From the NCBI RefSeq assembly GCF_010550695.1, contig NZ_JAAGOB010000003.1, positions 186,001-250,000 on the forward strand: 64,000 nt of DNA, written 5' to 3'. This document shows positions 1 to 64,000 of the stretch, piece by piece. This DNA comes from Phytoactinopolyspora alkaliphila (GTDB lineage Bacteria > Actinomycetota > Actinomycetes > Jiangellales > Jiangellaceae). Made by a program: the position numbers and the translations under genes. Position 1 is the stretch's first letter; each line of letters starts with the position of its first letter. The notes beneath the pieces are model-generated. The model saw nothing but the letters and a program-made list of their open reading frames with translations, was not told where the DNA came from and did no database searches.

Positions 1-1
1 C

Positions 2-940
<939 letters not shown>

Positions 941-954
941 AGTCCCGCTCCGGT

Positions 955-1000
955 GGTGATCGTCACCTCGCCGCACCACCGTGCGAGGGTGGCGATCACC
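955..1000. terminator. hairpin after mdh
   Basis: Imperfect inverted repeat just after the mdh stop. GGTGATCG pairs with CGATCACC, followed inward by a G-T pair, CACC/GGTG and TCGC/GCGA with one bulged base. There is no T-run, so it is either a high-GC terminator or one of the GATC-containing palindromes that recur in gaps of this window. Confidence 0.5.
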
Positions 1001-1072
1001 GGGCGGAGCCGGCCATGAACGGCTCTGGTATCTTGACGTCGAGAGAATCCGGACAGCAGGAGCGTTGAACTT

Positions 1073-2290
1073 ATGGCGAAGATCAAGGTAGCCGGCCCCG
1101 TCGTCGAACTCGACGGTGACGAGATGACGCGGATCATCTGGTCGTTCATCAAGGAACGGCTGATCCACCCGTACCTCGACGTCGATCTGCGGTACTACGA
1201 CCTCTCGATCCAGCACCGCGACGAGACCGAAGACCAGGTCACCATCGACGCGGCCAACGCGATCAAGGAGCACGGCGTCGGCGTCAAGTGCGCCACCATC
1301 ACGCCGGACGAGGCGCGGGTCGAGGAGTTCGGCCTGAAGAAGATGTGGCTCTCGCCCAACGGGACCATCCGGAACATCCTCGGCGGCGTGGTCTTCCGCG
1401 AGCCGATCATCATCTCGAACATCCCGCGCCTGGTGCCGGGCTGGACCAAGCCGATCATCATCGGCCGTCACGCCCACGGCGACCAGTACCGCGCCACCAA
1501 CTTCAAGGCTCCCGGTGCCGGCACCGTCACCATCACCTACACGCCGGCCGACGGCTCGGAGCCGATCCAGCATGAGGTGGTGAACATGCCCGAGGACGGC
1601 GGCGTCGTCATGGGCATGTACAACTTCAACAAGTCCATCGAGGACTTCGCCCGCGCGTCCCTGTCCTACGGGCTGCAGCGCGGCTATCCGGTCTACATGT
1701 CGACGAAGAACACCATCCTGAAGGCCTACGACGGCGCCTTCAAGGACATTTTCGCCGATGTCTACGAGCGCGAGTTCAAGGCCGACTTCGAGGCCGCCGG
1801 GCTCACCTACGAGCACCGGCTCATCGACGACATGGTGGCCGCCGCGCTCAAGTGGGAGGGCGGCTATGTCTGGGCGTGCAAGAACTACGACGGAGACGTC
1901 CAGTCCGACACCGTGGCGCAGGGCTTCGGTTCGCTCGGCCTGATGACCTCGGTGCTCATGACGCCGGACGGCAAGACGGTCGAGGCGGAGGCGGCGCACG
2001 GCACCGTCACCCGGCACTACCGCCAGCACCAGCAGGGTAAGCCCACGTCCACCAACCCGATCGCGTCGATCTTCGCGTGGACCCGTGGCCTGATGCATCG
2101 CGGCAAGCTCGACAACACACCCGAGGTCACCGGCTTCGCCGAGGCCCTCGAGGACGTCGTCATCAAGACGGTCGAGTCCGGTGTGATGACGAAGGACCTG
2201 GCGCTGCTCGTGGGCAAGGACCAGGAGTGGAAGACCACTGAGGAGTTCCTCGCGGCTCTCGACGAGAACCTCGCCGCCCGCCTCGCCTGA
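1073..2290 (+). CDS. icd: NADP-dependent isocitrate dehydrogenase
   Basis: Converts isocitrate to 2-oxoglutarate and CO2 in the TCA cycle, producing NADPH. The 405-residue length and sequence match the homodimeric eukaryote-type (subfamily II) enzymes rather than the E. coli-type Icd. Recognisable segments are [13 protein letters not shown] near the N-terminus, the substrate-binding [12 protein letters not shown] stretch, [15 protein letters not shown], and the C-terminal [11 protein letters not shown] and [12 protein letters not shown] motifs. The ATG is preceded by an AGGAG ribosome-binding site about 10 bases upstream. It is followed by a strong hairpin, so it is probably monocistronic. 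Confidence 0.96.
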
Positions 2291-2296
2291 GGTGTG

Positions 2297-2470
2297 TCAC
2301 CTGATCGTCGCTTGTGCACCTGATCGCTTCCGTGGAAACGATCAGGTGCACACGTCGTTGTGGGCACGCTGTACAGCGGCGGACAACGTCACCTGATCAA
2401 CTCCGGCATGTGGACGGCAGATGATCAGGTGGCTGAAACGGCGCCCGCGGCGCTGGTTGGTCATCTGATC
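2297..2470. repeat. cluster of CACCTGATC(A) repeats in direct and inverted orientation
   Basis: The gap between icd and the next gene carries the 9-10-mer CACCTGATC(A) or its complement near 2299, 2317, 2341, 2390 and 2422, with a degenerate copy near 2463. Two pairs form hairpins: 2314/2351 and the perfect 10-base arms at 2390-2399 / 2422-2431. No protein-coding signal is seen in the gap. Confidence 0.6.
2314..2351. terminator. icd terminator hairpin
   Basis: Perfect 13-base arms (GTGCACCTGATCG and its complement) around a 12-base spacer that contains a further TTCC/GGAA pairing. It lies 24 bases after the icd stop. It also belongs to the family of CACCTGATC repeats in this gap. Confidence 0.65.
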
Positions 2471-2517
2471 CATTAATCACTGTCGGCGTCCCGTCCCTCG
2501 CCGGTACCGTCACACGT

Positions 2518-3471
2518 ATGGTCGATGTTGAGACGTTCCGGGCTCTGGCGAGGTCGTCGCCATGGCTGTGGTCGTCGATCCAGCTGACCAGGACCATGAT
2601 CGGGCAGGAGAACGACGAGCGGGTGCGGGCCTGGATCCGCCGGCCGGGCCTGATGCGAGTGGAACCCGAGGGCGGCGTAGCCACGGTGATCCACGAGTCG
2701 CGCGATGCGGGACGAGGCGGTGCCGGGCTGGGCACCATGGCGCGTGGCCGTGCGCGGTACAGCGACGCGGAGCCCGATCGGCCCCGGTCCGTCGCCTCGC
2801 GCCTGTTCGGGTGGTCGGCGTACGTGAGCATGGGTGCCGCGGAGCCAGGCGTGGTGGATCCTCACGACGATGCGGCGGGCGCACCCACCGGTGAGGCCGA
2901 ATTCCGAACGCCCCAGGATCCGCTGGCGCCGCAGCCGGTGTGGCGCGACGACGGGCTGGTCGCCACCCGCGCGGACGGCTTCACCGTCGAGTACGACGAT
3001 CCCATGTATGTGAACTACCTGTGGGTGGCGATGCTCGACCCGCTGGAACTGGCCGACGGCATCGAGCACGACGACGGCGGCCTGCCCGACGACGGCGGCC
3101 TGGCCGACGACGGCGGCCTGGCCGACGACGGCGTCCGGCCGCCAGGCGTCGAGGTGCTGGAGCTGACCGAAAGCCTCCGGCACGGCCGGCCGACGCTGGA
3201 CGTCCTGGTCCGGCCCACCGCCCACTACAACCCCCGGTGTACCTGTTGTGCGCTGCTGTTCAGCGAGGTGACGGCCAGACTGCTGCGTGAAGAAGGTGTG
3301 CCTCTGCCCGAGCCGATGCCGGTGTTCCCCGACGCACACCGGGTGTCCTTGGACCGCCGGACGGGCATCTGCGTCGAGCTGCGCGACGTCGGTGGTGATC
3401 GGGACGGGGTCGGGTTCGGCGTCGTCATCGAGGAGGTCGACGCGGTCTATACGGACGCGTTGTTCGGATGA
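2518..3471 (+). CDS. protein of unknown function with acidic DDGGL repeats
   Basis: A 317-residue protein I do not recognise. It has no signal peptide and no transmembrane segment. Residues about 185-205 are an acidic low-complexity stretch (DDGGLP/DDGGLA units) encoded by a DNA tandem repeat. The C-terminal part has a cysteine cluster, NPRCTCCALLFSE, which could bind a metal, followed by a predicted alpha/beta region. Codon use is typical of the neighbours, with strong third-position GC, and the frame is continuous, so I take it as a real gene. It lies alone between icd and a convergent regulator gene. The start is the ATG at 2518. Confidence 0.7.
   Translation: MVDVETFRALARSSPWLWSSIQLTRTMIGQENDERVRAWIRRPGLMRVEPEGGVATVIHESRDAGRGGAGLGTMARGRARYSDAEPDRPRSVASRLFGWSAYVSMGAAEPGVVDPHDDAAGAPTGEAEFRTPQDPLAPQPVWRDDGLVATRADGFTVEYDDPMYVNYLWVAMLDPLELADGIEHDDGGLPDDGGLADDGGLADDGVRPPGVEVLELTESLRHGRPTLDVLVRPTAHYNPRCTCCALLFSEVTARLLREEGVPLPEPMPVFPDAHRVSLDRRTGICVELRDVGGDRDGVGFGVVIEEVDAVYTDALFG
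3070..3132. repeat. 18-bp tandem repeat inside the unknown gene
   Basis: Three full 18-base units and a partial fourth (gacgacggcggcctg plus a variable gcc/ccc triplet). They stay in frame and encode the DDGGLx repeats. Copy number may vary between strains. Confidence 0.85.
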
Positions 3472-3515
3472 AGGCGGTGTGGGGACCTGCCTGGCGGGTT
3501 GTTGCGGCGTCTGCT

Positions 3516-4139
3516 CTACGGGGTGTTCTTCGGGTGGACCGTGGCGGCCGGGGTCCTCGTGCTGGCTCGTTCGGGCGTGGAATCCGCACCGGCCGGCTCG
3601 GCTCCGACACGACGATAGTCGGCGCTGCCGGCGCGGGTCAGCAGCCCGCTATCGACCATGAGCCTGCGCAGCGTGGCGTGGTCGTCGTAGACCTCGTTGA
3701 GCATCTGATTGACCTCGGCCTCGGAGAGAACCCGGCCAGCGGGGATCAAGCGGACCAAGACGCCAGCCACGCGCTCCCGTGTACCTCGGTCCAGAGGAAG
3801 CGTCGTCAGCCGCCCGTTCGCGAAGAACCGAAGGAGGTCCGGCTCCTCCGCGAGGAGCCTCGTCACCGGAAGACCGGCCAAGAGCCCGTCCGCGGCGGTG
3901 CTCAACGGAGTCATGTCTGCGGCAACCGTGTGGCTGTGAAGGGCCAGCAGGCCGCACTCCTGTAAACGGACGATGTCTTTCAGTAGGGATTTCGGCGGCA
4001 CGTCGAACTCAGCGGCCAGGGATTGGACCGAGGTGTTGGCACCTCGCTCCTGACGTGTCAGCACGGTTGCGAGCAACTCGAGCCGGGCAGGTGTGGACAA
4101 GGCCTTGAGAATGGCCGCGGCGCGGCTGATCTCGGACAC
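3516..4139 (-). CDS. ArsR-type winged-helix regulator with DUF2087 domain
   Basis: Probable cytoplasmic transcription regulator of 207 residues. Residues about 1-70 form an ArsR/HTH_20-like winged helix (AAILKALSTPARLELLATVL, then SVQSLAAEFDVPPKSLLKDIVRLQECGLL). Residues about 125-180 match the DUF2087 pattern (LIPAGRVLSEAEVNQMLNEVYDD then LRRLMVDSGLLTR), a module often fused to such DNA-binding domains. The tail after residue 180 is Pro/Thr/Ala-rich and probably disordered. It converges with the unknown gene upstream and precedes the siderophore-interacting protein gene on the same strand, with about 100 bases between, so co-transcription is possible but not shown. Confidence 0.8.
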   Translation of the reverse strand: MSEISRAAAILKALSTPARLELLATVLTRQERGANTSVQSLAAEFDVPPKSLLKDIVRLQECGLLALHSHTVAADMTPLSTAADGLLAGLPVTRLLAEEPDLLRFFANGRLTTLPLDRGTRERVAGVLVRLIPAGRVLSEAEVNQMLNEVYDDHATLRRLMVDSGLLTRAGSADYRRVGAEPAGADSTPERASTRTPAATVHPKNTP

Positions 4140-4238
4140 GGCTTCCCCAGTACTGTCGACGACGTCCGGCAGCCCTGAACGTACAGCTCCGCCGTAACCC
4201 CTGTCGACGGAATTTCGCCGCCACGGGCCGCCGCGCTG

Positions 4239-5243
4239 TCAGCCGTCGTCGAGAGAGCGGCCGAGGCGCCAGTAGCCCATGAACGTCACGGCGCGCTTGT
4301 CGATGCCGCGCTCGCGGACCAGATGGCGCCGTATCGCCTTCACCGCGCCTGCCTCGCCGGCCACCCATGCGTAGACCGTGCTGCTGGTGCCGGCCGCGAC
4401 CTCCCAGAGCACCTCGAGGTCGATGTCCACGGTGTCGACCAGCGATGAGTGGTCGAGGGTGGAGGCCGGTGCGTCGAACGTGGCGGCACTGACCGCCTCG
4501 ACCAGCCGCTGGCCGTGCGGGACAGCGGTGCCGTCGGGCAGCTGACGCGGAAGCCATGTGATCTCTGTGTGCTCCGGCGCTGGCAGGTCGAGCACGTCCG
4601 CGGGGGCGGGCACTTCGAGGAACACGCGTACGCGGGCAGCGGTCTGCGCATGGGTCAGCGTGTCCAGGATGCCGCCGATCGCAGGAACGGCAGTCTCGTC
4701 GCCGGCGATGAGGATGTCACGGGCGGCGGGCGGCGGGTTCCACTCGTGGCCGCGGCAGTCGCCGTCGTGCAAACGGTTCGGCCCGATGGCGGCGAGCTCG
4801 TCGCCCACCGAAGCGGTGGCCGCCCAGATGGCTGCCGGTCCGGTCGGGCCGAGATCACCGTGGCCGTGCAGGACGAAGTCGACGTCGAGCTCGCGCTGCT
4901 CGGGACGGACGGCACGGATCGTGTAGGTGCGCACGGACCCGCGGACTGCCGGGTCCATGGCGCGGTATTGGAGATACCAGTCCGGCCCCGAGAACTCGGG
5001 GAGGTCCTGTCCCGCTCGGGGGATGTAGAGCTTGATGCGCTGGTCGGGGCCGTCGTGGCCGAACTGGTCGAGATCCTCTCCGGTGAACGTAATCCGGAGG
5101 AAGGCGGGGCTCAGCTGCTGCACCCGCGCGACGACGATCCGGAACGGCCGCCATGGCGACACCTGCGGTGCCGGAGTGGTGTTGGTTCCGGCGGTGCCGG
5201 CCGGTGTGGTGGCGGCATCCTGTTCGGTTGCGGTGATGGTCAT
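4239..5243 (-). CDS. siderophore-interacting protein, FAD-dependent ferric-siderophore reductase
   Basis: Cytoplasmic flavoprotein of the SIP/ViuB family that releases iron from imported ferric siderophores by reduction. After a Thr/Ala-rich N-terminus of about 30 residues comes the FAD-binding beta-barrel (FRIVVARVQQLSPAFLRITFTGEDL, YTIRAVRP, VDFVLHGHGDLGPTGPAAIWA) and then the NAD(P)H-binding SIP domain (ILIAGDETAVPAIGGIL). The C-terminal KAIRRHLVRERGIDKRAVTFMGYWRLG is characteristic of the family. It lies behind a good iron box (5297-5315), so expression is probably repressed by a DmdR/IdeR-type regulator when iron is sufficient. No siderophore biosynthesis or transport gene is nearby. Confidence 0.93.
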   Translation of the reverse strand: MTITATEQDAATTPAGTAGTNTTPAPQVSPWRPFRIVVARVQQLSPAFLRITFTGEDLDQFGHDGPDQRIKLYIPRAGQDLPEFSGPDWYLQYRAMDPAVRGSVRTYTIRAVRPEQRELDVDFVLHGHGDLGPTGPAAIWAATASVGDELAAIGPNRLHDGDCRGHEWNPPPAARDILIAGDETAVPAIGGILDTLTHAQTAARVRVFLEVPAPADVLDLPAPEHTEITWLPRQLPDGTAVPHGQRLVEAVSAATFDAPASTLDHSSLVDTVDIDLEVLWEVAAGTSSTVYAWVAGEAGAVKAIRRHLVRERGIDKRAVTFMGYWRLGRSLDDG

Positions 5244-5296
5244 CAGATCCCCGTTGGAGCACAGCGTCGGTCGATGTCAGTGTAGCCGTAGCTAAC

Positions 5297-5315
5297 TTAG
5301 GCGAGCCTAACCGCA
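5297..5315 (-). promoter_or_regulatory. iron box (DmdR/IdeR-type operator)
   Basis: TTAGGCGAGCCTAACCGCA matches 14 of 19 positions of the actinobacterial iron-box consensus TTAGGTTAGGCTAACCTAA. It ends 54 bases upstream of the siderophore-interacting protein start, where a repressor would block its promoter. Confidence 0.7.
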
Positions 5316-5340
5316 TATGGGGCGTCTTGGCAACGGCGAG

Positions 5341-6555
5341 CTACCGGGAGGGGCGGCGGGCGGAGGCGCCGGCCGACGGCACAACAGTGAACGTGTGCGG
5401 CTCGGTGAAGCCGCGCCGGGCGAACGCCTCGCGTACGGCGTCGCCGACGACGTGGTCCTGGTCCGTGTCCACCAGTGCGATGATCGATCCGCCGAAACCG
5501 CCGCCGGTCATCCTGGCGCCCAGCGCCCCGGCTTCTAGCGCCGCGTCGACGGCGACGTCCAGCTCAGCCACCGTGACCTGGTAGTCATCCCGCAGCGACA
5601 CGTGCGACGCCGTCAGCAACGGGCCGATGTCGCGGACCCGCCCTGCGCGCAGCAGCCCCACTGTGTCCAAGACCCGCTGGTTCTCCGTCAGGACATGGCG
5701 CACTCGCCGGCGCATCACTGCCACGTCGTCCGCGGGAGCCTCGTCCGCGTCGGCCCGAGCCGGCGCCGAACTGTCGGCGTGCGCGCTGGGAGGGGACAAG
5801 CTGATGGACGGGGTGGACAACACCCGGTCGAGACGGCTCAGCACGTCGTCGACCGGATCGTCCTGCACGTCGCGCAGTGAAGAGACGCCGAGCCGGTGCG
5901 CAGCCTCCTCGCAGGTCCGGCGCCTCGCTCCGTACTCCCCGTCAGCGTGCCGGTGCGGCGCACGCGTGTCCACGATCAGCAGTTCGAGGCCGGCGCCGGA
6001 CAGGTCGCACGGAACCTGCTCCGCTGTCACAGAGGCGGCGTCGAAGAGAACGACGTGCCCGTCTCTGCCGTGCATCGACGCCATCTGATCCATGGCGCCG
6101 GTGGGAGCGCCAACGTAGCCGTTCTCGGCCTGTTGCCCGAGCAGAGCCATGGTGCTGGGCTCGAGCTTCAGACCGGCCAAGGAGTCAAGGGCCACCAGCA
6201 CTGAGCATTCCAGGGCCGCCGAGGACGACAGTCCGGCGCCGGTGGGGACGTCGCTGTCGATGCGCACGTCCGCGCCCGGAACGTCGTGCCCGACCTGCCG
6301 CAGCGCCCAGAACACACCGGCTACGTAGGCGGCCCAGCCCGTGACGTCGCCGGGAACGGTGTCGACGCCGAACTCGGTGGGTTCCATGCCGGAGGCCGAC
6401 GACGAGACACTCACGGTGCCGTTGTCGCGTGCGGTGACCGACGCCGTCGTCCGCTGCGGTATGGCCAGAGGCAGCGCGAACCCGCCGTTGTAGTCGGTGT
6501 GCTCGCCGATCAGGTTGACCCGGCCTGGCGCGGAGCCGGTCACTGTCGTGGTCAT
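5341..6555 (-). CDS. galK: galactokinase
   Basis: Phosphorylates galactose to galactose-1-phosphate, the first step of the Leloir pathway, and belongs to the GHMP kinases. The start is the ATG at 6555, which overlaps the galE stop (ATGA), giving 404 residues. The GHMP signature GRVNLIGEHTDYNGG lies at residues about 11-25, the ATP-binding GAGLSSSAALE near 115, and the C-terminal GARMTGGGFGG motif near 370. An unusual Ser/Pro/Ala-rich insert (about residues 270-305, STPSISLSPPSAHADSS...) interrupts the usual fold. It is the last gene of the deoR-galT-galE-galK operon. Confidence 0.95.
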   Translation of the reverse strand: MTTTVTGSAPGRVNLIGEHTDYNGGFALPLAIPQRTTASVTARDNGTVSVSSSASGMEPTEFGVDTVPGDVTGWAAYVAGVFWALRQVGHDVPGADVRIDSDVPTGAGLSSSAALECSVLVALDSLAGLKLEPSTMALLGQQAENGYVGAPTGAMDQMASMHGRDGHVVLFDAASVTAEQVPCDLSGAGLELLIVDTRAPHRHADGEYGARRRTCEEAAHRLGVSSLRDVQDDPVDDVLSRLDRVLSTPSISLSPPSAHADSSAPARADADEAPADDVAVMRRRVRHVLTENQRVLDTVGLLRAGRVRDIGPLLTASHVSLRDDYQVTVAELDVAVDAALEAGALGARMTGGGFGGSIIALVDTDQDHVVGDAVREAFARRGFTEPHTFTVVPSAGASARRPSR

Positions 6556-7517
6556 CGGCCGGCCTCCCGCATGAAGGCCCAGGCGTCGGCAACGATGCGG
6601 TCTAGATCGTGCTCGGCACGCCAGCCCAGGTCGGCGGCGATCCGCTCGGCGGAAGCGACGAGCACCGGGGGGTCTCCCGGACGACGGTCCTTGTCCACCA
6701 CGGGAACAGGATGGCCCGTCACCCGGCGCACCGACTCGATCACCTCGCGCACCGTGTACCCGGTACCCGATCCGAGATTGTAGATGCGGTGAGCGCCTGC
6801 CGCGTCCGGCTGGCCGGTCCAGTCCAGGGCCAGCAGGTGGGCCCGGCCGAGGTCCTCGACATGCAGATAGTCGCGCACCGCCGTGCCGTCTGCCGTGGGA
6901 TAGTCGGTGCCGAACACCGCGACGGAATCTCGGCGGCCGGCCGGCACAGCCAGCACGTTGGGAATCAGATGTGACTCCGGGTCGTGCCGCTCGCCATGCC
7001 GGCCATGAGCACCTCCGACGTTGAAATACCGCAGGCTCACCGCCGCCAGGCCGTGTGCGGCGGTCTCCCCGCTGAGCGCGTGGTCCACGGCCAGCTTGGT
7101 GTGCCCGTACGGGTTGATGGGCACGGCCGGGGCGTCTTCGCGGATCGGTGTCGTGGCCGGCTCGCCGTAGGTGGCGGCGGTAGAGGAGAACACCAGCCGC
7201 CGCACGCCTCGAGATCGCATCGCGTCCAGCAACCGCAGCGTTCCCGCGACGTTGTTCCACCAGTACAGCTCGGGCTCGGCGACGGATTCGGCGACGAGAG
7301 ACTTCGCGGCGAAGTGCAGGACGGCGTCGAAGGAGGTGTCCAGCACGTCGGCGGCGTCGGCGATGTCGGCCTCGACGAACGCCGCGCCGTCGGGAACGGC
7401 GTCGAAGTGTCCCGTGGACAGATTGTCCACAACGACGACGTCATGGCCGGCGGCCACCAGCTGGGATCCCACGACCGAGCCGATGTAACCGGCACCTCCG
7501 GTGACCAGGAGCTTCAC
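6552..7517 (-). CDS. galE: UDP-glucose 4-epimerase
   Basis: Interconverts UDP-galactose and UDP-glucose with bound NAD. It is a 321-residue extended SDR protein starting at GTG 7517, which overlaps the galT stop. The N-terminal TGGAGYIGS dinucleotide-binding motif is at residues about 7-15, and the catalytic SSTAATYG plus YGHTKLAVD (Tyr-x3-Lys) segment follows. The C-terminal LGWRAEHDLDRIVADAWAF is family-typical. The short spacing to both neighbours indicates translational coupling. The enzyme could also supply UDP-galactose to the polysaccharide locus at the far end of the window. Confidence 0.95.
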   Translation of the reverse strand: MKLLVTGGAGYIGSVVGSQLVAAGHDVVVVDNLSTGHFDAVPDGAAFVEADIADAADVLDTSFDAVLHFAAKSLVAESVAEPELYWWNNVAGTLRLLDAMRSRGVRRLVFSSTAATYGEPATTPIREDAPAVPINPYGHTKLAVDHALSGETAAHGLAAVSLRYFNVGGAHGRHGERHDPESHLIPNVLAVPAGRRDSVAVFGTDYPTADGTAVRDYLHVEDLGRAHLLALDWTGQPDAAGAHRIYNLGSGTGYTVREVIESVRRVTGHPVPVVDKDRRPGDPPVLVASAERIAADLGWRAEHDLDRIVADAWAFMREAGR

Positions 7518-8593
7518 GAGCGGACCTCCGCCCTGCGGAGCCGGTCCGCGACGTCCTCGGGCAGGACGTCGGTGATGAACGCGCCCATCGCCGACTCGGA
7601 TCCCGCGAGGTATTTCAGCTTGTCGGCCGCACGCCGGATGGAGAACAGCTGCATGTGCAGGTACCCCAGCTCCCGGCCAGCGTGCACCGGCGCCTGGTGC
7701 CAGGCCGCGATGTAGGGCAGGGGAGCGTCGTAGAGCGCGTCGAAGCGGCGCAGCACATCGAGGTAGACGGCGACGAAGTCGTCGCGTTCCTCGCCGGTGA
7801 GCGCCGGGATGTCCGGCACCTGCCGGTTCGGGTACAGGTGGACCTCGACCGGCCATCGGGCGGCGGCCGGCACGAATGCGGTCCAGTGCTGGGAGGCGAC
7901 GATCACCCGCTCCCCGGCGCGCTCCTCGGCCAGGATGTCCGCGAAGAGATGGCCGCCGCTGGTGTCCTGGTAGCGGCGAGCGTTCTCCAGCATCCGGGCG
8001 GAGCGCGGCGTGACGTACGGATACGCGTAGATCTGCCCGTGCGGGTGAGAGAGCGTGACGCCGATCTCCTCGCCCCGGTTCTCGAAGCAGAAGACCTGCT
8101 CCACACCGGGGAGAGCGGAGAGCTCGGACGTCCGGTCCGCCCACGCGTCGACGACGAGCCGGGCCTGAGCCTGACTGAGGGTGGCGAACGAGGCGTCGTG
8201 CCGGCTGCTGAAGCACACCACCTCGCAGCGACCGGTGCCCGCACGCACGGGGACCAGCTCACTGCCCGGGGGCGTGTCCGCGGCAGCCATGGACAGGCTC
8301 GGGAAACGGTTCTCGAAGACGACGACGTCGTAGTCCGGTGACGGTACTTCGGTCTGCTTGCCGTCCCGGGAGGGGCACAAGGGGCACAGATCGGCCGGTG
8401 GCAGGAACGTGCGGGTCTGCCGGTGTGAGGCCATCGCCACCCACTCGCCGAGCAGGGGGTCGTAGCGCATCTGTGACGCCGTGCTCACCTGCGGCAGCTC
8501 GCGCGGGTCGTCGAGCCGGCGCGTGGCGTCGTCCGCCAGGTCGAAGTAGATGATCTCGCGGCCGTCCGCGAGCCGGGCTGGTGTCCGTTTCAC
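7514..8593 (-). CDS. galT: galactose-1-phosphate uridylyltransferase
   Basis: Transfers UMP from UDP-glucose to galactose-1-phosphate (Leloir pathway). It has 359 residues. The zinc-site cysteines are in the CPLCP motif near residue 70, and the active-site HPHGQ, whose second His forms the uridylyl intermediate, is near residue 180. The ENRFPSLS and CFENRGEEIGVTLSHPHGQ segments are family hallmarks. It overlaps the DeoR gene upstream and galE downstream by 4 bases each. Confidence 0.95.
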   Translation of the reverse strand: MKRTPARLADGREIIYFDLADDATRRLDDPRELPQVSTASQMRYDPLLGEWVAMASHRQTRTFLPPADLCPLCPSRDGKQTEVPSPDYDVVVFENRFPSLSMAAADTPPGSELVPVRAGTGRCEVVCFSSRHDASFATLSQAQARLVVDAWADRTSELSALPGVEQVFCFENRGEEIGVTLSHPHGQIYAYPYVTPRSARMLENARRYQDTSGGHLFADILAEERAGERVIVASQHWTAFVPAAARWPVEVHLYPNRQVPDIPALTGEERDDFVAVYLDVLRRFDALYDAPLPYIAAWHQAPVHAGRELGYLHMQLFSIRRAADKLKYLAGSESAMGAFITDVLPEDVADRLRRAEVRS

Positions 8594-9444
8594 GAGTCTC
8601 CCTGGATGGCGTCAATGGCGTGCGCTGGTTTCGCGTTGACCGGGTGCGTGTCGGGGGGCAGGGCGACGGCAGGCCCCGGAGCGAGGACGAGCTCGGCGAC
8701 CTCATCGCCGAGGGTCTTTCGGGCGTCGTGGGGCAGAGCGTCGTCGCTGACGAGTACGTCCGCCTGATCGAGGCCGGCGATGGTGCTCAGGCCGACGGTG
8801 CGCCATTTCGTGTGATCGGCGAGGACGACGAGCCGTTGCGCGGCGCTGACCATCGCCCGGTTGGTCTCGGCCTCGAGGATGTTGGGCGTGGTGAATCCGG
8901 CGCCCGGATCCATGCCGTGCACGCCGAGGAAGACGAGATCGACATGGAGCTGGCGCAGCGCCGAGACAGCCACCGGGCCGACGAGGGCGTCGGACGGGGT
9001 GCGTACACCGCCGGTGAGCACGACCGAGGTGTCCGGCGACGGTGAGGCGTGGAAGACGTCGGCGATCTGGATGGAGTTGGTGACCACGGTGAGGTTCGGC
9101 ACCGCGCTGAGACGGCGGGCGAAGGTCCAGGTGGTGGTGCCGGCCGAGATCGCGATGGCGGCGCCAGGAGAGACCAGGGCGGCGGCCGCCTGGGCGATGG
9201 CCTCCTTCTCCGCCTGCTGCCGGACCGACTTCGCCGCGAAGCCGGGCTCGTCGGTGCTGGGCGCGCGACGAGCGGTGGCTCCTCCGTGGACCTTGTCGAG
9301 TGCATCTCGGTCTGCCAGGACGTCGAGATCGCGCCGGATGGTCATCTCGGAGACGTCGAGGAGAACGGCGAGGTCGGTGACCCGGGCTGCGCCGCGGTGT
9401 GCGACCTCATGCAGGATGCGGGACCGCCGCTGTTCCGCCAGCAT
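8590..9444 (-). CDS. DeoR/GlpR-family repressor of the gal operon
   Basis: Transcription repressor of 284 residues and the first gene of the gal operon. The N-terminal DeoR helix-turn-helix is clear (MLAEQRRSRILHEVAHRG, VTDLAVLLDVSEMTIRRDLDVL, then KVHGGA). The C-terminal part is the sugar-phosphate-sensing DeoRC domain (AISAGTTTWTFARRL; VVLADHTKWRTVGLSTIAGL). Its ATG follows a strong GGGAGGTGATG ribosome-binding site. It probably controls its own operon in response to a phosphorylated sugar, though the ligand is not evident from sequence. Confidence 0.9.
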   Translation of the reverse strand: MLAEQRRSRILHEVAHRGAARVTDLAVLLDVSEMTIRRDLDVLADRDALDKVHGGATARRAPSTDEPGFAAKSVRQQAEKEAIAQAAAALVSPGAAIAISAGTTTWTFARRLSAVPNLTVVTNSIQIADVFHASPSPDTSVVLTGGVRTPSDALVGPVAVSALRQLHVDLVFLGVHGMDPGAGFTTPNILEAETNRAMVSAAQRLVVLADHTKWRTVGLSTIAGLDQADVLVSDDALPHDARKTLGDEVAELVLAPGPAVALPPDTHPVNAKPAHAIDAIQGDS

Positions 9445-9471
9445 CGAACATCACCTCCCATTGACTGCCAG

Positions 9472-9500
9472 ATCAAAACAATATCGCACATAAACAAACC
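9472..9500 (-). promoter_or_regulatory. candidate DeoR operator / gal operon promoter region
   Basis: An AT-rich patch 28-56 bases upstream of the repressor gene contains two AAACAA-type copies (near 9476 and 9492). It reads TTTGTTTATGTG...ATTGTTTTGAT on the coding strand. Short repeats of this kind are typical of DeoR-family sites. No convincing -35/-10 pair could be assigned. Confidence 0.4.
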
Positions 9501-9573
9501 TGGCTGAGCTCGGGTGGCACGGACTTAGTAACGCGTCAGTGAAATGTCTCGGAAGATATGCCCAGGAGGCCGC

Positions 9574-9924
9574 TCATGGCCGCTCGCCGTCCGTGCCCGC
9601 CAGTTCGTCGACCGCGATCGCCTCGTCGGAGAAGTATCGCCGCCGGTACGCGGACCGGGCCACCATGTGCGCCGCCACGGGCGCGGTGAGCAATTGGAAC
9701 AGCGCGACCGCCAGCAGCATGCCGATCACTGATGGCTCGCGCAGGCGAAACGCCAGCGCCAGAAGGATCAGTAACATCCCCAGGGTCTGCGGTTTGGTCG
9801 CGGCGTGCATGCGGGTCAGCACGTCGGGAAACCGGAGAGCCCCGATCGCGGCGACGAGGGAAAGGGCCGTGCCGGCGAGGAGCAACACGGCGGAGACCGC
9901 GTCTGCGGCACCGGTCCACGTCAT
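9574..9924 (-). CDS. mrpG: Mrp antiporter subunit G
   Basis: Small membrane subunit (116 residues, three predicted transmembrane helices) of the hetero-oligomeric Mrp-type monovalent cation/proton antiporter. The PhaG/MnhG pattern is visible in LVAAIGALRFPDVLTRMHAATKPQTLGMLL. The C-terminus is hydrophilic. It is the last gene of the operon, and its start overlaps the mrpF stop by one base, which suggests coupled translation. Confidence 0.92.
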   Translation of the reverse strand: MTWTGAADAVSAVLLLAGTALSLVAAIGALRFPDVLTRMHAATKPQTLGMLLILLALAFRLREPSVIGMLLAVALFQLLTAPVAAHMVARSAYRRRYFSDEAIAVDELAGTDGERP

Positions 9925-10193
9925 CAGTCGTCATCCCGTCGAGGCCCGGCCGCGAACCTGGCCACGGTGGTGGAACCGATGAAGCCGACCAGAGCGAGAA
10001 CCACCAGGATCGGGATCGTGCTGGAGTGCTGGTTGAGAATGGCTTCGATCGCGATCCCGCCGACACCGATAGCGGTGATCACATCAAGCGAGATGATCCG
10101 GTCGAGAGTGGTCGGACCGAGTGTCATCCGGGTGAGCGCCAGCAACGCGGCGGCTGTCAGCATGACGGCGGCTGCGATGATCGCTACGGTCAT
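9924..10193 (-). CDS. mrpF: Mrp antiporter subunit F
   Basis: An 89-residue membrane protein with three helices, matching MnhF/PhaF: TRMTLGPTTLDRIISLDVITAIGVGGIAI carries the conserved GPTxxDRIxxLD motif. It overlaps mrpE by 4 bases and mrpG by one base. Length is normal for the family. Confidence 0.92.
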   Translation of the reverse strand: MTVAIIAAAVMLTAAALLALTRMTLGPTTLDRIISLDVITAIGVGGIAIEAILNQHSSTIPILVVLALVGFIGSTTVARFAAGPRRDDD

Positions 10194-10759
10194 TGAGGAC
10201 GTCCTTCCCTCGCCGCGCGCGCGTAATCGGCGAGTTCCGCATCCGATCCGAACGCGCGTATCAGTCGGCCTTCTTGTTGCAGTGCCGTGCGCCGGGCTCG
10301 CTCGATGTCGTCGGAGGTCTCGGCGCCAAGCACGTGCAGATACAGCGTCCAGGAAGACCGGTCCGCCTCCACGACGACGCTGCCCGGGATGAGCGAGAGC
10401 AATTCGGCCGTCAGGACCATGTACAGGTCGGACCGGGCGCGGAGATCGACCCGGATGACGGAGCTCTTGGGCTGCTTGCCGATCCGTAGCGCCAGCCGGG
10501 CCACGTCCAGGCTTGCCAAAGCGAGATCGATATAGAACCGGGCAACCAGGCGAAACAAGCCCACCGGGCGGAACCGGCCATTGAACGCGATAGGCGGCAG
10601 CGGAAACACCAGGATCACAACGACCGCGACGATCAGCCCGGACAGCACGTTGCCGACACTGAGCTCACCCCACAACAACACCCACGCGGCGGTCAGCCAG
10701 AGCACCACCGGCCACTGCAGTGCTCGTTTGCGACGTGCGACGCGCTTGAGTTCACTCAT
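10190..10759 (-). CDS. mrpE: Mrp antiporter subunit E
   Basis: A 189-residue MnhE-type subunit with two to three N-terminal membrane helices (WPVVLWLTAAWVLLWGEL, VLSGLIVAVVVILVFPLPP) and a cytosolic C-terminal domain containing SLIPGSVVVE and LYLHVLGAE. I chose the ATG at 10759, which overlaps the mrpD stop and has a GGAG upstream. In-frame ATGs further upstream (10768, 10813) would lie inside mrpD. Confidence 0.88.
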   Translation of the reverse strand: MSELKRVARRKRALQWPVVLWLTAAWVLLWGELSVGNVLSGLIVAVVVILVFPLPPIAFNGRFRPVGLFRLVARFYIDLALASLDVARLALRIGKQPKSSVIRVDLRARSDLYMVLTAELLSLIPGSVVVEADRSSWTLYLHVLGAETSDDIERARRTALQQEGRLIRAFGSDAELADYARAAREGRPQ

Positions 10760-12368
10760 CGCCGGCATCTCCGAGCACTGCTTCGATGTACGGGGTGCGC
10801 TCGCGCAGGTCACGTGCGGCGTCGTCGGTCAGCGCAAAGAGCGGCCCGGCGACCAGGGTCAATGCCGTGCTGAAGAGGACCAGGGCGGCGGCTGGTGCGG
10901 CCATGGCCAGCCGGACAACCCTGCTCAACGAGACTTTGAGATCCGGACGTGCCGTCTGCATCCGGGCCGGCTTGCCGTGTAGATCGGTCACGTCCCGCAG
11001 CGCGCCACCAGCCGCACGCGATTCCAGCGGAAGAGGCGCGTCGTCAGTGGCCCGTGGCTGCCAGAATGCCCGGTTCCATACCTTGGCCATGGCGTACAGG
11101 GTGAGCAGGCTTGCGGCCACGCCCCCGGCAACGAGCAGATACGCGAGCCATGATCCGTCGTCGACGCCCGCTTGGATGAGCCCGAGCTTGCCGAGAAAAC
11201 CGGAGAACGGCGGAATACCCGCCAGGTTCATTGCGGGAACGAAGAACAGAATGGCGAGAATCGGTGCGCGGCGTGCGAGCGACCCGAGCTGATCAAGCGC
11301 GGTGCTGCCGCCCACCTGGTCGATCAGTCCCGCGACCAGGAACAAGGTGGTCTGGATGGTGATGTGGTGCGCCACATAGAAGATGGCGGCAGAGAGCCCG
11401 GCATCGGTGGCCAGCGCGATGCCGAACACCATGTAGCCGATATGGCTGATCAACGTGAACGAGAGCATTCGCTTGATGTCGGACTGTGCGATGGCCCCCA
11501 GAATTCCGATGATCATTGTCAGCAAGGCCACCCACATCAGCAATTCGGTGAGCGGACTGCCAGGAAACAGAAGCGTCTGTAGGCGGATGATCGCGTAGAT
11601 GCCCACCTTGGTCAGCAACCCGGCGAACACGGCGGTGACAGGTGCGGGCGCTGTCGGATAGCTGTCCGGAAGCCACGCGGACAGCGGGAAGATCGCGGCC
11701 TTGATGGCGAACGCGATGAGGAGCATCAACTGGAGAGCGAGCCCGACCGCGGTAGGAAGATCGCCGAGCCGTTCACTGAGCTGAGCCAGGTTCACGGTTC
11801 CGGTGGCGGCGTATACCAACGCGATGGCTGCGAGAAAGATGATCGACGAGACGAGGCTGACGATCACGTAGACGGTCCCGGCGCGGATGCGCGCCCCGGT
11901 TCCCCCCAAGGTGAGCAGCACATAGCTCGCCACCAGAAGGACCTCGAACCCGACATAGAGGTTGAACAGGTCCCCTGAGAGGAACGCGTTCGAGACCCCG
12001 GCCACAAGCACGAGAAACGTCGGGTGAAAAACGGACAGCGGCGTCTCCCGGCCGTACTCGCCCACGCCCTGCCCAAGGGAATAGACCAGCACGCATAGCG
12101 CCACGATCAGCGAAACCAGCAGCATCAGGGCGGAAAGCCGGTCCGCCACCAAGGAGATGCCGATCTCAGCCGGCCAGCCGCCCACGTGCATCGCGAGCGG
12201 GCCGCTCGCATGCGTGTGCACCAGCAGGATGCAGGCGACAACGGCGGTGATGGTGAGGACCACCAAGCTGACGATGCGCTGCGCACGGGCGGATCGGCCC
12301 AAGGCGAAGGCCAGACCGGCGCCGAGTAGCGGCAGCACCACCGGTAGCGGCAGCAATGCGTTGATCAC
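10752..12368 (-). CDS. mrpD: Mrp antiporter subunit D
   Basis: A 538-residue proton-conducting membrane subunit homologous to NuoM/NuoN. It is almost entirely transmembrane (about 14 helices). The proton-antiporter core motifs are present: GLLTKVGIYAIIR, the QSDIKRMLSFTLISHIGYMVFG lysine/serine helix, and HHITIQTTLFLVAGLI. A hydrophilic insert near residues 435-475 precedes the last helix. It overlaps mrpC by 4 bases. Confidence 0.93.
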   Translation of the reverse strand: MINALLPLPVVLPLLGAGLAFALGRSARAQRIVSLVVLTITAVVACILLVHTHASGPLAMHVGGWPAEIGISLVADRLSALMLLVSLIVALCVLVYSLGQGVGEYGRETPLSVFHPTFLVLVAGVSNAFLSGDLFNLYVGFEVLLVASYVLLTLGGTGARIRAGTVYVIVSLVSSIIFLAAIALVYAATGTVNLAQLSERLGDLPTAVGLALQLMLLIAFAIKAAIFPLSAWLPDSYPTAPAPVTAVFAGLLTKVGIYAIIRLQTLLFPGSPLTELLMWVALLTMIIGILGAIAQSDIKRMLSFTLISHIGYMVFGIALATDAGLSAAIFYVAHHITIQTTLFLVAGLIDQVGGSTALDQLGSLARRAPILAILFFVPAMNLAGIPPFSGFLGKLGLIQAGVDDGSWLAYLLVAGGVAASLLTLYAMAKVWNRAFWQPRATDDAPLPLESRAAGGALRDVTDLHGKPARMQTARPDLKVSLSRVVRLAMAAPAAALVLFSTALTLVAGPLFALTDDAARDLRERTPYIEAVLGDAGDE

Positions 12369-12844
12369 GATGTTCCCCGATCGCCAGAGCCGTCGGGCTG
12401 GCTCGACGTGACGTCCGGCACATCGCTGCCCTCTTCGTCGAGAGTGCCGCCGGCACTGCGGTCGTAGCTGGCCGATGCTTCGTCCATCTCGGCAAGCCGC
12501 CGGATGAGCGCGTCTTCGACGTCATCCTGCACGTCGTCGTGCTGGTTGAGTTGCCAGCTGCGGTAGGCCATCGCCAGGACGAACGCCGAGACTCCGAGTG
12601 TGATCACGATCGCGGTGAGGACCAGAGCTTGCGGCAACGGATCGCTGATCTCGTCGGCGGCGTTGCTTCCCAGAAGCGGGGCCTTGCCGGCCGGACCGGA
12701 GGCCACCAGGAACAGGATGTTCACGCCGTTGCCGATCAACAGGATGCCGACGAGAACACGAGTGAGACTGCGCTCCAGGATCAGGTAAACACCCGCGGCG
12801 AACAGGGCGCCCACCACGATGGTCAGAACGACGTTGGTACTCAT
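12365..12844 (-). CDS. mrpC: Mrp antiporter subunit C
   Basis: A NuoK-like subunit of 159 residues with three transmembrane helices in the first 110 residues (TIVVGALFAAGVYLIL, LIGNGVNILFLVASG, VLTAIVITLGVSAFVLAMAY). An acidic cytosolic C-terminal tail of about 50 residues follows, longer than in many homologues. It overlaps both neighbours in the operon by 4 bases. Confidence 0.92.
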   Translation of the reverse strand: MSTNVVLTIVVGALFAAGVYLILERSLTRVLVGILLIGNGVNILFLVASGPAGKAPLLGSNAADEISDPLPQALVLTAIVITLGVSAFVLAMAYRSWQLNQHDDVQDDVEDALIRRLAEMDEASASYDRSAGGTLDEEGSDVPDVTSSQPDGSGDRGTS

Positions 12845-15807
12845 GCCCCAGCTCCCGGCAGGTAGGGCTCCGGCTCCGCGGGGCGTGGGCCGGCGGGCTC
12901 GTCGTCCGCGTCCGCGTCGTCGCTACGGCCGGCATCGGATGCGTCGTCGTTCTCGTAGTCGCTGTCGATACCGCCGCCGAGGCTGCGAAGCATGTCCAGC
13001 ACTAGGCCGATGACCACGAGGTACACCCCCACATCGAAGAAGAGTGAGGTGACGAAGTGCACGTGCCCGATCAGCGGCAGGTCCAGGTCGATCAGCACGC
13101 TCTGCAGGACTTCACCCCCGAACATGAGCGGAATCAACCCGGAACCAGTGGCGATGAACAGACCGATGCCGAGCACCAGGCCGGCGTCCACCGGTGCCGC
13201 CGCGTTGAGCTCGCGGCGACCTCCCGCGACGTAGCGCACGGTGAGTGCCAAGCCGGCCACGAGTCCTCCCGCGAAGCCTCCACCGGGATTGTTGTGGCCG
13301 GTGAACAACAAGTAGATCGAGAAGATCAGGATCGTGTGGAACAGCAGGCGGGTGACGACCTCCACCACCAGCGATCGCCGATCCGGGGCCATGACCTGTG
13401 ACGTCGCCAGCCAACGTGTCCGCGTCGGCTGATCGGTGGTGCGGAAGCGGGGGACCTGCGACGTGTCGAGCGACGTGCGCCATCTACCCGAGCGGCCGGT
13501 GATGAGGAAGATCAGACTCGCGACTCCGGTCGCGGCTACCACGAGCACCGAGATCTCTCCCATGGTGTCCCACACCCGGATGTCGACCAGCGCCACGTTG
13601 ACGACGTTCTCTCCTCCGCCGTAGGACACCGCGGGTCCGGGATAGCCTTCCGAGACCGGCGCCTCGGTGCGCGACGACGCTGCGGCGAAGGTCAGCGTCG
13701 CCATGACGAGGCCGACCAGCACACCGACGGCCATGCGCCACCACCGGCTTGCCGTGAGCGGGCGGTCGGAGAAATACGTCGGAAGCTTGCGCAGGACCAG
13801 CACGAAGATCACTAGGGTGATGGTCTCCACCAGAATCTGGGTCAGCGCGAGGTCTGGAGCACCGTGAAGGACGAAGAGCAGGGCCGCGCCGTAGCCCACG
13901 ACACCGGTGAGGATGACCGCCTTGAGTCGCCGCCTGGAACGTGCGGCGCCGATCGCCGCGATCACGATCACGGCGCTGACGACGGCCTGGGCCGGGGTGT
14001 CCCACCAGTGCAGGGCGCTCCAGGAGTAGTTCACAGCAAGCAGTGCTGTTCCTGGGACTGTGATGACCACAATGAGGATCACGGCGATGTACACCGGCAA
14101 CGACCCCCGCTGCGTCGCACCCGTGATCGACACCGCCAGCCGGTCGAGGTTGCGCATCATGGCGCGATAGCCGGCCTCCGCATCGAGGCGGGGCGCCAAT
14201 CTGTGCTGGACTCTCTCTACTGCGACTCTGCGGTGGAACAGCATCAAGCCGATGATGAGCGACAGCACGGACAAGCCGAGGGCGAGATTGAACCCGTGCC
14301 AAAGCGACAGGCTGGAACTATGTCCATGGCTGGGGAACAGCTCGATGTACGGGCGCAGCAGCCGGGTCTCCACCGCTCCCGCGAAACCGACGGCCAGGCC
14401 GGCCAGCGCCAGCAGGACGGATGGTGCGACGAACCCCACGGCCGGGGTCTTGCATTCGCCCGCCGGCTCGCCCGCGGCGTGCATGCCGTCCTTGCGGGCG
14501 AATCCTCCCCACAGGAATCGGGCGCTGTAGGCGACCGTCAGGGCGGAGCCGATGACGAGCCCTGCCAGGGTCGCCCATGAGGCCGCCGCGGGCATGCCCG
14601 CCTCGCCGTTCACAAACGCCTCGTATGCGGTCTCCTTCGCGACGAACGCCGCGAGCGGAGGGAGCCCGGCCATCGACCCGGCGGCGAGCACCGCCGCGGC
14701 GAAGGCGACCGGCATTCTCGACCACACGCCGTTGAGCCGGCGGATGTCTCGGGTGCCCGTACAGCGGTCGATCACACCCACGAGGAGGAACAATGCCGCC
14801 TTGAACAAGGCGTGCGCGAGCAGCATCGCCAGCCCTGCCAGCGCGGCCACTTGGGTTCCCGCGCCGGTCAAGACCATGAGGAAGCCGAGCTGGCTGACCG
14901 TGCCGTACGCAAGCAGCAGCTTCAGGTCGTTCTGGCGCAGGGCGCGCAGCCCGCCCAGGATCATGGTGGCTACGCCCAAACTCATCAACGTCGGACGCCA
15001 CGGGGTGACATCGGCGAACGCGGGGGCGAGCAGGGCCACGAGGTAGACGCCGGCCTTCACCATCGCGGCCGCGTGGAGGTAGGCGCTGACCGGTGTGGGT
15101 GCGGCCATCGCCCCGGGCAGCCAGAAGTGGAAGGGTACGAGGGCGGATTTCGACACCGCCCCGGCCAGCAGCAGCATGACGGCAACGGTGACGGCCGTGC
15201 CGGACGGGGGAGCGGCCAGGATCGCGGAGATCCGGTACGTCCCGGAGATTTGGCCGAGCATGACGACGCCCACCAGCATCGCGAGGCCGCCCGCGGTCGT
15301 GACGATCAGCGCCTGCATGGCCGCGCGGCGGTTTGCCCGACGCTCCGGGTTGTGCCCGATCAGCAGGTACGACAGGACGGTGGTGAGTTCCCAGAAGACG
15401 TACAGGAGGATGAGGTCGTCGGCGAGGACCAGGCCCAGCATCGCGCCGGCGAACGCGGTGAGGACACCGGCGAACCGCTTGGTGCCGTTTGCGCCGGGCC
15501 GGAAATAGTACGCGCAGAAGACGAGCACGAGCGCGCCGACACCTGTGACCACAAGCGTCATGAGCCAGGACAGCGCCGACAGGCGGAAAGACAGGTCCAG
15601 TCCCACGGAGTCGATCCACGTGCGGTGCTCTTCTACAGCGCCGCCACGTTCGCCGGTGACGGAGTTCGTCTGGGACAGCGCCCAGACGAACGCGCCGGCC
15701 GGAATCACAGCCAGCACTGCGAACGCGCGCCGGTCGAGCGCTCGCACCAGGGCAGGAGCAGCCACCGCCGCAACGATGTGTGCCGCGATCAGGGCGAGCA
15801 TCGTCAT
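12841..15807 (-). CDS. mrpA: Mrp antiporter subunit A fused to subunit B domain
   Basis: A 988-residue polytopic protein and the first gene of the operon. Residues about 1-500 are the NuoL-like proton channel (LMLLLAGAVSKSALVPFHFWLPGAMAAPTPVSAYLHAAAMVKAG; RQNDLKLLLAYGTVSQLGFL). Residues about 600-780 are the MrpA C-terminal DUF4040 region (APDLALTQILVETITLVIFVLVLRKLP). Residues about 800-950 are an MrpB domain, shown by GHNNPGGGFAGGLVAG. The A-B fusion explains why no separate mrpB is present. The acidic tail ends in a Pro/Ala-rich stretch. The complex exports Na+ (or other cations) in exchange for protons, for pH and salt homeostasis. Confidence 0.94.
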   Translation of the reverse strand: MTMLALIAAHIVAAVAAPALVRALDRRAFAVLAVIPAGAFVWALSQTNSVTGERGGAVEEHRTWIDSVGLDLSFRLSALSWLMTLVVTGVGALVLVFCAYYFRPGANGTKRFAGVLTAFAGAMLGLVLADDLILLYVFWELTTVLSYLLIGHNPERRANRRAAMQALIVTTAGGLAMLVGVVMLGQISGTYRISAILAAPPSGTAVTVAVMLLLAGAVSKSALVPFHFWLPGAMAAPTPVSAYLHAAAMVKAGVYLVALLAPAFADVTPWRPTLMSLGVATMILGGLRALRQNDLKLLLAYGTVSQLGFLMVLTGAGTQVAALAGLAMLLAHALFKAALFLLVGVIDRCTGTRDIRRLNGVWSRMPVAFAAAVLAAGSMAGLPPLAAFVAKETAYEAFVNGEAGMPAAASWATLAGLVIGSALTVAYSARFLWGGFARKDGMHAAGEPAGECKTPAVGFVAPSVLLALAGLAVGFAGAVETRLLRPYIELFPSHGHSSSLSLWHGFNLALGLSVLSLIIGLMLFHRRVAVERVQHRLAPRLDAEAGYRAMMRNLDRLAVSITGATQRGSLPVYIAVILIVVITVPGTALLAVNYSWSALHWWDTPAQAVVSAVIVIAAIGAARSRRRLKAVILTGVVGYGAALLFVLHGAPDLALTQILVETITLVIFVLVLRKLPTYFSDRPLTASRWWRMAVGVLVGLVMATLTFAAASSRTEAPVSEGYPGPAVSYGGGENVVNVALVDIRVWDTMGEISVLVVAATGVASLIFLITGRSGRWRTSLDTSQVPRFRTTDQPTRTRWLATSQVMAPDRRSLVVEVVTRLLFHTILIFSIYLLFTGHNNPGGGFAGGLVAGLALTVRYVAGGRRELNAAAPVDAGLVLGIGLFIATGSGLIPLMFGGEVLQSVLIDLDLPLIGHVHFVTSLFFDVGVYLVVIGLVLDMLRSLGGGIDSDYENDDASDAGRSDDADADDEPAGPRPAEPEPYLPGAGA

Positions 15808-15987
15808 GCGAGTGTCCGGGCGTGGGCGCGGTGCCTTCGGCCGGGCCGCCGACGTGACTCAAAGCGTCGCGGCGGCACCGAACGCGACGCCGGTTCTGGA
15901 TATGTCAAAGGAGGCAATGCTTGTCCGCTGTCGTGGGTGGTGAGCGATTCAGCCGCGCGGCAGGGGCGAGCGGGACGTGCCAGTTGG

Positions 15988-15993
15988 ATTATA
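15988..15993 (-). promoter_or_regulatory. candidate -10 element for the mrp operon
   Basis: A perfect TATAAT on the minus strand, 181 bases upstream of mrpA. The -35 region is poor. It is the best promoter signal I see in this gap of about 280 bases (15808-16086), which otherwise shows no gene. Confidence 0.35.
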
Positions 15994-16086
15994 TCGTGCC
16001 ATTTCTGCTGGACACGGCCCGGGGGTTGCCGTACCGAATCGACCTCACTCAGCGCTCAGTGCGCAGGGGCGACGGCGAGGAGCCGG

Positions 16087-17805
16087 TCAGTCGCCGAGAG
16101 CGGCGCCGACGACGGCCCGCGCCTCCTCCTGGATACGAGCCAGGTGCTCCGCCCCCTGGAAGCTCTCGGCGTAGATCTTGTAGACGTCTTCGGTGCCTGA
16201 TGGGCGCGCCGCGAACCAGCCGGACTCCGTCGTGACCTTGAGGCCGCCGAGCGCCGCGTCGTTCCCGGGAGCCCGGGTGAGCTTGGCCGTGATGGGCTCA
16301 CCTGCCAGCTCGGTGGCGCTCACCTGTTCCGGGGAGAGCTTGGCGAGGACGGACTTCTGCTCACGGCTGGCCGGCGCGTCCACCCGGGCATAGACGGGAT
16401 TGCCGTGCCGTTCGGTGAGCGCCTCGTAGCGCTGGCTCGGCGTCAGCCCGGTGACTCCGATGATCTCCGCCGCCAGCAGGCAGGCGATCAGGCCGTCCTT
16501 GTCGGTACTCCACACCCGCCCGTCGCGACGCAGGAACGACGCGCCGGCGGACTCCTCGCCGCCGAACCCCACGGAGGCGTCCAGCAACCCGGGAACGAAC
16601 CACTTGAACCCGACCGGCACCTCGATCAAGGGCCGCTCCAGCGCCGCCGCGACACGGTCGATCATCGACGAGCTCACCAGCGTCTTGCCGACTCCGGCAG
16701 CGTCGGGCCAGTCGTCGCGGCGGCTGAACAGGTAGTCGATTGCGACCGCGAGGAAGTGGTTCGGGTTCATCAGGCCCGCGTCGGGCGTGACGACGCCGTG
16801 CCGGTCCGCGTCGGCGTCGTTCCCGGTCGCGACGTCGAACTCACTCCGGCGACCGATCAGCGACGCCATCGCCGACGGCGACGAGCAGTCCATCCGGATC
16901 TTGCCGTCCCAGTCCAGCGTCATGAACCGCCAGGTCGGGTCGACGAGTGGGTTGACCACCGTCAGGTCGAGCCGATGCCGTTCGGCGATGGCGCCCCAGT
17001 AGTCCACGGATGCGCCGCCCAGCGGGTCGGCGCCGATCCGCACGCCGGCCGAGCGGATCGCGTCGAGGTCGACGACGGAGGGTAGGTCGTCGACGTAGAT
17101 GCCCATGTAGTCGTACGTGGAGGTGGTCTCGGCGGCCAGCGCTCGCTGGAGCGGGATCCGCCGCACCCCGTCCAGGCCGGCCTCGATATAGCGGTTCGCC
17201 GTCGACTGGATCCACCCGGTGATCTCCGACCCGGCCGGTCCGCCGTCCGGCGGGTTGTACTTGAACCCGCCGTCCGAAGGCGGATTGTGCGAGGGCGTGA
17301 CCACCACGCCGTCGGCCCGGTTCATCCCCGCGTCCAGGGCTGCCACAGGCATGCCGGTGGCTCCTGCGGCGGCGGCCATGGCGGAACTCTTCTCCGCGGA
17401 GGCGAGCCCGGCGTTGTGCCGAAGGATCGCGTGCGACACGGCGGGCGTGGGCGTGTACCGGCCCGCCTCGTCGATCAGCAGCGTGACCTCGTTGCCCGCG
17501 AACACCTCGATCGCGGTGGCCCACGCGGGCTCGGACAGTGCGTGGGTGTCCTTGCCGAGGAACAGCGGGCCTCCGATGCCGTTCTCCCGCCGGAAGTCGC
17601 AGATCGCCTGGGCGGTCGCGGCGATGTGAGCCTCGTTGAAGGCGGTGTCGAATGCCGAGCCGCGGTGCCCCGACGTGCCGAAACTCACCTGCTGTGCGGG
17701 GTCGCCGGGGTCTGGGCTGGCGGTGTAGTACGCGGTGACCAGGCGAGCGACGTCGACGAGATCGGATGGCTCGGCCGGTTGGCCCGCACGCGGATGGTTC
17801 GGCAT
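16087..17805 (-). CDS. pgm: phosphoglucomutase (alpha-D-glucose phosphate-specific)
   Basis: Interconverts glucose-1-phosphate and glucose-6-phosphate, linking the Leloir pathway and sugar-nucleotide synthesis to glycolysis. The start is the ATG at 17805 with a GAAGGAG site, giving 572 residues; the open frame continues upstream but without family similarity. Motifs are SFGTSGHRG near residue 45, the phosphoserine loop TPSHNP near 165, the metal loop DADADRHG near 330, the sugar-binding GGEESAG near 420 and the C-terminal phosphate-binding ARPSGTED. This is the Pgm (not PgcA/GlmM) subgroup. Confidence 0.95.
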   Translation of the reverse strand: MPNHPRAGQPAEPSDLVDVARLVTAYYTASPDPGDPAQQVSFGTSGHRGSAFDTAFNEAHIAATAQAICDFRRENGIGGPLFLGKDTHALSEPAWATAIEVFAGNEVTLLIDEAGRYTPTPAVSHAILRHNAGLASAEKSSAMAAAAGATGMPVAALDAGMNRADGVVVTPSHNPPSDGGFKYNPPDGGPAGSEITGWIQSTANRYIEAGLDGVRRIPLQRALAAETTSTYDYMGIYVDDLPSVVDLDAIRSAGVRIGADPLGGASVDYWGAIAERHRLDLTVVNPLVDPTWRFMTLDWDGKIRMDCSSPSAMASLIGRRSEFDVATGNDADADRHGVVTPDAGLMNPNHFLAVAIDYLFSRRDDWPDAAGVGKTLVSSSMIDRVAAALERPLIEVPVGFKWFVPGLLDASVGFGGEESAGASFLRRDGRVWSTDKDGLIACLLAAEIIGVTGLTPSQRYEALTERHGNPVYARVDAPASREQKSVLAKLSPEQVSATELAGEPITAKLTRAPGNDAALGGLKVTTESGWFAARPSGTEDVYKIYAESFQGAEHLARIQEEARAVVGAALGD

Positions 17806-17947
17806 CGGGACACTCCTTCGGATGCGGCGACGGGACGCTTCGACCAAGCTTCGCACGGGCGCGGGTCTGGGATTCGATGCGCTCCTTGGCCCAGGCTCGC
17901 TGACTTTTCCGGCGCCCCGTTCCGCTCGAGCTCTAAGATTCGACAGT

Positions 17948-19246
17948 GTGAGCCAGAGCATGCTCGTCAGCGCCGGTCTCGTCCTGCTCTTCGTCCTGAT
18001 CGGCGGAGTGTTCGCGGCTACCGAGCTGGCGCTCGTCGCGCTGCGCGAAAGCCAGCTCGAGCACATCGCGCAACAAGGCAAGCGAGGTGCGCGGGCCGCG
18101 GCCCTTGCCCGCAACCCGAACCGGTTCCTGTCCGCCGTGCAGATCGGCGTCACCCTCGCGGGGTTCTTCTCGGCCGCCTACGGGGCGTCGGCACTCGCGC
18201 CGGAGATCGCTCCCACGCTGGAGAGCGCCGGCCTGTCCGGGGGCCTCGCCTCGACGGTCGCGTTCATCGGCGTCACCGTGCTCATCGCCTACCTCTCCCT
18301 GGTCCTCGGCGAACTCGTGCCGAAGCGCATCGCCCTGCAACGAGCTGAAGGTGTGGCGCGCGTGGTGGCGGCTCCCCTGGACCGGTTCGCCACCCTGATG
18401 CGGCCGGTCATCTGGCTCCTCTCCGCCTCGACCGACGTCGTCGTCCGGTTGCTCGGCGGTGATCCTGGGGCTCGCCGTGAAGAGATGAGCGACGAGGAAC
18501 TGCGTGAGCTGGTCGCCGCGCACAAGGGCCTGAGCGACGAGGAGCGGCGCATTGTCGAGGACGTCTTCGCGGTGGGTGACCGGCAGCTCCGGGAGGTCAT
18601 GCTGCCCCGGACGGAAGTCGACTTCCTGGGTGCCGGTGTCCCGGTGGAAGAGGCGATCACGCTCGCCTCGCGGATGCCCCATTCGAGGTACCCCGTGTTC
18701 CGGGACTCGGTCGACGACGTCGTCGGCTTCGTGCATGTCCGCGACCTGTACGAGGCGGCGCCATCCACGCGTGACATCCAGGTAGGCGAGCTGGCCCGGG
18801 AGGTGCTGGTGCTGCCGGGCACCAAGCGGGTGCTGCCGGCACTGTCGGAGATGCGCAGGCAGGGGGCTCATCTGGCGATCGTCGTCGACGAGTACGGCGG
18901 GACGGCGGGAATCGCGACGCTGGAGGACCTGGTCGAGGAACTGGTCGGCGAAATCTGGGACGAGTACGACGAGCACCATGCCGAAGAAGACACCGGGCAG
19001 GCGACGGCCGGTGGGGTGGCCTACGTCGACGGCCTGCTCAACATCGAGGACTTCGCCGACGAGACCGGGGTGAACCTGCCGGAGGGGCCGTATGAGACGG
19101 TCGCCGGCTATCTGGTGTCCCGGCTCGGCCGGCTGCCGGAAGTGGGGGATGTGGTCGACGTCGGCGATGCCAGACTGGAGGTGCTCGCGCTCGACGGCCG
19201 CCGGGTTTCGCGCTTGCGGGTTCATGCCGAGTTCCCTGGTGGCTGA
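17948..19246 (+). CDS. hemolysin-family membrane protein with CBS domains (CNNM/CorC type)
   Basis: A 432-residue inner-membrane protein with an N-terminal DUF21/CNNM transmembrane domain of three to four helices (VLLFVLIGGVFAATELALVALRESQ; VLGELVPKRIAL), then paired CBS domains (residues about 200-320, HSRYPVFRDSVDDVVGFVHVRDL; AIVVDEYGGTAGIATLEDLVEELVGEI) and a CorC_HlyC C-terminal domain. Family members are implicated in Mg2+/Co2+ efflux; 'hemolysin' is a historical name. I place the start at GTG 17948 because it puts the first helix at the N-terminus; ATG 17960 is an alternative. It is divergent from pgm. Confidence 0.9.
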   Translation: MSQSMLVSAGLVLLFVLIGGVFAATELALVALRESQLEHIAQQGKRGARAAALARNPNRFLSAVQIGVTLAGFFSAAYGASALAPEIAPTLESAGLSGGLASTVAFIGVTVLIAYLSLVLGELVPKRIALQRAEGVARVVAAPLDRFATLMRPVIWLLSASTDVVVRLLGGDPGARREEMSDEELRELVAAHKGLSDEERRIVEDVFAVGDRQLREVMLPRTEVDFLGAGVPVEEAITLASRMPHSRYPVFRDSVDDVVGFVHVRDLYEAAPSTRDIQVGELAREVLVLPGTKRVLPALSEMRRQGAHLAIVVDEYGGTAGIATLEDLVEELVGEIWDEYDEHHAEEDTGQATAGGVAYVDGLLNIEDFADETGVNLPEGPYETVAGYLVSRLGRLPEVGDVVDVGDARLEVLALDGRRVSRLRVHAEFPGG

Positions 19247-19258
19247 GACCTGCGGTGA

Positions 19259-20344
<1,086 letters not shown>

Positions 20345-20348
20345 ACTG

Positions 20349-20996
20349 GTGGATCCCGCACCCGAGACTCAAGGTCGCACCATCGGTGTCGCCGTACCGG
20401 TGCCCGAGCCCTACGGCAGCGAATTGCAGGACTGGCGCCGCTCGTTCGGCGATCCCCTGGCCGATGCGATCCCCTCACATATCACCCTCGTCCCGCCGAC
20501 GGAGCTCGAGGACGGTTCGGACGAGCATTACGACCAGATCCTGACGCACCTGCGCAAGGTGGCGGAGAGCTTCCCGGCGTTCCGGGTGCACCTGCGCGGC
20601 ACGGCGACCTTCATGCCGGTCTCGCCGGTGGTCTTCGTGGCCCTCGCCGAGGGAATCTCCGGATGTGAGCGGCTCTCCTTCGCCATCCGTACCGGCCCGC
20701 TGGCCGTCGAGCTGTCTTTCCCGTACCACCCGCACGTGACGGTGGCGCACTACCTTCCGGAGGACGCCATGCGCTCGGCGTTCAAGACGCTTGCCGGGTA
20801 CGAGGCAGTCTTCGACGTCAACGCGTTCAGCCTGTATGAGCATGGCGCGGACGGGTTCTGGCGCCGGGAGTGCGACTTCGAATTGACCGCCGACGGCGAC
20901 CCGGTCGCCGAGCGCCGCGGCGGTGAAGCGCGGCTGAAGGCCGCCAAGCGAGTGGTGGCAGGAGGAAAGCCCGCTCCGGAGGGGCCGACGGGGTGA
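20349..20996 (+). CDS. 2'-5' RNA ligase-family (2H phosphoesterase) protein
   Basis: A 215-residue cytosolic protein with the two His-x-Thr motifs of the 2H phosphoesterase superfamily: SHITLV near residue 44 and HVTVAH near residue 128. These position two catalytic histidines for RNA 2',3'-cyclic phosphate or 2'-5' linkage chemistry. The true substrate is unknown, as for most actinobacterial members. The start is GTG 20349, four bases after the trpS stop, and the stop overlaps the next gene's GTG. The three genes probably form one transcript, and the pairing with trpS hints at an RNA-related role. Confidence 0.85.
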   Translation: MDPAPETQGRTIGVAVPVPEPYGSELQDWRRSFGDPLADAIPSHITLVPPTELEDGSDEHYDQILTHLRKVAESFPAFRVHLRGTATFMPVSPVVFVALAEGISGCERLSFAIRTGPLAVELSFPYHPHVTVAHYLPEDAMRSAFKTLAGYEAVFDVNAFSLYEHGADGFWRRECDFELTADGDPVAERRGGEARLKAAKRVVAGGKPAPEGPTG

Positions 20997-22252
20997 TCGC
21001 GCGCGTTCGAGCACTCGTCGCCCGTGTCAAGAAGCTCGCAAGCCGCGCCGAATCTCTGTGGCAACGCCTCCAGCCGACGCTGCCGGTGCGCGCATGGCGG
21101 CGCTACGGAGATCTGCGAGGCGACCGGCTGGCCGGTGCCGCGAGCTTCTACGGCTTCGTATCCCTGTTCCCGCTGCTGTTGTTGTCTGCCGCCATTGCCA
21201 GCCGCGTGGCCGGCAGGACGGGTATCGCCACCATCCAGGATCTGGTCAACGAGAACCTGCCCAATCTCGAGATCGAGGTCGGCCGGTTCTACGAGAACGC
21301 GGGCGCCGTCGGTGCGGTCAGTTTCGCCATTCTGCTCTTCTCCGGGCTGCGATGGGTCGACTCGATCCGGGCGGCCGTGCGGTCGATGTGGGGCATGGAC
21401 GACAAGCCCGGCAACCTTGTGGTCCGCAAACTGCTCGACATGGTCTCGTTGGTCGGACTCGGCCTGCTGCTCGTGACCTCGTGGGCCATCAGCGTGCTGG
21501 TCCGTCAGATGACCAGGCAGTTGCTGAGCTGGCTGGGCATCGACGGCTCGATCGGCACTGGCACCCTCGAACTGGTCGGTGCGGGGCTGTCCATCGCGGT
21601 CAATACCTTGCTTTTCGCCTACCTGCTGGCCGGGCTGCCGCGGATCCGGGTACCGGCACGGGAGCAGATCATCACCGCGCTCTTCGGCGCGGTGGTCTTC
21701 GAGATCCTGAAGACCTTCCTGGTCGAGTACGTCGTCGGCGCCGGCACGGCCTCGTCGTATGGCGCGTTCGCCACCCCGGTGATCGTGATCGCGTGGATCT
21801 ATATCGTCACCCGCCTGCTCATGGTGCTGGCTGCCGTCACCGCGGAGAGCGCGATCGATCTTCTCGAGAGGGAGGAGCGGGCGGCGGAGGCGGGAGCCCC
21901 GGCCGTCGTCGTCGAGGGCGCCATGGGCAGCGCGACCGCGGCCCGCGCCATCGTGGAAGCCGAACGCGATGAGGACGCCGGCAGCCGCGAGGGAAACGGC
22001 GCCGGGGGTACCCGCGCTGGGGGAACTCACGCCGCGGGAACCCGTGCCGGGGGAGCGCGTGCTGGTGGTGCGCGTATGGACCGGGAGGCCGCTACGGACT
22101 CCGCCGTCACCCGGGCCCGCGCGGTGGGTGTTGCGGCCGGTGCAGTGCTCGGCGTCACCGGCATGGGATTCGCTCTGCTCCTCGTCCGGGCATTCCGTGC
22201 CGCGCGAGAGCTCGTCGCCTCCGGACGCCGGAGCGACCGGGGAAGCGACTGA
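20993..22252 (+). CDS. YihY/BrkB-family inner-membrane protein
   Basis: A 419-residue integral membrane protein. Residues about 35-290 carry the six-helix YihY/virulence factor BrkB domain (DRLAGAASFYGFVSLFPLLLL; ASSYGAFATPVIVIAWIYIVTRLLM). The C-terminal 130 residues are hydrophilic with degenerate TRAGG/ARAGG repeats, then end in one more hydrophobic segment (GVAAGAVLGVTGMGFALLLV). Its molecular function is not established; the older RNase BN assignment of the family is wrong. It is translationally coupled to the preceding gene (GTGA). Confidence 0.88.
   Translation: MIARVRALVARVKKLASRAESLWQRLQPTLPVRAWRRYGDLRGDRLAGAASFYGFVSLFPLLLLSAAIASRVAGRTGIATIQDLVNENLPNLEIEVGRFYENAGAVGAVSFAILLFSGLRWVDSIRAAVRSMWGMDDKPGNLVVRKLLDMVSLVGLGLLLVTSWAISVLVRQMTRQLLSWLGIDGSIGTGTLELVGAGLSIAVNTLLFAYLLAGLPRIRVPAREQIITALFGAVVFEILKTFLVEYVVGAGTASSYGAFATPVIVIAWIYIVTRLLMVLAAVTAESAIDLLEREERAAEAGAPAVVVEGAMGSATAARAIVEAERDEDAGSREGNGAGGTRAGGTHAAGTRAGGARAGGARMDREAATDSAVTRARAVGVAAGAVLGVTGMGFALLLVRAFRAARELVASGRRSDRGSD
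22006..22077. repeat. degenerate ~15-bp repeats in the YihY-gene tail
   Basis: Diverged in-frame units built around gggggaacccgcgctgg-like sequence encode GGTRA / GGTHA / AGTRA / GGARA repeats in the hydrophilic tail. Confidence 0.6.
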
Positions 22253-22271
22253 CCGGCGCTCGCCGGGACAG

Positions 22272-22772
22272 CTAGCCGGCGGTGTCGTCGAAGGGGATCA
22301 CCACGGCGCGCAGAAGCGTCGCCAGCATCGCCTGATCCTCCGGGGTGACGTTGGCGAGGATCGTCCGCTCATGCGCGAGGAGTCCGTCGAGCGCGGCGTC
22401 CACAGCGGCCCGGCCGGCATCAGTGAGAGCGACCTTGACGGCGCGTCGGTCCTGATCGTCGCGGCGCCTGGTGACCAGGCCGCGGGCGGTCAGTTTGTCC
22501 ACACGTGCGGTCATGGTGCCGCTGGTCACCATCGTCTGCGCCAGCAGGGTGCCCGGTGAGAGCTCGTACGGAGCGCCGGAGCGCCGCAGTGCGGCGAGGA
22601 CATCGAACTCCCATGGCTCCAGCCCGAGCGCTGCGAACGCTGAGCGCCGGGCCCGGTCCAGATGACGGGCGAGCCGGGTGACTCGGGAGAGCACCTCCAT
22701 CGGGGATACGTCGAGCTCCGGGCGCTCTCGCCGCCAGGCCTCGACCAGCCGATCAACCTCGTCAGTCGTCAC
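22272..22772 (-). CDS. MarR-family repressor
   Basis: Winged-helix repressor of about 166 residues: LGLEPWEFDVLAALRRSG, then the recognition region LSPGTLLAQTMVTSGTMTARVDKLTARGLVTRR and the wing DDQDRRAVKVALTDAG. The frame stays open upstream, but the upstream ATG lies inside a perfect operator palindrome. A TTGATG-17-TATCGT promoter places transcription start about one base before the GTG at 22772, so I choose that as a leaderless start. The gene is divergent from a SAM methyltransferase gene and probably represses both itself and that gene. Confidence 0.88.
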   Translation of the reverse strand: MTTDEVDRLVEAWRRERPELDVSPMEVLSRVTRLARHLDRARRSAFAALGLEPWEFDVLAALRRSGAPYELSPGTLLAQTMVTSGTMTARVDKLTARGLVTRRRDDQDRRAVKVALTDAGRAAVDAALDGLLAHERTILANVTPEDQAMLATLLRAVVIPFDDTAG

Positions 22773-22779
22773 GTAGAGC

Positions 22780-22808
22780 ACGATACGTGTCAAGAATCTT
22801 GACATCAA
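22780..22808 (-). promoter_or_regulatory. promoter of the marR gene
   Basis: On the minus strand, -35 TTGATG (22808-22803), a 17-base spacer and -10 TATCGT (22785-22780). Start would fall about at the GTG codon, a leaderless arrangement. The repressor palindrome fills the spacer. Confidence 0.6.
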
Positions 22809-22847
22809 GGCATCTCGGGTTCCATGGTTTATCTTGAAGTCGAGATA
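22788..22847. promoter_or_regulatory. MarR operators between divergent genes
   Basis: Two palindromes. Site 1 (22788-22804) is TGTCAAGA-A-TCTTGACA with perfect 8-base arms, overlapped by TCTTGACATCAAGG. Site 2 (22830-22847) is TATCTTGA-AG-TCGAGATA with 7 of 8 arm positions matching. Both resemble the TATCTTGA-TCAAGATA type sites of MarR proteins and would let one repressor control both directions. Confidence 0.7.
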
Positions 22848-22887
22848 AATCCGTCGCGCGGGTGACGCAGAACTGAAGGAGTCGGCC

Positions 22888-23637
22888 ATGTGGGATCCGG
22901 ACCAGTACCTGACCTTCGCCGATCAGCGCAGTCGCCCCTTCCACGACCTTGTGGCGCAGGTCCGGCCCGGACCGGTTCGCCACGTCGTCGACCTGGGCTG
23001 TGGGCCGGGTGGCTTGACCGCTGGACTGGCGGCTCGCTGGCCAGGGGCGCGCATCGTCGGCGTCGACTCGTCGGCCGAGATGATCGAGCGGGCCGGCCGG
23101 TACCACGGCGCGGAGTTTGTCCATGCCGACCTGCGGAGCTGGGAACCGGACGGGCCGGTCGACGTCCTGCTCAGTAACGCCACGCTGCAGTGGGTCTCCG
23201 GGCACCTCGGCATGCTTGCGCGGCTGGCCTCGTTCATCGCCGCCGGCGGTTGGCTGGCGTTCCAGGTACCGGCCAACTTCGGCGAGCCGAGCCATGTGGA
23301 GCTGCGTGACCTGGCCGCGTCGCCCCGGTGGGCGGGTCGGCTGGAGGTGACCTGGCCCGCGGCCCACGAACCGGAGGAGTACCTGGACGCGCTACTTGAC
23401 CTGGGCCTGGCCGCCGAGGTCTGGGAGACCACCTACCATCATCTGCTGCCCGGTCCCGACGACGTCCTCGAGTGGGTGCGTGGCTCGGCCCTGCGGCCGG
23501 TTCTCGATCTGCTCGACGACGACGAGCAGGCCGAGTTCACCGAGGCCTATCGGGCCCGCCTGCATGCGGCGTACCCCGTGGGTGTGCACGGAACACTGCT
23601 TCACTACCGACGCGTGTTCGCCGTCGCCCACCGGTGA
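22888..23637 (+). CDS. tam: trans-aconitate 2-methyltransferase-like SAM methyltransferase
   Basis: A 249-residue class I SAM-dependent methyltransferase most like Tam, which methyl-esterifies trans-aconitate, an inhibitor of the TCA cycle. The N-terminal MWDPDQYLTFADQRSRPFHDLV is characteristic. SAM motif I is VVDLGCGPGGLT near residue 33, and DVLLSNATLQWV is the post-motif II segment. A good GAAGGAG site precedes the ATG. Control by the divergent MarR protein is likely from the operators in the shared promoter region. Substrate is assigned by family only. Confidence 0.87.
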   Translation: MWDPDQYLTFADQRSRPFHDLVAQVRPGPVRHVVDLGCGPGGLTAGLAARWPGARIVGVDSSAEMIERAGRYHGAEFVHADLRSWEPDGPVDVLLSNATLQWVSGHLGMLARLASFIAAGGWLAFQVPANFGEPSHVELRDLAASPRWAGRLEVTWPAAHEPEEYLDALLDLGLAAEVWETTYHHLLPGPDDVLEWVRGSALRPVLDLLDDDEQAEFTEAYRARLHAAYPVGVHGTLLHYRRVFAVAHR

Positions 23638-23687
23638 GCGGCCGGGCGGCCCGCCCGCGCCTTCCGCCCCATCCACCGCCGTGTCCT

Positions 23688-23779
23688 CCAAATGATCATG
23701 TAAACCATGTTTTCTCGTGCTTCACCATGCCTGCAGCCCTGGTGAAGCACGAGAAAACATGGTTTACATGATCATTTGG
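23688..23779. repeat. perfect inverted repeat with 40-bp arms
   Basis: Left arm 23688-23727 and right arm 23740-23779 are exact reverse complements, separated by 12 bases (tgcctgcagccc). It lies between convergent tam and tetR genes and covers the last codons and stop of tetR. The arms are AT-richer than their surroundings. It could act as a bidirectional terminator, but it is far longer than needed. Confidence 0.9.
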
Positions 23780-24446
23780 GAGGGGGCGGCGGCGGGGAGG
23801 GGGTGCCGTTGAGGGTGGGACTCTGTTCCAGGCCGGCGAGGCCGTTCCAGGCGAGGTTCACCAGGTGCGCGGCGACTTCGTGCTTGTCCGGGGTTCGGAC
23901 GTCGAGCCACCACTGGCCGGTCAGCGCGACCATGCCGACCAGCATCTGCGAGTACATGGGCGCGTACTCGGCATCGAACCCGCGGGACGAGAACTCGGCG
24001 GCGAGCAGGTACTCGACCTGACTGGCGGCATCGGAGATCAGGCTGGCGAAACCGCCGATGGACTGCGCCACCGGTGAATCACGCACCAGGATGCGGAACC
24101 CATCCGTGGACGTCTCGATGTAGCCCAGCAGCGCCAGCGCGGCATGCTCCAGCAGCACCCGGGGATGGGTGTCCGAGCCGAGGGCGTTGGTGATGCTGTC
24201 GAGCAGACGCTCCATCTCCCGGTCGACGACCACCGCGTAGAGGCCTTCCTTGCCGCCGAAGTGTTCATAGACGACGGGCTTGGAGACTCGTGCGCGAGCG
24301 GCGATCTCCTCGATCGAGGTGCCGTCGAAGCCTCGCTCCGCGAACAAGGTTCGCCCGATGTCGAGAAGCTGCTCCCGGCGTTGTTTCCCGGTCATCCGGA
24401 TTCGGTTGCCTGCCGCGTTCGGATCTGCGGCGTCGTCGGTGTCCAC
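23772..24446 (-). CDS. TetR-family regulator
   Basis: A repressor-type protein of about 224 residues. The helix-turn-helix is well conserved (RREQLLDIGRTLFAERGFDGTSIEEIAARARVSKPVVYEHFGGKEGLYAVVV), followed by an all-helical ligand domain. The C-terminus ends in a run of prolines and is encoded within the right arm of the large inverted repeat. I place the start at GTG 24446; the frame stays open to 24536, but that extension is low-complexity Ala/Pro/Arg. The ligand and targets are unknown. A palindrome upstream of the desaturase gene at 27.6 kb is one possible target. Confidence 0.85.
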   Translation of the reverse strand: MDTDDAADPNAAGNRIRMTGKQRREQLLDIGRTLFAERGFDGTSIEEIAARARVSKPVVYEHFGGKEGLYAVVVDREMERLLDSITNALGSDTHPRVLLEHAALALLGYIETSTDGFRILVRDSPVAQSIGGFASLISDAASQVEYLLAAEFSSRGFDAEYAPMYSQMLVGMVALTGQWWLDVRTPDKHEVAAHLVNLAWNGLAGLEQSPTLNGTPSPPPPPPK

Positions 24447-24585
24447 ACCCCCATCATGCCGGGCGGGGGTGTGCCGCGCCGCAGGCGCGGCCAGCGACGC
24501 AGCGGCGGGTCGCGGCACAGAGGCACGACGACGCACCAGGAAGCGTTCCCCGGGGCCCGAACGACGGGGCTGGCGTGCAGGGCAA

Positions 24586-25917
24586 CTAGATGCCCAGGAT
24601 GGCGCGGGCGGTGAGGAAGTAGATGATCAGCCCGGTGGCGTCGACCAGGGTCGCGACCATCGGCGCCGACACGACCGCGGGGTCGATCTTCAGCTTCTTC
24701 GCCAGCAATGGCATGGATCCGCCGACGATCGCCGCCCAGGTGCACACGGCAAGCAGCGATATGGCGATGACGATGGCCAGATCGAAGTCGGCGAATATGG
24801 TGCCGATGCCGATGCCGATAGTGGCCAGCACCACGCCCAGGATCGCGCCCACGCGTGCCTCCCGCCACAGCACCCGCGGCAGGTCCCGGATGCGGACGTC
24901 ACTGAGTGCCAGCGCGCGCACCACCGAGGTGGCCGACTGGGCACCCGTGTTCCCGCCGGCGCCGGTGATCATCGGAATGAACAGGGCAAGGGCGGTGACC
25001 TCGGCCAGATTCTCCTCGAAGAAGTCCAGCACGTTGATGGTCAGGATCGCCGCGACGAAGAGGAGCAGGAGCCAGGGGGCCCGGCGGCTGGCCAGCTGGC
25101 GGATGCTGACCAGGAGGTACGAGCCGGCCAGTGGCTCGGAGCCGGACTGCCGGTAGGCGTCTTCGGTGTCCGCGGCCTCGATCACCTCGACGGCGTCGTC
25201 GATGGTGAGAAATCCGAGCAGGCGGTCTTCGCTGTCGACGATCGGCAGGTCGAGGAGGTTCGCGTCGCGCATCAACCGGGCGGCTGCCTCCGCGTCGTCG
25301 GTGGCTCGTGCCGACACGTACTCTTTCTCGGCCAGGCCGTCCACGCGTCGCCCCGTGTCGGCTGTCACCAGGTCCCGGAGTGAGGCGATGCCCACGAGGC
25401 GGCGGCCGTCGTCTACCACCGGAAGGGTGTAGACGGTCTCGGCGTTCGCGCCCTTGGTGCGCACGACGTCCAGAGCCTCGGCGACGGTCAGGTTGCGGTG
25501 GATCGCGACGACCTCAGGGGTCATCATCCGGCCCACGGAACCCTCCGGGTAGCCCAGGAGAGCGGCGGTCATCTGACGCTCGTGCGGGCTGAGACCGGCG
25601 AGAACCCGGCGAGCGACCTTGGCCGGCAACTCGCCGATCAGCCGGGCACGGTCGTCGGGGTCCATCCCCTCGACCAGTTCGCTGAACGCCCGGTCACGCA
25701 AGCCGGCCAGGATCTCCTGCTGGTCCGAGGGGTCGAGTTCCTCGAACACAGCCAGCGCCTTGCCTTTGTCGAGCAGGCGGAACACCAGCGCCATCCCGGC
25801 GGCGTCGACACGAATAAGCTCATCCGCGATGGCGTGTGGCGGCTGAGCGCTGAGCCAATCCTTCAGATAGGGGAGGTCCTGCTCCTTCAGCATGTCAAAC
25901 AGTTCGTCGACGCTCAT
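24586..25917 (-). CDS. mgtE: magnesium transporter MgtE
   Basis: Mg2+-selective channel of 443 residues. Residues about 1-130 are the MgtE N domain with helical repeats (LFDMLKEQDLPYLKDWL), 130-255 a CBS pair (VVAIHRNLTVAEALDVVR; FLTIDDAVEVIEAADTEDAY) and 275-443 five transmembrane helices. The channel helix segment MITGAGGNTGAQSATSVVRALAL carries the conserved GGNxGxQ motif. The N and CBS domains gate the pore by sensing cytosolic Mg2+. Transcription is probably controlled by the M-box riboswitch in its leader of about 500 bases, so Mg2+ acts at both RNA and protein level. Confidence 0.95.
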   Translation of the reverse strand: MSVDELFDMLKEQDLPYLKDWLSAQPPHAIADELIRVDAAGMALVFRLLDKGKALAVFEELDPSDQQEILAGLRDRAFSELVEGMDPDDRARLIGELPAKVARRVLAGLSPHERQMTAALLGYPEGSVGRMMTPEVVAIHRNLTVAEALDVVRTKGANAETVYTLPVVDDGRRLVGIASLRDLVTADTGRRVDGLAEKEYVSARATDDAEAAARLMRDANLLDLPIVDSEDRLLGFLTIDDAVEVIEAADTEDAYRQSGSEPLAGSYLLVSIRQLASRRAPWLLLLFVAAILTINVLDFFEENLAEVTALALFIPMITGAGGNTGAQSATSVVRALALSDVRIRDLPRVLWREARVGAILGVVLATIGIGIGTIFADFDLAIVIAISLLAVCTWAAIVGGSMPLLAKKLKIDPAVVSAPMVATLVDATGLIIYFLTARAILGI

Positions 25918-26030
25918 GGTTCACCGCCCAGGGGGTTTTCGGACATGCGCTGGTGGGACCAGGCACGTCACAGTGCTAAGTCAATAATCGATTCCCGCGT
26001 TGAGCTTCTGCCTCATGTGCCGGCCGCGGC

Positions 26031-26055
26031 GTGGCACCATGGATCACCGTGCCAC
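26031..26055 (-). promoter_or_regulatory. hairpin in the mgtE leader
   Basis: GTGGCAC and GTGCCAC arms (7 perfect base pairs) around an 11-base loop, between the small leader ORF and mgtE. There is no T-run, so if it takes part in the M-box expression platform it is not a classic intrinsic terminator. Confidence 0.4.
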
Positions 26056-26071
26056 CCAGGGCATCGATATG

Positions 26072-26146
26072 TCAGGTGAACGACACCGAGAGGGGAGGGC
26101 AACTATGGCTCGGCTCACTGTCGGTCATAGATGATCGACGACGCAT
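26072..26146 (-). CDS. possible 24-codon leader peptide upstream of mgtE
   Basis: On the minus strand, between the M-box and mgtE, an ATG at 26146 is preceded by an unusually good GAAGGAGGTGGAGG ribosome-binding site. It opens a 24-residue frame (MRRRSSMTDSEPSHSCPPLS then VSFT) ending in TGA. It lies entirely in the 5' leader and could be a translated leader that couples ribosome movement to mgtE expression. No homology is claimed; the support is the ribosome-binding site and the position. Confidence 0.4.
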   Translation of the reverse strand: MRRRSSMTDSEPSHSCPPLSVSFT

Positions 26147-26246
26147 AGCCTCCACCTCCTTCGGATCGCGCGGCACGACTCAGCGAGGGAGCACAGGAGA
26201 GGCCGGAGAAGCGCAGACGAAGGGCACCGTGGCACGACGGCCCGGC

Positions 26247-26416
26247 GTGTTCCCAACGTCAGAGCTTCAGCACTGAGCATCTAGACGGCCGACGACCGCC
26301 AGTCTGCGTTAAGCCGGACCTTGATTCGGCCACGGCCTGTTCAACCCGTTGGAATCTCTCGATCTTTCCGGGCAGCAGACACGTACTTGCTCAGGAGCCT
26401 CACCTAACGGGACACC
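26247..26416 (-). promoter_or_regulatory. M-box (ykoK) Mg2+ riboswitch controlling mgtE
   Basis: On the minus strand the sequence starts GTGTCCCGTTAGGTGAGGCT and includes the next CCT, then CTGCTGCCCGGAAA, and ends CAGTGCTGAAGCTCT followed by GACGTTGGGAACAC. These are the conserved M-box blocks, and the ends pair (GTGTCCC with GGGAACAC) to form helix P1. Family knowledge: high Mg2+ stabilises the aptamer and lowers expression of Mg2+ transporters. The aptamer ends 330 bases before mgtE, an unusually long interval. Confidence 0.92.
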
Positions 26417-26438
26417 CACTGGTTGTGAAACCTATCTG

Positions 26439-26467
26439 AGGTTACCTGTCACGAGCGATCACGTCAA
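26439..26467 (-). promoter_or_regulatory. promoter of the M-box/mgtE transcript
   Basis: -35 TTGACG (26467-26462), a 17-base spacer and -10 TAACCT (26444-26439) on the minus strand. Transcription would begin near 26432, about 15 bases before helix P1 of the riboswitch. Together with the leader features this accounts for the gap of 640 bases between mgtE and the desaturase gene. Confidence 0.65.
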
Positions 26468-26557
26468 AGGCACATGAACCCGCTGACGAGGCACGAGAGG
26501 CGACGGCGAAGGCCGCCAACCTGGCAGGCCGGCGGCCAGCGTCAGCACCGATTGCTG

Positions 26558-27592
26558 TCAGGGAGCGATGAGGGTTTTCTCGCCGCCGTAGTCGTCGACC
26601 CGCTTTCCCTGGATTCGCTCGGGACTCGGCCACCGGACGTCGTAGGCCCAGCCGAACTTCTCGAAGATCCGGATGATGCGCGCGCTGGAGTCGATCTGCC
26701 CCTTCAGTACACCGTGCCGTGCGCTGGTGGGGTCGGCGTGGTGCAGGTTGTGCCACGACTCTCCCATGGAGAGGAAGGCCAGCCACCAGACGTTGCCGGA
26801 CTTGTCGCGGCTGTCGAACGGACGCTCGCCCATGGCGTGGCAGATCGAGTTGATGGACCACGTCACGTGGTGCAGCAGGCCGATCCGGACCAGCGTGGCC
26901 CAGAAGAACGCCGTCAGCGCACCCTGCCAGGACCAGGTGACCAGTCCGCCGACGAGTGGCGGGAAGAGCAAGGAGAACGCGACCAGTGCGGGGAATGCCT
27001 TGTTGATCCGCTGGATGTCCCGGTCTTTGAGCAGGTCAGGTACATACTTCTGCTGGTCGGTGCGCTCGACGTCGAACATCCAGCCCATGTGGGCATAGAA
27101 CATGCCCTTGACCAGTGCCGGGACGCTGGTGCCGTAGCGCCACGGCGAGTGCGGGTCGCCATCCTTGTCGGCGTACTTGTGGTGCCGGCGGTGGTCCGCC
27201 ACCCAGCGGGTCACCGGCATCTCGATGGCCAGGCTGCCCGAGATGGCCAGAGCGATCTTCAGGCCGCGGTTGGCCTTGAACGCCCGGTGGGTGAAGTGCC
27301 GGTGGAAGCCGACGGTGATGCCGTGTCCGGCGACGACGTACATGACGACGGCCAGCACGATATCCAGCCAGCTCAGCCAGCCGCCCATCCAGGCCACCGG
27401 AATGGCCGCGAGGATGGCGAGGAAGGGAAGTCCGATGAACAGGGCGAGCGTGATACGCCGCCCGGTGGAAGGGGTCTCGCCCTCATGCGCCCCGTAGGTG
27501 TTGAGCCCGTTGCCATTGGCTGCGGAGGCATCAGGCTCGGAACTCGATGGCCGCGGGGTGCTGGACTGGGTTGCGGTATCGGTAGAAGCCAT
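26558..27592 (-). CDS. acyl-CoA / fatty-acid desaturase (delta-9 type)
   Basis: A 344-residue membrane di-iron desaturase that introduces a double bond into acyl chains to tune membrane fluidity. The three histidine boxes are present: HRHFTH near residue 97, HRRHH near 133 and HNLHH near 275, separated by hydrophobic membrane segments. The N-terminal 30 residues are Ser/Thr-rich and non-conserved. Acyl-CoA versus acyl-lipid preference cannot be decided here. A perfect palindrome 47-64 bases upstream suggests TetR-type control. Confidence 0.92.
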   Translation of the reverse strand: MASTDTATQSSTPRPSSSEPDASAANGNGLNTYGAHEGETPSTGRRITLALFIGLPFLAILAAIPVAWMGGWLSWLDIVLAVVMYVVAGHGITVGFHRHFTHRAFKANRGLKIALAISGSLAIEMPVTRWVADHRRHHKYADKDGDPHSPWRYGTSVPALVKGMFYAHMGWMFDVERTDQQKYVPDLLKDRDIQRINKAFPALVAFSLLFPPLVGGLVTWSWQGALTAFFWATLVRIGLLHHVTWSINSICHAMGERPFDSRDKSGNVWWLAFLSMGESWHNLHHADPTSARHGVLKGQIDSSARIIRIFEKFGWAYDVRWPSPERIQGKRVDDYGGEKTLIAP

Positions 27593-27638
27593 GACCGGCC
27601 CTCCGGGTGCTTAGGGGTACCTTTCCTACGCAACCGTA

Positions 27639-27656
27639 ACCTACGACACCGTAGGT
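27639..27656. promoter_or_regulatory. palindromic operator upstream of the desaturase gene
   Basis: ACCTACG-ACAC-CGTAGGT, perfect 7-base arms, located 47-64 bases upstream of the desaturase ATG. Size and symmetry fit a TetR-family site. A related half-site (CCTACG) lies at 27625-27630. Confidence 0.55.
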
Positions 27657-27794
27657 ACTGAAATATCGAGACCGATCGAGCGCACCACGTACACGTCGTA
27701 CAGCTCTCGTCTCGGTGGGGTACCCCCTCTGTGCGCTGCTATGCATCCGGCAGCGTTCGCTGGACTGCCGTCAAGGGCGGACTAGAACACAGGT

Positions 27795-27823
27795 TTGAAT
27801 TTATGCCTGCGTACAGGTATTAT
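27795..27823 (+). promoter_or_regulatory. strong promoter for a leaderless transcript
   Basis: -35 TTGAAT (27795-27800), a 17-base spacer and -10 TATTAT (27818-27823). Transcription start would fall at or next to the ATG at 27830. The segment is clearly AT-rich compared with its surroundings. Confidence 0.65.
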
Positions 27824-27829
27824 TTGTCC

Positions 27830-28006
27830 ATGGGTACGCGGTTGATTGATGACGAAGAACTGGTGAGCAAGATTCGCGCGATGCGTGAATCCGGGGCTAC
27901 GTACGCCCAGATCAAGTCGGAACTCCATGTCAGCGCCAGCACCATCAGCCGGGTGATGGGCGTCTACGGCGCGGGGAGGGCCGACCGAGAATTCCGGAGG
28001 ACGTGA
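27830..28006 (+). CDS. small helix-turn-helix protein
   Basis: A 58-residue protein consisting mainly of a helix-turn-helix similar to those of resolvases and transposases (VSKIRAMRESGATYAQIKSELHVSASTISRVMG). The start is ATG 27830, just downstream of a strong promoter, so translation is probably leaderless. The stop overlaps the GTG of the next gene, which begins with a second HTH of the same style. The pair looks like a DNA-binding cassette of mobile origin next to a tRNA gene. Confidence 0.65.
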   Translation: MGTRLIDDEELVSKIRAMRESGATYAQIKSELHVSASTISRVMGVYGAGRADREFRRT

Positions 28007-28692
28007 GGGTGCGCGCTCTGGAGTTGCGCCGTGCCGGGCAATCCGTGCCAGAGATCGCCGAGGAGCTTGGCTTGGCCCGAAGCACGGCCTGGTTGATCAC
28101 TAAAGAGGTGGCGTGGGAGCCGACGCCTGACCGGATGGCTCAGGCCAAGCGCGCGGCCCGCATGCGGTGGGATCGCTACAAGGCCAGACAGTCGGAACAG
28201 CGCGAGCGGATCCTGAATGAGATGGTGGGAGAGGTCGGTGAGTTGAGTGAGCGCGAGCTGCAGCTGATCGGCGCGGTCATGTATTGGGCGGAGGGCTCGA
28301 AGAGGAAACCGTGGAACTTGACGGAGACGCTTGATTTCATCAACAGTGATCCGGATGTGATCAGGCTTCACCTGGCCTGGCTCCGGATGATGGGTGTGTC
28401 CGATGATCGGCTTCGCTTTCGGGTCCACATTCATGAATCTGCGGATGTGCCTGCCGCGGAGCAGCATTGGGCCGACGTCGTCGGGGTTCCCTTCGACGGT
28501 TTCGCGCGGACAACCCTGAAGAGGCACAATCCGAGAACAGTTCGGAAGAACATCGGAGAGGCGTATCGGGGTTGTTTGATCATCCGGGTCTCGAAGAGTT
28601 CGAGGGAGTATCGATCGATGGATGGCGTGTGGCGAGGGATCTGTAAGGCCATCGAGAGGCGTGGGGTAATCTCGAGCCAGTTGAATTCGTGA
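28003..28692 (+). CDS. HTH protein with LAGLIDADG-like C-terminal domain (putative)
   Basis: A 229-residue protein starting at GTG 28003 (GTGA overlap). Residues about 1-35 are a helix-turn-helix (ALELRRAGQSVPEIAEELGLARSTAWLITKEV), and residues about 36-75 a basic, probably coiled-coil linker. Residues about 85-215 (GAVMYWAEGSKRK, INSDPDVIRLHLAWLRMMGV, RVHIHESADV, RHNPRTVRKN, YRGCLIIRV) resemble a LAGLIDADG-endonuclease-type fold by pattern, though catalytic acidic residues cannot be confirmed. It may be a relic or domesticated homing-type nuclease, or a regulator. Codon use is less GC-biased than in flanking genes. Confidence 0.6.
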   Translation: MRVRALELRRAGQSVPEIAEELGLARSTAWLITKEVAWEPTPDRMAQAKRAARMRWDRYKARQSEQRERILNEMVGEVGELSERELQLIGAVMYWAEGSKRKPWNLTETLDFINSDPDVIRLHLAWLRMMGVSDDRLRFRVHIHESADVPAAEQHWADVVGVPFDGFARTTLKRHNPRTVRKNIGEAYRGCLIIRVSKSSREYRSMDGVWRGICKAIERRGVISSQLNS

Positions 28693-28712
28693 TCCGCGGA
28701 CTTGACAAACTC

Positions 28713-28784
28713 TCCCGGGTAGTGTAATGGCAGCACGCGGGCTTTTGGTGCCTGTAGGTAGGGGTTCGAATCCTCTCCCGGGAG
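28713..28784 (+). tRNA. tRNA-Gln (anticodon TTG)
   Basis: A complete 72-base cloverleaf: acceptor TCCCGGG/CCCGGGA, D stem GTG/CAC, anticodon stem CGGGC/GCCTG with loop TTTTGGT (anticodon TTG, reading CAA), variable loop TAGGT, and T arm AGGGG-TTCGAAT-CCTCT with one G-T pair. The discriminator base is G. CCA is not encoded. Confidence 0.95.
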
Positions 28785-28785
28785 C

Positions 28786-28801
28786 TTGGTTCGAATCCCC
28801 G
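28786..28801 (+). repeat. T-arm-like duplication just after tRNA-Gln
   Basis: TTGGTTCGAATCCCCG directly follows the tRNA and repeats the GGTTCGAATCC core of its T arm. Partial tRNA 3'-end copies are typical traces of integration, but this one is short and could be chance. Confidence 0.4.
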
Positions 28802-28956
28802 CACAACTTGGGACCGTCGCCGATCATCGCTGTGATCTTGAGGATCATCGTCAGCGCTCATCGGTTGGGCGTCTTTCACGGCGAGTTCGTGCGGCAGGCG
28901 ATGGGGGAGTATCGTCAAGGACGTTCCCACCCGCCGATGTTCAGGAGCGCGCCCGC

Positions 28957-30432
28957 GTGTCTACGCGTCCCGCAGCTGTCATCGTCCTCGCCGCTGGCGA
29001 GGGCACTCGCATGAAGTCATCGCTTCCCAAGGTTCTGCACGAGCTAGCCGGAAGAACCCTCGTCGGCCATGCCGTGGCGGCGGCGCAGTCGCTGGAGCCG
29101 GACCATCTTGCCGTGGTGATCGGGCACGGCCGTGATCAGGTCGCTGCGCACCTTGCCGACGTGGCGCCGCGGGTCACCACCGCAGTCCAGGACAAGCAGC
29201 TCGGTACGGGCCATGCGGTGCAGTGCGCCCTGGAGACGCTGCCGGAGCTGGAAGGCGTTGTCGTCGTCACCTACGGTGACGTGCCCCTGCTCTCCGGCGC
29301 GACTCTCGACGAGCTCGTCGACGCGCATGTCAACGCCGGCAACGGAGTCACCGTGCTCACCGCCGAGCTCGACGACCCGTCGGGATACGGGCGGATCGTC
29401 CGGGACGATGACGGCGGCGTGGCCCGCATCGTGGAGCACAAGGACGCCGACGCGGACACGCTGCGGATCAAGGAGTTCAACTCCGGCATCTATGTCTTCG
29501 ATGCCGACGTCCTGCGCACCGGGCTGGGCCGGCTCACCACCGACAACGCCCAGGGAGAGCTGTACCTGACCGATGTACTCGGGCACGCGCGGGCGGACGG
29601 CCGCCGCGTGGGCGCACTCGTCACCGAGGATGTGTGGCAGACCGAGGGCGTCAACGACCGCGCGCAGCTCGCCGCGCTCGGCCGTGAGCTGAACCGGCGG
29701 ATCACCACCGGCCTGATGCAAAGCGGCGTCACCATCATCGATCCCGCCACGACGTGGATCGACGTCACGGTCGCGGTCGACGCCGACGCCATCCTCCGTC
29801 CCGGAGTCCAGCTGCACGGGAGCACTCGCGTCGGCGCGGGTGCCGAGGTCGGGCCGGACACGACGTTGCGCGACACCGTCGTCGGCGCCGGAGCAAGCGT
29901 GGTGCGGACCCACGCGATCGGAGCACAGATCGGCGCCCGTGCCACTGTCGGCCCGTTCTCCTATCTACGGCCGGAGACCACGCTGGGTGAGAAGGGCAAG
30001 ATCGGCGGGTTCGTCGAGACCAAGAAGGCCAGCATCGGAGCCGGCTCGAAGGTGCCGCACCTTTCCTATGTCGGTGACGCGACCATCGGCGACGGCGTCA
30101 ACATCGGCGCCGGCACCATCGTCGCCAACTACGACGGCGTCGCCAAGCACCACACCACGATCGGCCACCACACGTTCGTCGGCAGTGACTCCGTGCTCGT
30201 GGCACCGGTGGATCTTGCCGACGGAAGCTACGTCGCGGCGGGATCCACTGTGACGTCCGGCACGGAGCCGGGCGAGCTTGCGGTCGCCCGTGCACGTCAG
30301 CGCAACATCGAGGGCTGGGTGGAGCGCAGGCGCGCCGGAACCCCCACGGACGAAGCTGCACGGCGGGCGAAGGCAAGGCACACTGACCACATGGCAGAAG
30401 GCGACAGCAGCATCGAGGGGAGCGACCAGTGA
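28957..30432 (+). CDS. glmU: bifunctional UDP-GlcNAc pyrophosphorylase / glucosamine-1-phosphate acetyltransferase
   Basis: A 491-residue enzyme making UDP-N-acetylglucosamine for peptidoglycan and other envelope polymers. The N-terminal uridylyltransferase domain starts with LAAGEGTRMKS (residues about 12-22) and has TYGDVPLL. The C-terminal left-handed beta-helix acetyltransferase domain has repeated hexapeptides (VGAGAEVGPDTTL; GDGVNIGAGTIVANYDG). The tail after residue 465 is charged and lineage-specific. The start is GTG 28957 with CAGGAG upstream; the open frame before it covers the tRNA and is not coding. It is coupled to prs (GTGA). Confidence 0.96.
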   Translation: MSTRPAAVIVLAAGEGTRMKSSLPKVLHELAGRTLVGHAVAAAQSLEPDHLAVVIGHGRDQVAAHLADVAPRVTTAVQDKQLGTGHAVQCALETLPELEGVVVVTYGDVPLLSGATLDELVDAHVNAGNGVTVLTAELDDPSGYGRIVRDDDGGVARIVEHKDADADTLRIKEFNSGIYVFDADVLRTGLGRLTTDNAQGELYLTDVLGHARADGRRVGALVTEDVWQTEGVNDRAQLAALGRELNRRITTGLMQSGVTIIDPATTWIDVTVAVDADAILRPGVQLHGSTRVGAGAEVGPDTTLRDTVVGAGASVVRTHAIGAQIGARATVGPFSYLRPETTLGEKGKIGGFVETKKASIGAGSKVPHLSYVGDATIGDGVNIGAGTIVANYDGVAKHHTTIGHHTFVGSDSVLVAPVDLADGSYVAAGSTVTSGTEPGELAVARARQRNIEGWVERRRAGTPTDEAARRAKARHTDHMAEGDSSIEGSDQ

Positions 30433-31406
30433 ACGGCCTACGGGCAAGCGGTACGAAGATGCTGATGCTGTTCGGGGGGCGGTCTCACCCCACGCTCAAC
30501 GACGAAGTCGCCGAACGGCTCGGGGTGGACCTGGTGCCCATGAGGGCATATGACTTCGCCAACGGCGAGCTGTACGTCCGCTTCGACGAGAGTGTCCGCG
30601 GTTGCGACGCGTTCGTCCTGCAGAGCCACACCGCTCCGATCAACGAGTGGATCATGGAGCAGCTCATCATGGTCGACGCCCTCAAGCGGGCATCGGCCAA
30701 GCGGATCACCGTGGTGATGCCGTTCTACGGATATGCCCGGCAGGACAAGAAGCACCAGGGCCGCGAGCCCATCTCCGCGCGCTTGGTGGCCGACATGTTC
30801 AAGACCGCGGGCGCACACCGGCTGATGGCCGTGGATCTGCACACGGCACAGATCCAAGGGTTCTTCGACGGGCCGGTCGACCACCTGTGGGCACTGCCAC
30901 TGCTCGCCAACCACATCTCCGAGCGGTACGACTCGGGCAACATGACCGTCGTCTCACCCGATGCCGGCCGGGTGCGGGTGGCCGACGTCTGGGCGGACCG
31001 GCTGGGCACGCCCCTGGCCATCATCCACAAGAGGCGCGACCCGAACGTCGCCAACCAGGTGAAGGTGCACGAGGTGGTCGGTGAGGTCGCCGGACGCACC
31101 TGCCTGCTCGTCGACGACATGATCGACACGGCCGGCACCATCACGCAGGCCGCGGAGGCGCTGATCGCCAACGGCGCGCGGGACGTCCTGGTCGCAGCTA
31201 CGCACGCGGTGCTCTCCGGGCCCGCCGTAGACCGCTTGAAGAACTCCGGGATCCGCGAGGTGGTAGTGACCAATACGCTGCCAATTCCGGCGGACCGGCA
31301 CTTCGACACGCTCACCGTCCTGTCGATTGCGCCGCTGCTGGCGCGGGCGATCCGTGAGGTCTTCGAGGACGGTTCGGTCACGAGCCTCTTCAACGGGAAC
31401 ACCTGA
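30429..31406 (+). CDS. prs: ribose-phosphate pyrophosphokinase
   Basis: Makes PRPP from ribose-5-phosphate and ATP for nucleotide, His and Trp synthesis. It has 325 residues. Conserved segments are FANGELYVRF near residue 40, FYGYARQDKKHQGREPISARL in the catalytic region, the flexible-loop HKRRDP, and the PRPP-binding CLLVDDMIDTAGT near 230. The GTG start overlaps the glmU stop, the usual actinobacterial glmU-prs-rplY-pth order. Confidence 0.96.
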   Translation: MNGLRASGTKMLMLFGGRSHPTLNDEVAERLGVDLVPMRAYDFANGELYVRFDESVRGCDAFVLQSHTAPINEWIMEQLIMVDALKRASAKRITVVMPFYGYARQDKKHQGREPISARLVADMFKTAGAHRLMAVDLHTAQIQGFFDGPVDHLWALPLLANHISERYDSGNMTVVSPDAGRVRVADVWADRLGTPLAIIHKRRDPNVANQVKVHEVVGEVAGRTCLLVDDMIDTAGTITQAAEALIANGARDVLVAATHAVLSGPAVDRLKNSGIREVVVTNTLPIPADRHFDTLTVLSIAPLLARAIREVFEDGSVTSLFNGNT

Positions 31407-31581
31407 CGTCCCCCCGGTTAGCGTTTGGGTAACGAGGACAGGTAGAATCGCGTGGTTGCCTCGGCGAGGGCGCTCTTCGAATGAGCTCCGTGATCGACGC
31501 GGTGCGCTTCCGGCGCGCGCTCGTCGCCGTAGCCACCACTGACGCCTGTAGATCACCCACCGCCCGTGGAGGAGTTTCACC

Positions 31582-32220
31582 GTGTCCGATGTCAAGATTG
31601 CCGCCGAACTGCGCACCGAGTTCGGCAAGGGTGCCGCGCGCCGGCTGCGTCGTGCTGACAAGGTGCCGGCGGTCCTGTACGGCCACGGCACCGATCCCGT
31701 TCACCTGGCGCTCCCGGGGCACGACACCATGCTCGCGCTGAAGAACCCGAACGCCTTGCTCACCCTGGACATCGCCGGCAGCAGCCCGGAGCTGGCACTG
31801 CCCAAGCACGTCCAGCGGGACCCGCTGAAGGGCTTCATCGAGCACGTCGACCTGCTGCTGGTCCGGCGTGGCGAGAAGGTCACCGTCGACATCCCGGTCA
31901 TCGTGGACGGCGACGCCATCTCCGGCTCCATGGTCAGCGTGGAGAACCCGAGCATCTCGATCGAGGCCGAGGCCACCCACCTGCCGGAGAGCGTGCACGT
32001 CTCCATCGAGGGTCTCGACATCGGCAGTCAGATCCACGCCAAGGATCTCGACCTTCCGAAGGGCACCACACTCGTGTCCGACGAGGAGTTGCTGATCGTC
32101 AACATCACCGCGGCCTACGACCAGGCGGCGGAGGACGACGCCGCGGCCGAGGCCGCAGCCGAGGAGACCGCCACCGAGGCTGCGCCGGACGAGGAAGCCT
32201 CCGAGTCCGACGAGTCCTGA
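31582..32220 (+). CDS. rplY: 50S ribosomal protein L25 (Ctc-type)
   Basis: A 212-residue 5S rRNA-binding ribosomal protein of the long Ctc/TL5 type. The N-terminal L25 domain (LRTEFGKGAARRLRRADKVPAVLYGHG) is followed by the TL5 beta domain (KVTVDIPVIVDGD; HVSIEGLDIGSQIHAKDLDLPKG). The acidic Ala/Glu-rich tail of about 35 residues is typical of actinobacterial forms. The start is GTG 31582 behind GGAGGAG. It is separated from prs by 175 bases, so it may have its own promoter. Confidence 0.94.
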   Translation: MSDVKIAAELRTEFGKGAARRLRRADKVPAVLYGHGTDPVHLALPGHDTMLALKNPNALLTLDIAGSSPELALPKHVQRDPLKGFIEHVDLLLVRRGEKVTVDIPVIVDGDAISGSMVSVENPSISIEAEATHLPESVHVSIEGLDIGSQIHAKDLDLPKGTTLVSDEELLIVNITAAYDQAAEDDAAAEAAAEETATEAAPDEEASESDES

Positions 32221-32230
32221 GTATCCTCCT

Positions 32231-32269
32231 GACCGCACGGCCGCCGCTTCTCGCGGTGCCCGTGCGGTC
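32231..32269. terminator. terminator between rplY and pth
   Basis: GACCGCACGG and CCGTGCGGTC form a perfect 10-bp stem, with further CCGC/GCGG pairing inside, ten bases after the rplY stop. Confidence 0.7.
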
Positions 32270-32361
32270 CGTTGGTTTCAGGTGAGCCACAGCAGGGGCT
32301 GCACGAGGCAGAAACGATCCCTTGTGCATCGCCCACGTCCGAAGGGGCTGGAGGAGCGGCA

Positions 32362-32949
32362 GTGACATCCGGCGACTCGTGGCTGGTGGTGGGGCTCGGC
32401 AACCCCGGCCCCAAGTACGAAGACACCCGTCACAATGTCGGCGCCATGGTGGTGGAGCTCGTGGCCGCCCGCGCCGGCGCGTCGTTCAAGGCACACCGCT
32501 GGCGGCGGGCCGACGTGGCTGAGGCCCGGCTCGGCGGTCCTCCCGGAAATCGGGTGGCGCTGGCTCGTCCTCGCTCGTACATGAACGAGTCCGGCGGGCC
32601 GGTCAAGAATCTCTGCGACTTCTACAAGGTCGGTCCGGAGCAGCTCGTCGTCGTTCACGACGAGCTGGACCTCCCCTTCGGCACGCTGCGGATCAAGCGC
32701 GGCGGCGGCGACAACGGCCACAACGGGCTGCGTTCCGTGCGCGCCTCACTCGGCACCGGCGACTACATCCGGATCCGGTTCGGCATCGGGCGACCGCCCG
32801 GGCGGACCGACCCCGCCGCCTATGTGCTGAAGGCGTTCACCGCGGCCGAGCGCCGCGAGCTGGATCTTGAGGTGGATCGCGCCGCCGACGCCGTCGAGGC
32901 GCTCGTCGTCGACGGCCTCACCTATGCGCAGAACCACTACAACAGCTGA
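32362..32949 (+). CDS. pth: peptidyl-tRNA hydrolase
   Basis: Releases peptides from prematurely dissociated peptidyl-tRNA. It has 195 residues from GTG 32362, which follows a GGAGGAG site. Conserved features are [20 protein letters not shown] with the catalytic His, [24 protein letters not shown] with the catalytic Asp, and [10 protein letters not shown]. It closes the glmU-prs-rplY-pth group. Confidence 0.96.
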
Positions 32950-33114
32950 CCGGTTCAGCCCAAACGTTTACATTCCCGCCAGTACCCCTGCGTCGCGCAC
33001 TGGGCCGTCAAGGCGTATAGTCCGTGAGTACCTGTTGTCGGCTATGTCCGAAAAGGGTCGGCGAGGGGTTGAACTGTGGGGGGGCCACGGTTCGGGTCGA
33101 AGCCTGGGGGGGCC

Positions 33115-34491
33115 ATGGCAACGGTCGGCATCTCGCCGACTGGTTCGCGCTTGCGCGTGCGTCGGCACGTCAGGACGAAACAGCGGCACGATCCACGCAG
33201 CAGGCGCGCCGCGCCGCAGCGGATCGTTTCCTGGTATCAGCGGATCATCACCGCCAGCACCGCTCTGGCCAAGGTGGTCGCCGCGGGCATCCTGTGGGGT
33301 GGCGGGCTGCAGATAATCCTCGATCTGGTTACCCGATCGGGGTGGAGCGGCGCCCGATACGCGTGGTTTGCGTCAGTTTCCGCATTGGTGCTGGCGGGCA
33401 CTCTTCTCGTCCGGAGCGTGGCGCGTCATCGACTGAGGTCATTGCGCCGGCAGGGCCTCGCGGTACGAAGAACGCTCACCGTGGGACCGGGCAGGCAGAT
33501 CACGGCCGTCGTGGACCGGCTGTCCAGTGATACCGATCATCCGTTTGTCGTCGTCGGCGCGTGCGTGGAAGGCGAGAGCGAGGTCGTCGAGGACGTACCC
33601 CAGCTCAGCCGGCTGCCGCTCCTGCCGGCCGAGCCGGACGCCTTTCACGACGACGAGGTGGTACGACGGGTCTTGGTGGCCCTGGACAAAATTGGGGCCG
33701 ACACCGTGTGCATCGCGCCGGGGTCGCAGTTCACCAATGGTCGTCTGCGTGCTCTGGGCTGGGCGCTGAGCGAGCGCGGGGTCGCGCTGGTCTCAGAGCT
33801 CGGCCTGGAGGACGTCGCCACTCACCGGCTATGGGTGCGCCGCGCCGGAACGTCGACCATCCTGCACATCGGCGCCGCTCCCCTGGAGGGCGTGCGGCGC
33901 GTGGTCAAGTCCTGCCTCGACCGGGTGCTCGCCGGCGTCCTCTTGGTGGCCCTGGCGCCGATCCTGCTGATGGGGGCTATCGCGGTCAAGGTGTCCAGCA
34001 GCGGCCCCGTGATCTACCGGCAGACAAGAGTGGGCCGAGCAGGCCGTCGCTTCACCATGCTGAAGTTCCGCAGCATGTTCGTCGACGCCGATCAGCGCCG
34101 GGAGTCGTTGCTGGCGTCGGTGAACGTCGAGGGCCCGATGTTCAAGATGTACGACGATCCGCGCGTCACCCGCGTCGGCCGGATCCTGCGGAAGTACTCC
34201 CTGGACGAGTTGCCGCAGCTGGTCAACGTGGTGCGGGGCGAGATGTCGCTCGTGGGGCCGAGGCCGCCGCTGGTGGAAGAGGTCGCAACCTACGACCAGG
34301 TGGAGATGCGACGCCTGCTCGTCACCCCCGGGATCACCGGCCTGTGGCAGGTCAGCGGCAGATCCAATCTGACCTGGGACGAGACGGTGCGCCTTGACCT
34401 CAGGTACGTGGACAACTGGACGATCCGAGGCGATGCCCGTCTGCTCGGCCGCACGGCGGGAGCCGTCGTCCGCGGAACCGGCGCGTACTGA
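33115..34491 (+). CDS. polyprenyl-phosphate sugar-1-phosphate transferase (exopolysaccharide priming)
   Basis: Membrane enzyme that transfers a sugar-phosphate to the lipid carrier to start repeat-unit assembly. About 458 residues. Two N-terminal helices and a CoA-binding-like central region precede the hallmark bacterial sugar transferase domain (residues about 285-455): RVLAGVLLVALAPILLMGAIAVKV, FTMLKFRSMFVDAD, YSLDELPQLVNVVRGEMSLVGPRPP, PGITGLWQVSGRS. ATG 33115 is preferred; GTG 33076 in frame is possible. It lacks the extra N-terminal helices of full WbaP. It probably primes the polymer built by the 52.5-64 kb genes. Confidence 0.9.
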   Translation: MATVGISPTGSRLRVRRHVRTKQRHDPRSRRAAPQRIVSWYQRIITASTALAKVVAAGILWGGGLQIILDLVTRSGWSGARYAWFASVSALVLAGTLLVRSVARHRLRSLRRQGLAVRRTLTVGPGRQITAVVDRLSSDTDHPFVVVGACVEGESEVVEDVPQLSRLPLLPAEPDAFHDDEVVRRVLVALDKIGADTVCIAPGSQFTNGRLRALGWALSERGVALVSELGLEDVATHRLWVRRAGTSTILHIGAAPLEGVRRVVKSCLDRVLAGVLLVALAPILLMGAIAVKVSSSGPVIYRQTRVGRAGRRFTMLKFRSMFVDADQRRESLLASVNVEGPMFKMYDDPRVTRVGRILRKYSLDELPQLVNVVRGEMSLVGPRPPLVEEVATYDQVEMRRLLVTPGITGLWQVSGRSNLTWDETVRLDLRYVDNWTIRGDARLLGRTAGAVVRGTGAY

Positions 34492-34523
34492 GTGGCGCGC
34501 ACCGACCTGCTCCGCACAAAGCG

Positions 34524-34554
34524 AAGGGCCCCGATCACGAGGATCGGGGCCCTT
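34524..34554. terminator. bidirectional terminator hairpin
   Basis: Perfect 13-bp stem (AAGGGCCCCGATC / GATCGGGGCCCTT) with a 5-base loop between the convergent sugar transferase gene and lasso precursor gene A1. The A and T ends suit termination from both sides. Confidence 0.85.
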
Positions 34555-34566
34555 GCCGTAGGTCTG

Positions 34567-34740
34567 TCAGGAGAAGCCGCCGCCGTTGTCACCTGTGGCG
34601 GAGCATTCCCCGTGCTGGTCGATGTGGTGCGGAACGTCGGCGCTGTCCTTCGGCGGCGGACCCGAAAGGTTCGGGTTGCACCGGCTCAGTGTGTGCTCGA
34701 CGACCGACCCGATGACGTAAAGCTGTGGACGCTCGTACAT
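34567..34740 (-). CDS. lasso-type RiPP precursor A1, atypical core
   Basis: A 57-residue peptide gene starting at ATG 34740, with AGGGGGGAG eight bases upstream. Residues 1-18 are a lasso leader: Tyr2-x2-Pro5-x-Leu7 (YERPQL), Gly11 and Thr17 at position -2, matching the YxxPxL...G...T pattern bound by PqqD-type B1 proteins. A cut after Leu18 gives a 39-residue core starting SRCNPNLSG. It has no Asp/Glu at positions 7-9, so a normal isopeptide ring cannot form. Cys21 and Cys46 could form a disulfide. An alternative cut before Gly27 would give Gly1 and Asp9. It ends in Ser. It is divergent from cyclase-like gene C1. Confidence 0.8.
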   Translation of the reverse strand: MYERPQLYVIGSVVEHTLSRCNPNLSGPPPKDSADVPHHIDQHGECSATGDNGGGFS

Positions 34741-34859
34741 CGTGTCTCCCCCCTGGGGCGCATTGCCCCGATTGTCACCCCTCGGAAGCAAATGCTGCCC
34801 CCCTAGTGATGGAGAACACTATCATGGCGGTTTCAGGGTGGCTAGTTGAGGGGGCAAGA

Positions 34860-36653
34860 ATGGCGGTTGGAGCAATCGCAGGGGTGGTATCGCGTGAGAA
34901 CAGGCCTGATCCGGGCGCGGTAATCCGGATGCTCAAGGCCGTTCCGCACCGGGGTTCAGTGGTGCAGACGCTGGAGTCAGGCAACGCGATCGTTGCGGTG
35001 GTGGGCGACGGGGAGCGCAGCGTCTCGAGCCTGGGCTCGCACGGGCGCTGGGCGTGTGCTCTGCTCGGTCCGCTGGACAACGTGGCCGACCTCGCAGCCG
35101 ACCTGAGGCTTGAGGGTGAGCCCGCCGGGCAGGACGAGTCCGCCCGCGTGGTGGCGGCGGCGTTCGCCCGCTGGGGTGCTGGGGCGCCGGCCCGGCTGCG
35201 CGGTGCCTTCGCCGGGATCGTCAGCGACGGAGACCGCGCTTGGTCCTTCCGGGACCACATCGGCGGTCGGACCTTCTTCTTCCGCGACGACGGCCGCACG
35301 TGGTGGGGCGCGAGCGAGGCGAAGCAGGTCGTGGCCGGTGCTGGCCTGATCCGGCAGCCGGACCTCGACGCGATTTCCACCACGTACTTCCGGGGCGTCT
35401 CTGAGGCATCGGCGCTCAAGGGTGTCTCGCGGCTTCGGTACGGAAGCGTCCAGACCGTCGGCCCGCACGGAAGCACCGAGGACCTGCACTGGAACCCTGG
35501 CCCGGAGATGCTGGAGACCTCGAAGCTCTCGCTGGACGACGCGGTCGAGGAACTCGTCGAGGTGATGAGGCGGGCCGTCGAGCGGACGGTCTACGGCGCG
35601 GAAGCTGTGGCGCTGAGCGGGGGTATCGACTCCCCGGCCGTCGCGGCGTTCGCGGCACCTCGTCACCTGTCGCTCGGTGGTGCGCCGCTGCAGGCCTACA
35701 CCTACGTGTACCCGCGGCAGTCCAGCGTCGACGAGAGCCCGTACACCAGAGCCGTCGCCGAGCAGCTGGGCATCCCGCTGGAGGAGTTCGAGGTGTCCGC
35801 GGGCCCGCTCGACGAGCTGGACCGATGGGTGGCGCTCGCCGATGGTCCCTGGGATAGCCTTCCGATGGCGACGGCGGCGTACGGATATCGGGCCGCAGCC
35901 GGTTTCGGAGCCACTCAGGTGCTGACCGGCACACTGGCCGAGTATGTGTTCACGGTGAACTCCTTCCTGCTCGGCCATCTCGCTTCGCACGGCCGCCTGC
36001 GGGCATTGGGCGATCAGATGGCGCAGCGCAGGGCGGCGGGCATGGGACGTCGCCGGCTGGCGCGGCGGCTGGTGTGGGAGCTCACGCCGGCGCCGCTGGG
36101 GAAGCTGAAGGCCCGCGCGGTGCGCCGGAAGTCGAACTTCTTCCCAGCCTGGACCGACATGACCGTCGTCGGCGGCTACCGCTACGAGACGGCGCTGCTG
36201 AACCCGGTCCGCAAACGCTGGGCGACGCCCACCCTGCAGGCGGCTCGGGGCACCACCACTACATCGGAGGCGCAGGAGATCTGCGCCGCCGCGGAGGGAG
36301 TGACGGTGCGGCAGCCGCTGGCTGACCGCGATCTCTGGGAGTGGTTCCTGAGGCTCCCTGCCGAGGTCAAGTTCCCCGATCTCACGCCCAAGTCGATCGT
36401 GCGGAAGGCGTTGCGGGGCAGGGTGCCGGACTCGGTGCTGGACCGCCGGGACAAGACCCTGTTTGACGAACATGTCATGGACACCGTGCCGTGGGACCGG
36501 CTGGAGCACTACCTGAATGATCCGGACTATCGGATGCCCGGCATCGACTACCCGATGCTGCTCGACCGGGTGCAGCGCAAGGAGTTCCGGCCGGTGGAGC
36601 TGATCTGGGCCTACGACCTCTGTGGCGTGCACGCGTTCCTCCGCACGTTCTAA
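34860..36653 (+). CDS. asparagine synthase-like lasso cyclase C1, diverged
   Basis: A 597-residue AsnB-type protein. Residues about 1-215 are a class II glutamine-amidotransferase-like domain in which the nucleophile Cys of the usual MCGIAG start is absent (MAVGAIAGVVS). Residues about 225-590 are an ATP-pyrophosphatase domain with LSGGIDS at 252-258 and the C-terminal LPAEVKFPDLTPKSIVRKAL segment. The second conserved loop, normally GEGGDE, reads TGTLAEYVF (356-364). Loss of glutaminase chemistry fits lasso cyclases, which activate an Asp/Glu side chain as AMP ester. ATG 34860 has GAGGGGG upstream; 34824 and 34809 are alternatives. Divergent precursor A1 is its likely substrate. Confidence 0.82.
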   Translation: MAVGAIAGVVSRENRPDPGAVIRMLKAVPHRGSVVQTLESGNAIVAVVGDGERSVSSLGSHGRWACALLGPLDNVADLAADLRLEGEPAGQDESARVVAAAFARWGAGAPARLRGAFAGIVSDGDRAWSFRDHIGGRTFFFRDDGRTWWGASEAKQVVAGAGLIRQPDLDAISTTYFRGVSEASALKGVSRLRYGSVQTVGPHGSTEDLHWNPGPEMLETSKLSLDDAVEELVEVMRRAVERTVYGAEAVALSGGIDSPAVAAFAAPRHLSLGGAPLQAYTYVYPRQSSVDESPYTRAVAEQLGIPLEEFEVSAGPLDELDRWVALADGPWDSLPMATAAYGYRAAAGFGATQVLTGTLAEYVFTVNSFLLGHLASHGRLRALGDQMAQRRAAGMGRRRLARRLVWELTPAPLGKLKARAVRRKSNFFPAWTDMTVVGGYRYETALLNPVRKRWATPTLQAARGTTTTSEAQEICAAAEGVTVRQPLADRDLWEWFLRLPAEVKFPDLTPKSIVRKALRGRVPDSVLDRRDKTLFDEHVMDTVPWDRLEHYLNDPDYRMPGIDYPMLLDRVQRKEFRPVELIWAYDLCGVHAFLRTF

Positions 36654-36774
36654 CGACAGCGGCTCGTCGGTTCGATTCCGTCATGTGGACAGCACGTCCC
36701 GAATAATGGGCAGGCGTCGGACGTCGTGAGCTTTGGCCCTACCCTGGATGGCTGGCCCCGCTTCGAGGAGAACC

Positions 36775-37566
36775 GTGACTGAGACCGACGCCGCCCTGGC
36801 GACTCGCCTCGCGCACGAGGCGGGCGCCCTGCTGCTCGACGTTCGTCGCCGGGACGGTGGCCACCTCGACGCGGCGTCCCTGCGCGCCGCCGGGGACCGG
36901 TCGGCACAGGAATTCCTGGCGGCCGCTCTGGCGTCGGCACGGCCCGCCGACGCCGTGCTGAGCGAGGAAGCCGCTGATGACCTCGCCAGGCTGGAAGCGG
37001 AGCGGGTCTGGATCATCGACCCGCTCGACGGCACCAAGGAGTACGCGGAGGGCCGCTCCGACTGGGCGGTGCACGTGGCGCTGTGGGAGCGGGGTGAGCT
37101 GGCGGCCGGCGCCGTCGCTCTGCCCGGGCGTGCCGTCACACTGTCCACCGATCCCGCGCCGGAGGTGCCGTCCACGCGCCGCGGCTCAGATGAACAGCCG
37201 TGGCGCATCGCCGTCAGCCGCAGCCGGGCGCCCGCCGTCGCTGAAAACGTCGCCCGGGTGCTTCCCGCCGAGCTGGTGCCGATGGGCTCTGCCGGTTACA
37301 AGGTGGCGTCGGTGGTGCTTGGTGAGGCCGACGGCTACGTCCACGCCGGTGGCCAGTATCAATGGGATTCCGCAGCGCCGGTGGCCGTCGCCCGCGCCGC
37401 AGGCCTGCACGCGAGCCGGCTGGACGGCTCACCGTTACGCTATAACGACGCCAACCCCTACCTGCCCGACCTGCTGGTCGCGCGGCCGGAGCTCGCGGAC
37501 GCGCTCCTGGCCGCTTCTTCCGGCTCAGCAACTGATCCGGCACCCGCCGTGAGGTCCCACACATGA
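36775..37566 (+). CDS. cysQ: 3'(2'),5'-bisphosphate nucleotidase (PAP phosphatase)
   Basis: Hydrolyses 3'-phosphoadenosine-5'-phosphate, the by-product of PAPS-using reactions, and is a member of the inositol-monophosphatase superfamily. It has 263 residues from GTG 36775 (GAGGAG upstream). The metal-binding motifs are SEEAADD near residue 65 and IDPLDGTKEYAEG near 80, with QWDSAAPVAVARAAG near 205. It overlaps cysD by 4 bases, so the two act in one sulfate-activation operon. Confidence 0.9.
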   Translation: MTETDAALATRLAHEAGALLLDVRRRDGGHLDAASLRAAGDRSAQEFLAAALASARPADAVLSEEAADDLARLEAERVWIIDPLDGTKEYAEGRSDWAVHVALWERGELAAGAVALPGRAVTLSTDPAPEVPSTRRGSDEQPWRIAVSRSRAPAVAENVARVLPAELVPMGSAGYKVASVVLGEADGYVHAGGQYQWDSAAPVAVARAAGLHASRLDGSPLRYNDANPYLPDLLVARPELADALLAASSGSATDPAPAVRSHT

Positions 37567-38471
37567 CGCTGCATGACTACCAACTGAGCCAGCTCGACGT
37601 TCTCGAGGCCGAGTCGGTCCACATCTTCCGGGAGGTCGCGGCGGAGCTGGAACGTCCCGTACTGCTCTTCTCCGGCGGCAAGGATTCCATTGTCATGCTG
37701 CGGCTGGCGGAGAAGGCGTTCTGGCCGGCGCCCATTCCGTTCCCGGTGATGCATGTCGACACGGGCCACAACTTCGCCGAAGTGCTTGAGTTCCGTGATC
37801 GCCGGGTGGCCGAGCTGGGGGTGAACCTGGTGGTGGCGTCCGTGCAGGATGCCATCGACCGCGGGCTGGTGGCGGAGGAGCCCAATGGCTCGCGCAACCG
37901 GATCCAGACACCGGTGCTCCTCGAAGCGGTGGAGAAGAACCGGTACACCGCTCTGTTCGGCGGTGCCCGCCGCGACGAGGAGAAAGCCCGTGCGAAAGAG
38001 CGCGTCTTCTCCTTCCGGGACGACTTCGGGCAGTGGGACCCGAAGAATCAGCGTCCCGAACTGTGGAACTTGTACAACGGCCGGATCCACCTGGGCGAGA
38101 GCATCCGGATCTTCCCGCTGTCCAACTGGACCGAGCTGGACGTCTGGCAGTACATCGCACAGGAGAACATCGAGGTGCCGTCGATCTACTACGCCCATGA
38201 ACGCGAGGTCTTCCTCCGTGACGGGATGCTCTACGCCAACAACGAGTTCTCCCGGCCGCGAGACGACGAGCAGACCTTCCTGGAGAAGGTGCGGTACCGC
38301 ACCGTGGGTGACGCCACGCTCACCGCGGCCGTGAAATCCGACGCCGACACGATCGAAAAGATCATCGAGGAGGTCGCCGCCACGCGGCTGACCGAGCGCG
38401 GAGCCACTCGCGGCGACGACCGGGTGAGCGAAGCGGCGATGGAAGACCGCAAGAAAGAGGGGTACTTCTGA
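37563..38471 (+). CDS. cysD: sulfate adenylyltransferase subunit 2
   Basis: Catalytic subunit of ATP sulfurylase, forming APS from sulfate and ATP. It has 302 residues of the PAPS reductase/N-type ATP-pyrophosphatase family. The PP-loop SGGKDS is at 37-42, followed by the family-typical FPVMHVDTGHNFAEV, then ALFGGARRDEEKARAKERVFSFRD and the C-terminal RYRTVGDATLT. It is translationally linked to cysQ and cysN. Confidence 0.95.
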   Translation: MTLHDYQLSQLDVLEAESVHIFREVAAELERPVLLFSGGKDSIVMLRLAEKAFWPAPIPFPVMHVDTGHNFAEVLEFRDRRVAELGVNLVVASVQDAIDRGLVAEEPNGSRNRIQTPVLLEAVEKNRYTALFGGARRDEEKARAKERVFSFRDDFGQWDPKNQRPELWNLYNGRIHLGESIRIFPLSNWTELDVWQYIAQENIEVPSIYYAHEREVFLRDGMLYANNEFSRPRDDEQTFLEKVRYRTVGDATLTAAVKSDADTIEKIIEEVAATRLTERGATRGDDRVSEAAMEDRKKEGYF

Positions 38472-39751
38472 TGACGCCCGATCTTCGAGCCGGGGCGACG
38501 GGCGGGCTTCTGCGCTTCGCCACGGCCGGTTCCGTCGACGACGGCAAGAGCACCCTGATCGGGCGGTTGCTGTTCGACTCCAAGTCGATCTTCACCGATC
38601 AGCTGGAGAGCGTCGAGCGGACCAGCAAGGAACGCGGTGACGAATACACGAACCTGGCGCTGCTGACCGATGGCCTGCGTGCCGAGCGTGAGCAAGGCAT
38701 CACCATCGACGTGGCCTACCGCTATTTCGCCACGCCGCGGCGGAAGTTCATCATCGCCGACACCCCGGGCCACGTTCAGTACACGCGGAACATGGTCACC
38801 GGTGCGTCGACGGCCGATCTGGCCATCGTGCTTGTGGACGCCCGCAAGGGACTGGTGGAGCAGAGTCGCCGGCACGCCTTCATCGTCTCCTTGCTTCGGG
38901 TCCCGCACCTGGTCCTCGCGGTGAACAAGATGGACCTGGTGGACTGGTCCGAGGAGGTGTTCGAGGAGATCTCGCACGAGTTCACCTCGTTCGCCACCAA
39001 GCTCGACATCCCGGATCTCACCGCCGTCCCCATCTCCGCGCTGCACGGCGACAACATCGTCAGCCGGTCCGAGAACACGCCCTGGTACCAGGGCTCGTCG
39101 CTGCTGCACCACCTGGAGCATGTGCACATCGCGAGCGACCGGAACCTGGTGGACGTCCGGTTCCCGGTCCAGTACGTGATCCGGCCGCAATCGCTGCAGC
39201 ATGCCGACTACCGCGGCTACGCGGGCCAGGTGGCCGGCGGTGTGCTGAAGAAGGGCGACGAGGTCATGGTCCTGCCCGGCGGGCTGACCAGCCGGATCGC
39301 CGCAATCGAGACCGCCGACGGCCCGGTGGGCGAGGCGTTCGCCCCGATGTCGGTGACTATCCGGCTTGAAGACGAGCTGGACATATCCCGCGGCGACATG
39401 ATCTGCCGCCCGCACAACCAGCCACACGTGGCCCAGGACATCGACGCCATGGTCTGCTGGATGGCTGACACTCCGCTGGTGCCCGGCCAGAAGCTGGCCA
39501 TCAAGCACACCACGCGCGCCGCCCGTACCGTCGTGAAAGACCTGCAGTATCGCCTGGACGTGAACAGCCTGCACCGCGACGAGTCGGCGGGTCAGCTCGG
39601 GCTCAACGACGTGGGCCGGGTGCGGCTGCGCACTACCGCGCCCCTGCTGGCCGACGAGTACCGGCGCAACCGGATCACCGGCGGCTTCATCCTGATCGAC
39701 GAGGCCACCAACCGCACGGTCGGCGCTGGCATGATTACCGGCGCCAACTGA
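38471..39751 (+). CDS. cysN: sulfate adenylyltransferase subunit 1 (GTPase)
   Basis: GTP-hydrolysing regulatory subunit of ATP sulfurylase, elongation-factor-like. It has 426 residues with the G1 loop GSVDDGKST at 20-28, G3 DTPGH at 97-101 and G4 NKMD at 152-155, then two beta-barrel domains. There is no C-terminal APS kinase (CysC) domain, and no cysC, cysH or sulfotransferase gene is in the window, so the fate of the APS is open: reduction elsewhere or PAPS-dependent sulfation. Confidence 0.95.
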   Translation: MTPDLRAGATGGLLRFATAGSVDDGKSTLIGRLLFDSKSIFTDQLESVERTSKERGDEYTNLALLTDGLRAEREQGITIDVAYRYFATPRRKFIIADTPGHVQYTRNMVTGASTADLAIVLVDARKGLVEQSRRHAFIVSLLRVPHLVLAVNKMDLVDWSEEVFEEISHEFTSFATKLDIPDLTAVPISALHGDNIVSRSENTPWYQGSSLLHHLEHVHIASDRNLVDVRFPVQYVIRPQSLQHADYRGYAGQVAGGVLKKGDEVMVLPGGLTSRIAAIETADGPVGEAFAPMSVTIRLEDELDISRGDMICRPHNQPHVAQDIDAMVCWMADTPLVPGQKLAIKHTTRAARTVVKDLQYRLDVNSLHRDESAGQLGLNDVGRVRLRTTAPLLADEYRRNRITGGFILIDEATNRTVGAGMITGAN

Positions 39752-39826
39752 CAGCCTGGCACCGGTCATCGCCGGAGCTCGCATGTGGGCTACTGCTCGT
39801 CGCACATGATCGCTACTCTGTGACGC

Positions 39827-40615
39827 GTGGGCTTGTACGTGGCGGACAGCGGGCCGGCCGGTGCCGACCCGGTCGTGTTCCTGCATGGCGTCGCCACCAC
39901 CAGCTGGATGTGGCGGCGTCAGGTGCGCGACCTGTCGGGTCGCCTGCGCTGCGTGACGGTTGACCTGCCCGGTCACGGGCGAAGCGCCGGCATCGCGTGG
40001 GAGTCGCTGGAGGCCACCGCGAAGCAGGTGGCCGAGGTGATCGAGGTCAAACTGGGCGGCCGGGCCAACATCGTGGGCATGTCCCTCGGCGGCTATGTGA
40101 CCGCCGTGCTTGCCGCGGCCCGGCCGGAGCTAGTGGCCAGCGCCATCGTCTCTGGTGTCAGCGTCGTCGCGGGGTCGATGTCGAAGCGGATGTGGCGGCG
40201 CAGCCAGCTGATGATGCAATACTCCTCCAGAGGGCTGTCCGCGAAGGCGAGCGCGGAGGCCTACGGCGTTCCCGAGGAGGACGTCGACGGCTACCGCAAG
40301 GCGAACACCTTCGGCTCGCGGCAGTCGCTCAGCCGGATGGGCGAGGAGATTTTCAGCTTCACCATCCCACCTGGGGCCGCACAGTCGCAGAGCCCACTGC
40401 TGGCGGTGGCCGGGGAACGTGAGAGTGAGCTGGTGATGAAGTCGCTGCCGCTGTTCGCCGAGGGGTTCGGGCGAGGTGAGGCCCGCTATGCGCCGAACAC
40501 CGGAGCCCGCTGGAACGGCGAGACGCCGGAGCTGTTCAACGTGATGGTGACCAGCTGGGTGGGCGAGCAACGGCTGCCGCCGCGGCTGCGTGATCCCGCC
40601 GGTTGGGTCCGTTGA
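39827..40615 (+). CDS. alpha/beta hydrolase
   Basis: A 262-residue alpha/beta-hydrolase fold protein. The oxyanion region is FLHGVATTSWMWR near residue 18, the strand-loop DLPGHGRSAG follows, and the nucleophile elbow is GMSLGG near residue 86. The acid and His partners are less clear: there is no obvious GxxD strand, and the C-terminal part is diverged. The start is GTG 39827, 76 bases after cysN and 124 before lasso gene B1. Whether it acts on the lasso peptide, for example as an isopeptidase or esterase, is unknown. Confidence 0.8.
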   Translation: MGLYVADSGPAGADPVVFLHGVATTSWMWRRQVRDLSGRLRCVTVDLPGHGRSAGIAWESLEATAKQVAEVIEVKLGGRANIVGMSLGGYVTAVLAAARPELVASAIVSGVSVVAGSMSKRMWRRSQLMMQYSSRGLSAKASAEAYGVPEEDVDGYRKANTFGSRQSLSRMGEEIFSFTIPPGAAQSQSPLLAVAGERESELVMKSLPLFAEGFGRGEARYAPNTGARWNGETPELFNVMVTSWVGEQRLPPRLRDPAGWVR

Positions 40616-40739
40616 TTCCAAGCGCTGCGTTTTCGTGCCATTTGAGCGTGCTTGGTGTACTGTGTCGCTCACATACGCGGTCGTCGGCGCCCGGTGGGAC
40701 GGAGTCGCCAGGACCGAGCTCTGGGGGGAGTGGGCTTGC

Positions 40740-41006
40740 GTGAAGCTCCGTACTGACGGCGTGACGTGGCGTGAGATCGATGGCGAGATGGTCATTCTCG
40801 ACCTGTCATCGTCCACATATTTGAGAACCAATCAGACCGGGTCGACGCTCTTGCGCCTGCTGGCCGAGGAAACATCCGTGGATGAGCTGGCCGACGGTTT
40901 GATGGCGGCCTACGGTATTCCAGCTGAACAGGCCAGCACCGACGTGGACGCGTTCCTGGAGATGTTGCGGGAAAAGAACCTGTTGGACACCGCCGGCGCC
41001 CGTTGA
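40740..41006 (+). CDS. lasso peptide RRE protein B1 (PqqD-like)
   Basis: An 88-residue PqqD-fold RiPP recognition element. VTWREIDGEMVILDLSSSTYL followed by NQTGSTLLRLLAEETSVDELADGLMAAYGI and a final helix is the usual winged-helix pattern. It binds the precursor leader and hands it to the B2 protease. The start is GTG 40740 behind GGGGGGAG. It precedes precursor gene A2 by 140 bases. As the only B1 in the window, it may serve both precursors, whose leaders share GSV-x-E-x-TL. Confidence 0.88.
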   Translation: MKLRTDGVTWREIDGEMVILDLSSSTYLRTNQTGSTLLRLLAEETSVDELADGLMAAYGIPAEQASTDVDAFLEMLREKNLLDTAGAR

Positions 41007-41088
41007 CCGAGCAACTGGCTGGGAATTCACCTCCGATGTACTCCCTTTGCCACTGAATAGGTCGATATGCTGCAAGTCGCGGACAGGA

Positions 41089-41109
41089 CGGGACACCTGA
41101 GCTGTCCCG
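41089..41109 (+). promoter_or_regulatory. hairpin in the A2 leader
   Basis: CGGGACA and TGTCCCG (7 perfect base pairs, 7-base loop), 38 bases before the A2 start, in a 140-base spacer with no other clear signal. It could end B1 transcription or act as an operator. Confidence 0.4.
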
Positions 41110-41146
41110 CGGCCGCGGAGAATCAAGGGGAGAGGGGGGCGGTCAG

Positions 41147-41278
41147 TTGAGTTATGAACCGCCGGCAATCGAAGAGATCGGGTCCGTCCGGGAGCTGACA
41201 CTGGCACAGGGCGGACGGGGCGACGGAGACCACGTCGTCTACTTCAGATACACACCGCCTGAGACCGGTCTTTCCTGA
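41147..41278 (+). CDS. lasso peptide precursor A2
   Basis: A 43-residue gene starting at TTG 41147, with no in-frame ATG/GTG. AAGGGGAGAGGGGGG precedes it. The leader (1-19) has Tyr3-x2-Pro6-x-Ile8, Gly12 and Thr18 at -2. Cleavage after Leu19 gives a 24-residue core: AQGGRGDGD (1-9), HVVYFRY (10-16), TPPETGLS (17-24). Ala1 to Asp9 would form a nine-residue isopeptide ring, as in paeninodin; Asp7 is a less usual alternative. Bulky Tyr13, Phe14, Arg15 and Tyr16 could act as plugs. The C-terminal Ser is the expected target of the linked kinase. It lies between B1 and cyclase C2. Confidence 0.88.
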   Translation: MSYEPPAIEEIGSVRELTLAQGGRGDGDHVVYFRYTPPETGLS

Positions 41279-41299
41279 CGGTCACGGGTCTGGGTCGAG

Positions 41300-41334
41300 C
41301 TCGCGCGTGACACCCCGGGGGTGCCGCGCGCGAG
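41300..41334 (+). terminator. attenuator-like hairpin between A2 and C2
   Basis: CTCGCGCG/CGCGCGAG outer stem with inner CACCCC/GGGGTG pairing, 22 bases after the A2 stop. Such a hairpin would raise the level of precursor mRNA relative to the enzyme genes. Confidence 0.6.
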
Positions 41335-41418
41335 TCTCGGCATTGGGCGGAGTGGGACCGCGAACGCCGCACCTCCCACACCGCCCACGCGTGATGTGTC
41401 GCGCTGAGAGGGGGCACG

Positions 41419-42636
41419 GTGCACAACCGTTCGCGAACGTTTGGGCGCGTCGCAGCGCTTGACGCCCATCGGCCGGCCTTCTGCCGGCCGACGGAATTCG
41501 AGATCGCGGCGGGCTGGGTGCACGGCGTCCTGCCGATGTCGCCGCCGCCAGAGACGCCCCTCTCTCCGCGAGCGGCGCTTGAGGCTGCGATCCTACCGAC
41601 GGTGGTGGCCGGCCACTGCATGGTCTCGTTCTCCGGCGGCCGTGACTCGTCGGCCGTTCTTGCGCTGGCCACGCACCTGGCACGGCGCGAAGGTGTGCCC
41701 TTGCCGGTGCCGGTGACGGAGGTCTTTCACGGCGTCGAGAGCACGGATGAGGCGCGGTGGCAGCGGCTTGTGATCGAGCATCTCGGAATCAGGGACTGGA
41801 TCCGGCTGCCGGTCGACCGTGATGGTGATCTCGTCGGTGATGCGGCGGCCGCGAGTCTCCTCCGACGAGGCCTGCTGAGCCTGCCCGCCTTGCACACCAA
41901 GGATGCGCTGTTGTCCGCGGCTCGCGGTGGCACGATGCTCACCGGAGAGGGTGGAGACGAGGTTCTGGGTGCCAGACGGATCACGCCACTCACCCTGATG
42001 CTCCGGATGCGCCGCCCGTTGTCTCGGCGCCTGGTCCGAGCCTGTGCGATGTCGGGCGCACCAGCGCCGGTCCGCCGCGCGGTGGTCCGATCGGAGCTGC
42101 GACGCACTGGAGACCGTGCGTGGATGAATCCCGAGGCGGCACGGACCCACCGGAAGCTGCTGGCAGCGGACGAGGCAGCAGAACCGCTGCCATGGCACCA
42201 GGCTGTGTGGTGGCTGAAGCACCGCAGAGCCGTTCACCTAGGCCTGCGTGATTATGCCCTGATCGCCGCGGAACACGACGTCGACCTGCGACATCCGCTG
42301 CTTGACGACGGCTTCCTCGCCGCGCTGGCACATTCCGGGGGGCGGTGGGGCTTCGCCGGGCGGACGGCCTTGATGCGTATTCTCTTCGCCGACCTTCTTC
42401 CTGACGAGCTCCTCCGAAGGTCGAGCAAGGCCAGTTTCGACCGCGCCTACATGAGTGACGCCACGCGCGAGTTCGCTCGCTCGTGGGACGGCCTCGGGGT
42501 GGATCCGACACTGGTGGACGTGGCCACGCTGCGTGCCGGCTGGCTGTCGGACCGGCCCGCCGCAGTCACCGGGCTACTGCTGCAGTCGGCCTGGTTGGCC
42601 ACGCGAACCGAGACCGTGCCGGGGAGACCGCGATGA
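41419..42636 (+). CDS. lasso cyclase C2 (asparagine synthase-related, no amidotransferase domain)
   Basis: A 405-residue ATP-dependent macrolactam synthetase. The PP-loop SFSGGRDSSAV is at residues 70-80 and the canonical second loop TGEGGDEV at 175-182, with DYALIAAEHDVDLRHPLLDDGFL and ELLRRSSKASFDRAY in the C-terminal half. It lacks the N-terminal glutaminase-like domain of about 200 residues found in most lasso cyclases, so it is either a natural short form or reduced. The start is GTG 41419 with GAGAGGGGG upstream. The frame before the start shows no similarity. Its stop overlaps the B2 start. Confidence 0.88.
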   Translation: MHNRSRTFGRVAALDAHRPAFCRPTEFEIAAGWVHGVLPMSPPPETPLSPRAALEAAILPTVVAGHCMVSFSGGRDSSAVLALATHLARREGVPLPVPVTEVFHGVESTDEARWQRLVIEHLGIRDWIRLPVDRDGDLVGDAAAASLLRRGLLSLPALHTKDALLSAARGGTMLTGEGGDEVLGARRITPLTLMLRMRRPLSRRLVRACAMSGAPAPVRRAVVRSELRRTGDRAWMNPEAARTHRKLLAADEAAEPLPWHQAVWWLKHRRAVHLGLRDYALIAAEHDVDLRHPLLDDGFLAALAHSGGRWGFAGRTALMRILFADLLPDELLRRSSKASFDRAYMSDATREFARSWDGLGVDPTLVDVATLRAGWLSDRPAAVTGLLLQSAWLATRTETVPGRPR

Positions 42637-43091
42637 AGAGGATAACGGCGCTAGCCAGAGCGGTGCCGTGGCGGGAGTGGCCGGCCGTGCTGACCGCGGC
42701 TGCGGTAGCCGTCATCGTCGAAATCGGTCTGCGCACCATGACATTGCCCCGCCTCGCGAAGCTTCTTGGAGTGCCGCTGCGCCTGGACGATGGTGTCGAC
42801 CTGATGCCGCCGGGAAGCCGAATCCATCTCCCTCCCGTCGCACGTCGCCGGCTCGCCGCCACGAGCCGGATCATGCGGCACTGGCCGCTGGGTGACACCT
42901 GTCTGCGCCGGGCTCTGGTCAGTGGTCAGCGCCTGCGAAGCCTACATCCCGTGTTGCGCGTCGGAGTGGCCAAGATCGACGGGCGCATTCAAGGTCATGC
43001 GTGGCTGGAGATCGAGGGAGTGAGCCTGGATCCCGCGGGTTCGGCGTCGCACTTGACCTTCGAGCCGATCCGCGGCGGGGAGGATTCATGA
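42633..43091 (+). CDS. lasso leader peptidase B2 (transglutaminase-like)
   Basis: A 152-residue cysteine protease that removes the lasso leader with B1. The catalytic triad can be placed at Cys90 (GDTCLRRAL), His122 (GHAWLEIEG) and Asp133 (SLDPAG), the usual B2 spacing. The N-terminal region with WPAVLTAAAVAVIVEIGLR is hydrophobic, as in other B2 proteins. The start ATG 42633 overlaps the C2 stop, and its own stop overlaps the kinase start. Confidence 0.92.
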   Translation: MKRITALARAVPWREWPAVLTAAAVAVIVEIGLRTMTLPRLAKLLGVPLRLDDGVDLMPPGSRIHLPPVARRRLAATSRIMRHWPLGDTCLRRALVSGQRLRSLHPVLRVGVAKIDGRIQGHAWLEIEGVSLDPAGSASHLTFEPIRGGEDS

Positions 43092-44044
43092 CCGGTACTC
43101 ATCTGCTGTACGGGTTGCGGGTACGTTCCGACGTTCCGCTCTATCAGCACCGTCCTGTGCCCGCCGATGGCACGCCACCGGACGTGCGGATCCGGCGAGG
43201 ACAGGATGTGCCTCGTACGGAGGAGTGTCCACCTGGCCAGGTCGTCGCTCATCTGGAAACCGATCGGCCCTACTACACCTTCTGCGTCAGCGAATCTGGC
43301 CAGCATGTCCTCCGCTTCTACCGGACCTGCGAGTTCGTGATCGACGCCGAGCTACGCGACGCCACGATGCATGTGGTCGAGGGGACGGATTCCGAGATCG
43401 CCGGCGTGCTGGCGGCCGGGGCGCTGCTCTCCTACATCCTGACCATGCGTGAACAGGTCGTCTTGCATGCCAGTGCCGTGCAGGTCGGTGATTCCGCGCT
43501 GGCGTTCGTCGGCCGCTCCGGCATGGGCAAGTCGACGATGGCGGCGTTGACCTGCGCGGCTGGGGCGTCTCTCATCACCGACGACGTACTGCGTGTGGAG
43601 TTCGGCGAGCATGGTGTGGCCTGCCGGCTCGGTGCTACCGAGTTGCGGTTGCGCAAAGCCGCGGCCGAACTGGCTGAGCGGTTCGCCGACCGCCCACCGA
43701 GCCGCGTCACCGGCGACGCTCGGGATGCGCTGCGGATGGTGGAGTCGAACGACGACGGTCTGCCGCTGGCCGCGATCGTGGTGCCGTTCCCGGACCGGGA
43801 GCGCTCCGACGTGGAGGTGGTCCGCGTGCCACCGATGGACGCGGTGATCTCGCTGCTGCGCTTCCCGCGGCTGCTCGGCTGGTCAGACGCCGCCGTCCTC
43901 GACCGCCAGTTCCGCGACATCGCCGACCTGGTGGAACGCGTGCCGGTGTATCAGGCGTTCGTGCCGTGGGGACCGCCGTTCGCCGAAGAGATCGGCGCGG
44001 ACATCGTTCGGGCCGTCGGCCTGAGTATCCCGTCGCACGCGTGA
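43088..44044 (+). CDS. HPr-kinase-like lasso peptide kinase
   Basis: A 318-residue protein of the HprK-related/PEP carboxykinase-like kinase type found in paeninodin-like lasso clusters, where it phosphorylates the C-terminal Ser of the precursor. The Walker A loop GRSGMGKST is at residues 142-150, preceded by VVLHASAV and followed by LITDDVLRVE (Walker-B-like). The C-terminal half carries LPLAAIVVPFPDRE. It is coupled to B2 by an ATGA overlap. Both candidate precursors in this locus end in Ser, which fits this activity. Confidence 0.88.
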   Translation: MTGTHLLYGLRVRSDVPLYQHRPVPADGTPPDVRIRRGQDVPRTEECPPGQVVAHLETDRPYYTFCVSESGQHVLRFYRTCEFVIDAELRDATMHVVEGTDSEIAGVLAAGALLSYILTMREQVVLHASAVQVGDSALAFVGRSGMGKSTMAALTCAAGASLITDDVLRVEFGEHGVACRLGATELRLRKAAAELAERFADRPPSRVTGDARDALRMVESNDDGLPLAAIVVPFPDRERSDVEVVRVPPMDAVISLLRFPRLLGWSDAAVLDRQFRDIADLVERVPVYQAFVPWGPPFAEEIGADIVRAVGLSIPSHA

Positions 44045-44157
44045 CTCGGTCCGGGCTTCCCCCACGGCGTGCTGCTCTTCGGCGGGCCACACACGCCTAG
44101 GGCGCGGCGGGCGAGGCGGCGCGACACCGCGGGAACGGGTTCGTGTAGAACAGGTAC

Positions 44158-44694
44158 GTGATCCGTCCTGCCCGGCAAGGGGACCTGCCCACCCTCCAGG
44201 ACATCGAACGCGCTGCGGGTGAGCCATTCAGGGACATCGGCATGGACATGATCGCCGACGACGATCCGCCCAGCGTCCACGACCTGGCCGAATACCAGGA
44301 GGCGGGACGTGCCTGGGTGTTCACCGATGAGCACGACACGCCGGTCGCGTACCTCCTGGTGCAGGCTGTCGACGGGTGTGCGCATGTGGAGCAGGTGTCG
44401 GTGCGCCCGGAGTTCGCGCGGCGCGGTATCGGCCGCCGGCTCATCGATGTCGCGGAAGAGTGGGCGGTTCGACACGGTCTGGAAGCGCTGACGTTGACCA
44501 CGTATGCCGAGGTGGCCTGGAACGCGCCCTACTACGAACGACTCGGTTTCCGGAGCCTCTCCGATCACGAACTGACCGCAGGCTTGCGGGAGATCCGTGA
44601 CGAGGAGAAGGCGCACGGACTGGATGCCTGGCCACGCGTCACCATGCGGCGCTCGTTGTCGGCGGCGACTCCCGCCTCAATTACGACGCCTTGA
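44158..44694 (+). CDS. GNAT-family N-acetyltransferase
   Basis: A 178-residue acetyl-CoA-dependent acetyltransferase: VEQVSVRPEFARRGIGRRLIDVAEEWA holds the acetyl-CoA-binding RRGIGRRL loop, and NAPYYERLGFRSL the usual C-terminal strand and Tyr. The start is GTG 44158, 113 bases after the kinase gene on the same strand. It could be part of the lasso operon or an unrelated housekeeping GNAT; the sequence cannot separate these. Substrate unknown. Confidence 0.85.
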   Translation: MIRPARQGDLPTLQDIERAAGEPFRDIGMDMIADDDPPSVHDLAEYQEAGRAWVFTDEHDTPVAYLLVQAVDGCAHVEQVSVRPEFARRGIGRRLIDVAEEWAVRHGLEALTLTTYAEVAWNAPYYERLGFRSLSDHELTAGLREIRDEEKAHGLDAWPRVTMRRSLSAATPASITTP

Positions 44695-44962
44695 GATAGG
44701 CCTCGAGTGCTTCGCGGAGCACGGTGGACGGGCGCTTGTGCTCGCGCTGGGCGCGCTCAAGCAGTGCCTCTCGGAGAGCCTCCGGCACCCTGGCTTTGAC
44801 CTCTGGCGACGTTCCACGGCGGGACAGTGACGGACGGCCTACAGTCCGCACTGCGTGCTCAGCCATCTCCGCGGCACGCGCCTCGTCGATGCGGTTGCCC
44901 TTGCTGTCGAGTACCACCTCTTCATCGAGGTCCAAGTCGCCGGCATCGTAGTACCTAGTCAT
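44681..44962 (-). CDS. ribbon-helix-helix antitoxin
   Basis: A 93-residue antitoxin-like protein. An acidic N-terminal half (MTRYYDAGDLDLDEEVVLD) is followed by a C-terminal ribbon-helix-helix domain (VKARVPEALREALLERAQREHKRPSTVLREALEAYL). The start is ATG 44962, inside the end of the toxin gene (8-base overlap). The toxin-first order and small sizes suggest a type II toxin-antitoxin pair. Its 3' end overlaps the convergent GNAT gene by 14 bases. Confidence 0.75.
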   Translation of the reverse strand: MTRYYDAGDLDLDEEVVLDSKGNRIDEARAAEMAEHAVRTVGRPSLSRRGTSPEVKARVPEALREALLERAQREHKRPSTVLREALEAYLKAS

Positions 44963-45242
44963 CGTTGCTCTCCTGGTGCACGTAAGTGGTCGGCTGCACG
45001 TGGATGACGAGTATGCAATCAGACCGATCAAGGCCGATGATCCGCAATTCGATATTGCGGTCATCGCGGCCGATCCATACCCACTGTTCGTCATACTTCT
45101 CCGTGGCTGGAACCAGTGTCGGGTCACCCGCATGGTTCATAGCGGCGAGCGCATGTGCCTTGCCGATCTTGTGCCGACGAGCCGATCGAGAGAACTTGAC
45201 GGGCTTCTTTCTATTATGCGCCACAAAAATGCTCCTCGTCAA
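44955..45242 (-). CDS. putative toxin of a type II TA pair
   Basis: A 95-residue basic protein, first of the pair. The central KFSRSARRHKIGKAHALAAMNHAGDPTLV followed by VWIGRDDRNIELRIIGLDRSDCILVIHVQP has the layout of BrnT/DUF4258-like small RNase toxins. I cannot name the family firmly or identify catalytic residues. It overlaps the RHH antitoxin gene by 8 bases. Confidence 0.6.
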   Translation of the reverse strand: MTRSIFVAHNRKKPVKFSRSARRHKIGKAHALAAMNHAGDPTLVPATEKYDEQWVWIGRDDRNIELRIIGLDRSDCILVIHVQPTTYVHQESNDD

Positions 45243-45305
45243 GATCGTAAGATCATCCTCTGCCGATCAATGCTCTTCAGGTTTGCCTTGCTCAGGGGGA
45301 GGGGG

Positions 45306-46664
45306 TCATGCAGCGTCGTCTCGCTCAGTGGAGTTGACTTCGCCTCCGGTAGTGGGGCGCTGGATGCTGGAGCCTTGGGCACTGGCGCCGCGGCTGGAAG
45401 CGCGGGGCCCAGCTCGGGGTGGTGATTCCCGTGTGGACTCGAGGAGCTGGTTGACGGTGTCGGTGGTGGAGTGGCGCCGATGTGCTGGATGAAGGACGCC
45501 GTGCGGGTCGATGAACTGGAATCTTCCCGGTCCGAGAGTCTGGATGTGCCAGCCGGTCTTGTGAACGGTGGTGTGGTGCTTGCGGCAGAGCAGGAGCATC
45601 TGGTCGATGTCGGTGCGTCCGCCGTGCGCCCAGAAGGTGGCGTGGTGGACGTCGGTCCACTCCGGGGGCAGGTCGCAGCCGGGGAACAGGCAGCCGCCGT
45701 CACGGAGGCGTAGCGCCTTGCGCTGGGCCGGGGTGGCGGTGCGCTGCGCGCGGCCGACATCGAGCGGTAGTGAGTCAGGCCCGACGATGAGCCGGGTGAC
45801 CTTCGCGTCACAGGCGAGGCGGCGGACGGTGTCTCCGCGCAGGATGGTGCCGTTGGGAAGTTCGCCGAACCCGCCGCTGCGGGCCTCGAGGGTGGCCAAG
45901 TCGGTGACTACGATCACCTGAGTGGGCTCTCCGCCCTGGCTCGGCAGCTCACCGCTGCTGAGCTGGCGCCGGCACAGCTCGACCAGGGCGTCGGCGCGGC
46001 GCTGCGACGCCGTGCGGGAATCGTCGGCGCCGGCGGGCGTGGTGAGAGAGTTGATCGCGGTCTCGACGATGGCGCCGTCCTCGCTGCCGAGGCTGCCGCT
46101 GATGGCCAGCGTGTCGTCCATGGTGGTAGAGACGTCCAGCCACCGGCCCTGATCACGCTTCTCGGCTCGGCGCACGGCGTCTTTGTTGTCCACCGCGGCG
46201 CCCAGGCCGCGGAGCGCGGCGCGTAGCTTGGTGGGCTCATCGGCCCGCGCGGCATTCAGCAGGGCGTCTTGGCAGCCGGCGATCACGTCATTGCCCAGCA
46301 GCGTGGCCGCGTCGACAATGGCCCCCGCATGGGGGAAGCGGATCTCGCCACGCTTCAAGGCGGCCTCGATAGCGGGCAGTGACCTGAGCCCTCTGGCTAC
46401 CTTCAGCTGCCGGGAGGTTTCGGCGGGGGCGATGTGCAACTCATGGCGGATCCAGGCGCGCGTGGACAATGCCGCTGTGGTCTCGGAGATCTTCCGCGTG
46501 TGGAAGTCTCGCAACCGCTGCAGGTACGCCGCCTCGGCCATGTCGGCCGCCCGGCGTAGCGCGGTCAGCTCACTGGTGAGCTCGTCGTCGCTCAGCGCAG
46601 TGCTGTCCGCCGCCGCCACCTCCTTGGTGGCGACGAGCAGATCGGTGACCACGCTCGAACTCAT
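45306..46664 (-). CDS. DUF222 / HNH endonuclease-domain protein (13E12-type)
   Basis: A 452-residue protein of a family abundant and multicopy in actinobacteria. Residues about 15-290 are the DUF222 region (LRRAADMAEAAYLQRLRDFH; RADALVELCRRQL). Residues about 305-375 are an HNH nuclease domain (LRDGGCLFPGCDLPPEWTDVHHATFWAHGGRTD followed by LLLCRKHHTTVH) with zinc cysteines and catalytic His present. The tail of about 70 residues is Ser/Arg-rich. These genes behave like mobile or repeated elements, and cellular function is not settled. Confidence 0.88.
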   Translation of the reverse strand: MSSSVVTDLLVATKEVAAADSTALSDDELTSELTALRRAADMAEAAYLQRLRDFHTRKISETTAALSTRAWIRHELHIAPAETSRQLKVARGLRSLPAIEAALKRGEIRFPHAGAIVDAATLLGNDVIAGCQDALLNAARADEPTKLRAALRGLGAAVDNKDAVRRAEKRDQGRWLDVSTTMDDTLAISGSLGSEDGAIVETAINSLTTPAGADDSRTASQRRADALVELCRRQLSSGELPSQGGEPTQVIVVTDLATLEARSGGFGELPNGTILRGDTVRRLACDAKVTRLIVGPDSLPLDVGRAQRTATPAQRKALRLRDGGCLFPGCDLPPEWTDVHHATFWAHGGRTDIDQMLLLCRKHHTTVHKTGWHIQTLGPGRFQFIDPHGVLHPAHRRHSTTDTVNQLLESTRESPPRAGPRASSRGASAQGSSIQRPTTGGEVNSTERDDAA

Positions 46665-46773
46665 GTATCAAACGATAGCGCCCACCACTGACAGAGTCCC
46701 GACGCTAACAGGCGTCAAGGCTAGGCTTGACGGGGCCAGCGGAGGCATCCGCACACAACGGTGGAAGAGTTCA

Positions 46774-46831
46774 TGATCAACGATGGAGGAGTTCGTGTGC
46801 CTGGGCGAACACAACCTTCCACCGTTGATCA
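46774..46831. repeat. imperfect inverted repeat in the HNH / hydrolase gap
   Basis: TGATCAACGATGGA near 46774 faces TCCACCGTTGATCA ending at 46831, with partial pairing between. An imperfect direct copy of the left half (AACGGTGGAAGAGTTCATG) lies just upstream near 46757. It resembles the TGATCA-bearing palindromes at 2.3 and 23.7 kb in style. Confidence 0.55.
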
Positions 46832-46862
46832 CGGCACCGACGGCGAGCAGTAGGCTGCCCGG

Positions 46863-47765
46863 ATGGTGGTGACCGAAACCGACATCGAGCTGGACTCCGG
46901 CCGCGTGCTGCACGTCTACGACACCGTGGACGGCTACGGCCCGCGCCACCGCGATGACGACGGTGACGCGCCTGACGACAACGGTAGGCATGCCCCGCTC
47001 GCGGTGTTCTGGCACCACGGCACCCCCAACATCGGCGAGCCGCCCGCGCCGCTGTTCCCCGCGGCCGAGGAGCTCGGTATCAGGTGGGTCTCGTACGACC
47101 GGCCCGGCTATGGCGGCTCCACGCGCCAGCCGGGCCGAGACATCGCCTCGGCAGCTGCCGATGTGGCCGCTGTCGCCGACGCTTTGGGCATTGAGCGGCT
47201 CGCGGTGATGGGCCACTCCGGCGGGGGACCGCACGCCGTGGCATGCGCCGCCCTGCTGCCCCAGCGAGTGGTGGGTGCTGTGTCCGTGTCCGGGCTGGCG
47301 CCCTACGGGGCGGACGGCCTGGAGTGGTTCGCCGGGATGGCGCTGGCCGGGGCGGCCGAACTGCGTGCCGCCACGGCGGGACGAGCCGCGTTGGAGCACC
47401 AGCTGACCTCCTCGGATTTCGATCCCGAGCAGTTCACCGAAGCCGATCATGCCGTGCTCGCGGGCGAGTGGGCGTGGCTCGGCGCCGTGGCGGGCAAGGC
47501 CCTGGACGGCGGCCTGGGCGGCATGGTCGACGACGATCTCGCCTACGTATCACCATGGGGCTTCGACCCCAAGCAGGTGACGTCGCCAGTCCTGTACCTG
47601 CACGGCGGCCGGGACCGGATCGCGCCGAGTGCGCACAGCGAATGGCTCGCGAACCGTACCCGGCGGGCGGAGCTGTGGATCCGTCCGGACGACGGGCACA
47701 TCTCCGCCCTCAGCTCCGCGGCGGCCGCCTTGGCGTGGCTCCGGCAGCTCGCCGAGGAGCCCTGA
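46863..47765 (+). CDS. alpha/beta hydrolase
   Basis: A 300-residue hydrolase with the complete triad pattern: nucleophile elbow GHSGGG near residue 119, acid in LHGGRD near 256, and His in DDGHISAL near 281. WHHGTPN near residue 50 is the HGxP oxyanion motif. A short acidic insert (GPRHRDDDGDAPDDNG) near residue 30 is unusual. It is followed within 25 bases by a convergent transporter gene. Substrate not predictable. Confidence 0.87.
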   Translation: MVVTETDIELDSGRVLHVYDTVDGYGPRHRDDDGDAPDDNGRHAPLAVFWHHGTPNIGEPPAPLFPAAEELGIRWVSYDRPGYGGSTRQPGRDIASAAADVAAVADALGIERLAVMGHSGGGPHAVACAALLPQRVVGAVSVSGLAPYGADGLEWFAGMALAGAAELRAATAGRAALEHQLTSSDFDPEQFTEADHAVLAGEWAWLGAVAGKALDGGLGGMVDDDLAYVSPWGFDPKQVTSPVLYLHGGRDRIAPSAHSEWLANRTRRAELWIRPDDGHISALSSAAAALAWLRQLAEEP

Positions 47766-47788
47766 CAGCCGAGCCACCACCCCCTGGA

Positions 47789-49189
47789 TCACGCTCGGCG
47801 GACGAGGAGAACGACGCCCACAGCACACGCCATCGCGAACAGCGCCAACGCCAGGCACACCGCACGGAAGGCCTCGGTGAAGGCATCGCCGTGCAATGTG
47901 CCTGCGCTGACGGCCGCGAGCACGGCGCCCGCAGCGGCGAGTGCCACCGCCTCCGTGGCAAGCCGTGCGGTGTTGAACAGGCCGTTCGCGGTTCCGGCCT
48001 GACGAACGGGGACACTGTCGATCGCGAGCCCGTCGAGCACTCCCATGGTCAGGCCCACGCCGGCACCGATGGCGGCACAGGGGAGGAAGAGATGAAGCGG
48101 GGTGCTCTCCGGGCCGATGGTGACAAGCAACAGAGCGCCCGCGCCGCTGAGAGTGATCGACCCGGGCACGAACACGAGGATCGGCATCCGTTGCGCCAGC
48201 ACCGAACCGACCGGTGGGAGCAGCACCGTCGGAACCGTCATCATGAGCATCCACAGTCCTGCCATCCCAGGGGCGACGCCGCTCACGGTGATCAGATACG
48301 ACGGCAGATACACGACGAGCGGGACGAGAACCCCCATGAACGCCGCGGCAGCGACGGCGAAGGCGGCGAATCGGCGGTTCAGCACGATGGCGAGATCGAA
48401 CAGCGGATCAATGGCACGCCTCTCCACCATGACGAAGGCGACGCCGAGCGCCACCGTGGCCGCAATCGCCGCGAGGACGGGCGGGCTGGTGAAACCCTCC
48501 TCGGGGCCCACGTTCAGTACGACGACGAGAAGCAGCAGCGGAGCCGAGTAGAGGAGCGCTCCGCGCCAGTCGAAGCTCCGGCCGCGCACACCGGGATCGG
48601 CGGGCAGCGTCGTCGTCATCGCCAGCACAAGCCCGGCGACGACGGCGGGAACGCCGAACACGGCGCGCCAGCCGAGAAGGTCGACCAAGGCGCCGCTGAT
48701 CATCGGTCCGAAGGCGAGACCGCCGCCGAGCACGATGCCGAGCAGTCCGAAGGCACGCCGCTTCGCCGCGTCCTGAAACGTGGTGGCCAGGATCGCCGCA
48801 CCGCTGGCGGCGGCCGCGGCGGCACCCAGGCCGCTCAACGCGCGACCGGCGACGAGCACGACGACGCTCCCCGCCGACGAGCTGACCAGGCCGCCGAGGA
48901 AGAAGAACGTCACCCCCGCGACGAATACGCGGCGTCGGCCGAGCAGGTCGGCCACGGTGCCCGCAACAGCCAGCGCGGCGGCGAACACGCCGGCGTAGGA
49001 GTTCACGATCCACTGGGTGGCGGTGAGATCGGCTCCCAGCTCGTCGCTCACCCCGGGGAGCGCGAGCGATGCGCCGGTGAGCTGAAGGGGAAACATCAAG
49101 GAAGACAGCAGGACGGTGAGCAGCACGACGACGTGCCGGGCTGACATGCCTCGCCTGGAACCCAGGGCGAGGACGGATGGTTGATGCAC
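47789..49189 (-). CDS. MFS transporter (DHA-type, drug/proton antiporter-like)
   Basis: A 466-residue integral membrane protein with about 12-14 helices. The N-terminal DELGADLTATQWIVNSYAGVFAAALAVAGTVADLLGRRRVFVAG contains the MFS motif between helices 2 and 3, and GRALSGLGAAAAAASGAAIL is the helix-4 motif. The frame starts at GTG 49189 (GGAG upstream); ATG 49147 with GAGG would start closer to the first helix. The family usually exports small toxic compounds. It sits next to the lasso ABC exporter, but linkage to the peptide is not shown. Confidence 0.88.
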   Translation of the reverse strand: MHQPSVLALGSRRGMSARHVVVLLTVLLSSLMFPLQLTGASLALPGVSDELGADLTATQWIVNSYAGVFAAALAVAGTVADLLGRRRVFVAGVTFFFLGGLVSSSAGSVVVLVAGRALSGLGAAAAAASGAAILATTFQDAAKRRAFGLLGIVLGGGLAFGPMISGALVDLLGWRAVFGVPAVVAGLVLAMTTTLPADPGVRGRSFDWRGALLYSAPLLLLVVVLNVGPEEGFTSPPVLAAIAATVALGVAFVMVERRAIDPLFDLAIVLNRRFAAFAVAAAAFMGVLVPLVVYLPSYLITVSGVAPGMAGLWMLMMTVPTVLLPPVGSVLAQRMPILVFVPGSITLSGAGALLLVTIGPESTPLHLFLPCAAIGAGVGLTMGVLDGLAIDSVPVRQAGTANGLFNTARLATEAVALAAAGAVLAAVSAGTLHGDAFTEAFRAVCLALALFAMACAVGVVLLVRRA

Positions 49190-49364
49190 AGGGATGCTCC
49201 GTGAAAGGCGAAACGGAGCCGGGCAGCCAAGATGACCGCACGGCAGCTGACGCTGAGTGCGGCGAGGCGTGGAAGAAGTCGCGCCGCCGCTAGGAGCGGC
49301 GCAACCTGTCTGATTTCGGCATCGGCCTCATGAAACCGGAACACCCGGCCGGCAGGCAAGGCAT

Positions 49365-51290
49365 TTACCGCTCCGCGGGCTCCAGGTACGCGGCTGCCTG
49401 GAGCCGGAACAGCTCGGCGTAGTGGCCGTCCAGCGCCATCAGCTCGTCGTGCGTTCCCTGTTCGGTGACGCGGCCGTCGCCCAGCACATAGATGCGATCC
49501 GCTGTGCGCACCGTGGAGAAACGGTGCGAGATGAACAGGACGGTGCGCCCTCCGAGCAGATCGCGCAGCGACTGGAACAAAGCGTGTTCGGCCCGCGCGT
49601 CGAGGGAGGCCGACGGCTCGTCGAGGATGACGAACGGAGCGTCCCGGAAGAACGCACGAGCAAGGGCGATGCGCTGCCACTGCCCGCCGGAGAGGTCGCG
49701 GCCGCCCTTGAACATCTTGGACAGCATGGTGTCCATGCCCTGCGGCAGCGCGTCGATGGCGTGGTGGATCCCGGCCCGTTGTGCTGCTGCGGCGATCGCA
49801 GCCTCGTCGTCGAGCCGTTCCGGGCGGCCGAGACCGATGTTCTCCCGAGCGGTCAGGTGATACCGGACGAAGTCCTGGAACACCACGGCGATAGAGCGCC
49901 GGAGGTGCGGCCGGGAGTACGTGCTGATGTCCGTGCCGTCCCACGAGATGGTGCCTGACGTGGGCTCGTAGAGGGCGGCGAGAAGCTTGGCAAGAGTGGT
50001 CTTGCCGGAGCCGTTCTCGCCCACCAGGGCGACGATCTCGCCCTTCTTCATCTCCACCGAGACTTCGTGGAGGACGGGTTGCGTGCTGCCGGGGTAGGTG
50101 AACGTCAGCCCGTGCGCAGAGAGGGTGGAGAAGCTGTCCGGTGCTGGAGCTCCGGACTCGGCCTCCTCCGCTGCGGGCTGCAAGGAGACGAAATCGGAGA
50201 GGTCGTTGAGGAACAGCCCAGACTCGAAGATCTGCTGTATACCCCGGAAGAGCGTGTTGACCTGCTGGGAGAGCAGTCTGATGGCGACGATGGCGGCTCC
50301 GGCCTCGGCCAGGGTGACGCGCCCTCGACCGACGAGCCACACCAGGGCCAGCAATGTCCCGGCAAGAAACAGCGCGGACACCGAGTTGCCGAGCACGGCC
50401 AGCCGGGTCCGGTGTCGCAGGTGAACGCGCAGATCGGCGATGTAGTGGGTGTAGACGCGATCAAACCGCTCGCGCAACGCACCGGCCAAGCCGTAGGCGC
50501 GGATCTCCTTGGCCTCGTCCCGCCCGGTCTGGATCATGCCGAGATAGCCGCGCATCCGCAGCCGGGGCGTCTGCGCCACCGTGAAGTTGAACTCGCGTCG
50601 GCTCTCCTTGCGGCTGGTGATGAAGACGGGGATGCCGGCCAGCAGAAGGAGGGGCAGGAGGAGCGGCTCCAGGCTGATGATCGCAATGGACAGCCCGACG
50701 CTGCCCGCAGCCCCACCCACCATGCCGATGACACCCTGCGTGAGCTGGAACGGCCGGCTTAACGCGTTGGTCTGGATGCGTTCGAGACGGTTGTAGAAGT
50801 CCGGGGACTCGAACGCTCGCAGGCCGACGGCCGCGGCCACGTCGAGAAGCCGTTGCCATGTCTTGCGGACGACGAGTTCCGACAACAGGCGTAGCTGATT
50901 TCCCTGGATGGCAGCCGAGACCGCGACCACCGCCGTGACGCCGGCGAGCAGCATCACCGGCAGCACCACCTGGCCGGTATCGCCGCCGCCCTCGGTGACG
51001 TCGAGGATCGCGTCGAGCACCATCTTCACGATCAGCACCTGCGCGGCGAGGATCACGGCGCCAAACAGCTGCAAGGACGTCGTAATGATGAACGCGCGCC
51101 GGTCAGCCGCCCAGGACAGGCTGAAGCTCTCTGCGATCAGCGTCCGGAGCCGGCCCAGTGACTTGGGCTGGCGGCGCGCGGATGCCGTGAGGTCGATGTA
51201 ATCGTGGTTCGCGGGCTCGTCCGGCTCGGCCGGCGGTGGCCCTTTCCTCGCGTGCCGGCCGTTGTTCGGCGACGACTTGATCGCGCTCAC
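49365..51290 (-). CDS. ABC transporter, fused permease and ATPase (lasso exporter candidate)
   Basis: A 641-residue half-transporter. Six helices (residues about 60-350) precede a nucleotide-binding domain with Walker A GENGSGKTT near 425, signature LSGGQ near 530, Walker B VILDEPSASLD near 550 and H-loop FISHRFS. The N-terminal 40 residues are hydrophilic. The start overlaps the NTF gene by 4 bases. In kinase-type lasso clusters an ABC exporter (D) and a nucleotidyltransferase (N) commonly accompany A-C-B1-B2-K, so this is the probable exporter although it lies 5 kb from the kinase gene on the other strand. Confidence 0.85.
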   Translation of the reverse strand: MSAIKSSPNNGRHARKGPPPAEPDEPANHDYIDLTASARRQPKSLGRLRTLIAESFSLSWAADRRAFIITTSLQLFGAVILAAQVLIVKMVLDAILDVTEGGGDTGQVVLPVMLLAGVTAVVAVSAAIQGNQLRLLSELVVRKTWQRLLDVAAAVGLRAFESPDFYNRLERIQTNALSRPFQLTQGVIGMVGGAAGSVGLSIAIISLEPLLLPLLLLAGIPVFITSRKESRREFNFTVAQTPRLRMRGYLGMIQTGRDEAKEIRAYGLAGALRERFDRVYTHYIADLRVHLRHRTRLAVLGNSVSALFLAGTLLALVWLVGRGRVTLAEAGAAIVAIRLLSQQVNTLFRGIQQIFESGLFLNDLSDFVSLQPAAEEAESGAPAPDSFSTLSAHGLTFTYPGSTQPVLHEVSVEMKKGEIVALVGENGSGKTTLAKLLAALYEPTSGTISWDGTDISTYSRPHLRRSIAVVFQDFVRYHLTARENIGLGRPERLDDEAAIAAAAQRAGIHHAIDALPQGMDTMLSKMFKGGRDLSGGQWQRIALARAFFRDAPFVILDEPSASLDARAEHALFQSLRDLLGGRTVLFISHRFSTVRTADRIYVLGDGRVTEQGTHDELMALDGHYAELFRLQAAAYLEPAER

Positions 51291-52456
51291 GGTGACACCC
51301 CTGCGTGCGTCTCTACTGCCCGCAGGTACGCCTCCAGGGCTTCGTCGTCCGCCGGCTCGCGTCCAGCGGGCTGAGTGCGACGCTGGCCCTTGCCCAGCCG
51401 TTCCGCGACCCCGCGCATGCCTTTGGCGCCCACAGCACTGAGGGTTCCGCCGCTGCCGGGCCGAGCCGAACGGGCCATGAGCCGGGCCACGGACGTACTG
51501 CTGCGCAAGGCGGGCACGGGCGCCAGCCGGTCGACGGCGTTGGTGACCACCCGCAGTCCGGCAGAGACACCAAGCTCCCGGTCCAGCCGATCGGGGAGCG
51601 GCGTGTTGAGCAATGCCGATGCCCTCGCCAGCACGATCGCGACGGCGGTTTCCGCGCCCCAGTCATGTGCTCGCGTCACGACGGCGTCCCAGTCCGTGGT
51701 CTTCCGGGCCAGCTGGTCGGCGTCGAGAATGAGAAGCATGCGGTGAGCACCGGTGAGAGCGGCGTGCAGGCAGACGTGCACGAGCGCGTCCGTGTGGTTC
51801 AATGCCCAGGTCGACGACAGTCCAAGGTCGGTCGATATTCGCCGGTCCAGGATCTCGTCGGTGGGCACCGAGAACTGGCGGCGAGTGGACGCCATGTTGA
51901 TCATGGACCAGTGCAGGTCGATCAGGATGCCGGACGGACTGACCCAGTGCATCTCACCCGGCGTCGCGGCGTTGCGCAGCATGTCGCGGTAGTCCGCGAC
52001 GGTCCATCCCGCCTCGGCGAGCCGGGTGGTGGCGGCGCGGAGTTCGCGCGGCGAGACCAGCACGTCGATGTCGTTGTAGAGTCGCAGCCCCGGAGCGGGA
52101 TGTGCGTGCTCGGAGAGGATCGGTCCTTTGAACGTCGCCCAGCGAAGGCCGTCGAGGAGCCGGTCGATGGCGTCGAGTGTGATCGACGCGCTGAGATGGG
52201 TGGCCATCGCCCGGTCTCGATCCGGCTTGAGCTCGGCGGCGAGCTCTGGTTCGGCCTCCCTGAGCAGCACATGGGCTAATGGGCTGACGCGGTGATGACG
52301 GGCTGTCTCGACGAACAACCGTCGAGTTGCGTCATGGGCTGGGAGGTCAGGCGTCGTGTTCCGGCACACGTCGACGATCGCGGCCGGTACGGCGCGACGC
52401 GGTCGTGTGGCCCGCCGAGTGCCGCTGCTGGCGGAACTCCCCCGGGATTTCGTCAT
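51287..52456 (-). CDS. nucleotidyltransferase-family (NTF/PF14907-like) protein
   Basis: A 389-residue protein with the uncharacterised nucleotidyltransferase pattern: Lys110-Gly111 (WATFKGPIL), then LRLYNDIDVLVSPREL with the Asp-x-Asp pair at 129/131, and DLHWSMIN near residue 180. Such proteins accompany lasso kinases in paeninodin-like clusters, where their exact role is unknown; modification of the phosphorylated tail is one idea. The start is ATG 52456 behind GGGGGG; the longer frame to 52534 lacks similarity. The C-terminal 60 residues are basic and low-complexity. Confidence 0.82.
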   Translation of the reverse strand: MTKSRGSSASSGTRRATRPRRAVPAAIVDVCRNTTPDLPAHDATRRLFVETARHHRVSPLAHVLLREAEPELAAELKPDRDRAMATHLSASITLDAIDRLLDGLRWATFKGPILSEHAHPAPGLRLYNDIDVLVSPRELRAATTRLAEAGWTVADYRDMLRNAATPGEMHWVSPSGILIDLHWSMINMASTRRQFSVPTDEILDRRISTDLGLSSTWALNHTDALVHVCLHAALTGAHRMLLILDADQLARKTTDWDAVVTRAHDWGAETAVAIVLARASALLNTPLPDRLDRELGVSAGLRVVTNAVDRLAPVPALRSSTSVARLMARSARPGSGGTLSAVGAKGMRGVAERLGKGQRRTQPAGREPADDEALEAYLRAVETHAGVSP

Positions 52457-52550
52457 CTGACCCCCCAGATGTTCACGGCCTAAGCCCCCAATCAGCGGCC
52501 GAATGCCCCATCGTAGACCTAATTTCCAGAACAAGGACAGTTGGCTTGCT

Positions 52551-54074
52551 TCAGATCCTCCGTGTCGGGCCCTTCCAATTCGCCATCAACGGCGTGGCGA
52601 CGAAGCGGTCGTCGGGCCCTGCAACCTGCAATGGGCGGCGTCCGGCTCCACCGCCGTCCAGGCGCCACAGCGCTCCCATGGCGCCGATGGCAATGAACAG
52701 CACACCCATGAAGGTACCGAAGTAGAACGAGTCAAACGTGCCGCTGGCCAGTAAAGCTACTGGTGGCACGGTCGCCAGAGCCTGCGCGAGGTGGCGGGCT
52801 TGTTGATCCACGCCACGAAGGCGAATGCTTCGCGCGACGAAGTACGGGACGATGAAAAAGATCGTGACGCCAATGACTCCAATTACTCCGCCCTCGATTA
52901 GTGTCACATACAGCTGATTGTCCAGCAGCGTGTATCTCTCAATGACGTAACTCCCTGCGCCTCGGCCGAGCAGTGGTCGTTCCTCCCACAGGTCCATGAC
53001 ATACGCACGTCGCGCGATGCGATCTTGGACGCTGGGATCATTGTCAACGTTGGTGAAGAGCGCTCGGATCGTACCCAGAACGCCTGGCTGCACGGCGTGG
53101 AAAGCGACTACCGCAACGCCGCCGATGATCGCAGCGTTGTATCGCTGCCGCCATGGCCAGATCATGGCCATAAGGACGAGGGCAAGGGCAATCGCGAGAG
53201 TCGCGGATCTGGAAATGGAGAACGGGATGCCGACGGCGATGAGGCCGGACGCGGCCCATCGCCAGATACGCTGGCGGCGCGTGGTGGCGAAGAATGCGTA
53301 ATGCAGAGCGATCGGGAGCACCATCGCCAGGACGACACCGAATTCAATGTAATGACTTGCGGTGGACGCCACACGTGCGAATCCAGGGCCGCCTCGCTCC
53401 CCGATGCCGATGAGATCCGCGTTTGGTCGCAAACCTGGGATACGGATGTACTCAACGACGTTGATGATCCCGGTGAACTGCAGAGCACCTATGAGGCCCA
53501 TCAAACCGGCGAGCCCTACCAGAATCATCAGGAGTCGGTCTAGCTGTCGCCGACTAGAGATGCCGTCCGCCGTCGCCAGGGCTATTCCGGCCATCGCGAA
53601 GGTGAAGATCAGCCAGCGATTCGCGCTGCTGGACTCGACGTGGGGAAGTCCGCGGTCGAAGCCGACCGCATACCCGAAGAGCTGCAGGGCGATGAACCAA
53701 CCTACGATCCACCGCACCGGCTGGACACCACTCGGCAGGCCGCGACTTGTCATGAACGCGAGTCCCCAGAGGAACAGCAACATGAGGCCAACGGCAACCG
53801 ACGGGCGGCCTACCGCCCCCATTCCGCCAATTACCAAGCGTGCGGGAATGAGGAACTGCAGCAGCAAATAGGCGATGAGTAAGCCCGCAGCGGAGAATTG
53901 CCATCTTCTGATTAGGAGAGGCTGCTGCGCCATCTCATCGGCGACCGTGGGCCAGCGAGGCACCTTGAGTATGGCAGGCGTCCACCGTGAGTATCGGCCC
54001 TCACCGACGCGGGGGCTCATATAGCGTCCCCGAATGCTGGCACCACTCGATGGGCCGGGGCGCAGCAGAGTCAT
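52551..54074 (-). CDS. O-antigen ligase/polymerase-like protein (Wzy type)
   Basis: A 507-residue membrane protein with about 11-12 helices and a long periplasmic-type loop carrying IARRAYVMDLWEERPLLGRGAGSY, the characteristic O-antigen_lig segment. It probably polymerises lipid-linked repeat units outside the membrane. The first 45 residues are hydrophilic; ATG 54074 overlaps the stop of the chain-length gene, which supports this start. Confidence 0.85.
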   Translation of the reverse strand: MTLLRPGPSSGASIRGRYMSPRVGEGRYSRWTPAILKVPRWPTVADEMAQQPLLIRRWQFSAAGLLIAYLLLQFLIPARLVIGGMGAVGRPSVAVGLMLLFLWGLAFMTSRGLPSGVQPVRWIVGWFIALQLFGYAVGFDRGLPHVESSSANRWLIFTFAMAGIALATADGISSRRQLDRLLMILVGLAGLMGLIGALQFTGIINVVEYIRIPGLRPNADLIGIGERGGPGFARVASTASHYIEFGVVLAMVLPIALHYAFFATTRRQRIWRWAASGLIAVGIPFSISRSATLAIALALVLMAMIWPWRQRYNAAIIGGVAVVAFHAVQPGVLGTIRALFTNVDNDPSVQDRIARRAYVMDLWEERPLLGRGAGSYVIERYTLLDNQLYVTLIEGGVIGVIGVTIFFIVPYFVARSIRLRGVDQQARHLAQALATVPPVALLASGTFDSFYFGTFMGVLFIAIGAMGALWRLDGGGAGRRPLQVAGPDDRFVATPLMANWKGPTRRI

Positions 54075-55018
54075 CTGTGCTGAGACGTCCGTTGCATGTT
54101 CTCAGAGTCGTCTGAGTTGGGCGAGACCGGAGCTTTGTCAGAGTCCTCGGGCGGGCCGTCAGGCCGTCTGTCGTGTTCATTTGTAGGGACATGATCCCTC
54201 TTAGCTTCACCGAGCAGTGACGCGTGGGGCCGTTGGCCGGTGGGAATGCGCCGGCGACCGGTGCTGGGAGCCCATTGGTCGACTGGACTTCCGTGGGAGT
54301 TGGCAGGTATGCCATCGACAAGGGAGATGGGCTCAGTGCTCACGATCGGAATGTCGTCGAGGGTGAGTTGGCCGGAATTCTCATCGATCGGAGTAGATGG
54401 CGTCATGTCGTTGCGCCGGCGTCGTTTTGCCCGGGCTCGGCGGAAGATCCCGACCATGTCGTCGAACATCACCGCGATCAGCAGAGCAAGGGAGGCTCCC
54501 AAGACTCCGACCACCGCTTGGACCCGAAGTTGGCTGTTCTCCACCACGCCTGTAACGGAGGGGGACTCCAAGACCTCGATCGAATAGTGCGCCCGCTCGG
54601 GAAGACCAGCGTCGCTCTGCCGCGATTCCAGCTCTTCCGATGCCTTGTTCAGCACCGCCGAGCTGATCTCTTCCGCGGCTTGACGTGACTCGGCACGAGT
54701 GACGACCTGGAAGATGCTACTGCGGGGCGCTGCCTTCACTTCGTAGTGACCGGCCAGACCCTCGCTGGCAATCGAGCGGCGAGTCTCCGTGCTGTTCAGC
54801 ACAATGGCCAGCGCTTCTTGAGCACCGTTGAGACTGCTGTACGGATTGGGTATCTCGGACAGCACGCGTGCCGGCGTGAGCATCGCCGATGCTCGCGCCT
54901 CGTACTCGGGGTCCTGTTGAGTCCCGGCCTGCGTGACGGCGTATCCCGTCAGCGCCAGGAGAGGCAAAAGTATGTACCAACGCCGCAACGCGGCAACGGT
55001 GATTCGCCAGACGTCCAC
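54071..55018 (-). CDS. polysaccharide chain-length / co-polymerase protein (Wzz/YveK-like)
   Basis: A 315-residue protein with two membrane helices (residues about 12-30 WYILLPLLALTGYAVTQ and about 165-185 VQAVVGVLGASLALLIAVMF) flanking an extracytoplasmic domain, the layout of Wzz/YveK proteins. The C-terminal 110 residues are cytosolic, charged and Pro/Ser-rich, with no Walker motifs, so a separate tyrosine kinase would be needed if one is used. It forms a pair with the polymerase gene (ATGA overlap). Confidence 0.8.
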   Translation of the reverse strand: MDVWRITVAALRRWYILLPLLALTGYAVTQAGTQQDPEYEARASAMLTPARVLSEIPNPYSSLNGAQEALAIVLNSTETRRSIASEGLAGHYEVKAAPRSSIFQVVTRAESRQAAEEISSAVLNKASEELESRQSDAGLPERAHYSIEVLESPSVTGVVENSQLRVQAVVGVLGASLALLIAVMFDDMVGIFRRARAKRRRRNDMTPSTPIDENSGQLTLDDIPIVSTEPISLVDGIPANSHGSPVDQWAPSTGRRRIPTGQRPHASLLGEAKRDHVPTNEHDRRPDGPPEDSDKAPVSPNSDDSENMQRTSQHR

Positions 55019-55182
55019 TTGCCCCCCTCACGCGTAACAGCTGCGCCCCCAAGCGCTTTACGCTGATGCGCGGTACCCGATCGGACCTAATGTGCGCATT
55101 CGGGTTCATCGTACGCGTCACTGACGTATCCGGCTACACGAGATGTGTCGCGCAAAGAGGAAAGCTCCGGCATACTGGCCGC

Positions 55183-56466
55183 ATGGGGGGCATACAACTG
55201 TGCCTTGCCGGTGCCTCCATCGGCAATGGCAATCGAGGGGTGGAGGCGCTCGGACGGTCAGTGCTCGACGTCATCGACGTACAGGCACCTGGCTCACGGC
55301 TGAGCGCCTTCGATGACGGGTGGGGTGTTCGAGTCGACACGTCAGGCCGTTACCAGGGCTCAGAAGTCGAGTTCGTGGGTGTTCGGCTATCACGCCGGTG
55401 GCACCGGCCGGAGAGCTGGGCGCAGATCCGCGTAGCTCAGCGGCTGGGTGGCTTGGGAAATCCGGCTGCGCGGAGGATCGCCAGATCTGACGCGGTCCTG
55501 GACATCAGCGGTGGGGACAGCTTCACCGACCTGTACGGCGAGACCCGGCTGCGGTCGGTCTCGGCACCCAAAGAGGCGGCACTTCGTGCCGGACGGCCCT
55601 TGGTTCTGCTGCCGCAGACGTACGGGCCGTTCAATACCGTGAGCGGACGACGGCTGGCCGAGAGGCTCGTCCGGTCTGCCGCACTCGCCTACGCGCGGGA
55701 TCCGGCAAGCTATGAACGTCTGCTGGAGCTGGCCGGCTCCAGCGCCGATCCGGCTCGGCTCCGTAGCGGCGTCGACGTGGCGTTCGCGCTGGAACCCCGC
55801 AGACCGAGTCATCCCATCGCGGAACTGATCGAGGGCCTCCCGGGCGCGCCGGTCGCCGGCGTGAACATCAGTGGCCTGTTGCGAGACGCTGCCGCGATCG
55901 AACGGTTCGGCCTGGTCGGAGACTACGTGGCCACGATGGCTGATGTGGTTCGGAGCCTGGTCGATAGCGGTGCGCACGTCGTTCTGGTGCCGCACGTGCA
56001 TGTACCCGGTGGCGGCGGGGAGAGCGACATCGCGGCCATCAGCGCGGTTGTCGAACGTCTCCCGGAATCGGCCCGGCAACGGCTCACAGTGGTGCCGTCC
56101 GAACTCGACGCGGCCGAGATGAAGTGGTGTATAGCTCAGTGTGACTGGTTCGTCGGCAGCCGCATGCACGCCACCATCGCGGCGCTCTCGACACGTGTAC
56201 CGGCGTGCGGATACGCGTACAGCGACAAGACGCACGGGGTTTTCGACACCTGCGGCGTGGGACACCACGTCGTCGACGCCCGGCGGGTATCCGGGGCTGA
56301 GGCGGTTGAGGCGATGGTCACCTCGTTCGCTACCCGAGACGCCGTCAAGCATGATCTTGACATCCGAGTCCCCGAGGTGGTGGAGCGTGCCAGGCAGCAG
56401 CTGACGGACATCCTGGACGACGTACGGGCATGGAAGAAAGGCCTGACGCTGGGGGCCATCGCGTGA
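55183..56466 (+). CDS. polysaccharide pyruvyl transferase family protein
   Basis: A 427-residue CsaB-type protein that adds ketal-linked pyruvate to sugars. The N-terminal LAGASIGNGNRGVEALGRSVLD, the SDAVLDISGGDSFTDLYG motif, LLPQTYGPF and the C-terminal CDWFVGSRMHATIAALSTRVP are typical. The start is ATG 55183. It is the first gene of a five-gene transcript with 1-4-base or short overlaps, divergent from the chain-length gene. Confidence 0.9.
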   Translation: MGGIQLCLAGASIGNGNRGVEALGRSVLDVIDVQAPGSRLSAFDDGWGVRVDTSGRYQGSEVEFVGVRLSRRWHRPESWAQIRVAQRLGGLGNPAARRIARSDAVLDISGGDSFTDLYGETRLRSVSAPKEAALRAGRPLVLLPQTYGPFNTVSGRRLAERLVRSAALAYARDPASYERLLELAGSSADPARLRSGVDVAFALEPRRPSHPIAELIEGLPGAPVAGVNISGLLRDAAAIERFGLVGDYVATMADVVRSLVDSGAHVVLVPHVHVPGGGGESDIAAISAVVERLPESARQRLTVVPSELDAAEMKWCIAQCDWFVGSRMHATIAALSTRVPACGYAYSDKTHGVFDTCGVGHHVVDARRVSGAEAVEAMVTSFATRDAVKHDLDIRVPEVVERARQQLTDILDDVRAWKKGLTLGAIA

Positions 56467-57746
56467 GGGGGCGCGGCCCGGCCACCATCCAGGATGTGGT
56501 GGACGCGCACCTGTGCTCGGGATGCGGCGCATGTGCGTACCTGGAACCGGACTCGCTCACGATGGTCGACGTGCCCGAGTTCGGCCGGCGCCCGCTGCCG
56601 ATCGTCTCCATCAACGGCGGCAGTGAAACCGGCGGAGCGAACGGCCCCGGAATCGGCGTCTGCCCGGGTGCGGGGCTCTCGCATGAGAAGGACGCCCTGA
56701 AAGATGCTCCGTTCGGCGGGGAATGGGGGCCGATCCTCGAGCTCTACGAATGCTGGTCCACAGACCCGGACGTGAGGCATCGCGGTTCCTCCGGCGGAGT
56801 GATCAGTGCACTGTCCGCCCATGCGGTGGCCTCCGGCTCGGCTGTGGGCGCCCTGCAGGTGCAGGCCCGCAAGGACGCGCCACTGCAGAACGAGACGGTG
56901 CTGAATCGGACCTACACCGACATCGTCGGCGCCGCGGGCTCCCGCTACGCGCCCGCAAGTCCATGTGAACGGCTCGATCTTGTGGAGCAGGCCGAGGGGG
57001 AGTGCGTTGTCGTCGGGAAACCGTGCGACGTGGCCGCCACGGTGGGCGCCGCCAAGGCGCGGCCTGAGCTGGGCCGGAAAATCGGCCTGACTATCGGGAT
57101 CTTCTGTGCCGGAACGCCGTCGAGCCGCGGAACCGAGGAAGTCGTCCGGCGTCTGGGGGAGGACCCCGCGGACGTGGAGCGTGTCGACTACCGCGGCGAG
57201 GGCTGGCCCGGACGGTTCCGGATCAAGACCACCACGGGCGTGGCCAAGTCCTTCAGTTACGAGGAGTCCTGGGGCGAGACGCTGCAGAAGCATCGTCAGT
57301 GGCGTTGCATGATCTGCCCGGATCACACCGGCGAGTTCGCGGACCTCTCGGTTGGCGACCCCTGGTATCGCAAGCTCAAGGAAGGTGAGCCGGGACGCTC
57401 CCTGGTCGTGGTGCGTACCGAAGCCGGCCGCAAGGCGTTGCACGCCGCCCTGGCCGACAGAGCGCTCGAAGGGCATCCCATTCCGCTCGAACGCCTCCCG
57501 CAGTCGCAGCCGAACCTGGCGAGCACGCGTGGAGCCGTGTGGGCGCGGGTCCTGACGATGCGGCTCGCCGGTCTGCCGGCCCCGACGTTCTCCGGTCTTC
57601 CGTCTTTTCGGTCTTGGCTCCGGCTCCGCCCTCGCGTGAAGCTCTCCTCGATGGGAGGAACCCTGAAGCGGATCAAGCGGCGGGGATTACGAGATCCAGA
57701 GTCTCGCAGCTATCCGAATCGGACCGCCTTCGAGGAGGTGCCGTGA
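56463..57746 (+). CDS. F420 hydrogenase/dehydrogenase beta-subunit-like oxidoreductase
   Basis: A 427-residue iron-sulfur flavoprotein of the FrhB/FpoF-like family often found in polysaccharide loci beside pyruvyl transferases. The N-terminal cluster motif is LCSGCGACAYLEP: Cys18, Cys21 and Cys24 are kept, but the fourth Cys expected before Pro is Glu28. The FrhB N domain has HRGSSGGVISALSAHAV, and the C domain VVGKPCDVAA, IGIFCAGTPSSRGTEE and CMICPDHTGEFADLSVGDPW. Its substrate is unknown; oxidation or reduction of a sugar or pyruvyl group is likely. It overlaps the previous gene (GTGA). Confidence 0.87.
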   Translation: MRGRGPATIQDVVDAHLCSGCGACAYLEPDSLTMVDVPEFGRRPLPIVSINGGSETGGANGPGIGVCPGAGLSHEKDALKDAPFGGEWGPILELYECWSTDPDVRHRGSSGGVISALSAHAVASGSAVGALQVQARKDAPLQNETVLNRTYTDIVGAAGSRYAPASPCERLDLVEQAEGECVVVGKPCDVAATVGAAKARPELGRKIGLTIGIFCAGTPSSRGTEEVVRRLGEDPADVERVDYRGEGWPGRFRIKTTTGVAKSFSYEESWGETLQKHRQWRCMICPDHTGEFADLSVGDPWYRKLKEGEPGRSLVVVRTEAGRKALHAALADRALEGHPIPLERLPQSQPNLASTRGAVWARVLTMRLAGLPAPTFSGLPSFRSWLRLRPRVKLSSMGGTLKRIKRRGLRDPESRSYPNRTAFEEVP

Positions 57747-58591
57747 TGGGTGCGCGCGCCGACATCATCATGATCACGTACCGCAGCGCACGCTACCTGC
57801 ACCTCAGCCTACCGAGGCTTCTCGACACCTGCGGTGAGAACGACAGGGTGTGGCTCTGGCACAACGGCGACGACGAAGAGACCATCGAGGCGCTGCGGCC
57901 CTATTACAAGGACGCACGGGTGTATCGGCACCACCACAGCCGCGAGAATGTCCGGTTGCGGGAGCCCACGTCGTGGCTGTGGAGCGAATCGGACGCGCAG
58001 TTCGTGTCCAAGGTCGACGACGACTGCGTCGTCACGCTCGGGTGGCTCGACACGTTCGCGGCGGCCCACCGGGACAACCCGGAGTTCGGCGTGATCGGCA
58101 GCTGGCGGCATCCGGAGGAGGACTTCCGGCCCGAGCTGGCCGCCAAGAAGATCCAGACCTTCCGCGGCGGGCACCAGTTGATGCGCAATCTCTGGGTGCA
58201 AGGAAGCGGCTACCTGATGCCCCGCTCGCTCGTCGACAGACACGGCCTGCTCGGCGAGAACGAGTCGTTCACCGGGTACTGCATCAGGACTGCGCGCGGG
58301 GGTGCGGTGAACGGCTACTACTACCCATTCGTGCGCGAAGACCATATGGATGATCCGCGGTCTCCGCACACCTTGATCCGCACTGATGAAGATCTGCGAG
58401 CACGGATGCCGTTGTCTGCCCAAGCCAACGGTGTAAAGACGGTGGGTGAATGGGTTAGCCAGATCAGGCAGAGTGCGTACGTTCTGCAAGACGCATCTTT
58501 GGACCCTCGCGACCACAAAATGTGGCGTCGAAAGCTCGCGTCTGCTAGGCGGCGAGTACGGAAATTTACACGTGGATCGGCAGGATGGTGA
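57746..58591 (+). CDS. family 2-like glycosyltransferase
   Basis: A 281-residue GT-A fold enzyme: DIIMITYRSARYLHLSLPRLL at the N-terminus, nucleotide-sugar-binding DXD-like VSKVDDDCVV near residue 92, and EDHMDDPRS near 193. The start ATG 57746 overlaps the previous stop by one base behind GAGGAGG. It presumably adds one sugar of the repeat unit. Donor and acceptor are not predictable. Confidence 0.85.
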   Translation: MGARADIIMITYRSARYLHLSLPRLLDTCGENDRVWLWHNGDDEETIEALRPYYKDARVYRHHHSRENVRLREPTSWLWSESDAQFVSKVDDDCVVTLGWLDTFAAAHRDNPEFGVIGSWRHPEEDFRPELAAKKIQTFRGGHQLMRNLWVQGSGYLMPRSLVDRHGLLGENESFTGYCIRTARGGAVNGYYYPFVREDHMDDPRSPHTLIRTDEDLRARMPLSAQANGVKTVGEWVSQIRQSAYVLQDASLDPRDHKMWRRKLASARRRVRKFTRGSAGW

Positions 58592-59571
58592 TGCTCACGA
58601 TCCCGTGCCCCGCAGCCGTCGGAAGAGTAACGGAGCAGCCCGACGTCGTAGTCATTGTCGTGACCTTCAACAGCGCCGATGTGGTAGAAACCTTCCTCAA
58701 TGCCATGCCAGCAGCATTGGAAGGTGTCAATAGTGCGCAGGTGATTATCGTAGACAACGAATCTTCCGATGGAACGCCCGCGAAAGTGCGACAGATGGCG
58801 CCATGGGTCGTGGTTCTGGAGTCCGGGGGAAATCTTGGCTACGCGGCTGGTATCAACATCGGCATGAGGCACCTAAATGCAACGCGCGGCTTCATGGTGC
58901 TCAATCCGGACGCGGTCCCGAGAGCAGGATGTATTCGGCGTCTCATGAACGCCGTTGAGAGCGACGATTCCTTGGGAATCTCTGTCCCGAAGATCGTGGA
59001 CACAGAGGGCACCTTGAGCTATTCGCTCCGCCGTGAGCCTTCGATCGGCCGAGCTCTTGGTGAGGCATTGTTAGGTGGCCGCCGTGCTGCCAGATACGGC
59101 CCACTCAGCGAAATGATCCGTGATCCTAGCTACTATGTCGATAGAGCCAAAGCCGACTGGGCTACGGGAGCCGCTATGTACATCGCTCGGAAGGTCGTTG
59201 ACGCCATAGGATCATGGCCGGAGGAATATTTCCTCTACTCAGAGGAGACAGCCTATGCGCTTGGTGCCCGTGATGCCGGTTATAACCTGCAACTTGTAGC
59301 GGACGCTGTGGTGGTGCACCGCGGAGGGGAGATGACCACATCACCCATGCTCTGGAGTCTCCAGGCAGTTAACAGGATCCGCCTATACCGGAGCCGGCAT
59401 GGGCGAGTGGCTAGTGGCTTCTACTGGTGTGCTGTTACGTTGAACGAGGCGATACGGTCGGTACGTCGAAAGCCGACGCATCGAGCAGCAGTCGTAGCGT
59501 TGTTTCGGGATGCGAGTCCACGCCGTCTTGATTCAAAGAATAAGAGACTTGTGCATCAGCGGAGTGACTAG
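58585..59571 (+). CDS. GT2 glycosyltransferase (rhamnosyltransferase-like)
   Basis: A 328-residue enzyme of the WbbL/RfbF-like group: VVVIVVTFNSADVVETFL, IIVDNESSDGT, GGNLGYAAGINIGM, FMVLNPDAVPRAG (the metal-binding NPD motif) and DWATGAAMYIARKVVDAIGSWPEEYFLYSEETAYALGARDAGY. It overlaps the preceding glycosyltransferase by 7 bases. GC content appears lower than upstream genes by eye, the start of a compositional shift that runs to about 62.3 kb. Confidence 0.88.
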   Translation: MVMLTIPCPAAVGRVTEQPDVVVIVVTFNSADVVETFLNAMPAALEGVNSAQVIIVDNESSDGTPAKVRQMAPWVVVLESGGNLGYAAGINIGMRHLNATRGFMVLNPDAVPRAGCIRRLMNAVESDDSLGISVPKIVDTEGTLSYSLRREPSIGRALGEALLGGRRAARYGPLSEMIRDPSYYVDRAKADWATGAAMYIARKVVDAIGSWPEEYFLYSEETAYALGARDAGYNLQLVADAVVVHRGGEMTTSPMLWSLQAVNRIRLYRSRHGRVASGFYWCAVTLNEAIRSVRRKPTHRAAVVALFRDASPRRLDSKNKRLVHQRSD

Positions 59572-60074
59572 TGAGGAGACGTACGCTCGTCGTAAGTGCT
59601 GTCCTTCTCGCTATCGCGTGTATCGAGTCTTGGATCTTTCTCTTCCCGCCCATTGATAGTCCAAGGGCGGCTGATGCCATCGTGGTATTTGGCGGGCCTG
59701 GTGATCGAAACGCGCTAGCATCTGAACTCATAGATCAAGAAATGGCGCCTGTAATCGTTGTTTCCATTGGCGATGTACGTCGGTGTAAAGATGAAGATCC
59801 GCGTGTAGAAGTAATCTGCTTGACGCCAGAGCCAGCGACTACTCAGGGAGAAGTTCGCGCGTTCGCTCGTCTAGCTAGGGAGCGAGACTGGGATAATCTA
59901 CTGGCCGTTACAACGGCTACACAGAGCGTGCGCGCGAGATTGCGATTTGGGCGGTGTTTTGATGGTCAAATTCAATATGTTGCCATGAGAGAGACGTTCT
60001 TTAAGCAAATTTACCGCGTACTATACGAGAACGGTGCAATGGTCAAAGCCCTGACCGTTGAACGCGAGTGTTGA
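59571..60074 (+). CDS. YdcF/ElyC-like DUF218 protein, short
   Basis: A 167-residue protein starting at GTG 59571 (one-base overlap). An N-terminal hydrophobic helix or signal anchor (LVVSAVLLAIACIESWIFLFPP) is followed by the DUF218 pattern DAIVVFGGPGDRNALASELI and LAVTTATQSVRARLRF. It is shorter than most family members. Members are linked to envelope-carrier lipid and polysaccharide metabolism without a proven reaction. Clearly less GC-rich than the window average. Confidence 0.75.
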   Translation: MRRRTLVVSAVLLAIACIESWIFLFPPIDSPRAADAIVVFGGPGDRNALASELIDQEMAPVIVVSIGDVRRCKDEDPRVEVICLTPEPATTQGEVRAFARLARERDWDNLLAVTTATQSVRARLRFGRCFDGQIQYVAMRETFFKQIYRVLYENGAMVKALTVEREC

Positions 60075-60086
60075 AGGGCTCTCATG

Positions 60087-60734
60087 TCAGCCGTTGACAC
60101 TCCCCGAACCAAGCGTCTTTGACGTGACGAAGAGTGTCATGGCAGGCAGGAATCCCGTCGCGCGCCGGACGTCAGCCGGCACGCCAAGAGAGTGCAACGA
60201 CCGACCAGTGAACAGGCAATATCGTGACAAGGGAAACGGACGGCCGAGCGCTTCAAAGGCCCGTTCACGTGCGCTACGGGGCAACCAATGTAAGAATGGA
60301 ATGCCCGTATGCAATTCTACTGGGAACCGTCTGTTTGGCGTAGTGTGTGCCCAGCCCCGTCGCGAAACTCTGGCGCTCTCCGCGAGAAGTGCTCGCGCAC
60401 CTTCCTTTCCGCCGAGGTGTTCGATGACGGCGTTTGAGACGACATAATCGAAGGATTTGTCGCGAAAGGGGAGCCTTCTGCCGTCACCTCTGACGGTCGG
60501 CAGGCCGAGAATGGATCCGTCAACGGTTTCGTACGTAAGCGCAACGACATGGGCGTGTTTGGCCAAGCCTCGCTCGACAAGGGATTGAGTTCCGACCCCA
60601 GTTTCCCCGCTTGCGCCTATGACCAGAACAGACGACCCTGGCTCTATCCAAGATTTCAACGTACGCAGTTTGCGTTCTCGGGACGCCATGCTCATCTTGC
60701 GAGCAGGTCGGCGTAAGAGGCGAATCATGGGCAT
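60087..60734 (-). CDS. class I SAM-dependent methyltransferase
   Basis: A 215-residue methyltransferase: SAM motif I VLVIGASGETGVG near residue 37, RLPFRDKSFDYVVSNAVIEHLGG near 90 (motifs II/III), then WAHTTPNRRFPVELHTGIPFLHWLPR, the pattern of Methyltransf_11 proteins in polysaccharide clusters. It probably methylates a sugar or lipid-linked glycan. It converges with the DUF218 gene. Confidence 0.82.
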   Translation of the reverse strand: MPMIRLLRRPARKMSMASRERKLRTLKSWIEPGSSVLVIGASGETGVGTQSLVERGLAKHAHVVALTYETVDGSILGLPTVRGDGRRLPFRDKSFDYVVSNAVIEHLGGKEGARALLAESARVSRRGWAHTTPNRRFPVELHTGIPFLHWLPRSARERAFEALGRPFPLSRYCLFTGRSLHSLGVPADVRRATGFLPAMTLFVTSKTLGSGSVNG

Positions 60735-60842
60735 GGCGGTTCCCCCTTGGAGCTCCCTGCGAGCGTTAGCTTAAACCTTGATCTTATCGTGCCGGCACGA
60801 TGACTATTCGTCTGCTGCCGACCGACGGTGTGGGCTTGCACG

Positions 60843-62042
60843 TCATCTTACGCTCTCGCCGGTGTCGTGGTACACGTTAGATGATTCCCATACTAGTCCA
60901 GGTCCAGTGGAAACTACGCCGTAGCGGAAGTCCCTGCCGAACTCATTGTTGCGGAAGATGACTGATCCACCTTCGAGCTTTCCGGCATTGATGGTCATAT
61001 TGCCACCGTTCATTAGGTTATTCTCGACCACCACGTCATCTATAGGTGCTAGCAGACTTCCGAACTGAATTGCGGCATTCATTGGGTCATTTGTGGAGGG
61101 ATTGTATGCTTGAAGGTTATTTCCACGGATAACTATGTTCGTGCCGCTGCGAATCTGTATTGTGTCGTGATGTCCGTCCGGAACGCGTGTTAAATGGTGA
61201 ATATAACTATCCTCGATCACCACATTGTGGCCTTCGATGCGTGGACCATCGTAAACGCTGTGGATATTGACTCGCCGCAGTGTATATTCGCCACGGAGGA
61301 TCGCGATCGTCGCGGTAGCGTTATTCCCGTCTATCTCAGTGTCCTCGACTACGAGGTTGCGGTATCCGGATTCGATATCGATGGCGTACCTGCCGGTGCT
61401 AAAGATCCTGGAGCGTTTGATCGTCACGTTGTTGGCTTGCACCTTGACAGTGCCCTTGATGTCGAGTGCGTCGATGACAGTGTTGTCTTTCGTGATCGTC
61501 AAACTGCCGGAGGGTTTCAGCGTGACGCCGGGCGGAACGCCCGTCGTCTCATCACTGGGATAGCCGTCGATGTCACTCGGAGGAGGTGTTGTTGGCTCAG
61601 TCGTAGGATCGTCGGTGGCGGGAGGTGGCGGAGTGGTCTCGTTGTTCGTAGGCGGGGATTGGGTCGGGTCCTCGCTTGGAGTTGTCTTTGTCGGCTCGGG
61701 GGAGACGGAAGTGGCGGTAGGACTTGGATTGGTCGATGGTGGATTGACGGTCGCTGTAGGAGCGGGACTGTTGGATGGTCGGCGATACGAGCGTCCCGGT
61801 GGGGATGTCGGCCTGCGGGGCGGCCAGTCCTTGCGGATCTCGGGTCCGTGGTCGGAAGATCGTGCCGTGGAGTCGACGGCTTCTGCGCTGGCGCTGGACG
61901 TCTCGGGCATAACGGTGTCGGACGCGAGCGCCACGCCCCCGATCATGGCGGACGTGGCTAGGGCGGCTAGCAGAGTGGATCGACTCCGCCTGCCCGGGCG
62001 GCCGCGAGTCGCACGGTACTTGGCTCGATCTTTACCTTGCAC
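60843..62042 (-). CDS. secreted right-handed beta-helix protein
   Basis: A 399-residue exported protein. Basic N-terminus then LLAALATSAMIGGVALA forms a signal peptide (residues about 20-45). Residues about 85-165 are a Pro/Thr/Ser-rich linker (PTATSVSPEPTKTTPSEDPTQ). Residues about 170-399 show parallel beta-helix repeats (NVTIKRSRIF, NLVVEDTEID, NVVIEDSYIHHL, NIVIRGNNL, DVVVENNLMNGGN). The fold is common in polysaccharide lyases and epimerases, so it may trim or modify the polymer made here. No catalytic residues can be assigned. Confidence 0.8.
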   Translation of the reverse strand: MQGKDRAKYRATRGRPGRRSRSTLLAALATSAMIGGVALASDTVMPETSSASAEAVDSTARSSDHGPEIRKDWPPRRPTSPPGRSYRRPSNSPAPTATVNPPSTNPSPTATSVSPEPTKTTPSEDPTQSPPTNNETTPPPPATDDPTTEPTTPPPSDIDGYPSDETTGVPPGVTLKPSGSLTITKDNTVIDALDIKGTVKVQANNVTIKRSRIFSTGRYAIDIESGYRNLVVEDTEIDGNNATATIAILRGEYTLRRVNIHSVYDGPRIEGHNVVIEDSYIHHLTRVPDGHHDTIQIRSGTNIVIRGNNLQAYNPSTNDPMNAAIQFGSLLAPIDDVVVENNLMNGGNMTINAGKLEGGSVIFRNNEFGRDFRYGVVSTGPGLVWESSNVYHDTGESVR

Positions 62043-62169
62043 TGTTCTTGCCCCCAGATTTCTGGCCCGTGGTGACTAGGCCGTCGTGATGATTTCGTTA
62101 CCGACGCACCACTGAATCAGGTGATCTTCAATATGGCAAGTTCTGGGCCTCGTGAATTTCCTTGAGTAT

Positions 62170-63792
62170 TCAAGAACCGCTCACATTCTGCTTGATCTTT
62201 ATGGTGCGATCTGCGTCGTCATCATCGGTTTCCACCATGGGATCGAGCGGGTCGACGATGTGGGATTGGTGTCGCCTATTCGAGTGATTTTTGATCTTGT
62301 GAAGCGCCGAGCGCGTCATCGCCCGCAGATCGGGTTCAAGGAGAAGTAGGGTTCCCGCAGCGATGGTCGCACTCAACGCGCCGGCCACGGCGAGCCCGAG
62401 AAGTGGTGAGCTGGCGGTGATCAATGCTGCCGTGAACCAGCCTGAAATGGCTCCGACCGATCCTGCGACGAAAGATGGAAAATATGCGCCAACGCCCGAT
62501 CGCAAAGATAGCGAGGTGAAGCGAGAAATGATCACTAAGTGGATGCCGGTGATGAGCACGCCGTAGATTGCGGCACGCGAGACCGACACCCAGAGGGCTT
62601 GTCGATCTTCGGGCATGTCTTGCAGCAGCAGGCCGGCGGCGGTGAACGTCCCTACGCTGACGGCAGCAGCCAGCCACGTGATTCCCGCCTGGACGAACGG
62701 ACGGCCCAGCGCTTGCACCAGTGGACCATCAAGGACGATCACGACGCGGATCAAACCGACCAGGCAGAGGACCTGGAGCACCGCGACCGTGCTGTTCCAT
62801 TCGCTGCCCAGGAGGCCGACGAGCGGCTCCGCGACACCTGCCAGCACTCCAAGCACGGGAAGAGCTGCGATTGCGCTTACTCTCATCAATCTGCGAAGCC
62901 GTCGCGCGAACTCGTCATGCTCATCTTGGTGTGGTGACAACTCGGGGAGGGCAACCGTCTGAACAGGGCGCGACGCAATGGTGACGATCATGTCGATGAG
63001 GCGCGATGCAAGCTGGTAGATGCCCACAACGAAGGGTCCGAAGAAGATCCCGATCAGCAGGACATCGGCGCGATTGTTCGCAAAGACCGCGATGCTGGAG
63101 AGGAACGAACCCGTCGAGAATCCCAGAAGATCCCGAGCGCATCGAGAAGAGAACCGGAACCGTGGCCGCCAGCCACTGACCGCCCAGAGTACCGCTAGGG
63201 AGACAACCGAGGTGGTCAGCTGCTGGGCAACGATGGCCCAAGCGCCCCAGCCAATGAGAGCTCCGACTATTCCGATCACGCCGCCCGCGCTGACTCCGAT
63301 GAGGCTTCGCGCGGCCAGTGCGCGGAAGTTCATGTGGCGAGTAAGTAAAGCTCTCTGCACCGTAGTGAGCGCCTCAACCACGACGAGCGCCGACAGTGCC
63401 ATGATGATGGGCCGAAGCTCCGGCAGATCATTGACCCCGGCCCACCACCCGGCGAATGCGACGCTCGCCGCAGTCAAAACACCGCTGATCGTCAACACCA
63501 ACCAGAACGCGGTGTCGAGATGCCTCCCGCTCAGATCCTTACGTTGAATGATCGCCGACGCCATGCCCTGGCGCTGAACCATCTGAACGAAGGCCACATA
63601 GACCATGGCCATCGCAACCACGCCGTACGTGCGAGGACCAAGTAGGGCCGCCAGCGCGAAGGAGATCACCAATGTGAGGACCTGGCCTCCGCCGTCCATC
63701 GTGAACGCCCAGCCCACCGACCGAAGAAACCCAGCGCGGCCGTGCGTCGATCGCCGCGTGGTGTGCTCGTCCGGTGCCATGGGGGTGGTCAC
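62170..63792 (-). CDS. polysaccharide flippase (Wzx-like)
   Basis: A 540-residue membrane protein with about 14 helices of the polysaccharide biosynthesis/MATE-like family (SVGWAFTMDGGGQVLTLVISFALAALLGPRTYGVVAMAMVYVAF; MASAIIQRKDLS; FSTGSFLSSIAVFANNRADVLLIGIFFGPFVVGIYQLASRLIDM). It flips lipid-linked repeat units to the outer face for the Wzy-type polymerase at 52.5 kb. I use GTG 63792, which overlaps the previous gene's stop (GTGA); ATG 63780 is an alternative. The charged tail of about 50 residues is not conserved. Confidence 0.87.
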   Translation of the reverse strand: MTTPMAPDEHTTRRSTHGRAGFLRSVGWAFTMDGGGQVLTLVISFALAALLGPRTYGVVAMAMVYVAFVQMVQRQGMASAIIQRKDLSGRHLDTAFWLVLTISGVLTAASVAFAGWWAGVNDLPELRPIIMALSALVVVEALTTVQRALLTRHMNFRALAARSLIGVSAGGVIGIVGALIGWGAWAIVAQQLTTSVVSLAVLWAVSGWRPRFRFSSRCARDLLGFSTGSFLSSIAVFANNRADVLLIGIFFGPFVVGIYQLASRLIDMIVTIASRPVQTVALPELSPHQDEHDEFARRLRRLMRVSAIAALPVLGVLAGVAEPLVGLLGSEWNSTVAVLQVLCLVGLIRVVIVLDGPLVQALGRPFVQAGITWLAAAVSVGTFTAAGLLLQDMPEDRQALWVSVSRAAIYGVLITGIHLVIISRFTSLSLRSGVGAYFPSFVAGSVGAISGWFTAALITASSPLLGLAVAGALSATIAAGTLLLLEPDLRAMTRSALHKIKNHSNRRHQSHIVDPLDPMVETDDDDADRTIKIKQNVSGS

Positions 63793-64000
63793 AAAGGTGA
63801 GACGACGACGTCGCCGAACGTCGCGTCGACATGGTGGGCGATGAGAAGGACGGAACCAGTTGCGGGTCCGTCGTCCTCGACGAGGGTCAAGCCCCAGGCC
63901 GCGGGCTCTGTCGAGTCTTGCGGCCACCATTTATAGCTGTACCGGTAGCCACCGGAAACGCTCTCGACTCGGGCCTTCATGACATAGGTGGTATTGAAGT
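63789..64000 (-). CDS. C-terminal part of an unidentified protein, cut by window
   Basis: The frame is open to the window edge; only about 70 C-terminal residues are visible (YRYSYKWWPQDSTEPAAWGL then LVEDDGPATGSVLLIAHHVD). The Trp-rich beta pattern resembles a LamG/concanavalin-like carbohydrate-binding end, a weak assignment. Its stop overlaps the flippase GTG, so it belongs to the same transcript. Confidence 0.5.
   Translation of the reverse strand, partial: FNTTYVMKARVESVSGGYRYSYKWWPQDSTEPAAWGLTLVEDDGPATGSVLLIAHHVDATFGDVVVSPL

Follow-up and report, generated by a model that had tools for sequence, protein, structure and literature searches.

In genome mining, a ring of 7–9 residues serves as the rule by which lasso peptides are recognised. 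Known lasso rings are described as having 7–9 residues and core peptides as having 13–33 (PMC13352647). Thr at the penultimate position of the leader is a known recognition element (PMC10368454). In systems of the paeninodin type, the C-terminal Ser of the precursor is the residue that PadeK-type kinases phosphorylate, and it is conserved where the kinase is present (PMC9266682); the BsfK kinase is described as acting on Ser3 instead (PMC10368454). Metanodin is presented as having a changed first residue with the ring rule unchanged (PMC12670498). In the titles and abstract starts returned by searches of open-licence papers, no lasso-type precursor without a ring acid was reported, and nothing joined Phytoactinopolyspora and lasso.

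The window, that is, the whole stretch of 64,000 nucleotides of Phytoactinopolyspora alkaliphila that was analysed, carries a complete canonical lasso cluster and, 6–9 kb from it, a precursor gene and a cyclase gene, A1 and C1, that depart from this picture (Table 1). The translation of A1 is MYERPQLYVIGSVVEHTL/SRCNPNLSGPPPKDSADVPHHIDQHGECSATGDNGGGFS, where the slash marks the cut expected after Thr-x. An earlier note had read it as a lasso-type leader with YxxPxL, Gly11 and Thr17, and the translation bears this out (Y2, P5, G11, T17); YxxPx[L/V/I..] with Thr at position -2 is present in A1 as in all five members of its family. The description of the core holds equally: 39 residues, the first acid at position 14 (acids stand at 14, 17, 23, 27 and 33), Cys3 and Cys28, a PPP stretch, several His (three) and a GGGFS end. 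Neither Asp nor Glu is found at core position 7, 8 or 9. The central claim of the note, that from the expected cut such a core is unable to form a ring of 7–9 residues, stands for A1 and holds for four of the five family members. Since A1 has the leader of a lasso precursor and lacks its ring acid, the product is not called a lasso peptide here; A1 is better described as a RiPP precursor of lasso type whose cyclase belongs to a separate clade. As far as leader removal, its pathway would work like a lasso pathway.

Table 1. Positions, in the window, of the A1–C1 genes, their flanks and the resident lasso cluster.
Feature	Position	Strand	Remarks
Sugar transferase (EPS type)	33076..34491	+	left flank of insertion
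Inverted repeat directly 3' of A1	34524..34554		terminator-like, no T run; by eye, absent from repeat scan
A1, precursor, 57 aa	34567..34740	-	leader 1–18, core 19–57
Divergent A1–C1 intergenic region, 119 bp	34741..34859		124 bp in ortholog
C1, asparagine-synthetase-type cyclase, 597 aa	34860..36653	+	Asn_synthase match; back to back with A1
cysQ-like gene, first of cysQ-cysD-cysN	36733..37566	+	right flank, not part of system
B1, PqqD-type recognition element	40740..41006	+	start codon inferred; proposed in-trans action on A1
A2, canonical lasso precursor, TTG start	41147..41278	+	core AQGGRGDGD..., Asp9, LS end
C2, cyclase of A2, 405 aa	41419..42636	+	without glutaminase-like domain
B2, leader peptidase (Transglut_core3)	42633..43091	+	only B2 seen in genome
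K, HprK-like kinase	43088..44044	+	His, Lys, Asp, Asp in HASAV/GKST/TDD; weak Pfam match, below cut-off
Open frame holding ABC transporter	49368..51662	-	by eye; gene start not fixed
Nucleotidyltransferase-like frame	51287..52456	-	resembles NTP_transf_5 proteins of related lasso clusters; start inferred

A scan of 84,980 species returned a sole close relative of A1, in Phytoactinopolyspora halotolerans (G018; 85% over residues 1–52). Start, stop and frame are kept between the two, with one in-frame codon indel, and 15 of the 25 substitutions fall at third codon positions. Overall, dN is 0.091 and dS 0.48 (dN/dS ~0.19); the values are 0.18/0.69 for the leader and 0.059/0.39 for the core, which is thus the more constrained part of the gene. 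Because the ortholog keeps the frame, with a third-position bias and a low dN/dS, A1 can be taken as a real gene and no chance frame. When A1 was left out of the leader profile, it still came second of 1232 window segments, behind A2, though only with E 0.42. With a profile from the three distant family members, A1 comes first of 1232 (E 0.02) and the P. halotolerans ortholog first of 365 (E 0.03). Homology is therefore argued from rank, the adjoining cyclase and the ortholog together, not from the E-value alone. No NCBIfam or Pfam family matched A1 up to E 0.1; plasmids gave a single match (E 0.3) and viral contigs none. A consensus scan of the A1–C1 intergenic region found no sigma-70-type site, and Rfam had no match in 34400–34900. 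By eye, the ortholog is also trailed by a similar inverted repeat.

As is usual for a lasso precursor, A1 adjoins the gene of an ATP-dependent asparagine-synthetase-type cyclase (Pfam Asn_synthase, 3.4e-31). C1 is 85% identical to its P. halotolerans ortholog (dN 0.10, dS 0.89), and the substitution patterns show both A1 and C1 as conserved and under purifying selection. C1 begins MAVGAIAG and thus lacks the glutamine-splitting N-terminal Cys of glutamine-dependent asparagine synthases; its relatives, which begin MAGLAA, MGSVGG and MGSLLV, have no such catalytic Cys either. The PP-loop SGGIDSP, K511 and RRDK are retained, and LTGTLAE replaces TGxGGDE. A missing glutaminase Cys together with PP-loop, Lys and RRDK is the make-up of an enzyme that forms amides with ATP and without glutamine. 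The GGDE replacement, considered as a strong sign, was toned down: it puts Glu in place of the metal-binding Asp, and Glu stands there in one ordinary cyclase (L109) also. C1 scores 108.7 bits with NF033535 (lasso isopeptide cyclase, curated cut-off 525) and 54.1 bits with NF033561 (albusnodin/ikarugamycin-type cyclases, curated cut-off 300), below the cut-off each time. An AlphaFold2 model of C1 made from two sequences has a pLDDT of 32.6.

Relatives of C1 are few. Within the family of the host (22 genomes, E<=0.001), C1 occurs in 2/22, the next best match having 26% identity (1.9e-18). At E<=1e-20, relatives were found in 2/296 genomes of the class and 0/246 of genus g24, the best-ranked candidates being scored in both searches, and in 0/35 of family f18; plasmid matches reached 23–26% only. 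A draw of 396 genomes from the phylum gave matches in four besides the window: G819 (7.5e-133; 42% identity to C1), G677 (1.1e-120; 39%), G780 (4.2e-99 and 2.4e-31, on two contigs; 41% over part) and, weakly, G647 (4e-25), which falls outside the C1 clade. The other three lie outside the class of the window genome. In a first cyclase tree, the two Phytoactinopolyspora C1 sequences formed a lone branch, 1.98 in length, which did not fix their placement. With the sequences of the window, P. halotolerans, G819 and G677 as members, they form one clade (100/100), apart from C2, albusnodin-like cyclases and asnB; the placement of this clade among cyclases is weak even with four members (79/75). The motifs SGGIDSP and LTGxxAE are common to all five C1-type sequences. 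The idea that C1 is a copy of C2 was rejected, the trees placing the two far apart.

An A1-like precursor was found in 5/5 genomes with a C1-clade cyclase. It is the gene immediately upstream of C1 in G819 (MRYERPAIVDLGSIADHTF/DTPPVGSPGGGDNKGFVNCRIEETNCELSHPGS) and in G677 (VPVAVYEKPTVIDYGSIADHTF/DTPGVGDKGTCGYDPMFGEPSCPSD; GTG start, L190:5439-5582, minus strand). In G780 (...MVYQAPAITDFGSIARHTF/TNTGEVPGVGPQGKDPHGCATTDKFGEPSCGDHGLS), ABC and B1 genes lie between precursor and C1; this locus was read from two contigs, taken as one because each holds part of C1. The clusters of all three contain B1, B2 and kinase frames by profile, and those of G819 and G780 nucleotidyltransferase frames. The B1 profile included one wrong-frame row (L146), and its matches agree with Pfam PqqD where both were made. 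ABC genes were examined in G819 and G780, the G780 permease by eye.

The five precursors compared are thus A1, its ortholog and those of G819, G677 and G780; since two are near copies, counts over them represent four lineages. All five have Thr at position -2, two core Cys, an Asp at core 12–15 (14, 14, 12, 14, 15), an acid 1–3 residues ahead of the second Cys and a Lys at most two residues from an Asp. C-terminal Ser is found in 4/5, and an acid at core 7–9 in 1/5 only (Asp7 of G677, with which a normal 7-residue ring is therefore possible there). The first core residue varies (S, S, D, D, T), Asp in two members or Thr in one being unusual for lasso cores, and the invariant core columns of the alignment are Pro23, Gly27 and Glu45 (A1 numbering). 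The earlier note had proposed to set Gly27/Asp35 against Ser19/Asp32 in such an alignment, which neither proves nor refutes either pairing. Gly27 is invariant, and counting from it an acid falls at 7–9 in four of five, G780 being the exception; Ser19 is variable, yet an Asp lies at 12–15 from residue 1 in all five. Homologues without a conserved core acid or Cys, which the note had named as grounds for giving up its reading, did not turn up, as both Cys and the Glu45 column (core 27) are kept throughout.

How unusual the missing ring acid is can be judged from other precursors. An acid at core 7–9 is absent in 4/5 family members as compared with 0/36 hand-sorted comparison precursors. A search for leader-family precursors in 393 genomes of the class gave 29 matches in 17 genomes; rows of G256 (a GlmU frame) and G036 were left out. 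Besides A1, 21 distinct canonical precursors remain, with an acid at 7–9 in 21/21 (Asp9 in 20) and C-terminal Ser in 21/21. The other 15, all with an acid at 7–9 (15/15), include long Cys-bearing cores from Priestia and Paenibacillus plasmids. They were picked by hand from 42 regex rows, of which 23 were dropped (wrong frame or unlike leader), two repeat counted precursors (L055, L057) and two were already among the 21 (L139, L146); such hand sorting can favour canonical cores. By lineage (3/4 vs 0/36), the Fisher p of 0.0004 is a guide only, because the comparison set was hand-sorted and because the precursor of G647 lies outside the 36. The latter (L193:7501-7704, minus strand; core QGQGGPPGGFNGVGNPPVQCPPPGSSKLVSGPDFCNLMSPPDGAIS) has its first acid at 33; with it counted, an acid stands at 7–9 in 36/37. 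Like A1, it has a lasso leader, no acid at 7–9, two Cys and a Ser end. Its cluster is a full one (B2 and kinase, along with ABC-like and nucleotidyltransferase-like genes); the difference lies in its cyclase (DGLDGDAVV), which is not in the C1 clade. Since it also lacks the ring acid, the rule seems to fail beyond the C1 family too.

The gene order around A1–C1 points to an insertion. In the window, 2.2 kb with A1–C1 lie between the sugar transferase and cysQ. These flanking genes occur in the same order in 4/4 other congeners searched, with a gap of about 0.2–0.3 kb in G017 and G018 and a DeoR-type regulator frame between them in G019 and G020. In G018, that is, P. halotolerans, A1–C1 is found elsewhere, between helicase-like and MFS-like genes (by eye), 58 kb from B2. 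Gene order shows A1–C1 as a two-gene cassette, inserted at different places in the two genomes. The cysQDN sulfate genes were rejected as part of the system because they stand beside the sugar transferase in four congeners without A1–C1 there. The junction itself (34491–36733; L198–L201) varies by species, holding a short gap, a DeoR-type regulator or A1–C1.

Neither B1 nor B2 adjoins A1–C1; in the window they lie 6 and 8 kb away, with A2, in the resident cluster (A2, B1, C2, B2 and kinase; 40740–44044). The ABC transporter and the nucleotidyltransferase-like frame (49368–52585) are probably the distal part of this cluster. The earlier note had grouped A1 with C1, B1 and B2; given its own cyclase lineage and its separate insertion, A1–C1 is instead a satellite that lies next to a canonical lasso cluster, itself complete. 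Both A1-bearing genomes, that of the window and P. halotolerans, carry the resident A2-B1-C2-B2-K cluster. C2 and A2-type precursors are present in genomes without A1 or C1. In the family, B2 occurs in 12/22 genomes, one each; no second B2 was found in G000 or G018 (one each at E<=0.001), and no other Transglut_core3 match in G000 at E<=1e-10. G000, G018 and G017, the last free of A1, have a second PqqD-type gene, a distant one (35%), so an alternative B1 is conceivable. Most likely, A1–C1 would draw on the resident B1 and B2, and perhaps on the resident kinase. B1 and B2 would then act on A1 in trans, against which stands the 58 kb between the cassette and B2 in G018.

From these data, the following pathway can be proposed. 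A1–C1 would be a lasso-type cassette made of a precursor and its own cyclase. The resident B1 would bind the YxxP leader of A1, and the resident B2 would cleave after Thr17-Leu18. C1 would then activate a core carboxylate with ATP and join it to the freed N-terminal amine. Closure would most likely occur at Asp14, a candidate because an Asp is found at core 12–15 in all five members. Cys3 and Cys28 would be left for a ring-to-tail disulfide, and the resident kinase may act on A1, for instance by phosphorylating the C-terminal Ser. As there is no acid at core 7–9, the ring would probably be larger than any known lasso ring. A product of this kind, cut by B1/B2 and closed by C1 to a macrolactam of more than nine residues on Ser19, with Asp14 as the best candidate, is the reading that we favour, with confidence just short of even. 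Asp7 of G677, the first core residues unusual for lasso peptides and the Glu that C1 has for the metal-binding Asp speak against it. Moreover, a family of five with two near copies is too small to name the bond: the acid before the second Cys and the Lys beside an Asp are also kept, so other bonds fit.

One of these supposes that the cut falls before Gly27 (core Gly9), SRCNPNLS being leader, and that C1 closes an ordinary nine-residue ring between Gly27 and Asp35. Gly27 is among the invariant columns, rings usually begin with Gly (about 14/15 of the comparison set, or all but two), and counted from Gly27 an acid stands at 9 in A1, 9 in the ortholog, 7 in G819 and 9 in G677. However, the only near acid of G780 is at 6, and to meet an acid within three set positions of an arbitrary point is nothing unusual. 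Moreover, the customary cut site Thr-x is kept at -2 in 5/5, B2 genes occur in the family clusters, and the residues at -2 before Gly27 (Leu, Leu, Pro, Gly, Gly) are unlike Thr. This cut is considered unlikely. Slightly further down the scale of likelihood, C1 might form an amide that does not involve the N-terminus, either between side chains (e.g. Lys13 with Glu27 or with Asp) or by closure on the Glu that adjoins the second Cys. The kept Lys–Asp proximity, the acid ahead of the second Cys with its invariant Glu45 column, and the altered active-site motifs of a deep separate cyclase clade would agree with it. Nevertheless, we know of no asparagine-synthetase-type enzyme that makes a side-chain bond in a RiPP, and B1 and B2 in the clusters indicate a freed N-terminus; we hold such a bond to be rather improbable.

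It can also be asked whether C1 closes any ring. The product could be linear, perhaps phosphorylated and disulfide-bonded, if C1 had lost ring closure or had another role. LPP precursors of Bacillota are described as sharing with A1 the YxxP leader, a kinase and a lasso cluster neighbourhood (PMC13381572), and the Glu for metal Asp in C1 and the missing ring acid of A1 would be in line with such a product. Against it, C1 is retained with an A1-like precursor in 5/5 genomes under purifying selection and keeps the catalytic Lys and the PP-loop, and the Glu substitution is shared with the ordinary cyclase L109. A linear product thus seems distinctly improbable. LPP leaders are reported to be cut by the signal-peptidase-like LppS (PMC13381572), whereas an asparagine-synthetase-type enzyme is dedicated to A1 and the clusters of its relatives include B2. 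That C1 and C2 are interchangeable, with A1 as an unusual third precursor in the resident cluster, is very improbable: the leader and Ser-terminal tail of A1 do resemble A2, but C2 and A2-type precursors occur without A1 or C1, and C1 pairs with A1-like precursors in all five genomes and is far from C2 in the tree.

Returning to the macrolactam larger than nine residues, its family can be placed among described systems. With paeninodin-type lasso peptides it shares the YxxP leader, Thr at -2 and an asparagine-synthetase-type cyclase, as well as B1, B2 and an HprK-like kinase in the family clusters and the C-terminal Ser in 4/5. It differs by the lack of an acid at core 7–9 in 4/5, by the separate cyclase clade, by the 39-residue A1 core and, in Phytoactinopolyspora, by an A1–C1 pair without its own B1, B2 and kinase; A1 ends in Ser, the kinase being in the resident cluster only. 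The resident A2 cluster of Jiangellaceae has a similar leader and a Gly-rich Ser-terminal tail; unlike A1–C1, it has Asp9 in every A2-type Jiangellaceae precursor read and a short C2 without N-terminal domain, which is no close relative of C1. Lasso peptides of class III (BI-32169 type) resemble A1 by two Cys and, if the ring is closed at Asp14, by a possible ring-to-tail disulfide, although known rings have 7–9 residues and the disulfide of A1 is predicted. Tentatively, and with a little less confidence than for the A1 product, the C1 clade and its precursors can be seen as an unrecognised lasso-type branch in Actinomycetota. Its disulfide-braced macrocycle would be off the rule (a ring of 12–15 residues, or a non-N-terminal bond), and in Phytoactinopolyspora it would be reduced to a mobile precursor–cyclase pair that uses the leader-removal enzymes of another cluster. 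If true, a conserved rule-breaking cyclase–precursor family would extend the range of rings open to the asparagine-synthetase fold and reveal precursors that mining tools discard. The cassette would be a test case for a precursor–cyclase pair that spreads by plugging into resident leader-removal enzymes.

Some side observations concern the surrounding lasso genes. Jiangellaceae relatives of the resident cluster often have two tandem precursors; here one was found. C2 and these relatives have no glutaminase-like domain and lack the Lys of the KxxLR seen in other cyclases. The second PqqD-type gene (G000:C23:261905-262144, outside the window; L182, L183) adjoins an HprK-like gene and has sugar-nucleotide genes around it; a PqqD-type and HprK-like pair occurs in G018 also, and a similar PqqD-type gene in G017. 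Finally, a canonical relative in G053 (L139:3163, minus strand), whose cluster includes B1, B2 and a kinase, combines Glu7 and two Cys with a GFS end resembling that of A1.
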